DNA of 64,000 nt from Paeniglutamicibacter kerguelensis (GTDB lineage: Bacteria; Actinomycetota; Actinomycetes; Actinomycetales; Micrococcaceae), in contig NZ_JAGIOF010000004.1 of assembly GCF_017876535.1 (NCBI RefSeq), positions 1-64,000 on the forward strand. The letters run 5' to 3'. Position 1 is the stretch's first letter; each line of letters opens with the position of its first letter. Positions 1 through 64,000 of the stretch are shown here, in pieces. A model generated the notes under the pieces. The model made no database searches and was not told the origin of the DNA. It saw only the letters and a list, made by a program, of their open reading frames with translations. Position numbers and translations under genes: made by a program.

Positions 1-1138
<1,138 letters not shown>

Positions 1139-1384
1139 AAAAAAATACAGACACAACCATCACGCCGACTGGAAAAAGTCGGCCGGGTTGCACCAAGTAA
1201 AAAAAATCCCGGCAAATTGCCCCAGGTCCCCGCACGGGGGTGCGGACCCTGAAACCATTCACCAATAAAATAAATAAATTGGTATCAACAAACTTGGCAC
1301 ACTATTGAGTTCTCAAACAACAGACGCTTCCAACCTCCACGACCCGGGCTTACCAACCGCCGGCGCTTCGCTCTGGAGCAACTT
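1139..1384 (-). other. 16S leader of the downstream rRNA operon
   Basis: Transcribed leader between the predicted start (~1382) and 16S. On the minus strand it carries the segment GAGAACTCAATAGTGTGCC (complement at about 1293-1311), typical of actinobacterial rRNA leaders. That segment can pair with the spacer after 16S to form the RNase III processing stem. It also holds a GC-rich hairpin near 1227-1250. No gene is present. Confidence 0.7.
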
Positions 1385-1388
1385 ATCC

Positions 1389-1417
1389 AGCCTAACCCAC
1401 CGCGTGTCGAAGAGCAA
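1389..1417 (-). promoter_or_regulatory. Core promoter of the downstream rRNA operon
   Basis: On the minus strand, -35 TTGCTC (1412-1417) and -10 TAGGCT (1389-1394) are separated by 17 bp. The position relative to the leader is exactly that of the other operon's promoter (8108-8136), but the bases differ. Predicted start is near 1382. Confidence 0.65.
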
Positions 1418-1957
1418 ATCGCACCAACCGGTGCTACCCGCCCCGCCGAACCGCGCCGCAAGGCACCGGAAAAACCGGTGACTTGCTGGGGGTAAGAAGG
1501 ATGGTCGACCGGGAGATCCCCAGCGGCTTTACCCGCTGTCCTCATCCCGGCAACTCAGAAAACAATACACGCCTTCGGCCGCTTGCGCAAATCGGGGCCC
1601 TCCCGCCCCCAAAACCCCGCCGCACCGGCCCCAAGCGCCCCGCCGGGGCCCCGAAAGCACCCCGCACCCCCAAAAACCACCCTGTGACCCCCGCAACACC
1701 CGCCACCCCAACACCCGGCCACCGGACAAAACCCGCACCCGAACACCGCACCGCACTGCAAAAGGGCACCCGCCCCGGGATGCCCGACCAGGATGCCCGA
1801 CCAGGACAAAGCGCCGGACAGGGACACCGGCCGCGCCGGCGGACACCCCGCCATCCCCCACAACCCCCACCGCGGGCACCCCGGGCACCCGGGGGCGGTG
1901 CGGCCCGCACGGGACGCCGGCCGGGAAGGACCCCCCGGCCCCCGGGCGGCGGTCCCG
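1418..1957. other. C-rich spacer between the two rRNA operons
   Basis: About 540 bp, extremely C-rich on the plus strand. Open frames run through it on both strands only because the skewed composition lacks stop codons. I see no ribosome binding site and no recognisable protein. It separates the terminator array (1958-2327) from the promoter at 1389-1417 and may contain further upstream promoter elements that I cannot resolve. Confidence 0.6.
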
Positions 1958-1992
1958 TTAAAGGGAAAAGGCCCCCGCAACGTGCGGGGGCC
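1958..1992 (-). terminator. Array terminator T5
   Basis: Stem GGCCCCCGCA / TGCGGGGGCC (1970-1979 with 1983-1992) followed on the minus strand by CCTTTTCCCTTTAAC. Fifth and last of five consecutive intrinsic terminators after the 5S gene. Confidence 0.75.
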
Positions 1993-2015
1993 GGGGGCGG
2001 GGCGGGGCGGGGCGG

Positions 2016-2052
2016 TTAAAAGGGAAAAGGCCCCCCGCAACGTGCGGGGGGC
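2016..2052 (-). terminator. Array terminator T4
   Basis: Stem GCCCCCCGCA / TGCGGGGGGC (2030-2039 with 2043-2052) followed on the minus strand by CTTTTCCCTTTTAAC. Near duplicate of T5. Confidence 0.75.
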
Positions 2053-2176
2053 GGGGGGCCGGCCACCGGAGGCCCGGCAGGAACCCCGCACCCGACTGGG
2101 AAGCGCCCCCATCCCCCACAACCCCCACCACCGACACCGGCCCGGTGCAGCCAGGGCACCCCGGGCGGCGGACCCG

Positions 2177-2209
2177 TTAAAGCAAAAAGGCCCCGGCCTG
2201 GGGCCGGGG
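2177..2209 (-). terminator. Array terminator T3
   Basis: Stem CCCCGGCC / GGCCGGGG (2191-2198 with 2202-2209) followed on the minus strand by TTTTTGCTTTAAC. Confidence 0.75.
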
Positions 2210-2244
2210 TTAAAAGGAAAAAGGCCCGCAGCGGGTGCGGGGCC
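2210..2244 (-). terminator. Array terminator T2
   Basis: Stem GGCCCGCA / TGCGGGGCC (2223-2230 with 2236-2244, one bulge) followed on the minus strand by TTTTTCCTTTTAAC. Confidence 0.7.
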
Positions 2245-2281
2245 AGGTGTTTTCCGGCCACGGGCACAAAGCGGGGGGCGG

Positions 2282-2327
2282 GTTAAATGCGGAAGGACCC
2301 CCGGGCGCGTGGCCCGGGGGTCCTTCC
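2282..2327 (-). terminator. Array terminator T1, directly after 5S rRNA
   Basis: Perfect 15-bp stem GGAAGGACCCCCGGG (2291-2305 with 2313-2327) beginning 11 nt after the 5S gene. The minus-strand tail is GCATTTAACC, so the U tract is short. It ends in the same TTTAAC motif as T2-T5. Confidence 0.8.
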
Positions 2328-2338
2328 GTCAAATAATG

Positions 2339-2456
2339 GTCCGGCGGTGTCCTACTCTCCCACACCCTCCCGAGTGCAGTACCATCGGCGCTGTGGGTCT
2401 TAGCTTCCGGGTTCGGTATGGGACCGGGCGTTTCCCCCACGCTATGACCGCCGTAA
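2339..2456 (-). rRNA. rrf: 5S ribosomal RNA
   Basis: About 118 nt on the minus strand, recognised from its terminal stem (TTACGGCGGTCATAGC at the 5' end, ACACCGCCGGAC at the 3' end) and the conserved CCCATACCGAACCCGGAAG segment. It is the last gene of the complete 16S-23S-5S operon. Ends are accurate to a few nt. Confidence 0.95.
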
Positions 2457-2633
2457 CTCCTGTACCGCCGCCGCGGAGCATGCTCCGGCGGCGTGGTGAA
2501 CCTGGGGTTACAGTGGTATCACTAGTGGTGATACATGTTTGGTTGTTCCGCGAAAAAACAATGGGTTGTTGTTTCGGGACCGTATAGTGGACGCAGCGTT
2601 TCTCGCCACACATCAATGTGTGTGGTGTTTGTG
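2457..2633 (-). other. 23S-5S spacer with processing stem strand and hairpins
   Basis: About 177 bp without a gene. It contains two internal hairpins: GTATCAC/GTGATAC at 2516-2534, and a CGCCGCCG-type stem around 2465-2493. At 2563-2594 it holds the segment complementary to 5945-5976, which closes the 23S processing stem. Confidence 0.75.
2563..2594 (-). other. 23S processing stem, 3' strand
   Basis: Partner of 5945-5976; together they form a long helix that brackets the 23S gene. Confidence 0.8.
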
Positions 2634-5760
<3,127 letters not shown>

Positions 5761-5944
5761 GACCACAAACATGATCAAAAATTTACATGAGCTTAATTAA
5801 TTACAATCGAAAGAACCAAGAAAGACACACACAAGGCATGTCCACCAGGTTCAATAATTCTTAAGAAATTGCTTATGCAAAACAAGACAAAAACACCGCC
5901 GACCCGAAGGCCACCGGCTCTTGATCTTGCTTCACAAGATGCTC

Positions 5945-5976
5945 GCGTCCACTATACAGTTCCCAAACAACAACCC
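5945..5976 (-). other. 23S processing stem, 5' strand
   Basis: On the minus strand this 32-nt segment (containing TGTTTGGGAACTGTATAGTG) is complementary to the segment at 2563-2594 (containing CACTATACGGTCCCGAAACA), with only a few G-U or mismatched pairs. The two flank mature 23S rRNA, the position of the RNase III stem. Confidence 0.8.
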
Positions 5977-6105
5977 CGTCACACCCACCACCGACACACA
6001 CACCCTTCCGGGTGCGGACTGTGCGGCTTAGGCCATGCGCGGGAAACCAGAAAAAACCGAACCGGAACACCCCCGAAGGGAATGCGCCGGGCCTGTTGAT
6101 CCAGG

Positions 6106-6122
6106 ACCCAACAGTGTGCCAA
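6106..6122 (-). other. 16S processing stem, 3' strand
   Basis: On the minus strand TTGGCACACTGTTGGGT pairs with ACTCAATAGTGTGCCAA in the leader (8013-8029). The 17 pairs include two G-U. The two segments flank 16S rRNA. Confidence 0.75.
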
Positions 6123-6328
6123 AAGACCGTTCCACCCCCGGACACCACCCACGTTCCAACCACACACAAGGTGCGGCGTACTGGTCGATCGTGCCCGAAA
6201 CCGGACGGCCGTTGCTTGTTGATATTCCACCCTTGAGCACTCGCCCACCAACACAAGTGGTGGATGCGAGCAGCACTGAACACCCACGGTTCCCCGCACT
6301 TTGGCGTGGTCGCTTGGTGTTAGTTGCT

Positions 6329-8103
<1,775 letters not shown>

Positions 8104-8107
8104 CACT

Positions 8108-8136
8108 ACCTTAGTCCGGAAGCAACCCGGAGTCAA
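8108..8136 (-). promoter_or_regulatory. Core promoter of the complete rRNA operon
   Basis: On the minus strand, -35 TTGACT (8131-8136), 17-bp spacer and -10 TAAGGT (8108-8113), close to the sigma-70/SigA consensus. The predicted start near 8101 coincides with the point where the two operons become identical. Confidence 0.75.
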
Positions 8137-8410
8137 TTCGACATCCGGTGTTCTTCCAAAATCCTTCTCGCCAACCCCCGCCCGTTTCCCTTTCGGGCTA
8201 CGCTGCGGTGTCCGGCGCGAGAAACAACTCTACGCGCCCCGGCCCCGGAAGTCCAACCGGGCCCCTCCCCGCCGGTCGGAACCCGGAAACCCCGCAAAGA
8301 CGGGGGCAACGGCCCCGGAACACCCGAAAAAGACGGAAATCGGGCACAATCCAGTTTCTGTGAACTGTCCCACAATTTCCTGCGCGTTCGCCTCCGCTAA
8401 TCCTGGACGC

Positions 8411-9175
8411 TCATTCCTCGCCCTCAAACCCTTCGGCCTGCACCAGACAGATGGTGTCGGGATCTTCGGTGGAGTAGTGCCCGAGCGGATCGGCATACTC
8501 AACCCATGTACCGGTCGGCTCGAGGTATTCGAACCGGTACTTCGTGCCAAGACCGACCCCGGGAATGAAGATCTCCCAAATCCAGCTGTTTCCGAGTCGC
8601 CGCATGGCGTGGGTCGACCCATTCCAGATATTGAAGTCCCCGCAAACCCTGACTGCCGTCACGTCCTCGCAGTGAACCACGAATCCCGTGCCTTCAACCT
8701 CGCCCATGGGAGATGTGTAGTGCTGCAAGTGTGCACCGAGCAAATGCCGCTGCACTTCCTGGCCGCCTGTCCGCAACCGATACAGCTCCAGTTCCCCCAG
8801 CCGTGGCGCATGCCTATATGGATCGTCGAGGGTCACCGTCGACCCGTCCTTCTCGATCCGCTGGATCCGGTAATCGGGGACACGCCCGATCTCCTTGGAT
8901 TCGAGCAGCGCGTCCCAGATGTCCCCCAGCTCCCGGCGCATGGGGAATGTCCCTGCGCCGCTGAGAACATTCACGCCGATGACACCGCGCTGCAGGGTCC
9001 GCACCCCGACGTGCCCGACCATGTTCAAGTGCGGCCCGAGCACCGCATGCGGTGCCCTGTATTCGCCTCGGTCAACGGCTTCAAGCACGGGAATCTGCAC
9101 ATGCAACGGCGCACCCAACGATTCATCGAGTCGGTGCGGTGCATAGTCGTCGGATTCGATCTGCGGCTGCCCCAT
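8411..9175 (-). pseudogene. Truncated GlgB-like protein (N-terminal domains only)
   Basis: 254 codons resembling only the N-terminal third of 1,4-alpha-glucan branching enzyme. An N-terminal domain (EAVDRGEYRAPHAVLGPH, DDPYRHAPRLGELEL) is followed by a CBM48/E-set domain (AVRVCGDFNIWNG, HAMRRLG, WEIFIPGVGLGTKYRFEYL). A full-length enzyme has ~700 residues or more and a GH13 catalytic barrel, which is absent. After ADPLGHYSTEDPD the frame runs into an acidic tail (GFEGEE) and stops, and the rRNA promoter region begins. The usual VWAPNA motif is replaced by VHCEDV. It is either a remnant cut off next to the rRNA operon or a non-catalytic glucan-binding paralogue. A plausible ATG start is used; upstream only a distant GAGGGA is seen. 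Confidence 0.6.
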
Positions 9176-9311
9176 GGCGACATCCCCGTTCCCTCACAGG
9201 CGCCACCGACCAAATCATTGGTGCGTCGGTTGTGCGCACTTGAACTGCTCAAGCATTCATCCGGCTCTCTACCCACGCTACCGAGAATCAACCGGCCTGG
9301 GAATAGCCGTT

Positions 9312-9362
9312 AAACGACGGTGGTTCCCGGATCCTTGTCGAATCCGGGAACCACCGTCGTTT
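9312..9362 (-). terminator. Terminator after rlmB
   Basis: Perfect 21-bp inverted repeat (9312-9332 with 9342-9362; core AACGACGGTGGTTCCCGG) with a 9-nt loop, 47 bp after the rlmB stop. The stem ends in AAA/TTT, so it may work in both directions. Confidence 0.85.
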
Positions 9363-9408
9363 ATGAAATGCCGCCCTGCGCGGTTCGGCGCAGGGAAGCC
9401 AAAGGTAC

Positions 9409-10410
9409 TTAGGCGCTGCGCTTGCGCGAAACCTCGTAGAGGGTGATGCCCACGGCCATAGAAGCGTTCAACGACTCCATGCCGGAGTTGATCGGGATCG
9501 ACACGATCGAATCGCAGTTTTCGCGGACCAAGCGGGACAGACCCTTGCCCTCGGAACCAACGACGATGCACAGCGGCTCGGTGGCCAGGCCGAGGTCGGG
9601 AAGCGAAACGTCGCCGTCGCCGTCCAGGCCGATCACGAAGACGCCGGCTTCCTTCATGCCCTTGAGCGTGGAGTTCAGGTTCGGGGCGCGGGTCACGGGA
9701 ACGCGAACCGCGGCGCCGGCGCTGGTCTTCCAGGCCGAGGCGGTCAGGCCTACGGAGCGGCGCTCGGGAACGATCACGCTGTGGGCGTTGAAGGCCGAGG
9801 CCGAACGGATGATGGCACCGAGGTTGCGCGGATCGGTGATGCCGTCGAGTGCAACGAACAACGGGGCGTTCTTGATGTGGCCCTTGTTGTACTTGGCGAT
9901 CGTCGACTTGACGGTCTCCAGCGCATCCTTGTAGTCGTACGGCGGGATCTGCAGGACCAGGCCCTGGTGGATGGCCTCGTCGGTCATGCGGTCAAGCTCG
10001 GCCTTGCCGGTTTCCAGCACGGGGATGCCGCGCTCGGCGGCGATCTTCAGCGACTCGCGGACGCGCTCGTCCATCTCAATGCGGATGGCAAGGTACAGGG
10101 CCTTGGCCGGGATGCCTGCGCGCAGCGACTCGACGACCGAGTTGCGGCCGGTGACCAGTTCTTCGCTGCCCTTGCTGCGGCTGGTGCTGCGGCCACGCGG
10201 GGCGGAGCCGCCCTTGGTGGTGTTGCCGCGCTTGGCGGCGGAGCGCTCTGCGAGCTCCTTGTTCTTGAAAGCCTTGTGGTACGGGCGGTCCTCGGCCTTG
10301 GGCGTCGGGCCCTTGCCTTCGAGGGCCTTGCGGCCGTATCCGCCGGTTCCGACGGAGGGGCCCTTCTTGCTCTTGCGTACGGCGCCGGAGCGCTTCTGTG
10401 CAGCAGACAT
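9409..10410 (-). CDS. rlmB: 23S rRNA (guanosine-2'-O-)-methyltransferase RlmB (TrmH family)
   Basis: 333-residue SpoU/TrmH-type enzyme expected to methylate the 2'-O of G2251 in the peptidyl-transferase loop of 23S rRNA. A basic, low-complexity N-terminal extension (about residues 1-80, rich in K, R and G) precedes the substrate-binding domain and the SPOUT domain. The SPOUT domain has the three family motifs: NLGAIIRSA, GSEGKGLSRL and SLNASMAVGITLYE (C-terminal). The start at 10410 is chosen because AAGGAA lies about 10 nt upstream; an in-frame upstream start exists but has no better site. The gene follows cysS and ispDF on the same strand, the order found in Mycobacterium (Rv3579c-Rv3582c). 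The N-terminal extension is common in actinobacterial homologues. Confidence 0.93.
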   Translation of the reverse strand: MSAAQKRSGAVRKSKKGPSVGTGGYGRKALEGKGPTPKAEDRPYHKAFKNKELAERSAAKRGNTTKGGSAPRGRSTSRSKGSEELVTGRNSVVESLRAGIPAKALYLAIRIEMDERVRESLKIAAERGIPVLETGKAELDRMTDEAIHQGLVLQIPPYDYKDALETVKSTIAKYNKGHIKNAPLFVALDGITDPRNLGAIIRSASAFNAHSVIVPERRSVGLTASAWKTSAGAAVRVPVTRAPNLNSTLKGMKEAGVFVIGLDGDGDVSLPDLGLATEPLCIVVGSEGKGLSRLVRENCDSIVSIPINSGMESLNASMAVGITLYEVSRKRSA

Positions 10411-10514
10411 GATGGTGTATTCCTTGGGTCGGGGCGGATTGCACGGCGATTTCACTCGCCGCCTACCTATTTTAGCGACACGTTGCGCAAAAATAATGCG
10501 CTTTGTGGGGCAAC

Positions 10515-11984
10515 TTACGCTTTCAGGCTCCAGCGGGCCCCGTCCGCGGAATCCTCCACGACGATTCCGGCGGCGGCCAGGGTGTCGCGGATGGCATCCG
10601 AGCGGGCCCAGTCCTTGGCCGCGCGGGCGGCAGCCCGGTCCGCGAGCTGCGCGGCAACCAAAACGTCGAGTGCAGCGCCCTGTGCAGCGTTCGCCGCACC
10701 GCCCTGTTCGATGGTGTCATCCAGGCCGAGCGCGTAGGTCATCGCCATGACCTGTTGCATTGCCTCGTCGGCGGTTTCCAGGTCGCCCGCGGCAAGCGCG
10801 GTGTTGCCGCGGCGCACCGTTTCATGCAGCGCGGCCAGGGCCTGGGGCACGTTGAGGTCGTCGTTCATCGCCGATTCGAAGGCCTCGGTGACCTCGAAGT
10901 GGTGCATGTCGATGGAGAAGTCATCGTTCGGTCCGACACCGTGGATGCGGGCCAGCGCGTTGGCAACGAACCCGTCGATGCGCTCCACCGCGGCTCCGGC
11001 CTCCGCCAGCGACTCCGGACGGTAGTCCAGCTGCGAACGGTAGTGCGCCTGGCCCAGGAAGTAGCGGACCACTCGGGGGGTGGCCAGTTCCAGCATTTCG
11101 GCGGGCGAAATGGTGTTGCCGATGGACTTGGACATCTTCTCGCCCTGGTAGGTGACCATGCCGTTGTGCATCCAGAAGTTGGCGAAGTCGTGGCCGGCGG
11201 CCATCGACTGGGCCATCTCGTTCTCGTGGTGCGGGAAGCGCAGGTCAAGGCCGCCGCCGTGGATGTCGAAGGCGGTGCCGAGGTACTTGGTGACCATGGC
11301 GGAGCATTCCAGGTGCCAGCCCGGGCGGCCGGCGCCCCAGGGGCTCGGCCAGGATGCGGTTTCCGGGTCGGTGTCCTTGTGGCCCTTCCAGAGAGCGAAG
11401 TCGCGCGGATCGCGCTTGCCGCGCGGATCGGCGTCCGGTGCGCCCTGCATGTCATCGACGTTCTGGTGCGTCAGCGAGCCGTAGGCCGGGAAGGAGCGGA
11501 CGTCGAAGTACACGTCGCCGGAGCCGTCAAGCGCCGGGTAGGCGTGGCCGCGCTCGATCAGCGTATTGATCAGCTGGTGCATCTCGGTGATGTGGCCGGT
11601 GGCGCGCGGCTCGTAGGTTGGCCTGCGCACGCCCAAGGTGTCGTAGGCGGAGGCGAACTCCTGCTCGAAGCGGTAGGCCAGGGCAAACCAGGCTTCGTTG
11701 GCGAAGTAGTCCTCGTCCTCCTCGAAGTCCTCGCCGAAGGAGGCGGCGGACTTCTCCAGGATCTTGTCGTCAATATCCGTCACATTGCGCACCACGGTGA
11801 CCTCGTAGCCGCGGTTTTCCAGCCAGCGGGTGAGGATGTCGAAGGCGATGGCGCTGCGCACGTGGCCCACGTGCGGCATGCCCTGCACCGTGGCACCGCA
11901 GTAGTACAGCCCGACCTTGCCCTCGATCAGGGGCACGAAGTCCCGGGTGATTGCCTGCTTGGTGTCATAAAAACGGATGCTCAC
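10515..11984 (-). CDS. cysS: Cysteinyl-tRNA synthetase
   Basis: 489-residue class I aminoacyl-tRNA synthetase that charges tRNA-Cys. The HIGH-type motif appears as HVGHVRSA near residue 38, the KMSKS loop as [10 protein letters not shown] near residue 270. Zinc ligands typical of CysS are present (YYCG near residue 29, WHLECSAM, and HHENE). The length matches the family. The start is GTG at 11984; it is supported by a TAACCT -10 box 6 nt upstream and by the absence of a Shine-Dalgarno, so the mRNA is probably leaderless. It lies between ispDF and rlmB on the same strand. Confidence 0.97.
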
Positions 11985-11990
11985 AACCCA

Positions 11991-11996
11991 AGGTTA
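11991..11996 (-). promoter_or_regulatory. Leaderless -10 box of cysS (TAACCT)
   Basis: TAACCT on the minus strand, 6 nt before the GTG start of cysS. Confidence 0.6.
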
Positions 11997-12037
11997 TCCG
12001 AGGCCGCGTGGATTCACGGGCGGACCTGCTGCGGCGC

Positions 12038-13324
12038 TCAGCGTTTGACCGAATACACCAACGCGGTGGCGTAGGCGGTCAGCCCGTCCCCCGCGCCCTC
12101 GTAGCCCAGCCCGTCGGAGGTTGTGGCGGTGACGGTGACGGGTGCCCCGGCCGCTTCGCTGAGCACCGCGTCCGCTTCAAGGCGGCGGGCCGCGAACTTG
12201 GGTCGACGGCCCACGAACTGGACGGCCACGTTGCCGACCTCGAATCCGGCCTCGCGCACCAGCCGTGCGGCCTCGGCCAGCAAGGTGGTTCCCGAGGCGC
12301 CCTCGTATTCGGGGCGGTCGGTTCCGAAGTGGGTGCCCAGGTCCCCGATCCCGGCGGCGGAAAAGAGGGCGTCACAGGCGGCGTGAGCCACCGCATCCCC
12401 GTCGGAATGCCCGGAGAGTCCCTGGACGCCCGGGAAGTGCAGCCCGGCCAGCCACATGTCCCGTGGCTCGGAGGCGTCGGCGATTGCGTGGACGTCGATG
12501 CCGATGCCGGTGCGCGGAATGAGCATGGGGGCGGCCGCCTGCATCGATTGTTCGTCGGACTGGTTCATGGTGCGGCCTTCCGTTGTGCCCGCGCCCAGCA
12601 ACGACTGCGCCAGGAGCAAGTCCATGGGTGTTGTGATTTTCAGGGCCTCCGGTGAACCGGGGACCGTGTCCACGCGTTCCCCGAGCCTTTCCATGAGCAT
12701 CGCGTCATCGGTGATTTCCTCGGCCCGGGCCTTGTCCCAGCCGTCGGCCTGGGCATGTGCCGCGATCAGTGTCGCCGCGTGGAAGCCCTGCGGGGTTTGC
12801 ACCGCTCGCAGGAATTCCCGGGCGGGGGTGCCCGTCACATGCGGCTGTTCGGCCCCCGGGGTCAGGGCGACGGTCTTGATGGTGTCCACCACCGGCAGCA
12901 CCGGAATCACGGCCGTTGCCCCACCGGCAAGTGCTCCCGCGACTGAGTCGAAAACCTCCGGAGGGGTCAGGCACCGCGCGGAGTCGTGGATCAGCACCTG
13001 TTCGACACCGGGGCCGAGCGCGGACAGGCCTGCGCGCACCGAGTCGTTACGGGTGCCTCCCCCGGCAATTGTCCGGGGGTTCAACTCGTGACTGGCACAG
13101 AGCGCCGAGAGCTCGCTGTCCCCCGCCGGCAGGACGACGACGACTTCGTCGGGGCAAGTTGCCAGGGCAATCCGGTCAAGCGCATGTTCCAGCAACGTCC
13201 GGTTGTTCAGGGGAACCAGCGCCTTGGGCATGCCGTAACCGAGCCGGGTTCCGGAACCTGCGGCCACGACGATGACGGCCGTGCGTTTGGTCGGCTTGGC
13301 GCTTTTCGGGTTTTCTCCACTCAC
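12038..13324 (-). CDS. ispDF: Bifunctional IspD/IspF enzyme of the MEP isoprenoid pathway
   Basis: 428 residues joining two consecutive-but-one MEP-pathway enzymes. The N-terminal half is 2-C-methyl-D-erythritol 4-phosphate cytidylyltransferase (Isp[40 protein letters not shown]). The C-terminal ~160 residues are 2-C-methyl-D-erythritol 2,4-cyclodiphosphate synthase (Isp[10 protein letters not shown] with the zinc-binding D-x-[30 protein letters not shown]). The halves are linked by a short variable segment near residues 255-268. In M. tuberculosis ispD and ispF are separate adjacent genes; fusions occur in several bacteria. The start is taken as GTG 13324, 6 nt after a TAGTCT -10 box; GTG 13327 is the alternative. 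Confidence 0.95.
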
Positions 13325-13330
13325 CACACC

Positions 13331-13336
13331 AGACTA
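13331..13336 (-). promoter_or_regulatory. Leaderless -10 box of ispDF (TAGTCT)
   Basis: TAGTCT on the minus strand, 6 nt before GTG 13324. A separate promoter here agrees with the terminator (13389-13430) that separates ispDF from carD. Confidence 0.55.
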
Positions 13337-13388
13337 TCGGTGTTGTCTGGCTCGTCCGGGAGGGATGCGCCAGGTTGCCTAAGACGCC

Positions 13389-13430
13389 GATGGGGGTCCG
13401 AAGCATCATTCGATGTTTCGGCCCCCCATC
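13389..13430 (-). terminator. Probable terminator after carD
   Basis: Long stem GATGGGGG..CCGAA..CATC with its complement (13389-13407 with about 13412-13430, a few mismatches), 30 bp past the carD stop. The U tract is weak. Confidence 0.55.
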
Positions 13431-13459
13431 GGGATCAAGCATTACAAATTTCGTGGATG

Positions 13460-13942
13460 CTACGAGGCAAGAACCTCGTCAAGCACGCTTTCGGCTTTGT
13501 CTTCGTCAAGTTTCTTGGCCAGCGCAAGTTCGCTGATCAGGATCTGGCGGGCCTTTGCCAACATGCGCTTCTCGCCGGCGGAAAGGCCACGGTCATGATC
13601 TCGGCGCCAAAGGTCACGCACGACCTCTGCAACCTTGATGACGTCACCTGAAGCAAGCTTCTCCAGGTTCGCCTTGTAACGGCGGGACCAGTTAGTGGGT
13701 TCCTCCGTAAACTCGGCTCGCAACACGTCAAAGACGTGATCCAAACCTTCTTGGCCAACTACATCGCGCACACCAACAAGGTCGACATTTTCTGCCGGAA
13801 CCTCGATAGTCAGATCGCCTTGGGCAACCTTAAGCTTGAGATACATCTTCTCTTCGCCCTTGATGGTGCGCATCTTGATCTCTTCGATCATTGCTGCACC
13901 GTGGTGCGGGTAGACAACTGTCTCGCCAACCTCAAAAACCAT
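13460..13942 (-). CDS. carD: CarD family RNA polymerase-binding regulator
   Basis: 160-residue homologue of M. tuberculosis CarD (Rv3583c). CarD binds the RNA polymerase beta subunit and stabilises the open complex, especially at rRNA promoters. The N-terminal RNAP-interaction domain ([20 protein letters not shown]) and the C-terminal DNA-binding helical domain ([45 protein letters not shown]) are near-identical to mycobacterial CarD. The ATG at 13942 is preferred because GGGAAAGGGG lies just upstream. It is divergent from the LpqE-like lipoprotein gene, as in Mycobacterium. Its function is pertinent to the rRNA operons in this window, although the proximity need not be meaningful. Confidence 0.95.
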
Positions 13943-14250
13943 GTGGATAAACCCCTTTCCCACTTACTAGTTTATCACGGGAATTGCGGAAAATGGTTCG
14001 ACCGACTCCCCTACTCCCTTGTAATGGCGCGGATTTAGCTCTTCCCAAGCGGCGAAACTAGTGCTATGCAAATAGCCGGATTCGGGGTCGATTCCAGCCA
14101 TGATCAGCACCTTGATGACGCTTATCGCGGGGGCCAAATCATGCATTCGGGCAAAAAGCGATTAGGCTAGGGGGGAGAGTGGCTCCCTCGGGTGCATCCT
14201 GTGTGCCCGCTAGCTCACCCGAACTCGAAACTGATTGAGGAGTTTGTGCC
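13943..14250. other. Divergent intergenic region carD / lpqE-like
   Basis: About 308 bp without a gene. A TAGGCT box on the plus strand (about 14164-14169), ~80 nt before the lipoprotein start, is a candidate -10. Nothing else is recognised. Confidence 0.5.
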
Positions 14251-14784
14251 GTGATGACCGCACAGAAAAACCGTGGACGCCGCGCCGTTGCGGCAGCTGC
14301 CCTGGCCATGTTGGCCCTTGGCCTTACCAGCTGTAGCGCCATCAACCAACAAGCGACGACCTTGCAGTACGCTGCTTCCGATGGCATCGTTCTGAACATT
14401 GCTGATCTCGAAGTGCGCAATATGATGCTTGTCGCCAAGAGCGCAAATGATGAGGCCCGCCTGATTGGCTCCGTCCTCAACAACACCGCTACCGCGCAGA
14501 CCCTGGACTTGAAGCTTTCGACCGGTTCGGTCAGCATCAAGGTTCCGGCGAAGTCGGTAGTCGAGCTCGAAAAGGACGCCAACAAGACGATCCTGCCCGC
14601 CACCGGCGTAATGCCGGGCTTGCAGGCCACGGCGACGCTCAGCGTCGGCGGTTCCTCGGACGAAGTCGGCATCCCGGTTGTCAACGGCGTCCTCGAGGAA
14701 TACCGCCCCTACGTTCCGGGCGGCTTCAGCGAGAGCGAGCTGTCGCACCTGACCCCGTCGCCGAAGTCTGAAGAAAACCACTAG
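14251..14784 (+). CDS. LpqE-like lipoprotein
   Basis: 177-residue predicted lipoprotein. It has a positively charged N-terminus (QKNRGRR), a hydrophobic segment AAAALAMLALGL and a lipobox LTSC, so Cys ~28 should be lipidated and the protein anchored outside the membrane. The mature part is predicted beta-rich (LNIADLEVRNMMLV, ARLIGSVLNN, LDLKLSTGSVSIKVPAK), resembling a copper-chaperone/LpqE-like fold. Its position divergent from carD matches lpqE (Rv3584) of M. tuberculosis. The function of LpqE is not established. GAGGAG upstream supports the start (GTG/ATG near 14251-14254). A strong terminator follows. Confidence 0.8.
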   Translation: MMTAQKNRGRRAVAAAALAMLALGLTSCSAINQQATTLQYAASDGIVLNIADLEVRNMMLVAKSANDEARLIGSVLNNTATAQTLDLKLSTGSVSIKVPAKSVVELEKDANKTILPATGVMPGLQATATLSVGGSSDEVGIPVVNGVLEEYRPYVPGGFSESELSHLTPSPKSEENH

Positions 14785-14823
14785 GCACCTCGTTGTCCGC
14801 CACGCGGTAATTCAACAGCCACC

Positions 14824-14876
14824 AAACCGGGGCGTGGTCCGATCTACACAAGATCGGACCACGCCCCGGTTTTTTT
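14824..14876 (+). terminator. Terminator after the lpqE-like gene
   Basis: Perfect 22-bp stem (14824-14845 with 14851-14872; core CCGGGGCGTGGTCCGATC) followed by a run of T. It may also stop regX3 transcripts from the other side. Confidence 0.9.
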
Positions 14877-14982
14877 GTTGCCCGCGGCCGGTGGACGCAA
14901 CCCACGCGTCGGCCCCGGGGAACCGTATCCCCGGGGCCGACGCACCATTTATGGAATTTATCCCGGTCTCTGCACCGGGTGT

Positions 14983-15663
14983 CTAGGCCTCGAACTTGTA
15001 GCCGAGTCCGCGCACCGTCACCAAGTGGACGGGGGCCGCCGGATCCGGTTCGATTTTTGAACGCAGGCGCTTGACGTGCACGTCGAGGGTCTTGGTGTCC
15101 CCCACGTAGTCCGAACCCCACACCCGGTCGATGAGCTGGCCGCGGGTGAGCACGCGGCCGGTGTTGCGAAGCAGCAACTCCAGCAGCTCGAATTCCTTCA
15201 GCGGCATGGAGACCGGGGTACTCCGCACCGAAACCACGTGCCGTTCGACATCCATGCGCACCGGGCCCGCGGCGACGATGTTGCTGACCAGTTCTTCGCT
15301 CTCGCCCTGCCTGCGCAGCACCGCACGGATGCGGGCGACAAGTTCACGCGAGGAATAGGGCTTCGTGACATAGTCATCGGCACCAAGTTCCAGCCCGACA
15401 ACCTTGTCGATTTCCGAATCCTTGGCGGTGAGCATGATGACGGGCACTTGAGAGGTGGACCGGATCTGCCTGAATACCTCGGTTCCGGGTTGCCCCGGCA
15501 GCATCAGGTCCAGCAACACCAGGTCTGCCCCGTGGCGCTCGAATTCTGTGACGGCGCTGAGCCCGTCCTCAGCGACCTGGACCTCGAAGCCTTCCTTCTC
15601 CAGCAGGTAAGACAGCGGGTCGGAGAGCGATTCCTCGTCCTCGACTAACAAAATACGGGTCAT
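14983..15663 (-). CDS. regX3: Response regulator RegX3 (OmpR/PhoB family)
   Basis: 226-residue two-component response regulator. The receiver domain has the acidic pair VEDEE, the phospho-acceptor Asp-52 (LLDLMLPG), Thr in MLTAKD and Lys-101 (YVTKPYSS). The C-terminal winged-helix domain carries LTRGQLIDRVWG, TLDVHVKRLRSKIEPDP and VRGLGYKFEA. It closely matches mycobacterial RegX3, which controls the phosphate-starvation response. ATG 15663 has AAGGAGG upstream and overlaps the senX3 stop in ATGA, so the two are translationally coupled. It should bind the direct repeats at 16940-16983. Confidence 0.94.
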   Translation of the reverse strand: MTRILLVEDEESLSDPLSYLLEKEGFEVQVAEDGLSAVTEFERHGADLVLLDLMLPGQPGTEVFRQIRSTSQVPVIMLTAKDSEIDKVVGLELGADDYVTKPYSSRELVARIRAVLRRQGESEELVSNIVAAGPVRMDVERHVVSVRSTPVSMPLKEFELLELLLRNTGRVLTRGQLIDRVWGSDYVGDTKTLDVHVKRLRSKIEPDPAAPVHLVTVRGLGYKFEA

Positions 15664-16877
15664 CCCCGTCCTCCTTCCGGCCGCGCGTTGCGCGCATGGG
15701 CCGTGTTGTGTTTGGGGCTTTTCTCTGCGGGGGCTACCGCGTCTTGGTCTGGTGTTTCGTCCAAAATTGGCAAGCGAACTGTGAAGGTCGACCCTTGACC
15801 AGGCTGGGACCACACGGTGATTTCTCCACCGTGGTTGGCCACCACGTGCTTGACGATGCTCAATCCAAGCCCGGTTCCCCCTGTTTGCCTCGACCGGGCC
15901 GCATCGACGCGGTAGAACCGCTCAAAGATGCGTTCCTGTTCATCGGCGGAAATGCCGGGACCCTGGTCGGTGACCGAGATCTGGATCAGGCCGTCGCGAT
16001 GGCGCAGTCCCACCCCGACGGTGGTGTCTGCCGGCGAATAGCGGATCGCGTTGTCTATCAGGTTGCGCAGGGCCGTCATCAGCAGGTCGCGATCACCGAA
16101 GACCGGCTGGTCGACGGTTCCTCCCACCAGGATCTTGATGCGCTTTTCCTCGGCCGGGAGCTTGTTGCGGTCAACCGCCTCGGCCAGCACCTCGTTGATG
16201 TCGACGATTTCACCCTGCAGCATCACGTTGGTGCCCTGCAGCCTGGAGAGTTCGATGATGTCCTGGACCAGTGCCGCGAGCCGTGCCGATTCCTTGTGCA
16301 ACCTGGCAGTGAAGCGGCGGACCGCCACTTGGTCGTCGGCCGCCCCGTCGATGGCCTCGGCCAGCAGGGAAATGGCACCCACCGGCGTCTTGAGCTCGTG
16401 GGACACGTTGGCCACGAAGTCGTTGCGGACTGCCTCGGTGCGTGTGATTTCGGTGCGGTCGTCGGCCAGCAGGAGGATGTATTCATCCCCCAGCGGCGCG
16501 ACGCGCACATGAACGATCAGGCTCGAGGAACCCATGGTTCCCCGGGGCAGTTCGAATTCCCGCTCGGCGATGACGCCGTCGGCGCGTACCTTGCGTGCCA
16601 GCAACCGCAATTCCTCATGGATCAGGGTGTGCCCGCGCACCAGCCCGTAGGCATAGGACGCTGGGTTTGCCCGCACCACCCCGTCGACCTCGTCGAGGAT
16701 GACAAAGGCGCGCCCGATGACCGAGAGCACGGCAGCGGAACCCTCGGGCAGGGTTGGTTCCCCCACGGTGGGTAGGCCACGCCGGCTCCGGACCGAGCCA
16801 CGGTACGCCATGATGCCCACAACACCCAGGGCCAAACCGACCAGGCCCGCAATCACGGAAAGCAAGACATCGTTCAC
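15660..16877 (-). CDS. senX3: Sensor histidine kinase SenX3
   Basis: 405-residue membrane histidine kinase paired with RegX3. It has one clear N-terminal transmembrane segment (about residues 4-24), a PAS-like region (about 45-140), then HisKA with phospho-acceptor His-160 (NVSHELKTPVGA) and the HATPase domain (LRNLIDNAIRYS, DQGPGIS, GGTGLGLSIVKH). The tail after residue ~385 is hydrophilic and variable. The GTG at 16877 is chosen because TAGGCT lies 7 nt upstream (leaderless pattern); an ATG at 16928 would add 17 residues with no supporting signal. It is divergent from phoU across a PHO box, so its own expression is probably phosphate-controlled. Confidence 0.93.
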   Translation of the reverse strand: MNDVLLSVIAGLVGLALGVVGIMAYRGSVRSRRGLPTVGEPTLPEGSAAVLSVIGRAFVILDEVDGVVRANPASYAYGLVRGHTLIHEELRLLARKVRADGVIAEREFELPRGTMGSSSLIVHVRVAPLGDEYILLLADDRTEITRTEAVRNDFVANVSHELKTPVGAISLLAEAIDGAADDQVAVRRFTARLHKESARLAALVQDIIELSRLQGTNVMLQGEIVDINEVLAEAVDRNKLPAEEKRIKILVGGTVDQPVFGDRDLLMTALRNLIDNAIRYSPADTTVGVGLRHRDGLIQISVTDQGPGISADEQERIFERFYRVDAARSRQTGGTGLGLSIVKHVVANHGGEITVWSQPGQGSTFTVRLPILDETPDQDAVAPAEKSPKHNTAHARNARPEGGRG

Positions 16878-16884
16878 GCCCTCT

Positions 16885-16890
16885 AGCCTA
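16885..16890 (-). promoter_or_regulatory. Leaderless -10 box of senX3 (TAGGCT)
   Basis: TAGGCT on the minus strand, 7 nt before the GTG start. Confidence 0.55.
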
Positions 16891-16939
16891 TCTGGCGCAC
16901 AGGCACCGGATCGGGCAGAATCCCGCATTTGCCAAAGTC

Positions 16940-16983
16940 ATTCACTAAACGTTCACCTTGAACCCCCGATCGGTTCACCTGGT
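16940..16983. promoter_or_regulatory. PHO box: 11-bp direct repeats between senX3 and phoU
   Basis: Four consecutive 11-bp units: ATTCACTAAAC, GTTCACCTTGA, ACCCCCGATCG, GTTCACCTGGT. Units 1, 2 and 4 share TTCAC in register; unit 3 is degenerate. This matches the GTTCACC-type direct repeats bound by PhoP/RegX3-class regulators in actinobacteria. Downstream on the plus strand, TGTAAGAAT (about 16985-16993) could be the phoU -10 box. Confidence 0.8.
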
Positions 16984-17056
16984 GCTGTAAGAATGGACAT
17001 GAACAGTTCCGTCGTCCGTGCCGGACGCGGTGCCACCATCACGAAAGGACGCCCGC

Positions 17057-17716
17057 GTGCGTAAGGTTTTCCAGGCCGATTTGCAGCAAATCGGTGAAGA
17101 GCTCATTCAGATGTCGCAGCTAGTGGCCTCGGCCATGGAACGGGCCTTCGAGTCCTTCCGCAATGCGGACATCGAATTGGCCCAGGAAGTCATCGCCGAG
17201 GACGCGAAGATCGATTTTCTGCAGACCCAACTCGACGAACGTGCCATCGACGTCCTGGCCCTTCAGGGCCCGGTCGCATCCGACCTGCGCATGATCGTGG
17301 GCTCCCTGCGCATGAGCGCTTCCCTTGAACGCATGGGCGACCTGGCCCGACACGTGGCCCAGCTGGCCCGACTGCGTTTCCCGCAGCAGGTCGTGCCTGC
17401 GTCCGTGGCACCCATCTTCGCCGAAATGGCTGAGCTCGACATCGCCATTGCGCAGAAGCTGGGAATGCTGTTGGACACCCGCGATCTGGCCATTGCCCGC
17501 GAAATCATTGAGCTCAACGCCAAGATCAACAAGCTGCACGCATCGATCTTCAAGGTCGTGGCCTCCGCCGATTGGGACCAGTCCGCCCCGACGACCGCCG
17601 ATGTCACGCTGACCAGCCGCTACCTGGAACGCTTCGGCGACCACGGCGTATCGGTTGCCCGCAAGGTTTCCTACCTCGTCACCGGCGAATGGGAGCCGGT
17701 GAGCGAAGCATTCTAG
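17057..17716 (+). CDS. phoU: Phosphate signalling protein PhoU
   Basis: 219-residue all-helical protein made of two PhoU three-helix repeats. Metal-binding E/D-rich motifs recur in each half (EDAKIDFLQTQLDE; ELNAKINKLHASIF, YLERFGDHGVSVARKV). PhoU restrains the phosphate kinase and Pst transport under phosphate-replete conditions. The GTG start at 17057 has GAAAGGA 7 nt upstream. Divergence from senX3-regX3 over a PHO box places it in the phosphate regulon. No pst transporter genes are in the window. Confidence 0.94.
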   Translation: MRKVFQADLQQIGEELIQMSQLVASAMERAFESFRNADIELAQEVIAEDAKIDFLQTQLDERAIDVLALQGPVASDLRMIVGSLRMSASLERMGDLARHVAQLARLRFPQQVVPASVAPIFAEMAELDIAIAQKLGMLLDTRDLAIAREIIELNAKINKLHASIFKVVASADWDQSAPTTADVTLTSRYLERFGDHGVSVARKVSYLVTGEWEPVSEAF

Positions 17717-17831
17717 TCATCCGGTTGGCCGCTTAAGACAGCAACCCGCTGGTCTTGCTTGCGCTCGGGCTTTGCCCCGGCCATTGCAAGGCCAGCGGTA
17801 TTTGTTTGCCGGCGGGCGCGAAGGCCCGTTC

Positions 17832-18134
17832 TTAGCCCTCGCACTCGAGGCAGTAGCCAACGCCGTTGGTTTCGCGAGCAAGCTGCGAGCGGTGGCGAAT
17901 CAGGAAGCACGAGCCGCAGAGGAATTCGTCTTCCTTTTGCGGAACGACGGTGACCGTCAGTTCCTCGTTGGACAGGTCGGCACCCGGCAGTTCAACACCG
18001 TCGGAGGTGTCGGCTTCGTCCAGATCCAGCGTTACGCTGCGGGCATCCGGAGCGTTGGCGGACTTAACCGCGTCGAGCGAGGCCTTGCGGGCCTCGGCTA
18101 CGTCCGGACGAACTTCATCATAGTCAGTTGCCAC
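17832..18134 (-). CDS. DUF4193 protein with a zinc-ribbon-like C-terminus
   Basis: 100-residue actinobacterial protein of the DUF4193 family. The acidic N-terminus (ATDYDEVRPDV, LDLDEADTSDG) is followed by FLCGSCFLIRHRSQLA and YCLECEG. The two CxxC pairs probably bind zinc. The start is GTG/ATG with AAGGAT upstream. No function has been established for the family that I know of. Confidence 0.85.
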   Translation of the reverse strand: MATDYDEVRPDVAEARKASLDAVKSANAPDARSVTLDLDEADTSDGVELPGADLSNEELTVTVVPQKEDEFLCGSCFLIRHRSQLARETNGVGYCLECEG

Positions 18135-18310
18135 GAATTGCGATCCTTACATGATTCAGGGGTACGTCGAGACAGCACAGTACCGCATCAACCAGTGCGT
18201 GCACCCGCTTGCGCTCAAAATTATCTCTTCGCATTAACAAATTATGTCCGATTGCAGTCAACCTGCCGCTGCCGCTCCGGCGTTCGGGGTATCTCGCGAC
18301 GGCATCCCGG

Positions 18311-18631
18311 CTACGGGGTTTGCGGGTATTCGCCGACTATCCGGGCGATGTCGACGTTCAGCTCGAACTCGTTCAGCTCGAACTCGTTCAGCTCGAAGAG
18401 CTTCAGCGCTTTTCCGTCGTCCGCCACGTCCGCGACACCCGATACGAACCCTGCCTGCTCCAGCTTTGCCAGATGCAAATACAGCAATTGCCGGCTCATC
18501 CACACACGCCTGGCCAATTCCGATACGTGCAGCGGACCTGCAGAGAGTTCAGCCAGGATCCTCAACCGCGGTTCGCTGCCAAGCGCGGCAAGGCGCACCG
18601 CCAGCGGAACCGCGGGTTGCTTCTCTGGCAT
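18311..18631 (-). CDS. ArsR-type winged-helix protein with a tandem-repeat linker
   Basis: 106-residue winged-helix protein: LAALGSEPRLRILAELSAGPLHVSELARRVWMSR and LYLHLAKLEQAGFV form the HTH and wing. No metal-binding ELCVCDL-type motif is seen, so it is a non-canonical ArsR-like regulator. The C-terminal part contains the repeat FELNEFELNEFELN, encoded by three exact 15-bp copies (18356-18400). It starts 2 bp after the stop of the upstream small membrane-protein gene, so it is the third gene of a three-gene operon. Confidence 0.8.
   Translation of the reverse strand: MPEKQPAVPLAVRLAALGSEPRLRILAELSAGPLHVSELARRVWMSRQLLYLHLAKLEQAGFVSGVADVADDGKALKLFELNEFELNEFELNVDIARIVGEYPQTP
18356..18400. repeat. 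Three tandem 15-bp repeats inside a coding region
   Basis: GTTCAGCTCGAACTC occurs three times in a row (third copy slightly degenerate at its end), adding residues to the ArsR-like protein in steps of five. Confidence 0.85.
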
Positions 18632-18633
18632 GG

Positions 18634-18846
18634 TCAGGATGGCAGGTCGTGCAGTGTTTTTTCGAGGCGCTCCAGGCGCTGGTCGATGGCCTCGAGCCGC
18701 GCCAGATGCTCGCGGTCCCGGTGCAGGGCCTCGCCGGCGATTTGAGGTCGGCTTCGGAGTCCCTTGATGAGCAGGACGGCGCCGGCAATCAGCCCGACAA
18801 CGGCAAGGAAAACCAAAAACATCACGAGGTACCAAGTCGAAAGCAT
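18634..18846 (-). CDS. Small membrane protein with a cytoplasmic coiled coil
   Basis: 70 residues. A single N-terminal transmembrane segment (LSTWYLVMFLVFLAVVGLIAG) is followed by basic residues and a short helix with heptad character (LARLEAIDQRLERLEKTL). No family is recognised. Its layout parallels the next gene upstream (18846-19122), and the ArsR-like gene follows by 2 bp. It may form membrane-anchored oligomers with its neighbour; that is inference. Confidence 0.75.
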   Translation of the reverse strand: MLSTWYLVMFLVFLAVVGLIAGAVLLIKGLRSRPQIAGEALHRDREHLARLEAIDQRLERLEKTLHDLPS

Positions 18847-19122
18847 TACTCGGCCACCTCCTGAAGGGTGCGCTCGATGTTGCCCAGACGGTGTTCGATG
18901 GATTCGGTGCGCCGGGCGATCTCATCCTGCAGTTGCGCCTTGTCGTTGCCGGTGGCCGTTCGCACCTTGGAGCCGCGTGCCAGCCTGACGATGAGCATCA
19001 GCAGGGCCGCCACGAGCGCAACGACGAACAGTGAAGCCAAGAATTGTCGCGGCGATTTCCCATCCGTTGGGAAGAATGGGGTTTTCCCCGGCCCCCGAGG
19101 CAAGCAACTTCAGGGGGCGCAT
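18846..19122 (-). pseudogene. Small membrane protein gene, apparently frameshifted
   Basis: An ATG at 19122 has AAGGAG about 7 nt upstream and opens MRPLKLLASGAG..NPILPNGWEIAAT. The following transmembrane segment and coiled coil (LFVVALVAALLMLIVRLARG, then EIARRTESIEHRLGNIERTLQEVAE) lie in a frame shifted by +1, which ends at 18846. That second frame has only a TTG (19103) as start and a non-membrane, Pro/Gly-rich lead. The simplest reading is one ~90-residue protein interrupted by a one-base change between about 19020 and 19060. A sequencing error or a real inactivation cannot be told apart from here. Confidence 0.6.
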
Positions 19123-19312
19123 CGGGTTCTCCTTGGGTGGGGGCGGTTCTCCGGCATGAACCCACCCTTGCACCTGTAATAAAAATATTCCATGTGCCGC
19201 GCCAGCTCCTTGTAATTACCGAATGCTTAAATACCGAAGGGCCCGCCGCCCTCCCTTACGGGAAAGGGAGCAAGCCCTTGGCACCCCGCAGCGGCGGGGG
19301 CGAACCAGAGCC

Positions 19313-20059
19313 TTAGTGGCGGCCCTGGTTTGCAACGGCCTTGATGGCGTCCGCGGCAGCGGCAGCGTCAAGGTACTTGCCGCCCGGGGTGACCGGGGTG
19401 AAGTCATCGTTCAGTTCGTACACCAGCGGGATGCCGGTCGGGATGTTCAACCCGGCGATGTCCTCGTCGCTGATGCCGTCCAGGTGCTTGACCAATGCGC
19501 GCAGCGAGTTGCCGTGCGCGGTGACCAGAACGGTCTTGCCCGAAGCCAGGTCAGGCTTGATCTCGTCTTCCCAGTACGGAAGCATGCGATCGAGGACGTC
19601 CTTGAGGCATTCAGTGCGCGGGGCGTCGTCACCCAGGTCCGCGTAGCGCGGATCGTTGATCTGGCTGAACTCCGAGTCGTCTGCCAGTGGCGGCGGCGGG
19701 GTGTCGTAGCTGCGGCGCCACTCCATGAACTGCTCCTCGCCGTATTCGGCCAAGGTCTGCGCCTTGTCCTTGCCCTGCAGGGCGCCGTAGTGGCGTTCGT
19801 TCAGGCGCCAGCTGCGCTTGACCGGGATCCAGTTCAGGTCCGCGGACTCAAGTGCCAGGTTGGCGGTGATGATGGCGCGCTTCAGCAGCGAGGTGTGCAG
19901 CACCGACGGGGCCAGGCCGGCCTCGGTGAGCAGCTCGCCGCCGCGGGTGGCTTCGGCACGGCCCTGCTCGGTGAGCGTGACGTCGTACCAACCGGTGAAC
20001 AGGTTCTTTTCGTTCCACTCGCTTTGCCCGTGGCGAAGCAGGATCAGGGTGTAAGTCAT
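19313..20059 (-). CDS. gpmA: 2,3-bisphosphoglycerate-dependent phosphoglycerate mutase
   Basis: 248-residue glycolytic/gluconeogenic mutase interconverting 3- and 2-phosphoglycerate. The phospho-histidine motif LRHGQSEWN is at residues 8-16; the second catalytic His lies in [10 protein letters not shown] and the acid/base Glu in [11 protein letters not shown]. The length is that of the GpmA family. TAGAAT lies 6 nt before the ATG, indicating a leaderless mRNA. In M. tuberculosis gpm1 is next to senX3-regX3; here it is 2.4 kb away from senX3. Confidence 0.96.
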
Positions 20060-20065
20060 GGCCCC

Positions 20066-20071
20066 ATTCTA
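20066..20071 (-). promoter_or_regulatory. Leaderless -10 box of gpmA (TAGAAT)
   Basis: TAGAAT on the minus strand, 6 nt before the ATG. Confidence 0.6.
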
Positions 20072-20131
20072 TCGAGGGTGAAGTGCCTTACTTTGTTTCG
20101 TGACTCCTAGGCGTCGCGGTGTCGGACACTT

Positions 20132-20137
20132 TAGGAT
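20132..20137 (+). promoter_or_regulatory. Leaderless -10 box of the methyltransferase gene (TAGGAT)
   Basis: TAGGAT, 7 nt before ATG 20145. The internal AGGA could instead be a Shine-Dalgarno. Confidence 0.45.
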
Positions 20138-20144
20138 TAAATCA

Positions 20145-20996
20145 ATGGTTCAGAAAGCGACTCGGCTCGGCGGACGGTCGCGAACCGGTCGCCCCTTGGG
20201 CCATGCCACCCGTGGCACCACAAACCCCAACCGCATGCGCCGCGTTGACCGCTGGATGACGGGCCCCCAGGGCTGGCGCCTGCGCCCGGGTGTCACCGGC
20301 GCCCCGCCCATTGCCGTCGACCTCGGATACGGCGCATCGCCCGCCACCGCGGTCGAGTTCTTTGAACGGGTGCGCGCAGTTTCCCCGCGGGCCAGGGTGT
20401 TCGGCATCGAAATCGAACCCGAACGCGTGGCCCGCGGCACCGCCCTTGACCTCGATGGCCTTGAATTCCGCCTGGGCGGCTTTGAAATCCCCGTTTCTTC
20501 CCCCGTCACCGTCATCCGTGCCTTCAACGTCCTGCGCCAATACGACGAGGCCGACGTTGCCGGCATCTGGGACACCATGACTTCCAGGCTCACCGAGAAT
20601 GGGGTGCTCATCGAGGGCACCTGCGACGAAATCGGCCGGCGCAGTTCCTGGGTCGCCGTCACCCGGGACGGACCGCAATCCCTGAGCATTTCCCTGCGTT
20701 TCGGGGCCTTCACGCTTCCCTCCGATGTCGCGGAACGGCTGCCGAAGGCGCTGATCCACCGCAACATCGAGGGCGAGCGGATCCATGATTTCCTGCGGGC
20801 TGCGGATGCGGCCTGGCTGGCCGCGGCTCCGCTGGCATCGTTCGGCAACAAGCAGCGTTTCGTGGCAATGTGCCGCTCGCTGCGCGCAACCGGCTGGCCC
20901 ATCTGCGATTCGGCCGCACGCTGGCGCCTGGGCGAAATGACCGTCCGCTGGGAAGCCGTGGCCCCGCGCACCGGCGAACTCGCCCACGTCGCCTGA
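20145..20996 (+). CDS. Putative class I SAM-dependent methyltransferase
   Basis: 283 residues with a Rossmann methyltransferase signature. Motif I is IAVDLGYGASPATAVEF (about residues 75-91), followed by an acidic strand end FGIEIEPERV, and FNVLRQY where motif IV/V would lie. The central region (WDTMTSRLTENGVLIEGTCDE) matches the post-catalytic helix-strand of such enzymes. The substrate is unknown; homologues in Micrococcaceae are annotated only as methyltransferases. The ATG at 20145 is used because of the promoter/RBS signal just upstream. Confidence 0.75.
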   Translation: MVQKATRLGGRSRTGRPLGHATRGTTNPNRMRRVDRWMTGPQGWRLRPGVTGAPPIAVDLGYGASPATAVEFFERVRAVSPRARVFGIEIEPERVARGTALDLDGLEFRLGGFEIPVSSPVTVIRAFNVLRQYDEADVAGIWDTMTSRLTENGVLIEGTCDEIGRRSSWVAVTRDGPQSLSISLRFGAFTLPSDVAERLPKALIHRNIEGERIHDFLRAADAAWLAAAPLASFGNKQRFVAMCRSLRATGWPICDSAARWRLGEMTVRWEAVAPRTGELAHVA

Positions 20997-21115
20997 GTCC
21001 GGCCGGCAGCCAATTCAGCCACCCGGAAACGCAAAAAACCGCGGCAGCAACACCCGGAAAACCAGGATGCCGCCGCCGCGATCGAAACTTTGCGCCTTGT
21101 GGGCAACCTGCCCGT

Positions 21116-21424
21116 CTAGTACGGGTAGTAACCGCCCTTGCCCGACACGGCGGGCTTCACATCCGCCATGTACACGCAGGCAATACAGGCGCCAATGAGC
21201 TGGAAGACGCCGCCACCGCCGTTTGCTGAAAGCGCCGTCAGGCCGCAGACCAACACCGCGGCGCCGGTCATCGCCATCCAGAACGGCTTGGTCCGCTTGC
21301 CCTCGCGCACGAAGTTCGCGGCGGGGCGGCGCACGGCATCGACCAGGGCCATGATCGCAATGACGGCCGCGACGATGCTGAGCGCTTTCATCAGGTAGAA
21401 CTCAAACGCTAAGGCAAAAGACAT
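21116..21424 (-). CDS. DUF2516 family membrane protein
   Basis: 102 residues with about three hydrophobic helices (FALAFEFYLMKALSIVAAV, MAMTGAAVLVCGLTAL, FQLIGACIACVYM) and a conserved VDAVRRPAANF loop, the DUF2516 pattern of actinobacteria. Function unknown. TAAGCT sits 6 nt before the ATG, so it is probably leaderless. Confidence 0.85.
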   Translation of the reverse strand: MSFALAFEFYLMKALSIVAAVIAIMALVDAVRRPAANFVREGKRTKPFWMAMTGAAVLVCGLTALSANGGGGVFQLIGACIACVYMADVKPAVSGKGGYYPY

Positions 21425-21430
21425 GGTTTC

Positions 21431-21436
21431 AGCTTA
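21431..21436 (-). promoter_or_regulatory. Leaderless -10 box of the DUF2516 gene (TAAGCT)
   Basis: TAAGCT on the minus strand, 6 nt before the ATG. Confidence 0.6.
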
Positions 21437-21491
21437 GCCGCATCCGCCACGTGAGTGCCGCAATTTTGCCCGCCGAGTCCTCATGCCGGAT

Positions 21492-22634
21492 TCAGGAACG
21501 CCCAAGTGCCTCATCCAGGTCCCGGTAGAGGTCCTCGACGTTTTCGATTCCGACGCTCAGCCGCACCAGGTTTTCCGGCACCGACTCCGGCTCGCCGGCA
21601 TGGCGGCGGCGGCGCTCGGCCAGGGACTCGACCCCGCCCAGGCTCGTGGCCGGGGTCCACAGGCGCAGCTTCGCCAGCATCGCATCGGCCGCGGCGGCAC
21701 CGGCTTCCACCTCGATGCACAGGATGGAACCGAATCCGTCCATCTGCGCCGCGGCGCGGGCGTGCCCCGGGTCCCCGGGCAGGCCCGGGTAGCGGACCCG
21801 GGAGATCGCCGGGTGCCCGCTGAGCCGGGCGGCAAGGTCCTGGGCGTTGGCCTCCGCCTTTTCCAGGCGCAAGGACATGGTCCGGATACCGCGCAACGTC
21901 AGCCAGGCCTCGAACGGACCGGGGATGGCGCCGTGCAAGGTGCGCATGGCGTGCAACCTGGCGTGCAGTTCCGGGTTGCGGGTCACCACGGCGCCGAGCA
22001 CCACATCCGAATGCCCTCCCATGTACTTGGTGGCCGAATGCACCACCACGTCCGCGCCGAGCTTCAGGGGGCGCTGCAGAAGCGGTGTGGAGAACGTGTT
22101 GTCCACGATGGTGAGCACGCCCATGGCACGCGCCGCCTTCAGCAGCTCCGGAAGGTCGGCGACCTCCAGCATGGGGTTGGTCGGCGATTCAAGCCAGGCC
22201 ATGTCTGCCCCGTCGAACGCGGCGAGGGTTGCCTCTGTGTCCTCGAGTTCCACGCGGCGCACGGTCAGCCCCAGGGTCTTCTCGAGTTCGGCCACCAGGC
22301 CCAGCGACCCGTTGTAGGCGTGGCGCGGAATCACGATCGTGCCTCCGGCCGGAAGCAGCGAGAGGCCCGCGGCGACCGCGGCCATGCCCGAGGCGTAGGC
22401 CAGGGCCGGCAGGTAGCTGTCTTCGAGCTGCGCGATCGTCGCTTCCAGCGGGTCCCACGTCGGGTTGGTGAACCGTCCGTAGACCTTCTCCCCCGCACCG
22501 GATTCCCCCAGTGAGTAGAACGTCGAGGAAAGCACGATGGGCGGGTTCACCGGCTGGTCGGTTTCGTGCGGCGGGCGCCCGGCTGCCACCACAATGGTGT
22601 CCGGTGCCCAGGAATTCTTGTTGCTGGCAGTCAT
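21492..22634 (-). CDS. Trans-sulfuration PLP enzyme (cystathionine gamma-synthase/lyase family)
   Basis: 380-residue Cys/Met-metabolism PLP-dependent enzyme. The PLP lysine is Lys-203 in VVHSATKYMGGHSD. Other family motifs: YGRFTNPTWDPLE, ALAYASGMAA (cofactor phosphate), YNGSLGLV, ESPTNPML and VDNTFSTP. It could be cystathionine gamma-synthase, gamma-lyase or a related enzyme; residues alone do not decide. ATG 22634 is supported by TAACCT 7 nt upstream. I looked for SAM-type riboswitches in the upstream 170 bp and recognised none. Confidence 0.9.
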   Translation of the reverse strand: MTASNKNSWAPDTIVVAAGRPPHETDQPVNPPIVLSSTFYSLGESGAGEKVYGRFTNPTWDPLEATIAQLEDSYLPALAYASGMAAVAAGLSLLPAGGTIVIPRHAYNGSLGLVAELEKTLGLTVRRVELEDTEATLAAFDGADMAWLESPTNPMLEVADLPELLKAARAMGVLTIVDNTFSTPLLQRPLKLGADVVVHSATKYMGGHSDVVLGAVVTRNPELHARLHAMRTLHGAIPGPFEAWLTLRGIRTMSLRLEKAEANAQDLAARLSGHPAISRVRYPGLPGDPGHARAAAQMDGFGSILCIEVEAGAAAADAMLAKLRLWTPATSLGGVESLAERRRRHAGEPESVPENLVRLSVGIENVEDLYRDLDEALGRS

Positions 22635-22641
22635 GTTTTTC

Positions 22642-22647
22642 AGGTTA
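22642..22647 (-). promoter_or_regulatory. Leaderless -10 box of the trans-sulfuration gene (TAACCT)
   Basis: TAACCT on the minus strand, 7 nt before the ATG. Confidence 0.55.
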
Positions 22648-22796
22648 CTCCGGGCCGGGCCCGCGCCCCCAGCTCGATGACGAAACGCCGCCGCGCTGTG
22701 ACAACCCCCGCGACGGTCCCCGTCCGGCCCCGCGGACTTGGGAACCAACAGCCCAACTGCCCGCCCGGACGACTCACCGTCGCACCCCAATAGGGA

Positions 22797-22802
22797 TAGG
22801 CT
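22797..22802 (+). promoter_or_regulatory. Leaderless -10 box of tmk (TAGGCT)
   Basis: TAGGCT, 6 nt before the GTG start at 22809. Confidence 0.6.
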
Positions 22803-22808
22803 AGGACG

Positions 22809-23489
22809 GTGAGTTCGACGCAGCAGAATCCTAGATCAGCAGGCCGCTTCATCGTCTTCGAAGGCGGGGACGGCGCCGGGAAATCGACGCAGGCGGCCCT
22901 GCTGAGCGCCGAGTTGCGCAAAAACGGCCACAACGTCCTGCAAACCCGCGAACCCGGGGGCACCCAGATCGGCGAAAAGCTCCGTTCCCTGGTGCTGGAC
23001 CACGGGCAGGGCACCGTCGATGCGCGCACCGAGGCTCTGATGTATGCGGCGGCACGCGCCGCCCACGTCGAACAGGTGATCCGCCCGGCGCTGGCCGCCG
23101 GCACCATGGTGGTCTGCGACAGGTTCATCGACTCTTCCCTGGCGTACCAAGGCATCGGCCGCGCCCTGGGCGAGGACGCCGTGCGTTCCATCAACGAATT
23201 CGCCACCGGCGGGCTGGGCCCCGACCTGACCGTGCTGCTGGACGTCGCCCCGGCAGCGGGCCGTTCCCGCCGCACCACCGGAGTCGACGGGGCGCCCGTG
23301 GCCGAGGACCGGCTGGAATCGGAACCCGACGAATTCCATGCCCGCATTCGCGAGGCGTTCCTCCACTTTGCCGGCCGCGACCCGCAGCGCTACGTGGTGC
23401 TCGATGCTACAAACAGCGTCGACGAGTTGGCCGCCGCCATCAGCAACGCCGTCGCCGCCCTTCCGGAAGCTTCCGGGTACCTGTCGTGA
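22809..23489 (+). CDS. tmk: Thymidylate kinase
   Basis: 226-residue dTMP kinase producing dTDP for DNA synthesis. The P-loop is FEGGDGAGKST (residues ~16-26), followed by TREPGGTQIGEKLR, the DR(F/Y) motif CDRFIDSSLAYQGIGR and the LID region near GRSRRTTGVDGAPVAEDRLE. The GTG start at 22809 follows TAGGCT by 6 nt with no Shine-Dalgarno. Its end overlaps holB by 4 nt (GTGA), a common actinobacterial pairing of two replication functions. Confidence 0.96.
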   Translation: MSSTQQNPRSAGRFIVFEGGDGAGKSTQAALLSAELRKNGHNVLQTREPGGTQIGEKLRSLVLDHGQGTVDARTEALMYAAARAAHVEQVIRPALAAGTMVVCDRFIDSSLAYQGIGRALGEDAVRSINEFATGGLGPDLTVLLDVAPAAGRSRRTTGVDGAPVAEDRLESEPDEFHARIREAFLHFAGRDPQRYVVLDATNSVDELAAAISNAVAALPEASGYLS

Positions 23490-24634
23490 GTGTCTGGGAC
23501 GACCTGCCGGGCCAGGGGAAAACCATCACAGCGCTTTCCCGCGCCGTGGCCGAGGGCAGCCCGTCGCACGCCTGGCTGTTCACGGGCCCTCCCGGTTCCG
23601 GGCGTTCGAACGCCGCGCGGGCCTTTGCCGCCGCCCTGCAATGCACGGTCCCCGATGCGGCAAACCGCGGTTGCGGGCAGTGCAAGGCCTGCGTGACGGT
23701 ACTGGCCGGCACCCACCCGGATGTCGCGTTGATCTCCACCGAGAAGGTTAATTACCAGATCGACGACGTCCGCGAGCTGATCACCAAGGCCCAGGACCGG
23801 CCCTCCACCGCCCCGTGGCGCGTGATCATCGTCGAGGACGCCGACCGGATGACCGAGCGCACCACCAACGTGCTGCTCAAGTCCATCGAAGAGCCTCCCC
23901 CGCACACCATCTGGATCCTGTGCGCCCCATCCCCCGCCGACGTGCTGGTGACGATCCGTTCGCGCTGCCGTTCGGTGTCGCTTTCGGTGCCCACCCGGGC
24001 CGCCGTTGCCGAGCTGTTGGTCCGCCGCGACGGGCTTTCGGAGGCCCAGGCCGACTTTGCGGCCCGCATCGCCCAATCGCACATCGGCATTGCCAGGCGC
24101 CTGGCCCGCGACGAGGACGCCCGCCGCCGCCGGGACCGCACCGTGCGCATGCCGTTGCGGCTTCGCGGGGTCGCCGATGCGGTGATGGCCGCCGCGGAGC
24201 TGGTGGACCTTTCCACGGCCGAGGCCACCGCCGCAGCAACCGAACGCGCCGAGGCCGAGGCCGCCGCGCTGCGCACGGCGCTCGGGCTGGACGCCGACGC
24301 CCCGGTTCCGCCCCAGCAGCGCAGCCAGTTCAAGGCCTTGGAAGAAAACGCCAAGCGCCGGGCCCGCCGCTCCACGCACGATGCGCTGGATCGCTCGTTG
24401 ATCGACCTGACCACGTTTTTCCGCGATGTCTTGATGCTGCAGCTGAACTCCGGCACCGAACTTGTCAACGACTACCTCGCCGACGACCTGCGGTCCTACG
24501 CCGCGGCGTCGCGCCCCGAAGCGACGGTGGCCAAGATCGATGCCATCGCCGAGGCCCGTACCCGCATCGGTGCAAACGTTGCACCGCTTCTGGCCGTCGA
24601 GGCCATGATGGTCGCCCTGCGGCCCGCCAAATAA
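23486..24634 (+). CDS. holB: DNA polymerase III delta' subunit
   Basis: 382-residue clamp-loader subunit. The AAA+ P-loop is altered (FTGPPGSGRSNAA, Arg for Lys), as is normal in delta', which does not hydrolyse ATP. A zinc module follows (CTVPDAANRGCGQCKAC) and then DDVRELI, VEDADRMTERTTNVLLKSIEEPP and the SRC motif (RSRCRSVS) that supplies the arginine finger. The GTG start overlaps the tmk stop. The C-terminal ~180 residues are helical and Ala/Glu-rich. Confidence 0.93.
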   Translation: MSVWDDLPGQGKTITALSRAVAEGSPSHAWLFTGPPGSGRSNAARAFAAALQCTVPDAANRGCGQCKACVTVLAGTHPDVALISTEKVNYQIDDVRELITKAQDRPSTAPWRVIIVEDADRMTERTTNVLLKSIEEPPPHTIWILCAPSPADVLVTIRSRCRSVSLSVPTRAAVAELLVRRDGLSEAQADFAARIAQSHIGIARRLARDEDARRRRDRTVRMPLRLRGVADAVMAAAELVDLSTAEATAAATERAEAEAAALRTALGLDADAPVPPQQRSQFKALEENAKRRARRSTHDALDRSLIDLTTFFRDVLMLQLNSGTELVNDYLADDLRSYAAASRPEATVAKIDAIAEARTRIGANVAPLLAVEAMMVALRPAK

Positions 24635-24669
24635 CCGAATATTCCGCCCCACCAGCCCTAGGAGCCAGC

Positions 24670-26226
24670 ATGAGAGCCTTCAGACGCCCAGTGTCCGTGA
24701 TTGCAGCATTGGGCTCCGTGGCCCTGCTGCTGACGGCATGCGGTCCAGCCACCACTGCGGACCCCACCGCGGGCGTGCAAAGCCCATCGGTTTCCGCCAC
24801 GCAGTCGACCGCGGCACCCGTTGCCGACGTGGTCCCTGCCGGCCTTGAGAAGTTCTACAACCAGAAGCTGGAATGGACCAATTGCGGCGGAGTCCTCGAG
24901 TGCGCAAAAATCAAGGTGCCCGTGGACTATGCCAATCCCCAAGGCGAAACCATGACCCTTGCCCTCAACAAGCGCGCGGGAAAGAACGCCCAGGGGTCGC
25001 TGCTGGTCAATCCCGGCGGGCCCGGCGGCTCGGGCCTTGAAATTGTCAGGGATTCGATCCCCACCTTGTTCGGGCAGGATCTGCAGCGCAGCTTCGACAT
25101 CATCGGTTTCGACCCGCGAGGCGTGGGCTCCTCGACCCCCGTCAAGTGCGAGACACCGGCGGAACAGGATGCCAGCCGCCAGGAGCAATTCGATACCAGC
25201 ACCGACGAGGGTTTGGCCCTCATGCGCAAATCCAGCGCCCAGTATGCGGCACTGTGCGCCAAACGCACCGGTCCGTCCCTTGGGTTCGTGGACACCGATT
25301 CCGCGGCGCGGGACATGGACGTCATGCGCGCCCTGCTCGGTGACAAGCAACTGAACTACCTTGGTTACTCCTACGGCACCGCCCTTGGGGCCCACTACGC
25401 AGAGCTCTTCCCGCAGAACGTCGGCCGCATGGTGCTTGACGGCGCGCTGGATCCATCGCTGACCAACGAAGAAATCACCATGGGTCAGGCCATCGGTTTC
25501 GAAAACGAAATCCGGGCCTACATGCAGAATTGCCTCGAGTCCCCTGATTGTCCGTTCACCGGCGATCTCGAGTCCGCGTTGACCCAGCTCCGCGAATTGT
25601 TCGCCGGAGTCGAGCGCACCCCGATGGTGGCCACCGACGGCCGGACCGTGCCGATCATCGACTTTGTCAATGGATTCATTGTCCCGCTCTATTCCAATTC
25701 CCTGTGGCCGGCGCTGACCGAGGCACTGCGCAACGTGATTGCCGGGAACGTTGACGACATCCAGTTCTTCGCCGACATCACGGCCGGCCGTGAACCGGAT
25801 GGCAACTACTCCGGGAACAGCAGCGCCGCGTTCACTGCCATCAACTGCCTGGACTACCCCATGAACTCCGATATCGGCGTGATGCGGGCCGACGAAAAGG
25901 CGTTGGTCGCCGCGGCGCCGACCATCGGCAAGTACCTGGCCTATGGCGCCGTGGGGTGCCAGGACTGGAAGTACCCGCCGAAGGGGGAACCCGGCGTGAT
26001 CAATGCAGCGGGCGCTGCACCGATCGTCGTTATCGGCACCACCGGGGATCCGGCGACTCCTTACGAGTGGGCCCAGGCGTTGGCCGAACAGCTCGATTCC
26101 GCTTCGCTGGTGACCTTCAACGGACACGGCCACACCGCCTATGGCCGCTCCAATGAATGCATCTCCAATGCTGTCGAATCGTACTTGATTGACGGCAAGG
26201 TTCCCGCCGACGGACTGACCTGCTAG
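24670..26226 (+). CDS. Lipoprotein alpha/beta-hydrolase, tripeptidyl-aminopeptidase type
   Basis: 518 residues with a lipoprotein signal (RRPVSVIAALGSVALLLTAC), so the enzyme is exported and membrane-tethered. The alpha/beta-hydrolase core shows the oxyanion motif VNPGGPGGSG, the FDPRGVGSSTP segment, the nucleophile elbow GYSYGT, the catalytic Asp in GTTGDPATPY and the catalytic His in GHGHTAYG. The C-terminal part is the TAP-like domain. Such proteins (Streptomyces SlpD/SlpE type) release tri- or other short peptides from N-termini. AGGAG precedes the ATG. It follows holB by 35 bp, perhaps by read-through. Confidence 0.9.
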   Translation: MRAFRRPVSVIAALGSVALLLTACGPATTADPTAGVQSPSVSATQSTAAPVADVVPAGLEKFYNQKLEWTNCGGVLECAKIKVPVDYANPQGETMTLALNKRAGKNAQGSLLVNPGGPGGSGLEIVRDSIPTLFGQDLQRSFDIIGFDPRGVGSSTPVKCETPAEQDASRQEQFDTSTDEGLALMRKSSAQYAALCAKRTGPSLGFVDTDSAARDMDVMRALLGDKQLNYLGYSYGTALGAHYAELFPQNVGRMVLDGALDPSLTNEEITMGQAIGFENEIRAYMQNCLESPDCPFTGDLESALTQLRELFAGVERTPMVATDGRTVPIIDFVNGFIVPLYSNSLWPALTEALRNVIAGNVDDIQFFADITAGREPDGNYSGNSSAAFTAINCLDYPMNSDIGVMRADEKALVAAAPTIGKYLAYGAVGCQDWKYPPKGEPGVINAAGAAPIVVIGTTGDPATPYEWAQALAEQLDSASLVTFNGHGHTAYGRSNECISNAVESYLIDGKVPADGLTC

Positions 26227-26328
26227 ACCCCGCGCAACCGGAGTCTTCGGGGCGTATCGGCACGTCGTTTTGACCGCTGCCGATACGCTCCTATAAAGTA
26301 GTCACTTGTGGCGCTAATACGCCACGGT

Positions 26329-26401
26329 GCCTCCTTAGCTCAGTTGGTAGAGCGTTTCACTCGTAATGAAAAGGTCGCCAGTTCGATTCTGGCAGGAGGC
26401 T
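26329..26401 (+). tRNA. tRNA-Thr (CGU)
   Basis: 73 nt with acceptor stem GCCTCCT/AGGAGGC, D arm AGCTCAGTTGGTAGAGC, anticodon loop CTCGTAA (anticodon CGT, 26362-26364) and T arm CGCCAGTTCGATTCTGGCA. The CCA end is not encoded. Confidence 0.97.
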
Positions 26402-26409
26402 CTGATTTA

Positions 26410-26432
26410 CCCCCGGCTTTCCGGGGGTTTTT
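26410..26432 (+). terminator. Terminator after tRNA-Thr
   Basis: CCCCCGG / CCGGGGG stem with a 4-nt loop followed by TTTTT. Confidence 0.85.
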
Positions 26433-26514
26433 CATTTAACACCACCTCGAAACTTGCCCCGGTGAGCACCTTTGGGTGTAGCCATCGGGCGGAACCGGGA
26501 ACCAGGAACCTCAG

Positions 26515-27018
26515 TTGTCGAGTCAGACTCCCCCATCATCGCTCTTCCCGCCCGAGCTGGCCAAGCTCCTTGGCCATGCACCGCTTCCGGCAGGCCATGG
26601 CATATCCGGGTACTTCCCCGATCCGAATCCGGAGGCCCGCGCCTATGCAGGTTGCGGCTTTGCGATCACCCGCGCGTCCGGAACGGAGACCCACGTGGCG
26701 TTCCGTGCAGCGAAGGTCACGCCCACCAAGGCGGGGCTGTTTGTCACCTTGTGGCGGCGTGACGCAGAGGGCGTTACCAGGCCCTACACCGCAGACGACG
26801 GCGTGGACGAGTTCTGGATCGCCGCTGAGACCAAACACGGCTACGGATGTTTCAAGTTTCCCGCCCGGGAATTGGCCAAGTCAGGGGTTTTGACCACGTC
26901 CAAAAAACCCGGCAAGCGTGGCTTCCGCCTCTACACCCCATGGGACACCGATCTCAATGCAAGCGCCACCAAGGTGTGGGCATGGCAGAGTGGGTTCTTC
27001 ACGGTGTTGAGCCGATAG
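26515..27018 (+). CDS. MepB family protein
   Basis: 167 residues resembling Staphylococcus MepB. The motifs are an N-terminal E..GYFP-type segment, AFRAAKVTPTKAGLFVTLWRR, HGYGCFKFPARELAKSGVL, GKRGFRLYTPWDTDL and a C-terminal TKVWAWQSGFF. The biochemical role of MepB is not known, although the first member lies in the mepRAB multidrug-efflux locus. No efflux gene is next to it here. The best start is TTG at 26515 with AGGAA upstream; this is uncertain. Its stop overlaps the -10 box of the following acetyltransferase gene. Confidence 0.75.
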   Translation: MSSQTPPSSLFPPELAKLLGHAPLPAGHGISGYFPDPNPEARAYAGCGFAITRASGTETHVAFRAAKVTPTKAGLFVTLWRRDAEGVTRPYTADDGVDEFWIAAETKHGYGCFKFPARELAKSGVLTTSKKPGKRGFRLYTPWDTDLNASATKVWAWQSGFFTVLSR

Positions 27019-27021
27019 GCT
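27016..27021 (+). promoter_or_regulatory. Leaderless -10 box of the GNAT gene (TAGGCT)
   Basis: TAGGCT, 6 nt before the ATG; its first three bases are the stop codon of the MepB-like gene. Confidence 0.55.
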
Positions 27022-27027
27022 TTTTCC

Positions 27028-27597
27028 ATGGAAAAACTTTCGCTGCAGACCGAGAACCTGGAACTCGTCCCACCCGCAGCCGATGACGTTGACGCGGTCT
27101 TCGCCGCATGCCAAGATCCCGAAACGCAGAACTGGGTGCCGATTCCGGTTCCCTATTTACACGAACACGCGATCGAATACGTAACCACGCACACCGACAA
27201 GACATGGGACGAAGGCACCGAGTACACGTGGACCATCCGATCCGCCGGCACCTTGGCCGGCGTCGTAGGCCTCTACCGGGTTGGCAACGGATCGGCCGAT
27301 CTGGGCTTCTGGATGGACCCGGCGTTCCGCGGCCAAGGCTTGTTGACCGAGGCCTGCACCGCGGTGCTGGATTTCGCCCTCGCCGAAGCGCCCGCCGGCT
27401 TGGGTCTGGCCCGCATCGGATGGAATGCCTATGCGGGGAACTTCGGCTCGGCACGAGTCGCCCAGAAGCTGGGCTTCCATTTCGAGGGAACCGCCCGCCT
27501 GGGTGCCGCACTGCGCGGGCAACTGCGCGACGACTGGGCCGGCAGTCTTTTGCCCGGCGATGACCGCACCATGCAGCCGTGGTCGATCCTTGGCTAG
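27028..27597 (+). CDS. GNAT N-acetyltransferase, RimJ/RimL type
   Basis: 189 residues with the GNAT core: an N-terminal LELVPPAADDVDAVFAACQDPETQNW strand-helix, a GVVGLYRV strand, the acetyl-CoA loop DPAFRGQGLLTEA, and NFGSARVAQKLGFHFEGTARLG, the signature of the RimJ/RimL (protein N-terminal or amino-acid) subfamily. The substrate cannot be given. A bidirectional terminator follows. Confidence 0.88.
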   Translation: MEKLSLQTENLELVPPAADDVDAVFAACQDPETQNWVPIPVPYLHEHAIEYVTTHTDKTWDEGTEYTWTIRSAGTLAGVVGLYRVGNGSADLGFWMDPAFRGQGLLTEACTAVLDFALAEAPAGLGLARIGWNAYAGNFGSARVAQKLGFHFEGTARLGAALRGQLRDDWAGSLLPGDDRTMQPWSILG

Positions 27598-27617
27598 CAA
27601 ACGCCCACACCGGCGTT

Positions 27618-27661
27618 AAAGTGCCGTGGGGGCCCGATCAATCGGGTCCCCACGGCACTTT
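27618..27661. terminator. Bidirectional terminator
   Basis: Stem AAAGTGCCGTGGGG..CCCGAT with its complement (27618-27661), between convergent genes. Confidence 0.85.
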
Positions 27662-27698
27662 GCTTTCCTCCCGGTTGCAGCCGGGCGGAAACCGATGC

Positions 27699-28544
27699 CT
27701 AGGCGAAGTCGCTGACGGCAGGGTCGGCGCTGATGCGTCCTTCGAAGCCCTTGTCCAAGGCGTTGATCGCCGCGATGTCTTCGGCGTCCAGGCGGACAGC
27801 AAGGCCTTCGAAGTTCTCGACGATGCGCGACGGAGTCACGGACTTCGGGATCACGACGTTGCCCAGCGCCAAGTGCCAGGCGATGACAACCTGGGCAGGA
27901 GTTGCCTGGTGCTTTTCGGCGATGGCAACCAACACCGGATCGCTCAGCAGTTCGCTGCCCTGGCCCAGCGGCGACCACGACTGGTGCTTGATGCCCTTGG
28001 AAGCTTCGAATTCGCGCAGCGCGGTCTGCGGGAAGTACGGGTGGGTTTCGACCTGGTTGATGACCGGCAGCACGCCGGTGGCTTCTTCAAGTTTGGCGAG
28101 CGCCTCGATGGTGAAGTTGCAGACGCCAATCGACTTCACGCGACCGGACTTCTGCAGCTCGATCAGTGCGCGCCAGGTGTCGACATACTTGCCCTGCTTG
28201 GGCTGCAGCCAGTGGATCAGGTACAGGTCGAGGTACTCCAGGCCCAGGCGCTCCATGGAGGCGTCGAAGGCCGCGAGGGTTTCTTCGAAGCCCTGGTCGG
28301 CGTTCCAGACCTTGGTGGTGATGAACATGTCTTCGCGCGGAACGTCGGTGGCGGCAAGCGCGCGACCGACGCCCTCTTCGTTTCCGTAGATCTTGGCGGT
28401 GTCGATGTGGCGGTAGCCTGCGTCGAAGGCCTGCTGGACCACGTCGGTGGCAACGGTGTCTTCGACCTTCCACACGCCGTAGCCAAGCTGCGGGATGGTG
28501 TTGCCGTCGTGGAATGTGAGTTCGGGGGAAACAAGGTTCGTCAT
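27699..28544 (-). CDS. Aldo/keto reductase (2,5-diketo-D-gluconate reductase-like)
   Basis: 281-residue NADPH-dependent aldo/keto reductase. The catalytic tetrad is visible: Asp and Tyr in HIDTAKIYGNE, Lys in FITTKVWN, His in YLIHWLQP. The family motifs GYGVWKVED, IGVCNFTIEAL and cofactor-binding IPKSVTPSRIVEN are present. It belongs to the small AKR5-like group reducing aldehydes and ketones of broad type; the physiological substrate is open. A CAGGAT 6 nt before the ATG might be a -10 box or a Shine-Dalgarno. Confidence 0.88.
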   Translation of the reverse strand: MTNLVSPELTFHDGNTIPQLGYGVWKVEDTVATDVVQQAFDAGYRHIDTAKIYGNEEGVGRALAATDVPREDMFITTKVWNADQGFEETLAAFDASMERLGLEYLDLYLIHWLQPKQGKYVDTWRALIELQKSGRVKSIGVCNFTIEALAKLEEATGVLPVINQVETHPYFPQTALREFEASKGIKHQSWSPLGQGSELLSDPVLVAIAEKHQATPAQVVIAWHLALGNVVIPKSVTPSRIVENFEGLAVRLDAEDIAAINALDKGFEGRISADPAVSDFA

Positions 28545-28706
28545 GTTCTCATCCTGCCACCGCGTGTTGTGGGCGGGGGCAGCTGCGCGTGCTGATCAGC
28601 GTTGGGCGAAATGTTAAGCAACCGTTTCAAGGTTCAATTGGCAGCTTCGGAAAAATTCCTTGATGCGGCGTGTAACACCCGGGCGGCTTCCGGACATAGA
28701 GGGAGC

Positions 28707-29243
28707 ATGGAACAAGTGATGATGCTTCCGAGGCCCGTGCCGGCACCCGAAGAACGCTTCGCTGCCGTGCATGCCGCCTGCCACAACACCGTCTTCCGCT
28801 ACCTGGCCCGGCGGATCATCCCCGCACACCTTGCTGAGGACCTCACCGGCGAGGTGTTCGTGATCGTCTGGGAAAAGGTCCTTGGCGGCGCCCAACCCGA
28901 GACCGCCTACGTGGTGGCGATTGCCCGGAACCTCCTGCGCGGCGCATACCGGGCTACGGCCAAGGCTTCCAAGCTCCGCAGCGCATTTGCTCATGAGCGC
29001 ATGCGTCCAAGGGTCGAGAACCCGCAGGTAGCCCGGGCACTGGAAACGATGAAAGAGCCGGCGCGGGAGCTTCTCTTGCTCACCTACTGGGATTCGTTCA
29101 CCACCGAGGAAATAGCAGTCATCCTCGACAGCAGCCCCGGGGCCGTCCGCGTGCGCCTGCACCGGGCGCGCAAGGCATTCGCCACGGCGCTTGCATCCGA
29201 TTCAGCACTGCAATTTTCCACAGGAGAGGCGGCACGGCCATGA
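28707..29243 (+). CDS. ECF-type RNA polymerase sigma factor
   Basis: Up to 178 residues with sigma region 2 (FAAVHAACHNTVFRYLARRIIPAHLAEDLTGEVFVIVWEK) and region 4 (LLLTYWDSFTTEEIAVILDSSPGAVRVRLHRARKAF). There is no region 3, so it is extracytoplasmic-function type. GAGGGAG lies too close to ATG 28707; GTG 28716 or ATG 28719 may be the real start. Its end overlaps the next gene by 4 nt (ATGA), which implies a co-translated partner protein. A TGTAACA box ~30 bp upstream (28671-28677) could be an autoregulated -35 element; this is weak. Confidence 0.85.
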   Translation: MEQVMMLPRPVPAPEERFAAVHAACHNTVFRYLARRIIPAHLAEDLTGEVFVIVWEKVLGGAQPETAYVVAIARNLLRGAYRATAKASKLRSAFAHERMRPRVENPQVARALETMKEPARELLLLTYWDSFTTEEIAVILDSSPGAVRVRLHRARKAFATALASDSALQFSTGEAARP

Positions 29244-30517
29244 CCCCAAATCCAGCTCCCCACCCAAGCAACGACCTCGATCCCGCATTGGAGTCGCTGC
29301 TGCGCGCTTCCGACCCGGCCAACGATCGAGTGGCCACGGCAATGGTTCGAAGCAGGTCCAACACCTCCGGGATTTCTGCCGGGCACTATGCGCCACCGAT
29401 CTCGCAATCTGTCGTTCCCCCGCCGCGCCCGGCAACGGACGACGCATCCGCAACCGGCTCGAGCAGCGGTGCCAACCGGTCGTCGGCCGGACCCCGTTGG
29501 GGCGTGTTCCTCGCGGTGGCAGCCAGCGCCGCACTGGTTGCAGGCGTTGCGGTGTTCGGCCCATGGGCCAACAGCACGGCACCCGCACCTGGGCCGGCCG
29601 CGCCCCCAGCTGTACCCGCCGAGACTACCGCGCCGGAAGTTGCACCTTCCTACTTCAATCCCCTGGACGGGAAGAAGATGGCCGCATTCACCAAGGCAGG
29701 TGGCGAAAGAATGGTCGGACGACTGCGTGCGGCTCTTCCGGCGGATCCCGGTGAACTCCGCGCAACCGGCTGGGTGTTCGAGCTGTATGTGAAATCGGGA
29801 TCGACGCCCACGGCTGATTTGACCCCGGATGACAAACAAGACGACAAGATACTTGTCGATTCCGACTGGGTGCCGATCGATCTCGGGATGCGCAGTACCT
29901 CGCTGCTGGGCCGCAACCCCGAAACAGGCGATCTTGCGATCGTCTACTCCGCCAACCTGAGGGACGGGATCTTGGAGGCGGAACCCGGCCCCTACGGGGT
30001 GCTGTTTTCCGACCAAAGCCACCTGGCCGCGGGATCCTTGAAGGGGGCGTCATCGGCCAGGACACTCGACGGAGAGCCCCTGGAGGCAACGGCCGTGGAC
30101 CTCGGCGTTCCCTATCTCGTGCAGTTTGCAGCCTTCGGCATGAAGTACGGCTTTTCCGGAACCCCTCAGCAAGCCCCATCCTTGCTCAGGGCAAAGAGCT
30201 TCCATTCACGGACCGGCCCCGATGCCACGTCATGCGTTTCAGTCACCACCACTTTGGGCGACAGGATCCTTTCATTCCCAACAGGCTCAAAGGCATCCAT
30301 CGACATGACAGAGATTGTGGATGATCCGCCCGTATTGAACACCCCGCTGAGAATCACACCGCCGGTCGGACCCGGCCAGAGCTACGACACCGCCAATTTT
30401 TCCCTTGACACAACAAAGCAGCGCGCGGCCACCCTCAAAGTCTGGCCCACGGGAACAACCGGCACTTGTGGCGACCGCACCGGCGAGATCGTGAAGTTCG
30501 CGGGCCTCAAGAAGTAA
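29240..30517 (+). CDS. Membrane protein coupled to the ECF sigma factor, putative anti-sigma or regulator
   Basis: 425 residues. A cytoplasmic N-terminal region (DLDPALESLLRASDPANDRV) is followed by one transmembrane segment near residues 87-108 (WGVFLAVAASAALVAGVAVFG), a Pro/Ala linker and a ~290-residue extracytoplasmic beta-rich domain. Two or more Cys (TSCVSV, TGTCGDRT) are in the outer part. The layout matches membrane partners encoded after actinobacterial ECF sigma genes (CU044_5270-like). No zinc HxxxCxxC anti-sigma motif is seen, so an anti-sigma role is inferred from coupling and topology only. Confidence 0.7.
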   Translation: MTPNPAPHPSNDLDPALESLLRASDPANDRVATAMVRSRSNTSGISAGHYAPPISQSVVPPPRPATDDASATGSSSGANRSSAGPRWGVFLAVAASAALVAGVAVFGPWANSTAPAPGPAAPPAVPAETTAPEVAPSYFNPLDGKKMAAFTKAGGERMVGRLRAALPADPGELRATGWVFELYVKSGSTPTADLTPDDKQDDKILVDSDWVPIDLGMRSTSLLGRNPETGDLAIVYSANLRDGILEAEPGPYGVLFSDQSHLAAGSLKGASSARTLDGEPLEATAVDLGVPYLVQFAAFGMKYGFSGTPQQAPSLLRAKSFHSRTGPDATSCVSVTTTLGDRILSFPTGSKASIDMTEIVDDPPVLNTPLRITPPVGPGQSYDTANFSLDTTKQRAATLKVWPTGTTGTCGDRTGEIVKFAGLKK

Positions 30518-30537
30518 CCGCCACGTCCAACGAACAG

Positions 30538-30573
30538 GGGGCGGTCGACCGGAAAATTCCGGCCAACCGCCCG
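30538..30573. terminator. Probable bidirectional terminator
   Basis: Imperfect stem GGGCGGTCGACCGGAA / TTCCGGCCAACCGCCC between convergent genes; no strong T run. Confidence 0.55.
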
Positions 30574-30597
30574 CTCACAAGTTTGTGCAGCAAAGCG

Positions 30598-31053
30598 CTA
30601 TCGGTGTTTGGCCATTTCGGCCTCGGCCGCACTGATCCCCTCGGCAACCAGGTCGGCGCGCATGGCGACGTTTTCCAGCCCGGCCGAGGCGTAACCCCAG
30701 CGCTCGCCGTCCAGGCGTGACATCGCGGCAACCTGTGCGGTGGTTGCCAGGTCGTTTGCGGCCTTGGACAGCATGCGGTGCACCGCATAGAGCTCGTGCG
30801 GAACGTTGTCTCCGGTGCTGGGGTTCTTCGCCTGGGCCTCGACACAGATGGCGCGAACCCTGGATTGCAGCTCCGCCAGGTGGTTGGCGATCAGGATCAA
30901 CGCATTGTGCAGGTCGTCGTCTTCAATGCCTTCGAGGACCTGGTGCACCCGGTCCAGCGACCGCCCGAAGCGGTCGTAGGCGCGTCGCCACACTCCATCG
31001 CCGAGTTCCTTGGCGTCACGGCGCGCATTGCGCGCGGTGGAGAACAGCCCCAT
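30598..31053 (-). CDS. Conserved hypothetical helical protein
   Basis: 151 residues, no signal peptide or membrane segment, predicted almost entirely alpha-helical (LDRVHQVLEGIEDDDLHNALILIANHLAELQSRV and so on). The sequence begins MGLFSTARNARRDAKELGDG. I do not recognise a family. It lies 82 bp downstream of bpa on the same strand, so the two may be co-transcribed. Confidence 0.75.
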   Translation of the reverse strand: MGLFSTARNARRDAKELGDGVWRRAYDRFGRSLDRVHQVLEGIEDDDLHNALILIANHLAELQSRVRAICVEAQAKNPSTGDNVPHELYAVHRMLSKAANDLATTAQVAAMSRLDGERWGYASAGLENVAMRADLVAEGISAAEAEMAKHR

Positions 31054-31135
31054 CTGCGTTTGTACCCTTGCCTCTGCTCGATTTCAAGGCTGTGCGCCTT
31101 GGCGGCTCCGGGCCGTCTTCGTCCGGAATACCAGT

Positions 31136-31867
31136 CTAGAGGTATTGGCCATACCCGCTGTTTCCCTCTTGGTTCTTCTTGTCCCCGGACTCCGCGGGGC
31201 CTTCCGCCCTGCGCGGGCCGATGGGGCCCATGCGTTCGGGTTCGCCCTGTTCGTTGATGATGATGCCGGGGGCCACTTGGGTGCCCGGTGGCAGCTGGCG
31301 CAGGGCCATGCGCTGGGCAAGCTGTTGATTGGCGAGCTGCTGGGCTGCCATGGCGGCCTGCAATCCGTGGAAGACCCCCTCGAGCCAGCCCACCAACTGG
31401 GCCTGTGCCACGCGCAGCTCCGCGGTGGTGGGTGTTTCGCCCTCGCCAAAGGGCAACCGGATCCGGTGCAGCTCGGCGGCCAGTTCCGGGGACAACCCCG
31501 TTTCAAGTTCCTGTACGGATCGTTCGTGGATGTCCGCCATCCGGGTGCGCGCCTGCTCGTCCAGGGGCGCGGAACGGACCTCGTCCAGAAGCTGCTTGAT
31601 CATGCCGCCGATGCGCATGAGCTTTGCGGGTTCACCCACACCCATCATCTGCTGGCCGTTGCTTTCCTGCTCCGTGCTTGGAACCGGCATGGTTCCCGGT
31701 GCGGGGCCGCCAACCGGCCCGCGGCCCATAGGAGTGGGCCTGACTTCCTGCGGAACAGGGTGTTGCCCCGCGGCAAAACCGGGTACCGACGGCCATGGAG
31801 TGGCACTCGGCGATGGCTGGTCTGTTGCCTCTTGCTCTTCCGGGATCTGCGCACTTTGCTCGGTCAT
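31136..31867 (-). CDS. bpa: Bacterial proteasome activator Bpa (PafE)
   Basis: 243-residue homologue of M. tuberculosis Bpa/PafE (Rv3780), the ATP-independent ring that opens the 20S proteasome gate and feeds it unfolded proteins. The core helices are well conserved: GEPAKLMRIGGMIKQLLDEVRSAPLDE, IHERSVQELETGLSPELAAELHRIRLPF and ELRVAQAQLVGWLEGVFHGLQAAMAAQQLA. The protein ends in GQYL, the HbYX-like tail that docks into proteasome pockets. The N-terminal ~75 residues are Pro/Gln-rich and longer than in Mycobacterium. Proteasome subunit genes are not in this window; their presence elsewhere in the genome is implied. Confidence 0.94.
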   Translation of the reverse strand: MTEQSAQIPEEQEATDQPSPSATPWPSVPGFAAGQHPVPQEVRPTPMGRGPVGGPAPGTMPVPSTEQESNGQQMMGVGEPAKLMRIGGMIKQLLDEVRSAPLDEQARTRMADIHERSVQELETGLSPELAAELHRIRLPFGEGETPTTAELRVAQAQLVGWLEGVFHGLQAAMAAQQLANQQLAQRMALRQLPPGTQVAPGIIINEQGEPERMGPIGPRRAEGPAESGDKKNQEGNSGYGQYL

Positions 31868-31983
31868 GGCACCATCTTGCCACGGGCTGCCGACCGCGGG
31901 GAGAGAGAACCCCGAGGGCTTTGGAGAACCCGTGCGGCATCCCGGCCCTCAACCGGACGGCAGGCTCCCTTCCGGGCAGCGAA

Positions 31984-32020
31984 ATGGCGGGCCCTTGAAC
32001 CTGGTTCAACGGCCCGCCAT
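31984..32020 (-). terminator. Terminator after the cstA-ybdD operon
   Basis: Stem ATGGCGGGC..TTGAAC with GTTCAA..GGCCCGCCAT (31984-32020), 20 bp past the ybdD stop. Confidence 0.7.
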
Positions 32021-32040
32021 GTCCCGAACTGTCTTGGCGC

Positions 32041-32289
32041 CTAGCAGCAGCGTCCCTGCGGGTTCTTTTCCTGCCAGTCGGTGTAATCGCGCCAGAACTC
32101 GCGTTCACTCATGGGCGGCACGCCGGGGTGGGTGCGTGCCTGGTGTTCGAGGTACACCCGGTACTTGTCGGCGCCCAGCACACCTTCGAAGAAGCGCACG
32201 AACGACCGGGCGCCATGCCACGTTGCGGAACATGCCCGTGCCACCGCCGAGCGTTGTGCGCCCGGAACCGTTTCCTTCGCGGAGCCCAT
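32041..32289 (-). CDS. YbdD/YjiX family small protein
   Basis: 82 residues with the family pattern: FFEGVLGADKYRVYLEHQARTHPGVPPMSEREFWRDYTDWQEKN and a C-terminal GRCC. In Escherichia coli ybdD and yjiX follow cstA and btsT and are needed for pyruvate uptake by these carriers. Here it starts 2 bp after the cstA stop, the same arrangement. The Cys-Cys end is typical of the family. Confidence 0.88.
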   Translation of the reverse strand: MGSAKETVPGAQRSAVARACSATWHGARSFVRFFEGVLGADKYRVYLEHQARTHPGVPPMSEREFWRDYTDWQEKNPQGRCC

Positions 32290-32291
32290 GG

Positions 32292-34538
32292 TCAGTGACC
32301 GCCCCGGAAGACATGGTGCTCGGGCGGAACCAGCTTCCATGCCGCCTCGAGTTCCCTCTCGGCCGGCGAGGAGACGATGCCGCTCGGAGCGTAGAGCTTG
32401 GAGGGAACCTCCGGATCCTCGGTGTTGGCGCCGCCGCCGTGGGGGAATGCCCTGATGGTGGCGATGATGGCCGCGATGATCACGATCACCGAAAGCACCA
32501 GGAAGATGACCGAGAGCCAGCCCTGGACGAAGGTGTTGCGCACCACGGCCTCCATGGCCGCAACGCTATTGGCGGACCCGAAGCTGGTTTCCCCGCGTTC
32601 CAGTGCACCCTTGAACGCGTTGTGCTGTGCGAAGTAACCGACGGCCGGAACCGGTGAGAAGATCTTCAGGAACGACGCGTACACGGTGACAGCGGTGGCG
32701 AACGTCAGCGGCAGCACCACGACCCACAGGTACTTGAAGTTTCCCCGTTTGGCCACGATCGTCATGACGACTGCCAGGGCGATGGCTGCCAGCAGCTGGT
32801 TGGAGATGCCGAAGAGCGGGAAGAACGTGTTGATGCCGCCCAGCGGGTCGGTGACCCCGAGGATCAGGATGTACCCCCATGCCGCGACCATGATCGCGGT
32901 GCACGTCCACGCGCCCGGACGCCACGAGGTGTCCTTGAACTTCGGGATGATGTTGCCGATGGTGTCTTGCAGCATGAAGCGGGCCACGCGGGTGCCGGCG
33001 TCGACGGCGGTGAGGATGAACAGCGCCTCGAACATGATGGCGAAGTGGTACCAGAAGCTCATCATCGCGATCCCGCCGAACCACTGCTGCATGATGTGCG
33101 CGATGCCCACGGCCAGGGTCGGGGCCCCGCCGGTGCGCGAGACGACGCTTTCCTCACCCACGCCCGCGGCCAGCTCGGTCAGCATGCCAGGGGTCAGGTT
33201 CACGCCGGTCAGGCCCAGCGAGTTCACGAACGCCACCGCGCCCTCGACGGTTCCGCCGGTTGCCGCGGCGGAGGAGTTCATGGCGAAGTAGATGCCGCGG
33301 TCGATGGAGATCGCAGCGACCAGCGCCATGATGGCGACGAAGGATTCCATGAGCATGCCGCCGTAGCCCAGGAAGCGGGTCTGGCGTTCCTTTTCGACCA
33401 TCTTCGGCGTGGTTCCGGAGGAGATCAGTGCGTGGAATCCGGAGAGCGCGCCGCAGGCGATGGTGACAAAGAGGAACGGGAACAGGTGCCCGGCCACCAC
33501 GGGGCCCCTGCCGGTGATCGCGAATTCAGAGATCGCCGGGACGGAGATCTCCGGGCGAACCACGATGATGGCGACGGCCAGCAGGCCGATCACGCCGATC
33601 TTCATGAAGGTTGAGAGGTAGTCGCGCGGGGCCAGCAACAGCCAGACCGGGAGCACCGCGGCAATGAAGCCGTAGAAGATGATGAACCAGGCCAGGGCGG
33701 TGCGGTCCAGGTGGAAGAGTTCGGCGCCCCACGCCGATTCGGCAACCCAGCGGCCGGATATGATCGCGAACATCAGCAGCGCAAAGCCGATCACGGAGAC
33801 TTCCATGACCTTGCCCGGGCGGATGAACCGCAGGTAGACGCCCATGAACAGGGCGATCGGGATGGTCAGGCCCACCGAGTACACGCCCCAGGCGGATTCG
33901 CCCAGCGCATTGACCACCACGAGGGCCAGGATCGCCACGATGATGACCATGATGGCAAGGGTGGCGATCAGTGCGGCGGTGCCGCCGATGAGACCAAGCT
34001 CCTCGCGGGCCATCTGGCCCAGCGAGCGTCCGCCGCGGCGCATGGAGAAGAACATGACCAGGTAGTCCTGGACTCCGCCGGCCAGGACCACGCCGATGAT
34101 GATCCAGATGGTGCCCGGAAGGTAACCCATCTGGGCGGCGAGGATCGGGCCGACCAGCGGGCCGGCGCCGGCGATCGCCGCGAAGTGGTGCCCGTAGAGC
34201 ACCCGGCGGTCGGTCGGCATGAAGTCCTTGCCGTTGTTGTTGTACTCGGCGGGGGTGGCCCGGAAGTCATTGGGCTTGGTGATCTTGCGCTCGATGAACT
34301 TGGCGTAGAAGCGGTAGCCAATCAGGTAGGTGCAGACAGCCGCGAAAACGAACCAGATGGCGTTGATGGTCTCGCCGCGCGAGAACGCAACTATCGACCA
34401 GGCGACGCCGCCCAGCAGTGCGATGGCAACCCAGATCGCGATCTTGATTGGCGTCCACTTCTTTTCTTCCGCCTCGATCGTCTCCGGGGCTACACCTGCC
34501 GGAGGCAAATCCGGCGCCGTGCTGCGATGCTGACTCAT
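32292..34538 (-). CDS. cstA: Carbon starvation protein CstA (pyruvate/peptide transporter family)
   Basis: 748-residue polytopic membrane protein with many transmembrane helices. CstA hallmarks are visible: FAAIAGAGPLVGPILAAQMGYLPGTIWIIIGVV, GAVQDYLVMF-like GGVQDYLVMFFSMRRGGRSLG, FHALISSGTTPKM and DAGTRVARFMLQD. Members import pyruvate (BtsT, CstA) or peptides under carbon limitation. The ATG at 34538 is preferred because GAGAGGA lies about 6 nt upstream; an earlier in-frame start would add an unlikely 30-residue lead. It is co-transcribed with the ybdD-like gene. Confidence 0.95.
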   Translation of the reverse strand: MSQHRSTAPDLPPAGVAPETIEAEEKKWTPIKIAIWVAIALLGGVAWSIVAFSRGETINAIWFVFAAVCTYLIGYRFYAKFIERKITKPNDFRATPAEYNNNGKDFMPTDRRVLYGHHFAAIAGAGPLVGPILAAQMGYLPGTIWIIIGVVLAGGVQDYLVMFFSMRRGGRSLGQMAREELGLIGGTAALIATLAIMVIIVAILALVVVNALGESAWGVYSVGLTIPIALFMGVYLRFIRPGKVMEVSVIGFALLMFAIISGRWVAESAWGAELFHLDRTALAWFIIFYGFIAAVLPVWLLLAPRDYLSTFMKIGVIGLLAVAIIVVRPEISVPAISEFAITGRGPVVAGHLFPFLFVTIACGALSGFHALISSGTTPKMVEKERQTRFLGYGGMLMESFVAIMALVAAISIDRGIYFAMNSSAAATGGTVEGAVAFVNSLGLTGVNLTPGMLTELAAGVGEESVVSRTGGAPTLAVGIAHIMQQWFGGIAMMSFWYHFAIMFEALFILTAVDAGTRVARFMLQDTIGNIIPKFKDTSWRPGAWTCTAIMVAAWGYILILGVTDPLGGINTFFPLFGISNQLLAAIALAVVMTIVAKRGNFKYLWVVVLPLTFATAVTVYASFLKIFSPVPAVGYFAQHNAFKGALERGETSFGSANSVAAMEAVVRNTFVQGWLSVIFLVLSVIVIIAAIIATIRAFPHGGGANTEDPEVPSKLYAPSGIVSSPAERELEAAWKLVPPEHHVFRGGH

Positions 34539-34655
34539 TGTTTTCCTCTCACGGGTACTGATGGGTGGGGCGCGAGTTGTGGGCGCAGGAATGGTTTCCT
34601 GTGTCGCAAGACACCCTGCACTCACCACCCACCGTAGTCCTTGGGGAAATCGTGG

Positions 34656-35633
34656 TCAGGCCCTGACGACGATTTTTCCGGTGTGATTCCCCGAATCGAA
34701 GTATTCGTGCGCCGAACGGACATCATCGAACGAAAAACGGCGGTCGATCGCCAGGTCAAGCCGCCCCGATTCGAGCAAGGGAAGCACCCGCCGGCGCACC
34801 TCGTCCACGATCCGGGCCTTCTGTTCCGTCGGCCTGGCGCGCAACGTGGTGCCGATGATGCGGGCCCGCTTGGCCATCAGCGCACCCAGGTTCAGCTCGG
34901 CCTTGGCCCCGCCGATCAACCCGATGACCACCAGGGTCCCGTCCACGGCGAGCGCCCGCACGTTCGAGGCAAGGTACTTGGCACCCACGACGTCCAGGAT
35001 GACGTCGATGCCGGCCCCGCCGGTGAGTGCGGCGGTGCGCCGGACGAAGTCCTCGTCGCGGTAGTTGATCCCGTGGTGCGCCCCCAGCGCCAGGCAATGG
35101 GCGATCTTCTGGTCGCTGGATGCCGTGACAAACACCGTGGCGCCCGCCGCCGCGCAGAGTTGGATGGCCATCGAGCCGATCCCGCCGGCGCCGCCGTGGA
35201 TCAGCACGTTTTGCCCCTCCCGCAGGTTCGCCTCGAGGAAGAGGTTGGAGACGACCGTCGCCGCGACCTCCATGAAACCCGCGGCGTCCACCAGGTCGAC
35301 CGAGTCCGGAAGCTCGAGCACGTGGCCCTCGGGCACCGCAACATACTGCGCGTACCCGCCGCCTGCCAGCAGTGCACAGACACGCTTGCCGGCCAGCGAC
35401 GCGTCGGCCTCCGGGCCAACGGCTTCCACGATGCCCGAGACCTCGAGGCCGGGGATGTCGCTGGCCCCCGGGGGCGGCGGGTACACCCCGATCCGCTGCT
35501 GCACATCCGCCCTGTTCAGCCCGAAGGCCGCCACCTTGACCAGCACCTCGCCGGGCCCCGGGACGGGAAGCGGGCGTTCGGTTTCCGCCACAACTTCAGT
35601 TCCGCCTGCACCTTGGTATTCAATGGCTCGCAT
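34656..35633 (-). CDS. NAD(P)H-quinone oxidoreductase (zinc-independent MDR family)
   Basis: 325-residue medium-chain dehydrogenase/reductase of the quinone-oxidoreductase type. The N-terminal GroES-like part (FGLNRADVQQRIGVYPPPPGASDIPGLEVSG) lacks the cysteine and histidine ligands of zinc alcohol dehydrogenases. The Rossmann domain carries LIHGGAGGIGSMAIQLCAAAGA. It resembles the PIG3/QOR subgroup (…PPPPGASDIPGLE…). The ATG at 35633 opens the typical MRAIEYQGAGG start. Confidence 0.88.
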   Translation of the reverse strand: MRAIEYQGAGGTEVVAETERPLPVPGPGEVLVKVAAFGLNRADVQQRIGVYPPPPGASDIPGLEVSGIVEAVGPEADASLAGKRVCALLAGGGYAQYVAVPEGHVLELPDSVDLVDAAGFMEVAATVVSNLFLEANLREGQNVLIHGGAGGIGSMAIQLCAAAGATVFVTASSDQKIAHCLALGAHHGINYRDEDFVRRTAALTGGAGIDVILDVVGAKYLASNVRALAVDGTLVVIGLIGGAKAELNLGALMAKRARIIGTTLRARPTEQKARIVDEVRRRVLPLLESGRLDLAIDRRFSFDDVRSAHEYFDSGNHTGKIVVRA

Positions 35634-35781
35634 CGTCGCCCGCTTTCCTTGGATCGTTTCCCGTTTCCCCCATGATCGCATCCGCCGGGCGCGGCACGGA
35701 CGCCCGTTTTCGACACGCCTGGATGCGTAAGCCGCAGGTGGTCCGCGGTCGTGCCTTTGCTGGCGTATACTTTTTTGGTCT

Positions 35782-35869
35782 GGATGGTTGTCCGAGCGGC
35801 CTAAGGAGCTGGTCTTGAAAACCAGTGTGCGGTAACCCCGTACCAAGAGTTCAAATCTCTTACCATCCG
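35782..35869 (+). tRNA. tRNA-Ser (UGA)
   Basis: 88 nt with the long class II variable arm. Acceptor stem GGATGGT/ACCATCC, anticodon stem-loop CTGGT-CTTGAAA-ACCAG (anticodon TGA), T arm AAGAGTTCAAATCTCTT, discriminator G. CCA is not encoded. Confidence 0.97.
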
Positions 35870-35872
35870 CTC

Positions 35873-35920
35873 ACAAAGAGAGGCAGTTCCCGTATCGTGG
35901 GGACTGCCTCTCTTGTGTTT
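35873..35920 (+). terminator. Terminator after tRNA-Ser(UGA)
   Basis: Stem ACAAAGAGAGGCAGT..CCC with GGG..ACTGCCTCTCTTGT, followed by GTTT. It may also act on the converging gene at 35955. Confidence 0.8.
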
Positions 35921-35954
35921 CCAAATCAATGCCGGCTTGGCCCTGCGGGGCGTT

Positions 35955-37976
35955 CTACAGCGCGTTGTTCTGGCTGAGCCGCACCATTTCTTGGGCGATG
36001 TCCCGGGCGTCGCCCAGGGTGCGGGCCGCCCCGTCAAGCGGCGCCCCCGCCTGCGCGGCGATGGCGGTGCCCCACTGCACCGAGGAAAGCTGCAGGCCCA
36101 GCACGAAGACGGCACGGTGCGCCAGCCCGTTTGCATCGACCAGTCGGTACGGCTCCCCCACCACGTCGAGGCCCTGCCCCGGAATGGGTTCGCCCGCCAC
36201 GTTGCGCATGGTCAGCGGCGCGGCAAGCCCGTCGTCGAGCAATTGGCGCAAGAGCGGCGAGGCCGTCTGCAGTACCCTGTTGGCGGGCATCATCGCCTCG
36301 ACCAGGACCGGCGCGGTGTAGCTGGGTGCATCGACCCACGGGGAAGAGGCGATGAACGCGGCGGAGACGGGGTCGATACCGAATTCCGGGTCCGGGCCGA
36401 TGAACTCGACGACGGAAGCCCGCGCGAGCGCCGCCAACTCCTCAATGCGTTGCACCGGCGGCCCGGAGGAGAGTCCCTCCACCAGGGGTTCGAACCAGCC
36501 CTGGACCTCGTTCAGGCGAGACTCGTCGGAGATCAGCCCCTCGGCAATCATGTTCTTGAGTTCCATGCGCCCGGCGTTCAACGTCCCGATCGCCATCTTC
36601 AACGGGTCCTTTTCCCCGCCGGCGGAGGACAAGGCATCGGTCTCAAGGTATTCCAGGACGGCCCTCTGGTATTCCTGCGCCGAGCCGAACCCGCGTTCAG
36701 CAAAGGGCTGCCCGAGCCCGGGGACATCCAGGAAACCCAGCTCCGGGGCGTGCTCGGCCACCAGCTGCTGCGCCTCCGACAGCCACACCTGGGCCCCTGC
36801 CTGGTGCTCAGCGTCCAGCACCAAAACGAGCCGGCGCAGGAATTCGTCGGGGTCGAGCGCGAAGCGCCCGGGTGTCCTGGCGGCGGCGGTGCGGTAGTAG
36901 GCCAGCAGCACGTCGCGGTGCAGCAGCGGCCACACGTGGGCCTCGAACTCGGCGGTGGCCTCCGGGTTGGTGACCCGTTGCTCGGCGATCCGCTGGACGA
37001 TCACCTCGCTGTCGAAGTACTCCAGGCGAACCGACGGCGGAATGAACTCCTCGATGCAGGCCTTGGCCCGGTAGGGTGTGCCGCGGCGCGAGGCCGCCAC
37101 GATCTTGGGCTCGAATCCGGAGGCCCAGTATTCCAGCGTTTGCCCCGGGCCGCCGTTGGCCGAACGGAATTCCCCGCCGCGGCCCACGGTCAACGCGACC
37201 ATCACGTCGAAGAAGTTCAGGCCCAGGCCGCGGACAAGCGCTGTCTGCCCGGCCGGGATCTTGTCCCACGACACATCGCTTGGCACATTCGGGCCCTGGT
37301 AGGTCAGGTCCACCTCGTCGGCTTCCTCGGACATCGCCGACTGTGCGGGGTTCAGGTGCGCCGGAACGTGCCCGAGCGCCAGCACCACCGCGTCCGCGGT
37401 GAATTCCTCGGGGGCGCCCTGCGCGCGCGGGTGCGGGTAGGAGTCGTCCACGGGTTGCGCGGCCAGCAAATAGCGGGCGTCGGTGCGCGACAGGCTGCGG
37501 ACCTCGGAGCGCACGAAGCGGACCTCGACGACCAGTTCAAGGTCGCGCAGGGCCGCGGCGACCGACTCAAAGACGTGGCGCAGGTAGCGCCCGTACAGGG
37601 CACGCGGCGGGTAGGATCCGCGTTCCAGTGCCGCGAGTTCCTGTGTCTCGACCGTGCTCAGGAGCGCGCCGTCGCCGCCGGAGGCCCGCCACTGCTCAAA
37701 GCTCAGTCCGGGTTCGTCCGGGTGCGTGCGCTCGGGGGCGACTGTCGGGAAAACCGATGGCGTGTTCATCAGGTAAAGCCGCGACTGCGCCGTGGACCAG
37801 ACACGTCCGGCGCCGGGTTCAAACTGGTCAAAGACCAGGATCCGGATCATCCGGCCACGGCCTTCGGCCTGCCGCAGCGCGGCCAGGAGCCGCTCCAATA
37901 CCGAGGTGCCACGCGGACCGGCACCGACGACGGCGATTGTGTACGGTTCTGGACTGGAATTCTGCTGCTCACTCAC
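35955..37976 (-). CDS. Large FAD/NAD(P)-binding protein (NAD_binding_9 type)
   Basis: 673 residues. The N-terminal dinucleotide-binding motif is IAVVGAGPRGTSVLERLL (residues ~14-31), followed by a second region ADAVVLALGHVPAHLNP, in which the ATG-type motif leads into a flavin pocket, and IPAGQTALVRGLGLNFFDVMVALT. This corresponds to the COG4529 group of FAD/NAD(P)-binding proteins, whose reactions are largely unknown; some are amino-acid or siderophore hydroxylase-like. The C-terminal half is less conserved. The GTG start at 37976 follows TAGGCT by 7 nt. No biosynthetic neighbours suggest a substrate. Confidence 0.8.
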   Translation of the reverse strand: MSEQQNSSPEPYTIAVVGAGPRGTSVLERLLAALRQAEGRGRMIRILVFDQFEPGAGRVWSTAQSRLYLMNTPSVFPTVAPERTHPDEPGLSFEQWRASGGDGALLSTVETQELAALERGSYPPRALYGRYLRHVFESVAAALRDLELVVEVRFVRSEVRSLSRTDARYLLAAQPVDDSYPHPRAQGAPEEFTADAVVLALGHVPAHLNPAQSAMSEEADEVDLTYQGPNVPSDVSWDKIPAGQTALVRGLGLNFFDVMVALTVGRGGEFRSANGGPGQTLEYWASGFEPKIVAASRRGTPYRAKACIEEFIPPSVRLEYFDSEVIVQRIAEQRVTNPEATAEFEAHVWPLLHRDVLLAYYRTAAARTPGRFALDPDEFLRRLVLVLDAEHQAGAQVWLSEAQQLVAEHAPELGFLDVPGLGQPFAERGFGSAQEYQRAVLEYLETDALSSAGGEKDPLKMAIGTLNAGRMELKNMIAEGLISDESRLNEVQGWFEPLVEGLSSGPPVQRIEELAALARASVVEFIGPDPEFGIDPVSAAFIASSPWVDAPSYTAPVLVEAMMPANRVLQTASPLLRQLLDDGLAAPLTMRNVAGEPIPGQGLDVVGEPYRLVDANGLAHRAVFVLGLQLSSVQWGTAIAAQAGAPLDGAARTLGDARDIAQEMVRLSQNNAL

Positions 37977-37983
37977 GCTTTTC

Positions 37984-37989
37984 AGCCTA
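37984..37989 (-). promoter_or_regulatory. Leaderless -10 box of the FAD/NAD(P)-binding protein gene (TAGGCT)
   Basis: TAGGCT on the minus strand, 7 nt before GTG 37976. Confidence 0.55.
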
Positions 37990-38078
37990 GTCCCCCGCGG
38001 GCGTCCGGGTCACCCGGGCACACCCGGCAATCCGGATGTGCCCAAGTGCCAAACGCAAGGAAAGGCTGCGTTGAGAGA

Positions 38079-39179
38079 CTACGCTGCCATGTGGCTTTCA
38101 ACTGTTGCCCGCAAGACCTCTGCATGCTCATAGATCTCGTCCAGACTTTGAATCGGGATTCGGGTCTCGACTTTGTCCGGCCCAAAGACACCTAGGTATT
38201 TTTGTGTCCGATTGAAATGAAGTCGCGCGATCGGCTTGCGGTTATTGTCGTCAAGCAAAACAGCGAAGTACGATTTCGCATCGCGGTAGGCTACGCGATT
38301 GGCTTTCACGTCCTTACAAACAATGGCACGGACAATATGGAAGCCTTCAAGCTCCTCCAGTGTCGTATCGACGCCGTCATCCGCCTCGAGGTCCGCTTCG
38401 ACGATGGGCTTGCTCGTCACGCTTGCTATGAGTTCTACCGATGAAATCGCTGGCACATTGGGCTCACCGAGCGCTGCCTTAATTCGATCGTTCACTTGGT
38501 CGCCCAGGAATTGTTTGGATGCTTTGGCAACCAAACCTGTGAATTGGTCCCTTACTCGCTGGGTGAACTGACCCTCGTAGACGCCGGTGGACAAGAACTT
38601 GACCCAATCGGGTGTGGGCTCTTGGAAATTCGCAGCAATCGCCCGCTTGATTTCGCCAATGTACCGGAGCTCCTCCGCGGAGCTAATGATGGAATCGAGG
38701 TCGAAGGTATCTCGAGACAACTTCCGAAGCTCTGGGATCAGAGTTTCGTCAATGTCGTTCATGTCCAAGATCAAGAACGGTTTCGAATCCATCTTGTTTG
38801 GCGCATCAAGATCCGTGTAGAACTGGTAGACCTCGCCGTTGGTCAAAATGGCGATCCGGGCGTTGGTCGCGGCGAAATAGCGATACAGCTGAGAGGCGTG
38901 TTCGTACTTCAAACCGGCGGGAGATTTCTTGCACTCGATCAAGATCTGGACTTCCCCATCGCGAACGATGGCATAGTCAATCTTCTCGCCCTTTTTGATC
39001 CCGATATCAGCAGTGAACTCCGGTACCACTTCCAAAGGATCAAAAACGTCGTACCCGAGGATAGTCGAAATGAAAGGCATTATGAATGCGTTCTTCGTCG
39101 CCTCTTCTGTTTCGATAATGCTGCGCTGTTGCTGAATCTTCGCCGCCAGTGCGGCGATCCGTTCTCCAAACTGCATCAT
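38079..39179 (-). CDS. Orphan HsdR-N-type restriction endonuclease-like protein
   Basis: 366 residues. The N-terminal ~160 residues match the nuclease domain of type I restriction HsdR subunits: QRSIIETEEATKNAFIMPFISTILGYDVFDP, then a PD-(D/E)xK core with Asp-68 (EKIDYAIV) and Glu-82/Lys-84 (QILIECKKS), then YFAATNARIAILTNGE. There is no helicase motor, no HsdM and no HsdS nearby. The C-terminal ~200 residues are unassigned (SSVELIASVTSKPI, KSYFAVLLDDNNRKPIARLHFN). The region is visibly less GC-rich than its neighbours, consistent with horizontal transfer. GGAAGG precedes the ATG pair at 39179/39176. Role in defence is possible but not shown. Confidence 0.8.
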   Translation of the reverse strand: MMQFGERIAALAAKIQQQRSIIETEEATKNAFIMPFISTILGYDVFDPLEVVPEFTADIGIKKGEKIDYAIVRDGEVQILIECKKSPAGLKYEHASQLYRYFAATNARIAILTNGEVYQFYTDLDAPNKMDSKPFLILDMNDIDETLIPELRKLSRDTFDLDSIISSAEELRYIGEIKRAIAANFQEPTPDWVKFLSTGVYEGQFTQRVRDQFTGLVAKASKQFLGDQVNDRIKAALGEPNVPAISSVELIASVTSKPIVEADLEADDGVDTTLEELEGFHIVRAIVCKDVKANRVAYRDAKSYFAVLLDDNNRKPIARLHFNRTQKYLGVFGPDKVETRIPIQSLDEIYEHAEVLRATVESHMAA

Positions 39180-39290
39180 TCTTCCTTCCAAGAGCGTGTA
39201 GGTCCACTCAACCTACTCACAGAGTTCGACAAATTGGGGATGTCACTGGTTGTGACGAAAAAGATTTCCAAAGCCTCTTGCCTAGTTCCA

Positions 39291-39296
39291 TAGACT
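39291..39296 (+). promoter_or_regulatory. Leaderless -10 box of the S9 peptidase gene (TAGACT)
   Basis: TAGACT, 6 nt before ATG 39303. Confidence 0.55.
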
Positions 39297-39302
39297 GAAC
39301 AC

Positions 39303-41516
39303 ATGAGTTCTTCTTCGCCCCGGAACACCCCGGATGCCACGCCGGCAGACGCATCGACACTAGTGCTTCATGACGCCCCCGGGAACGGCGCGGCTCCCCC
39401 GTCTGCGCCACACCGCAAGACGACGGCGAACGAGCCGGCCGACCCGTTGCAGTGGCTCGAGGAGCTGGACTCCCAGCGGGCCATGGAGTGGGTGCTGGCA
39501 CAGAACGAGCGCACCGAATCCGAACTCTTTGACGCGGACTACGAGGCGAGCCGAGACGCCATCCTCCGGGTTCTCGATGCCACCGACCGCATTCCCATGG
39601 TGACCAAGCGCGGCGAGCACTATTACAACTTCTGGCGCGATGCCGCGCATCCCAAGGGACTGTGGCAGCGCACGACCTGGGATTCCTACCAAGGCGGGGA
39701 CCCGGCGTGGGAGGTGCTGCTCGACGTCGATGCCCTTGCCGCCGAGGACAACGTCGACTGGGTGTTCTCCGGCGCGCAGATGCTGCGCCCGACACCGGGC
39801 AGCCCCTATGCCCGCGCGTTGGTCAAGCTCTCCCCCGACGGCGGCGACCAGGTCAGGGTGCGTGAATTCGACCTTGCCACCCGCGCCTTCGTGTCCGGCG
39901 GCTTTGACCTTCCCGTCGCCAAAACCAATGTCTCGTGGCTGGATGGGGACACGCTGTATGTGGCAACCGAGGTGGGCGAGGGGTCGCTGACTCGCTCCTC
40001 CTACGCCCGCACCGTGCGGAGGCTGTCCCGCTCCCAGGAGCTGGACCAGGCCCCGGAGGTTTTTGCCATTGACGAATCCCACGTGCTCGCCTACGTGTCG
40101 CACGACCCCACTCCGGGGTTCGAGCGCGACGTGGCGCACGACGTGATCGACTTCTACAACGCCAAGACCTACCTGCGCCGCGACGAATCATGGGTCCAGA
40201 TCGAGGTGCCAACGGATGTCGGGGTGTCCCTTCACCGGAGCTGGGTGCTGTTCTCCCCGCAAACCGCCTGGACCCGCCGCGGCAAGACCCATGTGCCCGG
40301 GTCGCTGCTGCTGGCCGACCTGGAAGAATTCATGGCCGGGACCGCGTCCCTGCGGGAGATCTTTGTTCCCACCGACAGCAGCTCGCTCCAGTCGATCGAT
40401 TTCACCGCCAACTACCTGCTGCTCAATGTCCTGCAGGACGTTTCCTCACAGATCCTGGTCTGCGACCCTTCGCTCGATTTTGCCCTGAGCCCGCTCGAGG
40501 CGGGCGCACCGCTGCACAGCTTCAGCATCTCGTCCGTCGACGACCTGGATCCGGAGTGCGCGGACGACTACTGGCTCACCATCACCGGCTTCCTGACCCC
40601 GACGACGCTGGCCCGCGGCACCATCGGTTCCGCGGCCGCGCCGGGGTCGCCACCGAGGGTCGTCAAGGGCGCCCCGGCACGCTTTGACGCCTCGGATTTC
40701 GAGGTGACCCAGCACTTTGCGGTGTCCGATGACGGGACACGCGTCCCGTATTTCCAGGTTTCCCCTGCAGATTTGCCCCTCGACGGCTTGAACCCCGTCC
40801 TGATGCACGGCTACGGCGGTTTCCAGGCAAGCCTGACTCCCGGCTATGTGGGCACGCTGGGGCCGGGCTGGCTGACACGCAGCACCGCCGGCGGGCGACG
40901 CAGCAGCTACGTCGTGGCGAACATCCGCGGCGGCGGGGAGTACGGTCCGCGCTGGCACCGTGCAGCACTTCGCGAAAACCGCCATCGCGCCTACGAGGAC
41001 TTCGCCGCCGTTGCCCGCGACCTGGTGGCCCGCGGAGTGACCTCGCCCAGGCATTTGGCGGCGACCGGGCGTTCGAATGGCGGACTGCTCATGGGCAACA
41101 TGATCACCGGCTACCCCGAACTCTTCGGAGCCGTTTCCTGCGGCGTCCCGCTTCTTGACATGCGCCGTTACACCCGGTTGGCCGCAGGGCATTCGTGGAT
41201 CGCCGAGTACGGGGACCCTGACGTGCCCGGGGACTGGGAGTTCATCCGCACGTTTTCCCCCTACCACCGGCTCGATGATGCGTTGCCTGCCGGGACCGCC
41301 TATCCCGCCTCGCTCATTTGGAGCGCCACAAGTGACGACCGGGTTGGTCCGGTTCAGGCCCGGAAAATGGCGGCCAGGATGATGGACATGGGTGTGCCAA
41401 ACGTTCGGTACCACGAGTCCCTCGACGGCGGGCATGCCGGCGCCTCCGACAATGCCGCTTCGGCAACCATGTTGGCCACCAGTTACGAGTTCCTGTGGCG
41501 AAATATCGGGTCCTGA
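39303..41516 (+). CDS. Prolyl oligopeptidase family (S9) serine peptidase
   Basis: 737 residues without a signal peptide, so cytoplasmic. The N-terminal beta-propeller (about residues 45-480, starting DPLQWLEELDSQRAMEWV) covers a C-terminal alpha/beta-hydrolase domain. The catalytic triad is Ser in GRSNGGLLMG, Asp in SATSDDRVGPVQA and His in DGGHAGA. NIRGGGEYGPRWH is the oxyanion-region signature of S9A enzymes. It cleaves short peptides, after Pro or basic residues depending on subgroup. The start is supported by TAGACT 6 nt upstream. Confidence 0.92.
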   Translation: MSSSSPRNTPDATPADASTLVLHDAPGNGAAPPSAPHRKTTANEPADPLQWLEELDSQRAMEWVLAQNERTESELFDADYEASRDAILRVLDATDRIPMVTKRGEHYYNFWRDAAHPKGLWQRTTWDSYQGGDPAWEVLLDVDALAAEDNVDWVFSGAQMLRPTPGSPYARALVKLSPDGGDQVRVREFDLATRAFVSGGFDLPVAKTNVSWLDGDTLYVATEVGEGSLTRSSYARTVRRLSRSQELDQAPEVFAIDESHVLAYVSHDPTPGFERDVAHDVIDFYNAKTYLRRDESWVQIEVPTDVGVSLHRSWVLFSPQTAWTRRGKTHVPGSLLLADLEEFMAGTASLREIFVPTDSSSLQSIDFTANYLLLNVLQDVSSQILVCDPSLDFALSPLEAGAPLHSFSISSVDDLDPECADDYWLTITGFLTPTTLARGTIGSAAAPGSPPRVVKGAPARFDASDFEVTQHFAVSDDGTRVPYFQVSPADLPLDGLNPVLMHGYGGFQASLTPGYVGTLGPGWLTRSTAGGRRSSYVVANIRGGGEYGPRWHRAALRENRHRAYEDFAAVARDLVARGVTSPRHLAATGRSNGGLLMGNMITGYPELFGAVSCGVPLLDMRRYTRLAAGHSWIAEYGDPDVPGDWEFIRTFSPYHRLDDALPAGTAYPASLIWSATSDDRVGPVQARKMAARMMDMGVPNVRYHESLDGGHAGASDNAASATMLATSYEFLWRNIGS

Positions 41517-41621
41517 TCCGTCATTAATCCTCGGAATATCAACGTTTTCACTCCCTGGCTGATTCTCGTTTTGTAAGCGGAGCCAGCTTTGGGTAGTCTA
41601 GGGGAGCTGGAAACAGTAAAA

Positions 41622-41710
41622 GGACACGTGCCAGAGCGGCCGAATGGGCTTCACTGCTAATGAAGTGTCGGGGTTAAACTCGACCGGGGGTTCAAATCCC
41701 CCCGTGTCCG
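41622..41710 (+). tRNA. tRNA-Ser (GCU)
   Basis: 89 nt with a long variable arm. Acceptor stem GGACACG/CGTGTCC, anticodon stem-loop CTTCA-CTGCTAA-TGAAG (anticodon GCT), T arm GGGGGTTCAAATCCCCC. CCA is not encoded. Confidence 0.97.
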
Positions 41711-41717
41711 CCGAATG

Positions 41718-41746
41718 GCCCCCTACTTAGGTAGGGGGCTTTTTTG
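41718..41746 (+). terminator. Terminator after tRNA-Ser(GCU)
   Basis: GCCCCCTAC / GTAGGGGGC stem with TTAG loop followed by TTTTTTG. Confidence 0.9.
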
Positions 41747-41793
41747 CGTCTTGGGGCGCTTTCACAAAGGCCGCACAGACGCCCCAAAAACAA

Positions 41794-41842
41794 GGAAACC
41801 GCGCGCGTCCGGCCCCATCAGGGGCCAGACACACGCGGTTCC
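41794..41842 (-). terminator. Probable terminator of the 41870-42874 gene
   Basis: Imperfect stem GGAAACCGCGCGCGTCCGGC..CCC with its complement ending at 41842; in minus-strand orientation it is followed by TTG, with a poor U tract. Confidence 0.6.
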
Positions 41843-41869
41843 AGGTGCAGACGGCGCTGCTTGGAGCAG

Positions 41870-42874
41870 CTACTTGTCTCCGTCGCCGAACGCGTTGAGC
41901 AAAGTTCGAACCATCTCATCGGGAAGGCCCGTACAACGGGCGACAATCGCGGTCGCCTCGTCAAGTTCGCCCATGCGCAGGTGGTCGAGGAACTCGGTGC
42001 GCTCGGGCTCATCCAGGTCGTTGACACTGAAGTGGACGGCTCCGTCCGGCCCCTGTCCTTCAAAACTGAAGTCTGCGATGTTTGCCGATGACGAGTTGCC
42101 CCCGCCCAGCGGCGAGGAAACAAGCATGCGCAGTATTTCGCCTTGGTCCAGCCCCGAATACTTGGCAATCAGCGTTGCGGCGCCTGGCAAGTCGTGGTCG
42201 CGAACCAAGGACATGAACTGGTCGTATTCAGCGGGGGGCAGGTCTTCGCTGGCAAATTCCCGGGGCTCCCCGTCCACCAAGTAGGAAACCTTGAACTGCG
42301 TTGAGGTTTTTTCCGCTTCGCTTCCGAATTCCTGTGCCCAGTCACTGGGCACAACCCACGCCTCGTCGTCCCCGATCGCAGGGGCGCTGGGAATGGACAG
42401 CGCATCCTGGGGCGAAACTTCGTGCACCGGGGAGGCCGCTGAATTATCGAGCGAAGGAATCGAGGCAGCGACGCTCGGGCTCGATTCGTCATCGGCCTGC
42501 TCCGCGTTTTCATTGGCGGCAAGCTCGGCCAGGCGTTCGGCCTCAAGCTGCTGGGAAATGGTCATGCCGGCGGCAGGATCCTTGCGAATCTGCGGGAAGC
42601 GCTCAAGGCTGCGCACCGCGATGATGCTTGCCTTGTACCCTTCCCCGGTCATGGCCTTGTAATTCTGCACCGCTGCCATGAAATCGCCCTGCGCCAAGGA
42701 TCTGTAGACTGCTCGATGCCCTTCGCCCGTGAGTCTCAAGGCTGCTGATTCGGCCGTTTCCGGCGTGATCGCGGCAGAAACCTCGGCTGAGTTCTTGGCG
42801 CGCAGCCGCGTCAGCCACAGCCAGCCAAGACCGAGGATGAGCAGCGGAACGACGACCCAAAGCAGAGTTTCCAT
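41870..42874 (-). CDS. Membrane-anchored acidic protein of unknown function
   Basis: 334 residues. One N-terminal transmembrane helix (LLWVVVPLLILGLGWLWLT) is followed by a cytoplasmic, Glu/Ala-rich body. A central low-complexity Ser/Pro/Asp stretch (about residues 120-175) separates two helical parts. Two segments look alike, EYDQFMSLVRDHDLPGAATLIAKYSGLDQGEILRML and EFLDHLRMGELDEATAIVARCTGLPDEMVRTLL, an internal repeat of ~37 residues in the C-terminal half. No family is recognised. TAGTCT 6 nt upstream of the ATG suggests a leaderless mRNA. Confidence 0.8.
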   Translation of the reverse strand: METLLWVVVPLLILGLGWLWLTRLRAKNSAEVSAAITPETAESAALRLTGEGHRAVYRSLAQGDFMAAVQNYKAMTGEGYKASIIAVRSLERFPQIRKDPAAGMTISQQLEAERLAELAANENAEQADDESSPSVAASIPSLDNSAASPVHEVSPQDALSIPSAPAIGDDEAWVVPSDWAQEFGSEAEKTSTQFKVSYLVDGEPREFASEDLPPAEYDQFMSLVRDHDLPGAATLIAKYSGLDQGEILRMLVSSPLGGGNSSSANIADFSFEGQGPDGAVHFSVNDLDEPERTEFLDHLRMGELDEATAIVARCTGLPDEMVRTLLNAFGDGDK

Positions 42875-42880
42875 ACCTCT

Positions 42881-42886
42881 AGACTA
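42881..42886 (-). promoter_or_regulatory. Leaderless -10 box of the 334-residue membrane protein gene (TAGTCT)
   Basis: TAGTCT on the minus strand, 6 nt before the ATG. Confidence 0.6.
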
Positions 42887-42984
42887 CGGCCCACCGGGGT
42901 CGAGGGCGAAGCCAGGGACCCGCAAAGTTCCGGGTATCAACACAGCCCGCGGGCCGACCAATTCGTTCATCTTGGTTCCGGCCC

Positions 42985-42999
42985 AGACATCCGATGTCT
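42985..42999. promoter_or_regulatory. Operator A of the fucose regulon (regulator promoter)
   Basis: Perfect 15-bp palindrome AGACATCCGATGTCT directly upstream of the -10 box of the regulator gene. This is the best match to the shared ACATCSGATGT motif and implies autoregulation. Confidence 0.8.
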
Positions 43000-43004
43000 A
43001 GACT
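42999..43004 (+). promoter_or_regulatory. Leaderless -10 box of the GntR regulator gene (TAGACT)
   Basis: TAGACT, 6 nt before ATG 43011; it shares its first base with operator A. Confidence 0.6.
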
Positions 43005-43010
43005 GGGTAT

Positions 43011-43688
43011 ATGGCAGTCACAGACGCAGCGATCACGCGCATCAAAGAAATGATTCTTGGCGGAGAGCTTTCGCCCGGAGACCGGCTCCCCCCTGAAAAA
43101 GAACTTTCGGAGCGTCTTGGCCTTTCCCGTTCTTCACTTCGCGAGGCGGTCAAGGCGCTGGAACTCATCCGCGTCCTGGACGTGCGGCGTGGAGACGGAA
43201 CCTATGTCACCAGCCTTGAACCGCACCTGCTCACCGAGGCCATGTCGTTCGTTGTCGAGCTTCATCAGGATTCATCGATCCTTGAACTGCTCGAGGTCCG
43301 GCGGATCCTCGAACCGTCCGCGGCTGGCCTGGCGGCCCAGCGGCGCAGCGAAGAGCAGCTCGAACGACTCGAGGAATCTGTGCACGCGGTCACCGCGGAC
43401 ACCGACATCCAGGAGCTGGTCACCCATGACTTGCTTTTCCACTCGATCATCACCGAAGCCGCGGGAAACGCCTACCTCGGGACCCTGTTGGAGGCTCTCT
43501 CCAGCAACACCGTGCGCGCTCGCATCTGGCGCGGACTGACCCAGGATCACGCGGTTCAACGCACATTGGACGAGCACCAAGCGATCCTTTCGGCAATTCG
43601 CTCCGGTGACACCGAATTGGCCAAGGCGCTGGTTACCGCCCACGTCTCCGGCGTGGAGACCTGGCTCAGGCAATCCACTGCCAGCTGA
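43011..43688 (+). CDS. GntR/FadR-type regulator, probable repressor of L-fucose genes
   Basis: 225 residues. The N-terminal winged helix (LSPGDRLPPEKELSERLGLSRSSLREAVKALELI, then the wing DVRRGDGTYV) is followed by an FCD ligand-binding domain with metal-site candidates in THDLLFHSII, DEHQAILSAI and TAHVSG. FCD regulators bind sugar acids or their breakdown products. The palindrome at its own promoter (42985-42999) recurs at the two operon control regions (47605-47617; 51424-51436 and 51490-51498), so it most likely represses all of them. The inducer is inferred to be a pathway intermediate such as L-fuconate or its keto-deoxy derivative. Confidence 0.88.
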   Translation: MAVTDAAITRIKEMILGGELSPGDRLPPEKELSERLGLSRSSLREAVKALELIRVLDVRRGDGTYVTSLEPHLLTEAMSFVVELHQDSSILELLEVRRILEPSAAGLAAQRRSEEQLERLEESVHAVTADTDIQELVTHDLLFHSIITEAAGNAYLGTLLEALSSNTVRARIWRGLTQDHAVQRTLDEHQAILSAIRSGDTELAKALVTAHVSGVETWLRQSTAS

Positions 43689-43701
43689 CGCCAAAGATTC
43701 G

Positions 43702-43742
43702 GCGGGGCCCGGAGATCCGCCTGATGGATCTCCGGGCCCCGC
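43702..43742 (+). terminator. Terminator after the regulator gene
   Basis: 17-bp stem GCGGGGCCCGGAGATCC (43702-43718 with 43726-43742) followed by TTCTTTG. Confidence 0.8.
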
Positions 43743-43756
43743 TTCTTTGACATGGG

Positions 43757-43818
43757 AAAGCCCGGTTTCACCGTCTCCCACCCGCCAAGCGGACGGGAGA
43801 CGGCGAAACCGGGCTTTT
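43757..43818. terminator. Terminator of the ABC importer operon
   Basis: Long stem AAAGCCCGGTTTC..CCGTCTCCC with its complement (43757-43818). It has T runs on both sides and so can act bidirectionally. Confidence 0.8.
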
Positions 43819-43909
43819 GTGCTGAAACGATCCGCTCCGGCCACCCACGGCCGAGGCAATCCCTGCTTTTCAGCGGGCGGCTTCCGCGATGTACGGCAGC
43901 CCTTCAGTC

Positions 43910-44896
43910 CTACTCGTAGAGGTTGGCCTTGATCTTCGCGTCGTCAATGTTCTTGGCGTCATACCAGTAGAAGCCGGTGTCGATGACCTTTTCGACGGTC
44001 TCGCCCTTGATGGCCGCAGCAGCTGCCTTGACGGTCTCGTAGCCGATGCCGACCGGGTTCTGGGTGACTGCGCCGGCCATCAGGCCCGAGCGGATGGCGT
44101 CCATCTGGGCCTTGCCGGAGTCGAAGCCCACAACCGTGAGCTTGCCCTTGAGTCCGAGCTCTTCAACCGCCTTGACCACGCCGATCGCCGAGCCTTCGTT
44201 GGTGCCGTAGATGCCCTTCAGGTTCGGGTTGCCGTTGATGATGGTCTTGGCCAGGTTCGCCGATTCAAGCTGGTCGCCGCCGCCGTACTGGACCGTGACG
44301 ATCTTGATGTCCGGGTGGTTGGCTGCCATGTACTCGGTGAATCCATCGCGGCGGTCCTTGCCCGAGGTGGAGGTCTGGTCGTGGGCGACGACGGCAATCT
44401 CGCCCGAGCCGCCGATGAGTTCGGCCATGTGCTTGGCGGCCTCGGCTGCTGCCGCCTTGTTGTCGGTTGCCGCGGTGGCCACGGGAATCGCCGAATCGAC
44501 GCCGGAGTCGAAGGCGATCACCGGGATGTTCTTTGCCTTGGCGTCATCCAGGATCGGGGTGGCAGCCTGCGAGTCGAGCGCGGCGATGCCCAGGGCGGCC
44601 GGGCTCTTGGACATGGCGGTGGTCAGCATCTCGATCTGCTGGGCCACGTCCTTCTCCGTGTTCGGGCCTTCGAAGGTGATCTCGACGCCGTACTCGGTGG
44701 CCGCCTGCTCGGCACCGGCCTTGACCGACTGCCAGAACTGGTGCTGGAATCCCTTGGAAACGATGGCCACGTACGGCTTCTGGCCTTCACTGGTGGCAGC
44801 GGCACCGGCGTCCGGGGTGGTGCTGGTGTCGCATGCGGACAGGGTCAGCGCAAGCATTGACACTGCTGCCAGACCAATGAGCTTCTTACGGAACAT
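43910..44896 (-). CDS. Sugar ABC transporter substrate-binding lipoprotein (ribose type)
   Basis: 328 residues with lipoprotein signal FRKKLIGLAAVSMLALTLSAC. The mature periplasmic-binding-protein type 1 fold (pfam13407-like) shows YVAIVSKGFQHQFWQSVKAGAEQAA, IAALDSQAATPILDDAKAKNIPVIAFDSGV and KGIYGTNEGSAIGVVKAVEELG. It is the last gene of the ATPase-permease-binding protein operon. Because the other operons under the same operator encode L-fucose breakdown, L-fucose (or a fucoside) is the inferred ligand. Confidence 0.88.
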   Translation of the reverse strand: MFRKKLIGLAAVSMLALTLSACDTSTTPDAGAAATSEGQKPYVAIVSKGFQHQFWQSVKAGAEQAATEYGVEITFEGPNTEKDVAQQIEMLTTAMSKSPAALGIAALDSQAATPILDDAKAKNIPVIAFDSGVDSAIPVATAATDNKAAAAEAAKHMAELIGGSGEIAVVAHDQTSTSGKDRRDGFTEYMAANHPDIKIVTVQYGGGDQLESANLAKTIINGNPNLKGIYGTNEGSAIGVVKAVEELGLKGKLTVVGFDSGKAQMDAIRSGLMAGAVTQNPVGIGYETVKAAAAAIKGETVEKVIDTGFYWYDAKNIDDAKIKANLYE

Positions 44897-45044
44897 GACG
44901 TGTACTCCATTTCGTGACGGGAAACTGCGGGCGTACTGCGAGTGGTGATGATGAATGGGTTTCGGCCCCGGACATGGTGCTGGTAGGGCAACAGGGTCCG
45001 GGACGGTGAAAATCCTTGGTGCGGCCGGGGGCAAGCGGCTGCTT

Positions 45045-46085
45045 TTAGCCGGTGCTCTTGTCCTTGCGGCGCAGCATGTCCAGGTATACGGCGAGCAGGA
45101 TGACACTGCCGATGGCCACGGATTGCCATTCCTGCGGAACATTGATGATTCGCAGGCCGCTGGTGAGCACGGACATGATCAGCGCGCCGATCACGGTGCC
45201 GACGATCGAGCCCTTGCCGCCTTGGAGGGACGTGCCCCCGATGACAACGGCGGCGATGGCCTGAAGTTCGTAACCCGCGCCCTGCCCCGGTTGCGCCGAG
45301 TTCAGCCGGGAGGCGATGACCACGCCGGCCAGGCCCGTGAAGGTGCCGGCGAGGGTGTAGATCCACATCTTCCAGCGCCTGACGTTGATGCCCGACAGTG
45401 CCGTTGCCTGCTCGTTGGAGCCGATCGAGTAGGTGTAGCGTCCGATCAGGGTCTTGGAAAGCACTACCCCGGCGATGACTGCCGCGATGAAGAAGATGAA
45501 GACCGCGTTGGGGATGATCAAGCCCGGAATCGACTTGCCCAGCGCCAGCTGGCTGAATCCGGGGGTGTCGTTGAAGTAGATCGGCTTGGTTCCGGAGATG
45601 ACCAGGGCCAGGCCCTGGGCAACCATCATCATGGCCAAAGTGGCGATAAATGGCGGGATGCGCAGGTAGGAGATGAGCACTCCGTTGATCAGGCCGATCA
45701 AGGCACCGGCCAGGATGCCGGCGAGCACGCCGAACGCGAGCGGAAGGCCCATGTAGGTCAGCGTCACCCCGACGATGACCGAGGTCAGGGACATGCCGGT
45801 TCCCACCGAGAGGTCGATGCCGCCGGTGATGATCACGAAGGTCGCACCGAGTGCCAGCAATCCAATGACCACCGTGGAGAGCAGGATGTCGGAGAGGTTC
45901 GATGGGGTCAGGAAAAGCGGATTCAGGATGCCGAAGAGGATCACCAGCACGATCAGGGACCCGAATGCCATCAGCTGCTGCATGCTGGCGCGGGCCCGGA
46001 CCATGAGGTCGGATTCCTTGCGGTTCTGGGGCGGCTTGGCCAACGGCGAGCGGCTGCCGTTTTCAACCGAGGTGGTGGTGCTCAT
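45045..46085 (-). CDS. Sugar ABC transporter permease (RbsC type)
   Basis: 346-residue inner-membrane permease with ~8-10 helices. The RbsC/AraH pattern is seen: NLSDILLSTVVIGLLALGATFVIITGGIDLSVG, IPPFIATLAMMMVAQGLAL, SIGSNEQATALSGINV and LQAIAAVVIGGTSLQGGKGSIVGTVIGALI. The ATG overlaps the ATPase stop in ATGA. A 148-bp gap to the binding-protein gene contains an imperfect hairpin that could adjust subunit ratios. Confidence 0.9.
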   Translation of the reverse strand: MSTTTSVENGSRSPLAKPPQNRKESDLMVRARASMQQLMAFGSLIVLVILFGILNPLFLTPSNLSDILLSTVVIGLLALGATFVIITGGIDLSVGTGMSLTSVIVGVTLTYMGLPLAFGVLAGILAGALIGLINGVLISYLRIPPFIATLAMMMVAQGLALVISGTKPIYFNDTPGFSQLALGKSIPGLIIPNAVFIFFIAAVIAGVVLSKTLIGRYTYSIGSNEQATALSGINVRRWKMWIYTLAGTFTGLAGVVIASRLNSAQPGQGAGYELQAIAAVVIGGTSLQGGKGSIVGTVIGALIMSVLTSGLRIINVPQEWQSVAIGSVILLAVYLDMLRRKDKSTG

Positions 46086-47590
46086 GCTGTTTTTGCTCCT
46101 CGTTCACTCTGCGTGGCAAGTTCCATGATTCGTTCCTGGGTAGCCTCGGCGTTGTCCAGGAATCCGGTGATTCTGCCCTCCGACATCACCGCGATGCGAT
46201 GCGACATGCGCAAGACTTCCGGCAGTTCCGAGGAGATCATGATGATCGACTTGCCGCTGGCGGCAAGTTCGTTGAGCAGGCGGTAGATCTCGTCCTTGGC
46301 GCCCACATCGATGCCGCGCGTTGGTTCGTCGAAGATCAGCACGTCGCAGTCCTTGACCAGCCACTTGGCAATCACGATCTTTTGCTGGTTACCGCCGGAG
46401 AGGTTCTTGGCCTCCTGGTGGATCGATGGCGTCTTGATCCGCAACCGTTCGACCTGTTCACCGGCGATGTACTTGAGCATGCGTCCGTTGATGAAACCGA
46501 ACTTGCTGATCTCTTTCAGGGACGAAAGCATGATGTTCTGCGCGACGTCGGCTTCCAGCATGAGTCCCAGGTGCTTGCGGTCCTCGGAGAGGTAGCCGAT
46601 GCGCAGCTGGGCAGCCCGCGCGGGATTCGGGATGCTCACGGCCTGCCCGTTGAGGATGATCGTCCCGGAGCTCATCTTGTCCGCCCCCACGATTGCCCGG
46701 GCGACCTCGGTGCGGCCGGCGCCCATGAGTCCGGCGAAGCCCAGGATTTCGCCCTTGGCAATGCTGAATGAAATGTCGTTCAGCAGTTCCCTGGTTGAAA
46801 GGTTGCGCACTTCCAGCCGGGTTTCCCTGCCCGCGAGGATGGTTGCCGGGCGGTCGGTTCCGGAGACTTCGCGTCCGACCATCAGGGAGATGACTTCCGG
46901 CATGGTGGTGGTCTCGGTGTCGAGGGTGTCCACGTATTCGCCATCGCGGATCACGGTGATCCGGTCCGAGATGACCTTGAGCTCGTCCATGCGGTGCGAG
47001 ATGTAAATGGCGCCGGTTTCCGGGGTAATGAATCGGCGGATGATCCGATGCAGGGTTTCGACCTCGGCATCGTTGAGCGCGGCGGTCGGCTCATCGAGAA
47101 TCAGCAGCTTCGCGTCGAAGCTCAGTGCCTTGGCGATTTCAACCATCTGCTGCTTGGCGACGGTCAGTTCGGCGACCTGCTGAACCGGGTTGAGGTCCAC
47201 GCCGATCCGGTCGAAAAGTTCGCGGGCCTGGCGGTTGAGCGCCGAGTCGTTGATGAACGGTCCCCGCATGGGTTCGCGGCCCAGGAAGATGTTTTGGGCG
47301 ACGGTCAGGTCGCGCATCAAGTTGAATTCCTGGTGGATGATGCTGACGCCGAGCTCTTGTGCGTGTTTCGGGCCGCTGATGTCCACCTTGTTGCCGCCGA
47401 TGCGGAAGGTTCCCGCGTCGGGAACGTAGATCCCGGACAGGAGCTTCATCAGCGTTGATTTTCCGGCGCCGTTCTCGCCGACCAACGCCAATACTTCACC
47501 GGGGCGGACGTTGAGTTGCATGTTCGCCAAGGCGCGAACGCCGGGGAAGCTTTTGTCGACCCCGTCGATCTCCAGCAAGTACTCGCTCAT
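46082..47590 (-). CDS. Sugar ABC transporter ATP-binding protein (RbsA type)
   Basis: 502 residues containing two ABC ATPase domains. The N-terminal Walker A is GENGAGKSTLMKLLSG with LTVAKQQMVEIAKAL and LLILDEPTAAL. The C-terminal domain has GLMGAGRTEVARA in place of a canonical P-loop, LSGGNQQKIVIAKWL and LIFDEPTRGIDVG. This asymmetry is normal for RbsA/MglA proteins. The ATG at 47590 is preferred over 47596 because AGGAGG is then 8 nt away. Operator B lies just upstream at 47605-47617. Confidence 0.92.
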   Translation of the reverse strand: MSEYLLEIDGVDKSFPGVRALANMQLNVRPGEVLALVGENGAGKSTLMKLLSGIYVPDAGTFRIGGNKVDISGPKHAQELGVSIIHQEFNLMRDLTVAQNIFLGREPMRGPFINDSALNRQARELFDRIGVDLNPVQQVAELTVAKQQMVEIAKALSFDAKLLILDEPTAALNDAEVETLHRIIRRFITPETGAIYISHRMDELKVISDRITVIRDGEYVDTLDTETTTMPEVISLMVGREVSGTDRPATILAGRETRLEVRNLSTRELLNDISFSIAKGEILGFAGLMGAGRTEVARAIVGADKMSSGTIILNGQAVSIPNPARAAQLRIGYLSEDRKHLGLMLEADVAQNIMLSSLKEISKFGFINGRMLKYIAGEQVERLRIKTPSIHQEAKNLSGGNQQKIVIAKWLVKDCDVLIFDEPTRGIDVGAKDEIYRLLNELAASGKSIIMISSELPEVLRMSHRIAVMSEGRITGFLDNAEATQERIMELATQSERGAKTA

Positions 47591-47604
47591 ATCCATACCC
47601 TCCT

Positions 47605-47617
47605 AACATCGGATGTT
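47605..47617. promoter_or_regulatory. Operator B of the fucose regulon (ABC operon)
   Basis: Perfect 13-bp palindrome AACATCGGATGTT between the predicted transcription start and the Shine-Dalgarno of the ATPase gene. Confidence 0.8.
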
Positions 47618-47624
47618 TAGTAAA

Positions 47625-47653
47625 AAACTACTCGTGAATCAGATCACATGCAA
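47625..47653 (-). promoter_or_regulatory. Promoter of the ABC importer operon
   Basis: Minus strand -35 TTGCAT (47648-47653), 17-bp spacer, -10 TAGTTT (47625-47630). Predicted start near 47618, so operator B covers +1 onward. Confidence 0.6.
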
Positions 47654-47700
47654 CCTAAAAGCTCCAAACAATTGCATTTTCAATCAATTCCGCGCTTGAT

Positions 47701-48561
47701 TCATCCGATCTTTGATCGGAGGTTTGGGTAAACTCGTCGTGCGGTCCCGGCCCAGAGGGACTCCTGTTCGGCCACCGCGAGCGTTCCCACCAGGGTTTCA
47801 AACACCCGCAAGGTCGGCGCGTAACCGCCGGCCGGAACCGTCATTGGCCAGTCGCCGCCGTACATCATGCGGCCCGGGCCGAAGGCTTCCAGCGCAACGT
47901 CAAAGGCCGGCCGCAGCTTGGAGACGTCATAGCCTGCATGCGGGATGCGCAGGCCCGAGAGCTTGGTGAAAACCTGGGGCAGTTGCGCCAGCCGCGTGAA
48001 GGAATCCCGCCAGGCGGCAAATGCGCCATCGCTGGAACCCAGCGGCGGCTTGGCCAGATGGTCGACCACGATCCGCAGGTCCGGGTGCCTTGCTGCCACA
48101 CGGAGCGCCTGGTCCAGGTGCCGGGGGAAAGCGTCGGGGATATCCAGCGGGATGTCGTGCTTCGCCAGCAACTCAAGGGACGCCGAGACGTCGGGTCGCT
48201 CGAGGAAGTCCGCCCGTGGATCGTCGTGCACCAGATGGCGCACCCCGCAGAACGGACCCGACCCGCGCCACGACTCGAGCTGGTCCTCGAGCGATTGAGG
48301 CGCGCAGAGATCCACCCAGCCGACGACCCCGAGCACCCAGTCATACTCGGCCGCAACGCCCAGCATGAACTCGGTGTCGGCCAGGGTGTCGGCGGCCTGC
48401 ACCAGGATTGCGCCATCGACGGCGCTGTCCGCCAGCTCCGCCTCCGCCATGCTCGGCGTGAAGTCCGCATACAGCTCCCCCAAGTCCGGGGTGAGCCACG
48501 GGTACGCCCCGGGGTCGCCAATCTGCCACAGATGCAGATGCGCATCCAGTCGCTCCATCAT
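47701..48561 (-). CDS. L-fuconolactone hydrolase (amidohydrolase family)
   Basis: 286-residue amidohydrolase of the 2-pyrone-4,6-dicarboxylate lactonase type. The metal motif DAHLHLW is at residues 6-12, followed by GVRHLVHDDPRADFL, IVVDHLAKPP and YGGDWPMTVP. Homologues in oxidative fucose and rhamnose pathways open the sugar 1,5- or 1,4-lactone to the aldonate. It is the last gene of the operon dehydratase-mutarotase-dehydrogenase-lactonase. AAGGGGG precedes two tandem ATG codons (48561, 48558). Confidence 0.87.
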   Translation of the reverse strand: MMERLDAHLHLWQIGDPGAYPWLTPDLGELYADFTPSMAEAELADSAVDGAILVQAADTLADTEFMLGVAAEYDWVLGVVGWVDLCAPQSLEDQLESWRGSGPFCGVRHLVHDDPRADFLERPDVSASLELLAKHDIPLDIPDAFPRHLDQALRVAARHPDLRIVVDHLAKPPLGSSDGAFAAWRDSFTRLAQLPQVFTKLSGLRIPHAGYDVSKLRPAFDVALEAFGPGRMMYGGDWPMTVPAGGYAPTLRVFETLVGTLAVAEQESLWAGTARRVYPNLRSKIG

Positions 48562-48621
48562 TTGCCCCCTTGGGATGGACGGGAAGGCCCTCCATGGGCG
48601 CCCCCAGCATGCGGCTTCCGC

Positions 48622-49623
48622 CTACCGGATGGCCAGTGCGCCATTGAGCAACCTCCTTTGGGCCAACGCGTCCCACAACCCCTCGTCGACGCGGGCATGG
48701 GCACGGGTTGCGTTCACCCGAGCTTGCTCCGGGGTGGAAGCGCCGAGCATCACCGAGACGATGCCCGGGTGCCGCATCGCAAACTGAACGGCGGCGGTGG
48801 GCAGATCGGTGTCGAACTCCGCGGCCACCGCGGCCAGCGCCCTCGCACGTTCAAGGACGTGCGCGGGGGCCGGTTCGTAGTTGTAGTTCGCGTTCCCGGG
48901 AACGACGGCGGAAGCCAGCAACCCGGAGTTGTAGACACCCACGTTGACGATGCCCACGGACCGTTCCATGCACAGGGGCAGCAGTTCTGCCGCGGCGGGC
49001 TGTTCCAGCAGCGTGTATCTGCCCGCGAGCATCACCAGGTCAAGGTCGGCCCGCCGCACGCATTCGGCGGCTGCACCGGTGGAGTTGGTGCCCACCCCGA
49101 TGGCCTGGACGAGCCCCTCCGCGCGGAGCTTTTCGAGCACGGGCAGGCCCTGGACGATGCCGGATTCAAGGTCGTAGGCATCGGGGTCGTGCAGGAACAC
49201 GATGTCCAGGTAGTCGCTGCCCAGGCGTTCGAGCGTGGACTCGATGCTGGACCGGATGCCGGCATCCGAGGGGTCCCAGCGCCTGCGGGTTGCGGCGGGG
49301 ACCGCGAAGCCCTCGTCATCGAGTTCCCCGGCAAAGCCCGCGTTGGGTTCGAGGACCCGCCCGACCTTGCTGGAGAGCACAAGGTCCTCGCGGACGACAC
49401 CGCCGCCGAGCCACGCACCGATGCGGGACTCGGAAAGCCCGAGCCCATAGTGCGGTGCCGTGTCGAAGTAGCGGGCACCGGAATCGTAGGCCGCCTGCAG
49501 CGTCGCCTGCGCGGTGGCCTCATCCATCGGCCGGTAGAGGTTGCCAAGCGCCGCCGCGCCGAATCCGAGGTTTCGCCCGAAACCCGGGTCTCCGAACCCG
49601 AGGCCGGCCAGGGACTCGCGCAT
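48622..49623 (-). CDS. L-fucose dehydrogenase (aldo/keto reductase family)
   Basis: 333-residue aldo/keto reductase. The tetrad is Asp and Tyr in YFDTAPHYGLG, Lys in LVLSSKVGR and His in IVFLHDPDAY. C-terminal cofactor contacts lie in VMLGASTPEQARVN. It is of the type acting as L-fucose or D-threo-aldose 1-dehydrogenase, oxidising the sugar C1 to the lactone. The ATG overlaps the mutarotase stop by one base (TGATG), so translation is coupled. Its position supports L-fucose as substrate. Confidence 0.86.
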   Translation of the reverse strand: MRESLAGLGFGDPGFGRNLGFGAAALGNLYRPMDEATAQATLQAAYDSGARYFDTAPHYGLGLSESRIGAWLGGGVVREDLVLSSKVGRVLEPNAGFAGELDDEGFAVPAATRRRWDPSDAGIRSSIESTLERLGSDYLDIVFLHDPDAYDLESGIVQGLPVLEKLRAEGLVQAIGVGTNSTGAAAECVRRADLDLVMLAGRYTLLEQPAAAELLPLCMERSVGIVNVGVYNSGLLASAVVPGNANYNYEPAPAHVLERARALAAVAAEFDTDLPTAAVQFAMRHPGIVSVMLGASTPEQARVNATRAHARVDEGLWDALAQRRLLNGALAIR

Positions 49624-49958
49624 CACTGCTGCTCCCCCGCCGGGTCTTGGGCGAACGACCAGACCATCGGGATCCCGCTGTCGTCCCCGGAATAGTCGTC
49701 GCCAACCTCGAGCAGTTCCGCCATTTGGGCCTGCCAAGCAATGTTGGCCGGGTGCTCGGCGAGGCCAAGGCGCATGGCACGGTAGTCCTCGACTTGGACC
49801 AGGTGGAAGAGTTCGCGGCCGCTGCGCCAGATGCGCCAGTCCCGGACCCCGGCGGCCTTGAGCGCCGCGTGCAGTTGGGGTGCAAGCGATGCATGGATCC
49901 GGTCGTAGTCGGATTCCCTGCCCTGCTTGAGCCTGGTGTTTAGTGCGATGGTTTCCAT
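49623..49958 (-). CDS. L-fucose/L-rhamnose mutarotase (DUF718/RhaM family)
   Basis: 111-residue ferredoxin-like mutarotase that interconverts alpha and beta anomers. Conserved features: ALNTRLKQGRESDYDRIHASLAPQL with the catalytic-region His, WRIWRSGRELFHLVQVEDY, and WQAQMAELLEV. Although the family is named for rhamnose, fucose loci carry it too. It lies 6 bp after the fuconate dehydratase gene. Confidence 0.87.
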   Translation of the reverse strand: METIALNTRLKQGRESDYDRIHASLAPQLHAALKAAGVRDWRIWRSGRELFHLVQVEDYRAMRLGLAEHPANIAWQAQMAELLEVGDDYSGDDSGIPMVWSFAQDPAGEQQ

Positions 49959-49964
49959 CGGGTC

Positions 49965-51320
49965 TCAGGCCTCCGTTGTCCCGGCGTTGCCATTCATCGA
50001 CAAGGCACCACTGAGCGCCAAGTCATTTGCCCATTCAACACCATTCGGGAACTCAAAGTCGGCAAGTGTTTGGGCAATCATCTGTGTTCCGGCCCCGGGC
50101 ACGCTCGGCGGCCAGTAGGCGCCGGAGTGGACGTTGATCGGCTCGACAAAGTGTTCGTGCAGGTGGTCAACGAATTCGATGTAGCGTTCCTCCGTGGTCC
50201 CGGATACGGCAACGAAGTCGAACATGGACAGGTGCTGAACCGCCTCGCACAACCCCACGCCACCCGCGTGCGGGCAGACCCTGACACCGAACTTTGCCGC
50301 AAGCAGCAGGATCGCGATGTTTTCGTTGACCCCCGCCACGCGGGCGGCGTCGATCTGCAGCACCTGCAACGCGTCGGCCTGCAGGAATTGCTTGAAGAGC
50401 ACCCGGTTCTGGCAATGCTCGCCGGTGGCCACGGGGATCGGATGGACGCCGCGGGCGATGGCCGCGTGGCCCAGGATGTCATCGGGGCTGGTGGGCTCCT
50501 CGATCCAGGCGATGTCGAATTCGGCCAGGTGACTCATCCATTCGATGGCCTCGGCGACATCCCAGCGCTGGTTCGCGTCGACGGCGATCTTGATGTCGGG
50601 GCCGACCACCGAGCGTGCGGTGCGCAGCCGCCGGATGTCATCGGCGAGGTCGGCGCCGACCTTCAACTTGATTTGGGTGAAGCCGTCCTTGACGGCCTCC
50701 GCGGCCAGGCGGGATAGCTTTTCGTCGGAGTATCCGAGCCAACCCGGGGTGGTGGTGTACGCGGGGTATCCCTTGGCCAACAGTTCCTCGGTGCGCGCCG
50801 CACGGCCCGGAAGGGCCCTGCCGAGGATTTCCAGCGCGTCCTCGCGGGTCAGCGCGTCGGAAAGGTATCGGAAATCCACGAGGTCAACGAGTTCCTCGGG
50901 GCTCATCGAGGCAAGCAACGCCCAGAGCGGCTTGCCTTCTCGCTTGGCCTTGAGGTCCCAGAGCGCGTTGACGACCGCCCCGATCGCCATGTGCATGACG
51001 CCCTTTTCCGGGCCCAGCCAGCGCAGCTGCGAGTCATGGACCAGCCAACGCCAGGTCGTTCCCATGTTGCCCAACAATTTCTCGACATTGCGTCCCACGA
51101 GGAATGGCGCAAGGGCCTGGATGGCGGCGGCCTGCACGTCATTGCCGCGTCCGATGGTGAACACGAAACCGTGTCCCTCAAGCCCATCCTGGGCATCCGT
51201 TTCCAGCACCACGTAGGCCGCCGAGTAGTCGGGGTCCGTGTTCATGGCATCGGAGCCGTCAAGCTCCCGAGAGGTGGGGAAACGGACATCGGTGGTGCTC
51301 AAGGCCGTGATCGTGCTCAT
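49965..51320 (-). CDS. L-fuconate dehydratase (enolase superfamily)
   Basis: 451 residues, very close to the characterised L-fuconate dehydratase of Xanthomonas campestris. Shared segments include [60 protein letters not shown] and [11 protein letters not shown]. The catalytic Lys-x-Lys is IKLKVGA. Metal ligands are in [18 protein letters not shown] and GEHCQNR, and the His-Asp dyad is near [10 protein letters not shown]. It dehydrates L-fuconate to 2-keto-3-deoxy-L-fuconate and is the strongest evidence for fucose as the substrate of the cluster. ATG 51320 has GGAGGA upstream. Confidence 0.95.
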
Positions 51321-51417
51321 GTGTCCTCCAAGTGGTGGATCCCGCGGTTTCGTGGGGGTGATGCCTTCGCCCGGGCCGGCAGGGCCCGCCGGAGCGAGAT
51401 CGCTTTCGTCTACCCCG

Positions 51418-51447
51418 AGAGTAGACATCGGATGTTTATGTTGTCAA
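51418..51447 (-). promoter_or_regulatory. Promoter of the fuconate dehydratase operon
   Basis: Minus strand -35 TTGACA (51442-51447), 18-bp spacer, -10 TACTCT (51418-51423). Operator C fills most of the spacer. Confidence 0.65.
51424..51436. promoter_or_regulatory. Operator C of the fucose regulon (catabolic operon)
   Basis: GACATCGGATGTT, with a perfect ACATC-G-GATGT core, between the -35 and -10 boxes of the leftward promoter. Confidence 0.8.
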
Positions 51448-51468
51448 AGGTTCATTTTGAGCTAAAGT
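51441..51468 (+). promoter_or_regulatory. Promoter of the hydrolase-SDR operon
   Basis: Plus strand -35 TTGTCA (51441-51446), 16-bp spacer, -10 TAAAGT (51463-51468). Its -35 box overlaps that of the leftward promoter. Confidence 0.6.
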
Positions 51469-51489
51469 TGTGAATCAGCACACTCGAAT

Positions 51490-51498
51490 CATCCGATG
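51490..51498. promoter_or_regulatory. Operator D of the fucose regulon (weaker)
   Basis: CATCCGATG core without the outer A/T pair, located between the rightward promoter and the ATG at 51511. Confidence 0.55.
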
Positions 51499-51510
51499 CT
51501 TGGAGTCAGA

Positions 51511-52407
51511 ATGAAGTTTGCACGAATCGGCGAACCCGGAGCGGAACGCCCCATCGCGCTGGACAACGAGGGGCGAGCCTTCGATATTTCCAGCACCACA
51601 CCCGACATCAACGGGGCCTTCCTTGCGGCGGACGGCATCGCCGCGGTCCGTGCGGGGCTCGCCGCCGGAAGCTACCCGGAACTGGGCTGGAGCCTGGCCG
51701 CGGGCGAGGCTTTCAGCGCCGCCCCCACGGGCGAACGCATCGGCTCGCCCGTCGCACGTCCCGGAAACGTCATTTGCATTGGCATGAACTACGCGGCCCA
51801 CGCCCGTGAATCGGGGGCCGAACCTCCGACGATTCCGGTGGTGTTCCTGAAGCCCGCCAACACCGTTGCTGGCCCGTTCGACCCGGCCCCGATCCCGCCG
51901 TCGGCCCAAAAGTACGACTGGGAGGTCGAACTGGGCATCGTCATTGGCGCCCATGCGAAGTACCTGCCCTCGGCGGAAGCGGCCAAGGACGTCATTGCCG
52001 GTTTGCTGATCGCCAACGACCTGTCCGAACGCGAATACCAAATCCCCGGGGCGGCAGGCCAATGGACCAAGGGCAAGTCCCTGCCGCAGTCCACGCCGCT
52101 GGGCCCGTTCCTGGTTCCGGCCGATGAAATCGACGGACACAACCTTGGCTGCCGTTCATGGATCAACGGGGAAATCCGCCAGGACTCGAGCACCGCGGAC
52201 TTCATCTTCGATTTGCCCACCGTGGTCCACCACCTGAGCCAGTACATGGCCCTGGAACCGGGCGATGTCATCCTCACCGGCACCCCTGAGGGCGTCGCCC
52301 TCTCCGGCCGTTTCCCGTACCTCGCCGAGGGCGATGTCGGGGAGTTCGAAATCCAGCAGCTTGGCCGCCAACGCCAGGTATTCTTCCGAGAGCAGGTCAA
52401 CGCATGA
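51511..52407 (+). CDS. 2,4-diketo-3-deoxy-L-fuconate hydrolase (fumarylacetoacetase family)
   Basis: 298 residues. The FAH-fold C-terminal domain carries metal ligands in YDWEVELGIVIG and the family segments VICIGMNYAAHARESG, VFLKPANTV and IANDLSEREYQ. Homologues in oxidative fucose pathways split 2,4-diketo-3-deoxy-L-fuconate into pyruvate and L-lactate. ATG 51511 is chosen because TGGAG lies about 6 nt upstream; an ATG at 51496 has no such signal. It overlaps the SDR gene by 4 nt (ATGA). Confidence 0.9.
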   Translation: MKFARIGEPGAERPIALDNEGRAFDISSTTPDINGAFLAADGIAAVRAGLAAGSYPELGWSLAAGEAFSAAPTGERIGSPVARPGNVICIGMNYAAHARESGAEPPTIPVVFLKPANTVAGPFDPAPIPPSAQKYDWEVELGIVIGAHAKYLPSAEAAKDVIAGLLIANDLSEREYQIPGAAGQWTKGKSLPQSTPLGPFLVPADEIDGHNLGCRSWINGEIRQDSSTADFIFDLPTVVHHLSQYMALEPGDVILTGTPEGVALSGRFPYLAEGDVGEFEIQQLGRQRQVFFREQVNA

Positions 52408-53186
52408 GCGAATTAACTTCCACCCCGGCAACCCAGGACATGGCCGGCCTGCGTGCAATAGTCACCGGCGGGGCATCTGGCATCGGAGCGGCAATTGCCG
52501 CTACCCTTGCCGACCGCGGGGCCACCGTTGCCGTGTTGGACATCGACACCGCAACCGCCGACGCCCGCCATATCCCCTTCACCTGCGACGTAGCGAACGC
52601 CAACTCCGTGAATGATGCAGTCTCCGGGGCTGCCCGGGCCTTGGGAGGAATCGACATTGTCATCAACAACGCCGGAATCGGCGCCCAGGGCACCGTCGCC
52701 GATAACGACGACGACGAGTGGCTGCGCGTGCTGAACATCAATGTGGTGGGCATGGCCCGGGTCTCCCGCGCCGCACTGCCGCACCTGCGTGAATCAAGGG
52801 CCGCGGCCATCGTCAACACGTGCTCGATTGCCGCAACTGCGGGCCTGCCGCAACGGGCACTGTATTCCGCGTCCAAGGGTGCCGTGTACTCGTTGACCCT
52901 GGCCATGGCCGCCGATCACGTACGCGAGGGAATCCGCGTCAATGCGGTGAACCCCGGCACCGCCGACACCCCGTGGATCGGCCGGCTCATGGATGCGGCG
53001 GACGACCCGGTTGCCGAGCGGGCCGCGTTGAACGCGCGGCAACCCCACGGCCGGATGGTTGCGGCGGAAGAGGTTGCCGGTGCCGTCGCCTACCTGGCCA
53101 GCCCTCTGTCGGGTTCGACCAACGGCGTGGCCCTGGCCGTCGACGGCGGCATGCAGGGTCTTCGCCTGCGCCCGGTCGGAAGCTAG
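52404..53186 (+). CDS. 2-keto-3-deoxy-L-fuconate dehydrogenase (SDR family)
   Basis: 260-residue short-chain dehydrogenase. The NAD-binding motif is VTGGASGIGAAIA, with VLDIDT placing an Asp that favours NAD+, then INNAGIGAQG, catalytic Ser in NTCSIAA and YSASK. It oxidises C4 of 2-keto-3-deoxy-L-fuconate, giving the substrate of the neighbouring hydrolase. Translation is coupled to that gene. The two form the rightward half of the divergent catabolic genes. Confidence 0.9.
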   Translation: MSELTSTPATQDMAGLRAIVTGGASGIGAAIAATLADRGATVAVLDIDTATADARHIPFTCDVANANSVNDAVSGAARALGGIDIVINNAGIGAQGTVADNDDDEWLRVLNINVVGMARVSRAALPHLRESRAAAIVNTCSIAATAGLPQRALYSASKGAVYSLTLAMAADHVREGIRVNAVNPGTADTPWIGRLMDAADDPVAERAALNARQPHGRMVAAEEVAGAVAYLASPLSGSTNGVALAVDGGMQGLRLRPVGS

Positions 53187-53203
53187 CCCCGCCGCCGAAC
53201 GCA

Positions 53204-53256
53204 ATCGGCCCGCACCGCCCTTTCCGCCGTTGCGGATGAGGGGGGTGCGGGCCGAT
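53204..53256 (+). terminator. Probable terminator after the SDR gene
   Basis: ATCGGCCCGCACC / GGTGCGGGCCGAT stem; the T run is lacking. Confidence 0.55.
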
Positions 53257-53304
53257 GTAATGTGGCGGTCCGAGCGTGCTCAACCACCAGGGACGGGATC
53301 CGGG

Positions 53305-53553
53305 TCAGACTACAAGCGGGACCGCGTGGATCTCATCCGCCAGATGGCCAGCGCGCTCGTGGATCCTCTGCACGGCTTCCGCAGACGGAGCCTCGGACAG
53401 GCAGAAGACCGTTCCGCTGTCCGGATCCGCCCACGCCTGCTTGAACTGCACGTTTTCCTCGGCTTGGATAGCAAGATCGGCCTCGTGCGCGGCCTTGAGA
53501 TCGGCCTCGGACAAGCCCTTCATATTGTGGTGGACGTCCATGAACTCAGCCAT
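53305..53553 (-). CDS. SCO4226 family nickel-binding protein (DUF4242-like)
   Basis: 82 residues very similar to the nickel-binding SCO4226 family of Streptomyces: MAEFMDVHHNMKGLSEADLKAAH, VQFKQAWADPDSGTVFCLSEAPSAEAVQRIHERAGH. The His-rich MDVHH start and later His residues are the likely metal ligands. It has a ferredoxin-like fold and is a small cytoplasmic protein. Its physiological role is not known. It lies between the fucose cluster and recQ without an obvious link to either. Confidence 0.9.
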   Translation of the reverse strand: MAEFMDVHHNMKGLSEADLKAAHEADLAIQAEENVQFKQAWADPDSGTVFCLSEAPSAEAVQRIHERAGHLADEIHAVPLVV

Positions 53554-53644
53554 GACAACACTTCCTTATTGAAGTTGAACGCAACAAATCGCTTGACGTT
53601 CGACTCATTTTATGCCCGTCCCGGACTCAGTTCCAGAGCAGGAA

Positions 53645-55780
53645 CTACCCTGCCTGGGCCAGCACGAAGGGCAGCACGCCCGGCGCCCCCGCGGCGCGCA
53701 AGACGCGTGCCGCCTCGGTCAACGACCAGCGGCTGTCGGCCAGGTCGTCGATGAGCAGGATGGGACCCGGCGCGCCGGCCAACCGCTCGGCCATCTCGGC
53801 CGGAACCACAAACTGGTCCCAGACGGCCGCGAGCCTGAACGCGGAGTTGCCGCCCGAATCACCGCGCGGTCCCCCGCCCCGGTACTCGAGCTGGCCCAGG
53901 TACGGCAGCCGGCCGATCTCCGAGATCCCGTGGGCAAAGGAACCCACCAATTGGGGTCGCTTCCGCGACGGCATCGACACCACGGCAACCGGGCGGGTTT
54001 CCCATTTCCATTCGCTCAGGACCTTGACGCAGGCATCAAGCATCGGTTTGGCGATGGGTGCATCGGGCTCGTCGCTGTTTTCCAACAGTGCGCGCAGGCG
54101 CCCACCCCAACCGAGGTCGGTGAGGCGCGCCAGGGCCCGTCCGTCGGCGGCCTGGAGCTCCTGCTTGATCTTTCCCTTGAGCGGGACCCCGAGCTTCTCC
54201 ATGCCGCCGGGATACATACGCCGGGCTTCGAGCAGCGCACCAACCCTGCCCAAGGCCGTCTGCGCCGAATCCTTGGCCGAATCCTGGATCTCGTCGCTGA
54301 ACCACACACCGGCGCAGTTGTCGCACTTGCCGCACGGCGCGGCGGCGGGGTCGTCAAGCGCCTTCGCCAGGAACTCCATGCGGCAACCACGTGAATTTTC
54401 GTAGTCGATCATCGCAGTTTGCTCGGCCATCCGGGCCGCAGCCACGCGTGTGTAGCGTTCGGCGTCGTAGTACCAGGGGTTCCCGGTGCGGATCCAGCCG
54501 CCGGACACCCGTTCCACTGCGCCGTCCACGGCCAGCACCTTAAGCAGCAATTCCAGCGGAGTCCTGCGGATGTTGACCCGCGATTCCAGTGCCGGAACCG
54601 ACATCGGACCCGCGGCCGCGCCGAGTTCCTGCAACACCGCGTGGGCGCGTTCCTCATCGGGCATGGAGCTTGTGGCGAAGTACCGCCAGATTTCCCGGTC
54701 CTCGGTGCCGGGCAGCAGCAACACGTCGGCGTTGATGCTGCCACGGCCGGCGCGGCCCACCTGCTGGTAGTACGCCACAGGCGAGCTGGGAGCGCCCACG
54801 TGGACAACGAACCCCAGGTCTGGCTTGTCAAAGCCCATGCCCAGGGCGCTGGTGGCGACCAGCGCCTTGACCTCGTTGTTCTTCAGCGCCGTTTCCGCGC
54901 GGTGGCGTTCCTCGGTGTCGGTGCGCCCGGAGTAGGCCAGCACCTTGTGCCCGGCCTCGGAGAGCAACCGGGTGATGTCCTCCGCGGCGGAGACGGTCAG
55001 CGTGTAGATGATGCCCGAACCGTGGAAGTCGTTCAGGTGGGTCAGCAGCCACGCGAATTGGGTGCGCGGAGAGGGAAGCCGCAGCACGCCCAGGCGCAGC
55101 GATTCGCGTGCGAGTGACCCGCGCAGGGTAAAGACGTCGGCCCCGCCCACGGCGAGCTGTTCCTGGACGTCGTGGACCACGCGCTCGTTGGCCGTGGCGG
55201 TCGTGGCCAACACCGGAATGGTTCTTGGAAGTGCGGTGATCAGGTCCTTGATGCGCCGGTAGTCCGGCCGGAAGTCGTGTCCCCAGTCGGAAATGCAGTG
55301 GGCTTCATCGATCACCAGCAGGCCCATGCGCTCCACGAGTGCGGGGAGCTGGGTGTCGCGGAACACCGGGTTGTTCAGGCGTTCGGGCGACACCAGGAGC
55401 ACGTCCAGCTCGTCGTTGGCGAGCTTCTGCGCGATCTGTTCCCAGTCGAGGGCGTTGGCGGAATTGATTGCCTCGGCACGCACCCCTGCGCGCGACGCGG
55501 CGGCAACCTGGTCGCGCATCAGGGCCAACAGGGGCGAAACGATGAGCGTGGGTCCGGCGCCGCGGGCGCGCAGCAACAGTGAGGCCACGAAGTACACGGC
55601 CGACTTGCCCCAACCGGTGCGCTGCACCACCAGGGCCCTGCGGCCTCCGGCGACGAGCGCCTCGATGGCCTCATACTGGCCCTCGTGGAAGTCGGCGTCA
55701 TCCCGGCCGACCAGGGATCGCAAGATGGCAGTTGCCTGGGCTCGCAGATCCGTTTCAATGCTGGGTGAGTAAGCGTCCAT
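53645..55780 (-). CDS. RecQ-like DNA helicase with a phosphoribosyltransferase-like C-terminus
   Basis: 711 residues. Helicase motifs: I RTGWGKSAVYF (Lys-59), Ia SPLLALMRDQ, II IDEAHCISDWGHDFRPDYRR with the aromatic-rich loop of RecQ, III ATTATA, and VI YYQQVGRAGRG. A zinc-binding cluster follows (CRMEFLAKALDDPAAAPCGKCDNC). After residue ~500 a long extension ends in a region resembling a phosphoribosyltransferase PRPP loop (GPILLIDDLADSRWSLTEAARVLRAAGA), an architecture known in actinobacterial RecQ-like proteins. No HRDC domain is evident. The combination suggests a regulated or nucleotide-sensing repair helicase; that is inference. Confidence 0.9.
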   Translation of the reverse strand: MDAYSPSIETDLRAQATAILRSLVGRDDADFHEGQYEAIEALVAGGRRALVVQRTGWGKSAVYFVASLLLRARGAGPTLIVSPLLALMRDQVAAASRAGVRAEAINSANALDWEQIAQKLANDELDVLLVSPERLNNPVFRDTQLPALVERMGLLVIDEAHCISDWGHDFRPDYRRIKDLITALPRTIPVLATTATANERVVHDVQEQLAVGGADVFTLRGSLARESLRLGVLRLPSPRTQFAWLLTHLNDFHGSGIIYTLTVSAAEDITRLLSEAGHKVLAYSGRTDTEERHRAETALKNNEVKALVATSALGMGFDKPDLGFVVHVGAPSSPVAYYQQVGRAGRGSINADVLLLPGTEDREIWRYFATSSMPDEERAHAVLQELGAAAGPMSVPALESRVNIRRTPLELLLKVLAVDGAVERVSGGWIRTGNPWYYDAERYTRVAAARMAEQTAMIDYENSRGCRMEFLAKALDDPAAAPCGKCDNCAGVWFSDEIQDSAKDSAQTALGRVGALLEARRMYPGGMEKLGVPLKGKIKQELQAADGRALARLTDLGWGGRLRALLENSDEPDAPIAKPMLDACVKVLSEWKWETRPVAVVSMPSRKRPQLVGSFAHGISEIGRLPYLGQLEYRGGGPRGDSGGNSAFRLAAVWDQFVVPAEMAERLAGAPGPILLIDDLADSRWSLTEAARVLRAAGAPGVLPFVLAQAG

Positions 55781-55902
55781 GCTCCCCAGTATTCCAGTGT
55801 CCGGTGACAGTTCGGGGCGCGCTTCCCCCGCACAGCCGCCCGAGTCCTATGGTGCTACTCACCTTCGTTGGGCAGAATCCCCGCTTGCCGGGCCCCAACC
55901 GC

Positions 55903-55908
55903 TAAGCT
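55903..55908 (+). promoter_or_regulatory. Leaderless -10 box of manB (TAAGCT)
   Basis: TAAGCT, 7 nt before GTG 55916, where no Shine-Dalgarno is found. Confidence 0.55.
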
Positions 55909-55915
55909 CTTGACT

Positions 55916-57397
55916 GTGAGTGTGGAAATCGATCTTTCAGAGTCCTTCAAGGCCTACGACGTGCGCGGCATTGTCGGGGCCTCCATTACTGCCGAAGCGG
56001 TCGAGGCCATCGGCGCCGCCTTTGTCGACGTGCTGGGCCTGTCGGGCCAGGACGTCCTGGTCGGCGGCGACATGCGTCCGTCCTCCCCCGAATTCGCCGC
56101 GGCCTTTGCCCGCGGAGCCGCCTACCGCGGCGCCAACCCGAAGATGCTCGGGTTGATTTCCACCGACGAACTGTACTTCGCCGCGGGGTCCCTGGACTGC
56201 GCGGGCGTTGTCTTCACCGCCAGCCACAACCCCGCCGCCTACAACGGCATCAAGATGGCCAAGGCCGGCGCCGTTCCGGTGTCCTCCGACACCGGGCTCT
56301 TTGACATCCGCGACCTGGCCCAGACCTACCTGGACGAGGGCCTTCCGGTGTCCACCGAAGCCCCCGAGGGAACCGTCTCCGAGGTCGACGTGCTCGCCGA
56401 CTACGCCGACTACCTGCGCTCGCTGGTCGACCTTTCGGGCATCCGCCCGCTGAAGGTCGTTGTCGATGCGGGCAACGGCATGGGCGGGCTCACCACCCCG
56501 GCCGTCCTGGGTGATGCCATCCTGCCGGGGCTTCCGCTGGAAATCATCGACCTCTACTTCGAGCTCGACGGAACCTTCCCGAACCACCCGGCCAACCCGC
56601 TGGAACCGGAAAACCTGCGCGACCTGCAGGCCGCAGTCGTCAAGCACGGCGCCGACATCGGCCTGGCCTTCGACGGCGACGCCGACCGCTGCTTCGTGAT
56701 CGACGAAAAGGGCGACCCGGTGTCCCCCTCGGCGATCACCGCGTTGGTTGCAGTGCGCGAGATCGCCCGCGCCAAGGCGGCAGGCGAGGAAACCCCCGTC
56801 ATCATCCACAACCTGATCACCTCCCGCGCGGTGCCGGAGGCCGTCACCGCGGCCGGCGGCCGCCCGGTGGTCACCCGCGTGGGACACTCCTTCATCAAGG
56901 CCGTCATGGCCGAGGAAGGCGCCGCCTTCGGCGGCGAGCACTCCGCCCACTACTACTTCCGCGACTTCTACAATGCGGACACCGGCATGCTCGCGGCCAT
57001 GCACGTGCTCGCGGCGCTGGGCCAGCAGGACACCCCGCTGAGCGACTTCGCGGCCGAATACGAGCCCTACGTGTCCTCCGGCGAGATCAACTCAGAGGTA
57101 GAGGACAAGGCGGGCGCCGTGGCACGGGTGCTGGAGGAATTCGCCAACGGCCACGACCTCAATCCCGACCACAGCGGTGTCGTCTGCCCTCCGTGCCATC
57201 CGGCATTGGAAAACTGCGAGACCGTTGTCAGCACCATGGACGGCACCACCGTCACGGCAACCGACGGGTCGTTCTGGTTCAACCTGCGCCCGTCGAACAC
57301 CGAACCCTTCCTCCGTTTCAACGGTGAAGCAGTAGACCGCAAGACCATGGAACTCGTCCGTGACGGAGTCCTAGATATCGTAAGGAACAACGCATGA
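55916..57397 (+). CDS. manB: Phosphomannomutase/phosphoglucomutase
   Basis: 493-residue alpha-D-phosphohexomutase. The catalytic phosphoserine is Ser-103 in TASHNPAAYNGIK. The metal loop is AFDGDADRCFVID, the sugar-binding loop GGEHSAHYYFRD and the phosphate-binding loop RPSNTEPFLRFNGE. It interconverts hexose 6- and 1-phosphates, most likely mannose for GDP-mannose synthesis. The GTG at 55916 is chosen from the TAAGCT box 7 nt upstream. It overlaps the following hypothetical gene by 4 nt (ATGA). Confidence 0.93.
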   Translation: MSVEIDLSESFKAYDVRGIVGASITAEAVEAIGAAFVDVLGLSGQDVLVGGDMRPSSPEFAAAFARGAAYRGANPKMLGLISTDELYFAAGSLDCAGVVFTASHNPAAYNGIKMAKAGAVPVSSDTGLFDIRDLAQTYLDEGLPVSTEAPEGTVSEVDVLADYADYLRSLVDLSGIRPLKVVVDAGNGMGGLTTPAVLGDAILPGLPLEIIDLYFELDGTFPNHPANPLEPENLRDLQAAVVKHGADIGLAFDGDADRCFVIDEKGDPVSPSAITALVAVREIARAKAAGEETPVIIHNLITSRAVPEAVTAAGGRPVVTRVGHSFIKAVMAEEGAAFGGEHSAHYYFRDFYNADTGMLAAMHVLAALGQQDTPLSDFAAEYEPYVSSGEINSEVEDKAGAVARVLEEFANGHDLNPDHSGVVCPPCHPALENCETVVSTMDGTTVTATDGSFWFNLRPSNTEPFLRFNGEAVDRKTMELVRDGVLDIVRNNA

Positions 57398-57873
57398 GCA
57401 CCCCGGAAAACAAGATCGCCGAACTCGACGCGGCAGCCCAGCTGGAACTGAACAAGGTGCTGGGCACGGCCTTGGGCGTTGCCCGCGAACAGCTGGAGGA
57501 GCAGGGCGTTTTCCTGCCCTTCGCCATCGCCATCGAACCAGCGGCGGAAGACGCCGAACCGGAGCTGCGCCTGCTTGCAGTCCAGCCCACCGAGGACCCT
57601 GAAGATCCCGAGGCCGACATCGACGCGGAGGTCATGATGGCCGATCTCGTGCAGCTGCTGCAGTCCCAGCGCGACGACTTCAATGCCGTCGCCTTCGTCT
57701 CCGACGTGACCCTGCTCGAAGAGGGCAAGGACGCCGTCCACGTGGTGGCCGAGCACCGCGACGGCGGCGCCGTTGCCATCGTGCAGCCGTACACGTCGCC
57801 GGACCCGGAAACCGGCGAATGGGACTTCTCCGAGCCAAGCGCCGAAACCGGCGAACTGCAGGTGTGGATCTAG
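57394..57873 (+). CDS. Conserved hypothetical protein coupled to manB
   Basis: 159-residue acidic protein (ELDAAAQLELNKVLGTALGVAREQLEEQG, ACIDIC stretch PTEDPEDPEADIDAEV), no membrane segment. It starts inside the manB stop, so the two are made together. Homologues accompany manB in Micrococcaceae, but no function is known to me. A terminator follows. Confidence 0.78.
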   Translation: MSTPENKIAELDAAAQLELNKVLGTALGVAREQLEEQGVFLPFAIAIEPAAEDAEPELRLLAVQPTEDPEDPEADIDAEVMMADLVQLLQSQRDDFNAVAFVSDVTLLEEGKDAVHVVAEHRDGGAVAIVQPYTSPDPETGEWDFSEPSAETGELQVWI

Positions 57874-57885
57874 TTCCACCCAGCT

Positions 57886-57937
57886 AAAAACCGTAGCCCG
57901 GGCAGGATCCTTGCGATCTCCCGGGCTACGGTTTTCT
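57886..57937. terminator. Bidirectional terminator
   Basis: Stem AAAACCGTAGCCCGGG..GATC with its complement (57886-57937) between convergent genes; A/T runs on both flanks. Confidence 0.85.
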
Positions 57938-57952
57938 GTCCGTTGGCCGCTC

Positions 57953-59281
57953 CTACGGAATGACCACCTTCTCTTGGCCGCGCTCCGCCTTGATCACCGG
58001 CAGCACCAGCCGGTCGGCGTTTGGCGCGCTGAGACGGATGCCGTCGGCGCCGTCGCCCAGCGCCTCGATCTGCCCGCCGATGTCCATGACATCGACGCCG
58101 CCCTCGAGTTCCACGGCAACAATCCCGGCCCCCTCGGTGCTGACGTCCCCGCCGATGCTGATCCGGCCCACGTGGCCCGCCGGCTTCACGCTGAGGGCGA
58201 TTGCCGAAAGGTCCACCAGCACGCCCTTGACCAGCGACTGGCCGGTGCCGCCCTTGGTCATGATGCCCTGGGCGATCGTCAGCTCAGCCAGCTCCCTGCT
58301 GATCTGTACGCCCACGGCTCCGTCGCCGTAGGTGGCGATGGACTTGAAGGATGCGCGCCGGAGCGATCCGTCGTACACGTTGAACCCGCGGGCACCCAGC
58401 CCGTGGGTTTCGATGGCCGCACCGACGTTCAGTGAGTCGATGTCCCCGAAGTTCACGAATCCGATGCCGCTGGGGCCGTGCGAGGTCACGGGGGCCTGTG
58501 CGTTCCATCGCTGGACGCGCCCCCAGTTGTCCAGCACCATGTCGTTCGGGCCGTAGGTGGTGGTGCTTCCCAGGTTTTGCACCTCCTCGACCTCGGCACC
58601 GGCAATGACAAAGACGCCGCCGCTGATCAGGTCCGGGGTACCCGGGGCAATGCCACCATCGGAATGCACCTCGCCGGTGCTGAGCAGGTCCACCACTACG
58701 GTTCCGCCGTCGGGCTTGCCCGCATCATCCATGTGGCCGCCCACGAAGACCCCGCTGCCGCGGACCGGTTGACCGATGCTGCCGGCCGAGATGTTCTCCA
58801 GCCGGGCATGCAGCACCACGGCGGTGTCGGGCTGCTTGTTCCAGAGCGTAAAGGCCCCCTGCAGGGCTTCCACCCCGAAGCCCGTGGGCCTGTCGAAGCG
58901 GTCACGGGTGTCGGCCGCGGCCACATGGATGTCCTTGGCATGTATAGTTCCGGCGCGTACGTTGTCACTGGCCTGCAGGTAAATCTGGCCGCGCGTGGTG
59001 ATGCCGCGCAGCGTGAGGGTTCCCAGGTCCTTGACCGATACGTCGTTGTAGATGGCGATTTCGTGCTCCGGCACGGTCACCGAGAGGTTCTCCACGGTGT
59101 TGTCGCTGCTGAGCCGCAACCCCTTGGCCCCGAATTCAAGGCCCCCGCCGCGCAGCGAAACACCTGGTGGCAGCGTGATCGACCCCAGGCCCGAGAGCGT
59201 GGTGGTCAGTTCGATTTTTTGGGCGCCTTCGCGGAACGCCCCAAGCAATTCCTCAACGGATCCCACAGTGCGCCAAGCCAT
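57953..59281 (-). CDS. Putative right-handed beta-helix protein, function unknown
   Basis: 442 residues with many short repeating strand-turn units (VENLSVTVPEHEIAIYNDVSVKDLGTLTLRGITT, LENISAGSIGQPVRGSGVFVGG, GRISIGGDVSTEGAGIVAVELEGGVDVMDIGGQIEALGDGADGIRLS), the pattern of a parallel beta-helix such as pectate-lyase-like proteins. It lacks a signal peptide and obvious catalytic residues. AGAGGAAG precedes the ATG. It may be a structural or carbohydrate-associated protein; there is no better clue. Confidence 0.7.
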   Translation of the reverse strand: MAWRTVGSVEELLGAFREGAQKIELTTTLSGLGSITLPPGVSLRGGGLEFGAKGLRLSSDNTVENLSVTVPEHEIAIYNDVSVKDLGTLTLRGITTRGQIYLQASDNVRAGTIHAKDIHVAAADTRDRFDRPTGFGVEALQGAFTLWNKQPDTAVVLHARLENISAGSIGQPVRGSGVFVGGHMDDAGKPDGGTVVVDLLSTGEVHSDGGIAPGTPDLISGGVFVIAGAEVEEVQNLGSTTTYGPNDMVLDNWGRVQRWNAQAPVTSHGPSGIGFVNFGDIDSLNVGAAIETHGLGARGFNVYDGSLRRASFKSIATYGDGAVGVQISRELAELTIAQGIMTKGGTGQSLVKGVLVDLSAIALSVKPAGHVGRISIGGDVSTEGAGIVAVELEGGVDVMDIGGQIEALGDGADGIRLSAPNADRLVLPVIKAERGQEKVVIP

Positions 59282-59453
59282 CGCTCGTCACTTCCTCTTG
59301 AACATTTCATTGATTCCCGATCACGGGCCAAGGCAAACTCTAGGCTTCGATCCGGCGCATTTCCAGAAGTCGGCTATGGTTTCACCACCGACTCAGGGGC
59401 AATGATCGCGGCCGCTGAACGCACACAGTTCCCATGGAAAAACACCTGCAAGA

Positions 59454-59900
59454 ATGGAAAGCGTGAAACTCAGCGCCTTTGTCGACGTGTGCCTACGCAC
59501 CCTCATGCTGCTCGGCTCCCAGCGAGACCAACAGGTCACCACGCGGGAGATCGCCGAGCAGATCGGCGTGCCCTACAACCATGTCGCCAAGGCGGTTCTC
59601 GAATTGCGCAACCGGCGAGCCCTTGAGGTCACCCGCGGGCGCTATGGCGGCTCGCAAATCACAGAACACGGCCTGCAGCTGAGCGTTGGCGGGCTGATGC
59701 GCGATTTGGACGACCGCGACGACGTGGTCGACTGCGTGTCCGAGGCCGGAGTCCCCTGCCCCTTGCTGGCCCACTGCAAGTTGCGTTCGGCTTTGCGGCG
59801 GGCGCGCGAAGCCTTTTACGCGGAACTTGATTCGCTGCTCGTTGCGGACCTGACGGCGACTTCGGCAAAGGCACTGCTCCCCTTCCCGCTGGTTCACTAA
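59454..59900 (+). CDS. nsrR: NsrR-type Rrf2 family nitric-oxide sensor
   Basis: 148-residue Rrf2 regulator. The winged helix (TTREIAEQIGVPYNHVAKAVLELRNRRALEVTRGRYGGSQI) is followed by the three iron-sulfur cysteines in DCVSEAGVPCPLLAHCKL, spaced C-x7-C-x5-C as in NsrR. NsrR holds an Fe-S cluster that reacts with NO and loses DNA binding. The flavohemoglobin gene hmp follows with an NsrR-like palindrome in between (59989-60011). The start may be ATG 59454 or GTG 59463. Confidence 0.9.
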   Translation: MESVKLSAFVDVCLRTLMLLGSQRDQQVTTREIAEQIGVPYNHVAKAVLELRNRRALEVTRGRYGGSQITEHGLQLSVGGLMRDLDDRDDVVDCVSEAGVPCPLLAHCKLRSALRRAREAFYAELDSLLVADLTATSAKALLPFPLVH

Positions 59901-59960
59901 ACAGCCGGGTCCACTAAACGGTTCTTCGACGCGGCGGAACCGCCTCGATTTGCATCCATC

Positions 59961-59977
59961 TTCTACGTGGCGTAGAA
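59961..59977. promoter_or_regulatory. Inverted repeat upstream of hmp
   Basis: TTCTACG-TGG-CGTAGAA, perfect 7-3-7, 11 bp before the NsrR-like site. Its role is unknown; it may be a second operator or a terminator remnant. Confidence 0.5.
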
Positions 59978-59988
59978 CTTAACTATCA

Positions 59989-60011
59989 ATCTTGTATATC
60001 AAATGCAAGAT
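59989..60011. promoter_or_regulatory. Probable NsrR operator upstream of hmp
   Basis: 23-bp palindrome in the 11-1-11 layout of actinobacterial NsrR sites. The half-sites are ATCTTGTATAT and AAATGCAAGAT around C60000. It ends 31 nt before the hmp ATG. Confidence 0.75.
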
Positions 60012-60042
60012 AAAACCAACGTCTTCGCCAAGGAGCCACACC

Positions 60043-61224
60043 ATGCTTTCCGAGAAGTCCCGCCCGGTCATTGAAGCCACCCTGCCGATCATCGGCGAAC
60101 GGATCTCGCACATCACCCCCAAGTTCTACTCGCGGATGTTTGCGGCACGCCCGGAGCTCCTTGACGGACTGTTCTCCCGCGCGAACCAGAACAACGGCAC
60201 GCAGCAGCAGGCCCTTGCGGGATCCATCGCGGCCTTCGCCAGCCACCTGGTCAACAATCCGGGCACCCTGCCGGAGGCGGTCCTGGCGCGCATCGCCCAC
60301 AAGCACACCTCGCTGGGCATCGTCGAGGAGCAGTACGCCATCGTCTACGAGCACCTTTTCGCGGCCATCGTCGAGGACCTGGGCGAAGCAGTCACCCCGG
60401 AGGTCGCCGAGGCATGGACCGAGGTCTACTGGCTCATGGCGGACGCGCTCATCAAGATCGAAAAGGGCCTCTACGCAAAGCAGGCCAACAACAAGATCTG
60501 GACCGACTGGATGCTCGTTTCCAAGGAGGCGGCCGGCACCGGCTCGATCACCTTCCGCTTTGTCCCGGCCGACGACACCCCGGTCACCGTCGCCGAGCCC
60601 GGGCAGTTCGTCTCCGTCCGCGTTGCGCTGGCCGACGGCATTCGCCAGTGCCGCCAGTACACCCTGAGCGACGCGGCAACCTCCACCGCGGAGCGTGTCA
60701 TCACCACGAAGTTCGACGAGGGCGGCGAGGTCTCGCCATTCATGCACCGGAACCTGTCCGTCGGCGACACCATTGAACTTTCCAACCCGTACGGCGACCT
60801 GACAATCGACACCACGGGCGCGCCGATCGTGCTGGCCACCGCGGGCATCGGCTGCACCCCGAGCGCCTCCGCGCTGGCAACGCTTGCCGCCGCAGGTTCC
60901 GACCGCCAGGTGCTGGTCCTGCATGCAGAGGCCACCGAGGATGCCTGGGCATTGAAGGAGCAGATGCGCGAATCCATCGAGGCGCTACCCAACGCCGAGC
61001 TGAAGCTGTGGCTCGAGGACATCACGGCCAAGACGGACAACACAGAAGCGACCGAGGGCTACATGGACCTGGCGGGACTCGACCTGCCGGCCGACGCCCG
61101 GCTGTACCTGTGCGGCCCGCTGCCGTTCATGCGTGCAGTCCGCTCGCAGGCCATCGATGCAGGAATCCCCGCCACGAACATCCACTACGAGGTGTTCGGC
61201 CCGGATCTCTGGCTCGCCGCCTAA
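60043..61224 (+). CDS. hmp: Flavohemoglobin, nitric-oxide dioxygenase
   Basis: 393 residues. The N-terminal globin domain has Tyr-29 (PKFYSRMF), Gln near 54 and proximal His-88 (HKHTSLGI). The FAD-binding domain has RQYTLSDA. The NAD(P)H domain has ATAGIGCTPSAS and CGPLPFM, and ends HYEVFGPDLW. It oxidises NO to nitrate with O2 and NAD(P)H. AAGGAG precedes ATG 60043. It is almost certainly controlled by the adjacent NsrR through the 59989-60011 operator. A strong terminator follows. Confidence 0.96.
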   Translation: MLSEKSRPVIEATLPIIGERISHITPKFYSRMFAARPELLDGLFSRANQNNGTQQQALAGSIAAFASHLVNNPGTLPEAVLARIAHKHTSLGIVEEQYAIVYEHLFAAIVEDLGEAVTPEVAEAWTEVYWLMADALIKIEKGLYAKQANNKIWTDWMLVSKEAAGTGSITFRFVPADDTPVTVAEPGQFVSVRVALADGIRQCRQYTLSDAATSTAERVITTKFDEGGEVSPFMHRNLSVGDTIELSNPYGDLTIDTTGAPIVLATAGIGCTPSASALATLAAAGSDRQVLVLHAEATEDAWALKEQMRESIEALPNAELKLWLEDITAKTDNTEATEGYMDLAGLDLPADARLYLCGPLPFMRAVRSQAIDAGIPATNIHYEVFGPDLWLAA

Positions 61225-61283
61225 GCGGCACCATGACCCACTTCCGGTCCGGCCCCAAGGGGCCGTTCCGGACGGGTTCCGCG

Positions 61284-61324
61284 ACGTGAAGGGCCGCCGG
61301 CGAAATCGCCGGCGGCCCTTCACG
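61284..61324. terminator. Terminator after hmp
   Basis: 18-bp stem CGTGAAGGGCCGCCGGCG (61284-61301) with its complement ending at 61324, between convergent genes. Confidence 0.85.
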
Positions 61325-61366
61325 CTTTGGCAGACCGCGGTCCGGGGCCGGCCTCGGACAGTGCCG

Positions 61367-62548
61367 CTAGGCGTTCGGCGCCTGCAGCCTCGGGTGGGCA
61401 ATGCCCTTTTCTACCCACGAACGGACGGTTGCGTTGAAGAGGATCGGATCCTCGATGTTCCACTGGTGGTGCCTGCCCGCCGCCGTCCTGAACAGCGCCT
61501 GCGGCAGCACCCGTTCCAGCACGGGGAAGGACTTGGCAACGAGTTTGGGTTCCTTGCTGCCCGCGACGACCAACGCCGGACCCTTGTAGTCGCCCAGCTT
61601 TTCCGGCAGCCCGCCCGGATCGACCTCGTCCATGATGGCGCGCATGTTGTCGGTGCGCAGCTTGGTGCCGTGGTCGGCGAACAATTCCTTTTCATCGGCA
61701 ACCATGCCGTAGGCGCCGGCCTGGAAGCGCCAATACCATTCGCTACTGAAGAGCTTGAGCTGGATTCGGCTCATCGCACGCATCGACGCGGAAACGCCGG
61801 CCGCGGGAACGCCCGAAATCATCAGCGACTCGACAAGTTCGGGGTGCCGCGCCGCGACGCGCAGGGCGATGGCGCCGCCCAGGGACAGGCCCACCAGGTG
61901 CGCCCCGCCGTTTGAGACCTCGTCGGCGATGATCGCGGCGACGTCGTCCGCCGCGCTGTCCAGACCCGCCCAGTCCTCGTCGGCGCGGGCCCCAAAGCCC
62001 GGCAGGTGCGGGGTCAGCACCTCATAGTCACTGAAGGCCCGCACCTGCGGATCCCAGCTCCAGTTCGCGACGTTTCCTCCGTGCAGGAAAACGATGGTCT
62101 GCGCGGCCTTGCCGTCGCGCCTGGCGCGCGTGGGGGCATGGAATTCCGGATATCCGCCCGGATCTCGATGCGCCTTGTCCGCCGGGGCCGCCGGTTCGAC
62201 GACTGCGGTGGCGGGCGCTTCGGCATTGGGTGCTTCGGTCTTGGAAGCAGCCGGTGCGGCGGCGGGTTTGGCCGGCGACTTGGCTGGCTTCGGCACCCGG
62301 GGCGGGCGTGCCGGCTTTTCCTTCGCCGCGTCCTTGGCGGCTGACGCGGTTTCGGCCGCGGCTTTCCCGGTTGACGTTTTCTCGGCGGCCGGCTGCCCGG
62401 ACGCATTCTTCTCGCCGGCGGCCGTTGCCTTGCCGTCCGCTTTCACTTTGTCCCCGCCGTCGACGGGGGCCTGGGATTCCGGAACCGGGTCGACGAATTC
62501 CTCGTCGGTTCCCGCGCCGCCGGCGATTGAATCGTTGTGCCGGCTCAT
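61367..62548 (-). CDS. Alpha/beta-hydrolase with a long Ala/Pro/Lys-rich N-terminal linker
   Basis: 393 residues. The first ~130 are low-complexity and charged (AKDAAKEKPARPPRVPKPAK type), probably disordered. The rest is an alpha/beta-hydrolase: FLHGGNVANWSWDPQ oxyanion loop, nucleophile elbow LVGLSLGGAIALR, and the catalytic His near HHQWNIEDP. No signal peptide is seen. ATG 62548 overlaps the PadR gene stop in ATGA, so the two are coupled and PadR may regulate both. The substrate is unknown. Confidence 0.85.
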   Translation of the reverse strand: MSRHNDSIAGGAGTDEEFVDPVPESQAPVDGGDKVKADGKATAAGEKNASGQPAAEKTSTGKAAAETASAAKDAAKEKPARPPRVPKPAKSPAKPAAAPAASKTEAPNAEAPATAVVEPAAPADKAHRDPGGYPEFHAPTRARRDGKAAQTIVFLHGGNVANWSWDPQVRAFSDYEVLTPHLPGFGARADEDWAGLDSAADDVAAIIADEVSNGGAHLVGLSLGGAIALRVAARHPELVESLMISGVPAAGVSASMRAMSRIQLKLFSSEWYWRFQAGAYGMVADEKELFADHGTKLRTDNMRAIMDEVDPGGLPEKLGDYKGPALVVAGSKEPKLVAKSFPVLERVLPQALFRTAAGRHHQWNIEDPILFNATVRSWVEKGIAHPRLQAPNA

Positions 62549-63072
62549 GGCAGATGCTCCGAGACGGCTTCGAGCCATTCGAGTTCGGCCGCCGCATGGC
62601 GGATGCCGTTATCGAGTGTTGCCGCCATCAGGAAGCTTCGGCGGTCCGCTGCTGCACGCATGTCGATGTCCTCACGTTGCGAAAGGTATTCGTCGAGCAA
62701 ATTCCGGGTGGCCCGGCGCCTGGCCTCGATCAATTCCACCACGCCGTCGCGCTCGAGCTCGGCGGCAAAAAAGACCCTCGCCAGGAACGGTTCGCGCGGA
62801 GCGTGCGCCGTGACGTCCGCTTCCAGCCACCGCACAAGGGTTTCTCGGCCAAGCTCCGTGATGTGGTGGACCTGCCGGTCGGGGTAGTTGCCCTGCTTGA
62901 CCGTCAGGACCGTGGCGTGGCCGTCGTTGACCAATTGGGCCAGCGTTCGGTAGATCTGGGCCTTGTCCGCGTTCCAGAAATGGTTGATCGAGGAATCAAA
63001 GTGCTTCTTCAGCTCGTACCCGGTCATGGGTGCCAAACTCAGGAGCCCGAGGATCAAACGCGCGAGAATCAT
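62545..63072 (-). CDS. PadR family transcriptional regulator
   Basis: 175 residues. The winged helix (ILGLLSLAPMTGYELKKHFDSSINHFWNADKAQIYRTLAQLVNDG, then the wing VKQGNYPDRQVHHITELG) is followed by the helical dimerisation tail (AELERDGVVELIEARRRATRNLLDEYL). AGGA lies 7 nt before ATG 63072. PadR proteins usually repress adjacent genes in response to small aromatics or drugs; the coupled hydrolase is the obvious candidate target. Confidence 0.9.
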   Translation of the reverse strand: MILARLILGLLSLAPMTGYELKKHFDSSINHFWNADKAQIYRTLAQLVNDGHATVLTVKQGNYPDRQVHHITELGRETLVRWLEADVTAHAPREPFLARVFFAAELERDGVVELIEARRRATRNLLDEYLSQREDIDMRAAADRRSFLMAATLDNGIRHAAAELEWLEAVSEHLP

Positions 63073-63175
63073 GCTTTCATCCTGACACATCCAGCTGGTG
63101 ATTCAACTCGTAGCCACGCAATCCGGAACTTGCCGCCCCTTGTCAGTTGGTCATATTGGGGGTATATACGGCGGA

Positions 63176-64000
63176 CTAGGAAGCACCCAGCGGCCAGATC
63201 ACCGGGACCAGGAACAACGCAACCACCGCGTACAGCACCATGACGGCAAGGCCGAACTTCCAGTAGTCCCCGAAGCGGTATCCGGCCGGCTGCATGATCA
63301 TCATGTTGGCCGGGGTTGCAACCGGGGTCAACAATGCCGCGGCGGAAGCCACGGAGACGCACATGAGGACCGCGATCGGGTTGATGCCCGACTCACCCGC
63401 GATCGACAGCGCAATGGGGATGATGATCAACGCGGTGGCGGTGTTGCTGATCAGTTGGCCGAGCACGGCCGTGACGGCGAAGATCGCGGCAAGCAAGAGC
63501 AGCGGCCCGGAGTCCCCGACGACCGAGATCATAGCCTCGGCGATCATCGTCGCGGTTCCGGTGGAGGTAATGGCCAGGGAGAGCGGAATCATGCCCGCGA
63601 CAAGGATCAGCGTCTGCCAGGCCATCGAACGGTGCGCCTGCCCGGGGGTGATGACCCGCAACAGGACCATGGCGATCGCAGCGAGCATTGCTGCGATCGG
63701 GGCGGGGACGACGTTGGTGGTCAGCATCAGGACCATGGCCCCGAGCACGACGAGCGCGGGCACCGCCCCGGGGCCCAGCGGAACGGCCTGGCGCCGCACG
63801 GCATCCGGGGAGTCGACGAGTATGACCTGGTGGTCGGCCGTGTGCTTGTCCAGGGCGGACCAGGTGCCCTGCAACAGCAGGGTGTCCCCCGCGTTAACGC
63901 TGGCGCGGCCGAGGGTCGACGGGTGCCCGGGCCGCTGGTGGGAGAGCACCACCAGTGCACCGCTCTCGGTAATCATGCCCGGGTACGCCTCGGTGCCAAC
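63176..64000 (-). CDS. SLC13/DASS-type anion permease, C-terminal part
   Basis: The frame is open to the window edge, so the N-terminal part is missing. The visible part begins with a TrkA-C-like segment (ITESGALVVLSHQRPGHPSTLGRASVNAGDTLLLQGTW). Six to seven transmembrane helices follow, with the family motifs GQLISNTATALIIIPIAL and LLTPVATPANMMIMQPAGYRFGDYWKFG. Members of this group transport dicarboxylates, sulfate or similar anions, usually with Na+. The substrate cannot be decided from this part. Confidence 0.85.
   Translation of the reverse strand, partial: VGTEAYPGMITESGALVVLSHQRPGHPSTLGRASVNAGDTLLLQGTWSALDKHTADHQVILVDSPDAVRRQAVPLGPGAVPALVVLGAMVLMLTTNVVPAPIAAMLAAIAMVLLRVITPGQAHRSMAWQTLILVAGMIPLSLAITSTGTATMIAEAMISVVGDSGPLLLLAAIFAVTAVLGQLISNTATALIIIPIALSIAGESGINPIAVLMCVSVASAAALLTPVATPANMMIMQPAGYRFGDYWKFGLAVMVLYAVVALFLVPVIWPLGAS

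Follow-up and report, generated by a model that had tools for sequence, protein, structure and literature searches.

Does the gene cluster at positions 42985–53186 of Paeniglutamicibacter kerguelensis contig NZ_JAGIOF010000004.1 encode the use of L-fucose under the control of one regulator? We examined this question within the window (the entire 64,000-nucleotide stretch of DNA that was analyzed), in the whole genome, and in related genomes. We consider it highly probable that the cluster is an inducible L-fucose utilization regulon, in which an FCD-type repressor would act at operators having the sequence ACATCSGATGT.

The regulator gene (43011–43688, + strand) encodes a GntR/FCD protein of the FadR subfamily, here termed FucR-like, with a GntR winged helix and an FCD domain both above cut-off (PF00392, 1.6e-17; PF07729, 4.9e-28). 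Three genes on the − strand encode an ABC importer: a sugar-binding protein (43910–44896; Peripla_BP_4, 2.3e-61), a ribose-type permease (45045–46085; BPD_transp_2, 1.9e-46), and an RbsA-like ATPase (46082–47596; ABC_tran, with RbsA as the best model, under its cut-off). The likely true start of the ATPase is at 47590, seven bases past GGAGGG. By these domains, including the two ABC domains of the ATPase, the importer is of the ribose type (CUT2), and the families named for the regulator and importer in an earlier note on this DNA are borne out by Pfam. A plasmid search returned no record having 80% of the cluster; the best was a plasmid of Arthrobacter sp. ERGS1:01, with 28% covered.

The remaining genes form two divergent catabolic operons. 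On the − strand are those for a putative L-fuconolactonase (47701–48561; Amidohydro_2, 2.2e-40), an aldo/keto reductase (AKR) that is a candidate L-fucose 1-dehydrogenase (48622–49623; Aldo_ket_red), a RhaM-family mutarotase (49623–49958; PF05336, 3.9e-18), and a predicted L-fuconate dehydratase of the enolase superfamily (49965–51320). On the + strand are those for an FAA-family hydrolase, a candidate 2,4-diketo-3-deoxy-L-fuconate hydrolase (51511–52407; FAA_hydrolase, 5.3e-61), and an SDR, a candidate L-2-keto-3-deoxyfuconate 4-dehydrogenase (52404–53186). Dehydrogenase, lactonase, SDR, and FAA-family hydrolase families thus all occur in one cluster, as judged by Pfam. Six enzymes had been proposed earlier to match every step of the pathway; five fit the oxidative L-fucose route, while the sixth is the mutarotase, which lies outside the linear route.

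The best PDB match of the dehydratase is L-fuconate dehydratase (1yey/2hxt), to which it aligns across residues 1–439 (2e-203). None of the cluster proteins matched a curated NCBIfam model at the model's own cut-off; the lactonase, for example, scored 208 bits against the L-fucono-1,5-lactonase model, whose cut-off is 400. For the SDR, 4dqx was the sole PDB match at 1e-38 or better (1.3e-47), and this structure is placed beside an assayed type 2 L-KDFDH in the comparison given in PMC11199699. The same source lists ligand patterns for L-KDF 4-dehydrogenase types 1–4 (R-T-R-R, R-T-Y-R, R-R-R-T, and R-R-F-T). By an alignment-dependent, ungapped count from the catalytic Tyr, the equivalent positions in the SDR are R, T, L, and R, a set that differs from type 1 and whose third position matches no listed pattern. 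The activities of these enzymes on L-fucose and its intermediates, and the specificity of the importer, are predictions.

The palindrome ACATCSGATGT, which had been noticed at the regulator, ABC, and catabolic promoters, is present in exact form at all three (42987–42997, 47606–47616, and 51425–51435). At the regulator promoter it lies within AGACATCCGATGTCT (42985–42999), which aligns in two relatives. The sequence ACATCGGATGT occurs both at the ABC operon (47606–47616), flanked there by the likely transcription start and the Shine-Dalgarno sequence, and as the strong operator between the divergent catabolic operons (51425–51435). A weaker fourth site had also been claimed, and an operator-like sequence with two mismatches, TCATCCGATGC, is indeed found in the FAA-hydrolase leader (51489–51499). 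The window shows no excess over shuffles in matches with two or fewer mismatches (14 versus a mean of 11.6), and so the site means little by its score; however, both of the nearest relatives preserve it in place and in sequence, with TCATCGGATGC and TGATCGGATGC there.

Exact ACATCSGATGT occurs only five times in the 4.8-Mb genome, three of these inside the cluster. One of the other two is 75 bp upstream of a GH95 α-L-fucosidase gene on another contig, and the other is within a zf-UBP reading frame. The 15-mer ANACATCNGATGTNT has three exact places genome-wide, namely the regulator, catabolic, and GH95 fucosidase promoters; with one mismatch allowed, four further places appear, one at the ABC promoter and three close to genes that have no obvious connection with fucose. 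No match to the reversed 15-mer pattern occurs in the genome.

Of the 47 loci scored in relatives, 45 have the site upstream of the dehydratase with at most one mismatch, and the reversed pattern was absent there from all 47 at two or fewer mismatches. Across 40 genomes bearing the regulator, we counted 83 exact sites (46 in clusters and 37 outside), which were spread over 35 genomes, as compared with nine in 40 genomes lacking the regulator. The reversed pattern occurred four times in each set. At relatives' ABC promoters (n=22), the exact form was found in 12, a hybrid form in 3, and neither in 7. At relatives' regulator promoters (n=50), the full palindrome was found in 2, a hybrid with ACCA in 21, GATCA in 9, and neither in 18. 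Both of these sets of promoter counts weigh against the model. The comparative evidence as a whole, in the form of site conservation and regulator-linked counts, supports the earlier suggestion that one FCD-type repressor may control all three units, with the pathway coupled to an ABC importer that has an exact operator at its promoter.

In the dehydratase promoter (TTGACA-N18-TACTCT; 51418–51447, − strand), the stretch from TTGACA to the −10 box is occupied by the operator. We identified this promoter by eye and afterwards tallied it in relatives. Among 45 relatives' dehydratase sites, TTGACA is exact at the proper spacing in 42, and TANNNT follows the operator in 35. This arrangement fits the geometry of simple repression, since a repressor bound in the −35/−10 gap would exclude RNA polymerase. 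The promoter of the FAA-hydrolase/SDR operon (TTGTCA-N16-TAAAGT; 51441–51468, + strand) lies in a region conserved in two relatives and came from a consensus scan, which gave two promoter-like sites as against 1.5 in shuffles. Its −35 box overlaps that of the dehydratase promoter, the strong operator is upstream of its −35 box, and the weak site is in its leader. A candidate ABC promoter (TTGCAT-N17-TAGTTT; 47625–47653, − strand) was read by eye and is absent from the scan output; the operator is just downstream of its likely transcription start. At the regulator promoter, a −10-like TAGACT (42999–43004) is 6 nt ahead of the ATG, and the message is probably leaderless. The view that every site is placed to block initiation is borne out at the dehydratase and regulator promoters; the ABC site and those of the FAA hydrolase have the other placements just described.

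The GH95 gene preceded by an exact operator encodes a GH95 catalytic domain (PF22124, 2.2e-139) in a protein that is probably secreted. Because of this operator, the substrate of the cluster is very probably L-fucose, and the extension of the predicted regulon to a fucosidase encoded on another contig is supported. Including this one, 13 of the 37 exact sites outside clusters precede GH95 or GH29 fucosidase genes, and such sites were found in seven genomes. A GH29 α-L-fucosidase gene occurs within the cluster itself in 12 of 16 relatives searched, and is so annotated in one. A scan for the operator near fucose genes, which had been proposed as a check, thus located it at GH95/GH29 genes as well as at relatives' dehydratases. 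Fucosidase genes do not generally carry the operator. The 57 GH95/GH29 domain matches in 16 genomes comprise the 13 with an exact upstream site, the 12 GH29 genes in clusters, 24 that were scanned further, and 8 that were unscanned; of the 24, all in regulator-bearing genomes, 21 had no full or hybrid site, two had a site with one mismatch, and one had a hybrid.

Some features of the enzymes would suit a related sugar (L-rhamnose, L-galactose, or D-arabinose), with fucose use incidental. The best curated model for the FAA hydrolase, below its cut-off, is a rhamnonate-route hydrolase, and its PDB relatives include L-2,4-diketo-3-deoxyrhamnonate hydrolase (8gsr, 2.5e-48); the best solved relatives of the AKR are L-galactose dehydrogenases; and the mutarotase is of the RhaM family. 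The dehydratase, however, matches L-rhamnonate dehydratase far more weakly (1.3e-18) than L-fuconate dehydratase. Together with the links to fucosidase genes, upstream of which the operator recurs and one of which lies within relatives' clusters, this leads us to reject these sugars as the true substrate and to regard such a use as very unlikely.

That the palindromes are due to chance, or are general sites of another system, might be suggested by the site in the zf-UBP reading frame and by the 24 of 37 outside sites that are not at fucosidases, three of which precede dnaN in related genomes. The excess of outside sites in regulator-bearing genomes (37 versus 9), the equal counts of the reversed control, and the conserved position before the dehydratase speak against it, and we give this explanation a negligible probability. 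The same dependence of site number on regulator presence argues against binding by a different regulator, as does the operator adjoining the regulator gene in P. kerguelensis and its two nearest relatives. Binding by the FCD protein is predicted, and 12 of 50 relatives' regulator promoters have no scored form; even so, a different regulator is unlikely, and so is an FCD activator, to which the −35/−10 spacer position is less suited than to a repressor.

An FCD repressor acting on a fucose regulon would operate as follows. In the absence of fucose, a dimer of the regulator would occupy the ACATCSGATGT operators and repress the regulator gene itself, the importer, the two catabolic operons, and the remote GH95 fucosidase. 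Fucose freed by the fucosidase would be taken up by the importer, oxidized, and dehydrated, with pyruvate and L-lactate as end products. An acid intermediate (L-fuconate or 2-keto-3-deoxy-L-fuconate) may then bind the FCD pocket and release the repressor. This pocket appears to be of the metal type: D140, H144, H189, and H211, which fit the Asp and three His that we take to be the metal site of FCD domains, are invariant across 51 of 51 orthologues and are shared by 14 of 14 other FCD proteins in the alignment.

The structural promoters have ACAT-CSG-ATGT, as opposed to the TKGT/ACMA boxes of the FadR subfamily, which have three bases between GT and AC. As PMC4494728 lists FadR-subfamily members with other motifs, ACAT/ATGT is a variant motif and not grounds for exclusion from the subfamily. 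The hybrid operator (ACATCNGACCA, also written ACATCCGACCA), in which one half is canonical (ACCA), is the form at the regulator's own promoter in the 21 relatives noted above, and is also found at the promoters of three importers and at a single GH29 gene. Tentatively, and with somewhat more doubt than confidence, we suggest that this regulator switched its half-site from TKGT to ACAT, with a lysine (K30) in place of the G-reading arginine frequent in the subfamily, and that it uses two operator classes. Symmetric ACAT/ATGT would exert strong control over catabolic and fucosidase genes; asymmetric ACAT/ACCA, combining the new half with one of ancestral type, would serve mainly the regulator's own gene. 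If so, hybrid sites would represent a natural intermediate stage in the evolution of operators and would provide built-in graded control inside one regulon.

The oxidative (non-phosphorylating) L-fucose pathway of Xanthomonas campestris and Herbaspirillum huttiense (PMC11199699; PDB 1yey/2hxt) follows the same route with a very close dehydratase, and has an assayed type 2 enzyme neighboring the structure nearest to our SDR; relative to what that source relates, the cluster here adds an ABC importer and an FCD regulator. ABC uptake likewise accompanies fucose catabolic genes in predictions for Actinobacteria, Clostridia, and Halomonas (PMC5583593, PMC5507952), where the Actinobacteria/Clostridia importer is compared with AraF, and so the coupling is not new in kind. 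DgoR, LldR, and PdhR, as presented in PMC4494728, share with our regulator its domain make-up, an 11-bp operator with three central bases, and control of organic-acid routes, but have TKGT/ACMA in place of ACAT/ATGT or, at the own promoter of many relatives, ACAT/ACCA. FucR of Campylobacter jejuni, according to the account in PMC12566272, is also a fucose operon repressor and is induced by fucose, as is predicted here, but belongs to the IclR family and not to GntR/FCD. We found no description of the regulator, its operator, or the fucosidase link in the open-licence literature. The pathway is already known; the regulator and its operator seem to add a new and well-supported member to a known family of regulators.

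These results provide a testable L-fucose regulon for Micrococcaceae, consisting of regulator, operator, promoters, and targets; related loci also occur in Microbacteriaceae, a Nocardioides, and a Streptomyces. Through a common operator, the ABC importer and the GH95 fucosidase are tied to fucose beyond homology alone, and how GntR proteins alter their half-site specificity may be studied in the natural series that the hybrid operators provide.

The ten genes of the cluster stand in the order that an earlier note had given, as gene calls and Pfam families bear out. These encode a GntR/FCD regulator (43011–43688, + strand), a three-gene ABC importer (43910–47596, − strand), a lactonase, aldo/keto reductase, mutarotase, and dehydratase (47701–51320, − strand), and, divergently, an FAA-family hydrolase and an SDR (51511–53186, + strand). 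Five of the six pathway enzymes claimed belong to the route; the sixth is the mutarotase, which is strictly outside the pathway steps. The dehydratase matches a solved L-fuconate dehydratase (2e-203, residues 1–439), as compared with only 1.3e-18 for L-rhamnonate dehydratase. The sole NCBIfam match of the lactonase is L-fucono-1,5-lactonase, at 208 bits (below the cut-off of 400). The best solved relative of the SDR is 4dqx, placed in an excerpt of PMC11199699 beside an assayed type 2 L-2-keto-3-deoxyfuconate dehydrogenase; the four ligand positions of the SDR are R, T, L, and R by an ungapped count that depends on the alignment. L-galactose dehydrogenases are the solved structures closest to the aldo/keto reductase. 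The enzymes of the cluster are those of the known oxidative L-fucose pathway.

The operator ACATCSGATGT occurs exactly three times in the window, at the regulator, ABC, and catabolic promoters, as claimed, and five times in the whole 4.8-Mb genome. A wider 15-mer form, ANACATCNGATGTNT, has exact matches at the regulator and catabolic promoters and once more on another contig. Allowing one mismatch brings in the ABC promoter and three further places with no evident link to fucose, and the reversed pattern gave no match in the same scan of this genome. From relatives, 54 loci were fetched, in which 47 dehydratase genes could be scored over 250 bp upstream; the site was exact in 37, had one mismatch in eight, and two mismatches in two, and the reversed control never came within two mismatches. 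Forty regulator-bearing genomes (chosen by hand from 81 positives among 395 searched) contain 83 exact sites (35/40 genomes; 46 in clusters, 37 outside), versus nine (9/40 genomes) in 40 same-family genomes lacking the regulator, taken mostly in list order; the reversed control gave four in each set. As the clusters themselves supply part of this contrast, 37 versus nine is the fairer comparison. The sites track the presence of the regulator and keep their place in front of the dehydratase.

Among the 34 of 80 named loci listed, sites with at most one mismatch lie near dehydratase or FAA-hydrolase genes in Agromyces, Leifsonia, Microbacterium, Curtobacterium, Nocardioides, and Streptomyces. 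Cryobacterium, Mycetocola, and Arthrobacter citreus loci have the regulator, with neither site nor dehydratase within the stretch examined. At two loci (L112 and L113), a second dehydratase adjoins a regulator paralogue (about 60% and 41–44% identical, respectively). An exact ACATCCGATGT lies between the two genes in L112; one operator may therefore serve both regulator paralogues.

The operator fills the 18-base spacer between TTGACA and TACTCT of the dehydratase promoter (51418–51447, − strand), as read from sequence. At the relatives' dehydratase sites, exact TTGACA occurs at the matching place in 42/45, and the −10 place has TA in 43/45 and TANNNT in 35/45. A protein bound within this spacer would therefore exclude polymerase. 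The claim that the palindromes are placed to block initiation holds here and at the regulator promoter. At the FAA-hydrolase promoter (TTGTCA-N16-TAAAGT, −35 region common to the dehydratase promoter), the strong operator is upstream and a weak site, kept in two relatives, is in the leader. The operator of the regulator gene directly adjoins TAGACT, six bases from the ATG, so a leaderless message is probable. The ABC site is between the likely transcription start and GGAGGG in this genome; its distance to the start codon is 7–9 bases in the two nearest relatives and 182–193 bases in ten others. The candidate ABC promoter has, between its −35 and −10 boxes, the sequence TGTGATCTGATTCACG (47633–47648, − strand), which we take to resemble a CRP/GlxR site. 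One relative (G011) has TGTGAAGTCGTTCACA at the same place and another (G063) does not; catabolite control of this promoter is possible.

The additional 15-mer site, on contig C1 (core 3249340–3249350), precedes by 75 bp the first ATG of a gene whose 1075-residue product has a GH95 catalytic domain (2.2e-139), F5/8-type-C domains, and an apparent twin-arginine-like N-terminal stretch. In all, 13 of the 37 exact sites outside clusters precede GH95 (nine) or GH29 (four) domain genes, in this genome, G022, G037, G212 (three; its GH95 gene is also a Pfam match), G238 (two), G246 (two), and G269 (three). Most of them are 20–150 bp from the start (249 bp in one case), and three of these sites fall inside reading frames, which the simple caller had over-extended upstream or which are on the other strand. 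By our own arithmetic, 37 positions placed at random would give fewer than 0.1 that near a fucosidase gene, if a genome has about 3.6 GH95/GH29 genes (57 were counted in 16 genomes). A GH29 gene is beside the dehydratase within the cluster in 12 of 16 genomes searched, that of Arthrobacter sp. ERGS1:01 being annotated as alpha-L-fucosidase. The operators at fucosidase genes and the in-cluster GH29 genes are the strongest argument for L-fucose as the sugar, and the regulon appears to extend to the GH95 fucosidase encoded on another contig.

The other 24 outside sites have no recognised fucosidase gene downstream, and about a dozen of these fall within reading frames. G170 and G230, where no ABC genes were seen in the cluster, each have one of the 24 sites before a transport-type gene, for a sugar-binding protein in G170 and for an MFS-type sugar porter in G230. 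Either may provide another means of transport, although the flanks of both sites fit the wider motif incompletely. Three of the 24, each in a related genome (L154, L155, and L156), are some 250 bp upstream of dnaN, perhaps as inherited chance. Two others adjoin proteins without a Pfam match, of 426 residues (L151, contig G308:C40, 2206–3486; operator 50 bp upstream) and 691 residues (L161, contig G022:C5, 1939–4014; operator at the start), which are possible further regulon members. Against the regulon, 21 of 24 further fucosidase-domain genes scanned, three high-scoring GH95 genes included, lack both near-exact and hybrid sites, and among 22 ABC promoters of relatives, seven have no hybrid and no palindrome within one mismatch.

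Most FadR-subfamily regulators recognise TKGT/ACMA halves around three central bases, according to an excerpt of PMC4494728, whereas the halves here are ACAT/ATGT. At the relatives' own regulator promoters (n = 50), ACATCNGACCA, a hybrid of an ACAT half and the canonical ACCA half, occurs in 21 and ACATCNGATCA in nine; the remainder have the full palindrome (two), ACATCNG only (six), or none (12). In 20/50 regulator genes (L066–L119), the hybrid stands 13 bases ahead of the start codon, and it also occurs upstream of three importer operons. A scan of the 40 regulator-bearing genomes for its strict form, AAACATCNGACCAWT, gave 19 matches (reversed control, 0), of which 17 lie at regulator genes, one is 53 bp ahead of a GH29 gene of G022, and one is unassigned. 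Regulator residue 30 is Lys in 47/51 orthologues. It tentatively corresponds, by place in the Pfam domain and assuming the same numbering, to position 28, where Arg is described as preferring G (PMC4494728, excerpt); this place varies in other FCD proteins too. FCD residues D140, H144, H189, and H211 are invariant in 51/51 orthologues, consistent with a metal-bound acid ligand, but are equally kept in 14 other FCD proteins aligned and so do not point to fucose acids. By analogy with the class, described in PMC4494728 as binding carboxylic acids, L-fuconate or 2-keto-3-deoxy-L-fuconate would be the inducer.

The cluster is on a contig of 515,524 bp, separate from the 4.18-Mb C1; the related cluster of Arthrobacter sp. 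ERGS1:01 is on a 754-kb circular plasmid. The regulator occurs in only two of 15 genomes of the genus, this one counted. A secondary or mobile replicon possibly carries the cluster. We recognised no description of this regulator or operator among the results of searches of open-licence papers; Campylobacter FucR, unlike the GntR/FCD regulator, is IclR-type (PMC12566272, excerpt). ABC uptake of fucose was predicted earlier in Actinobacteria and Halomonas (PMC5583593 and PMC5507952, excerpts). The pathway and ABC fucose uptake are already known in kind; what appears new is the regulator with its variant operator.
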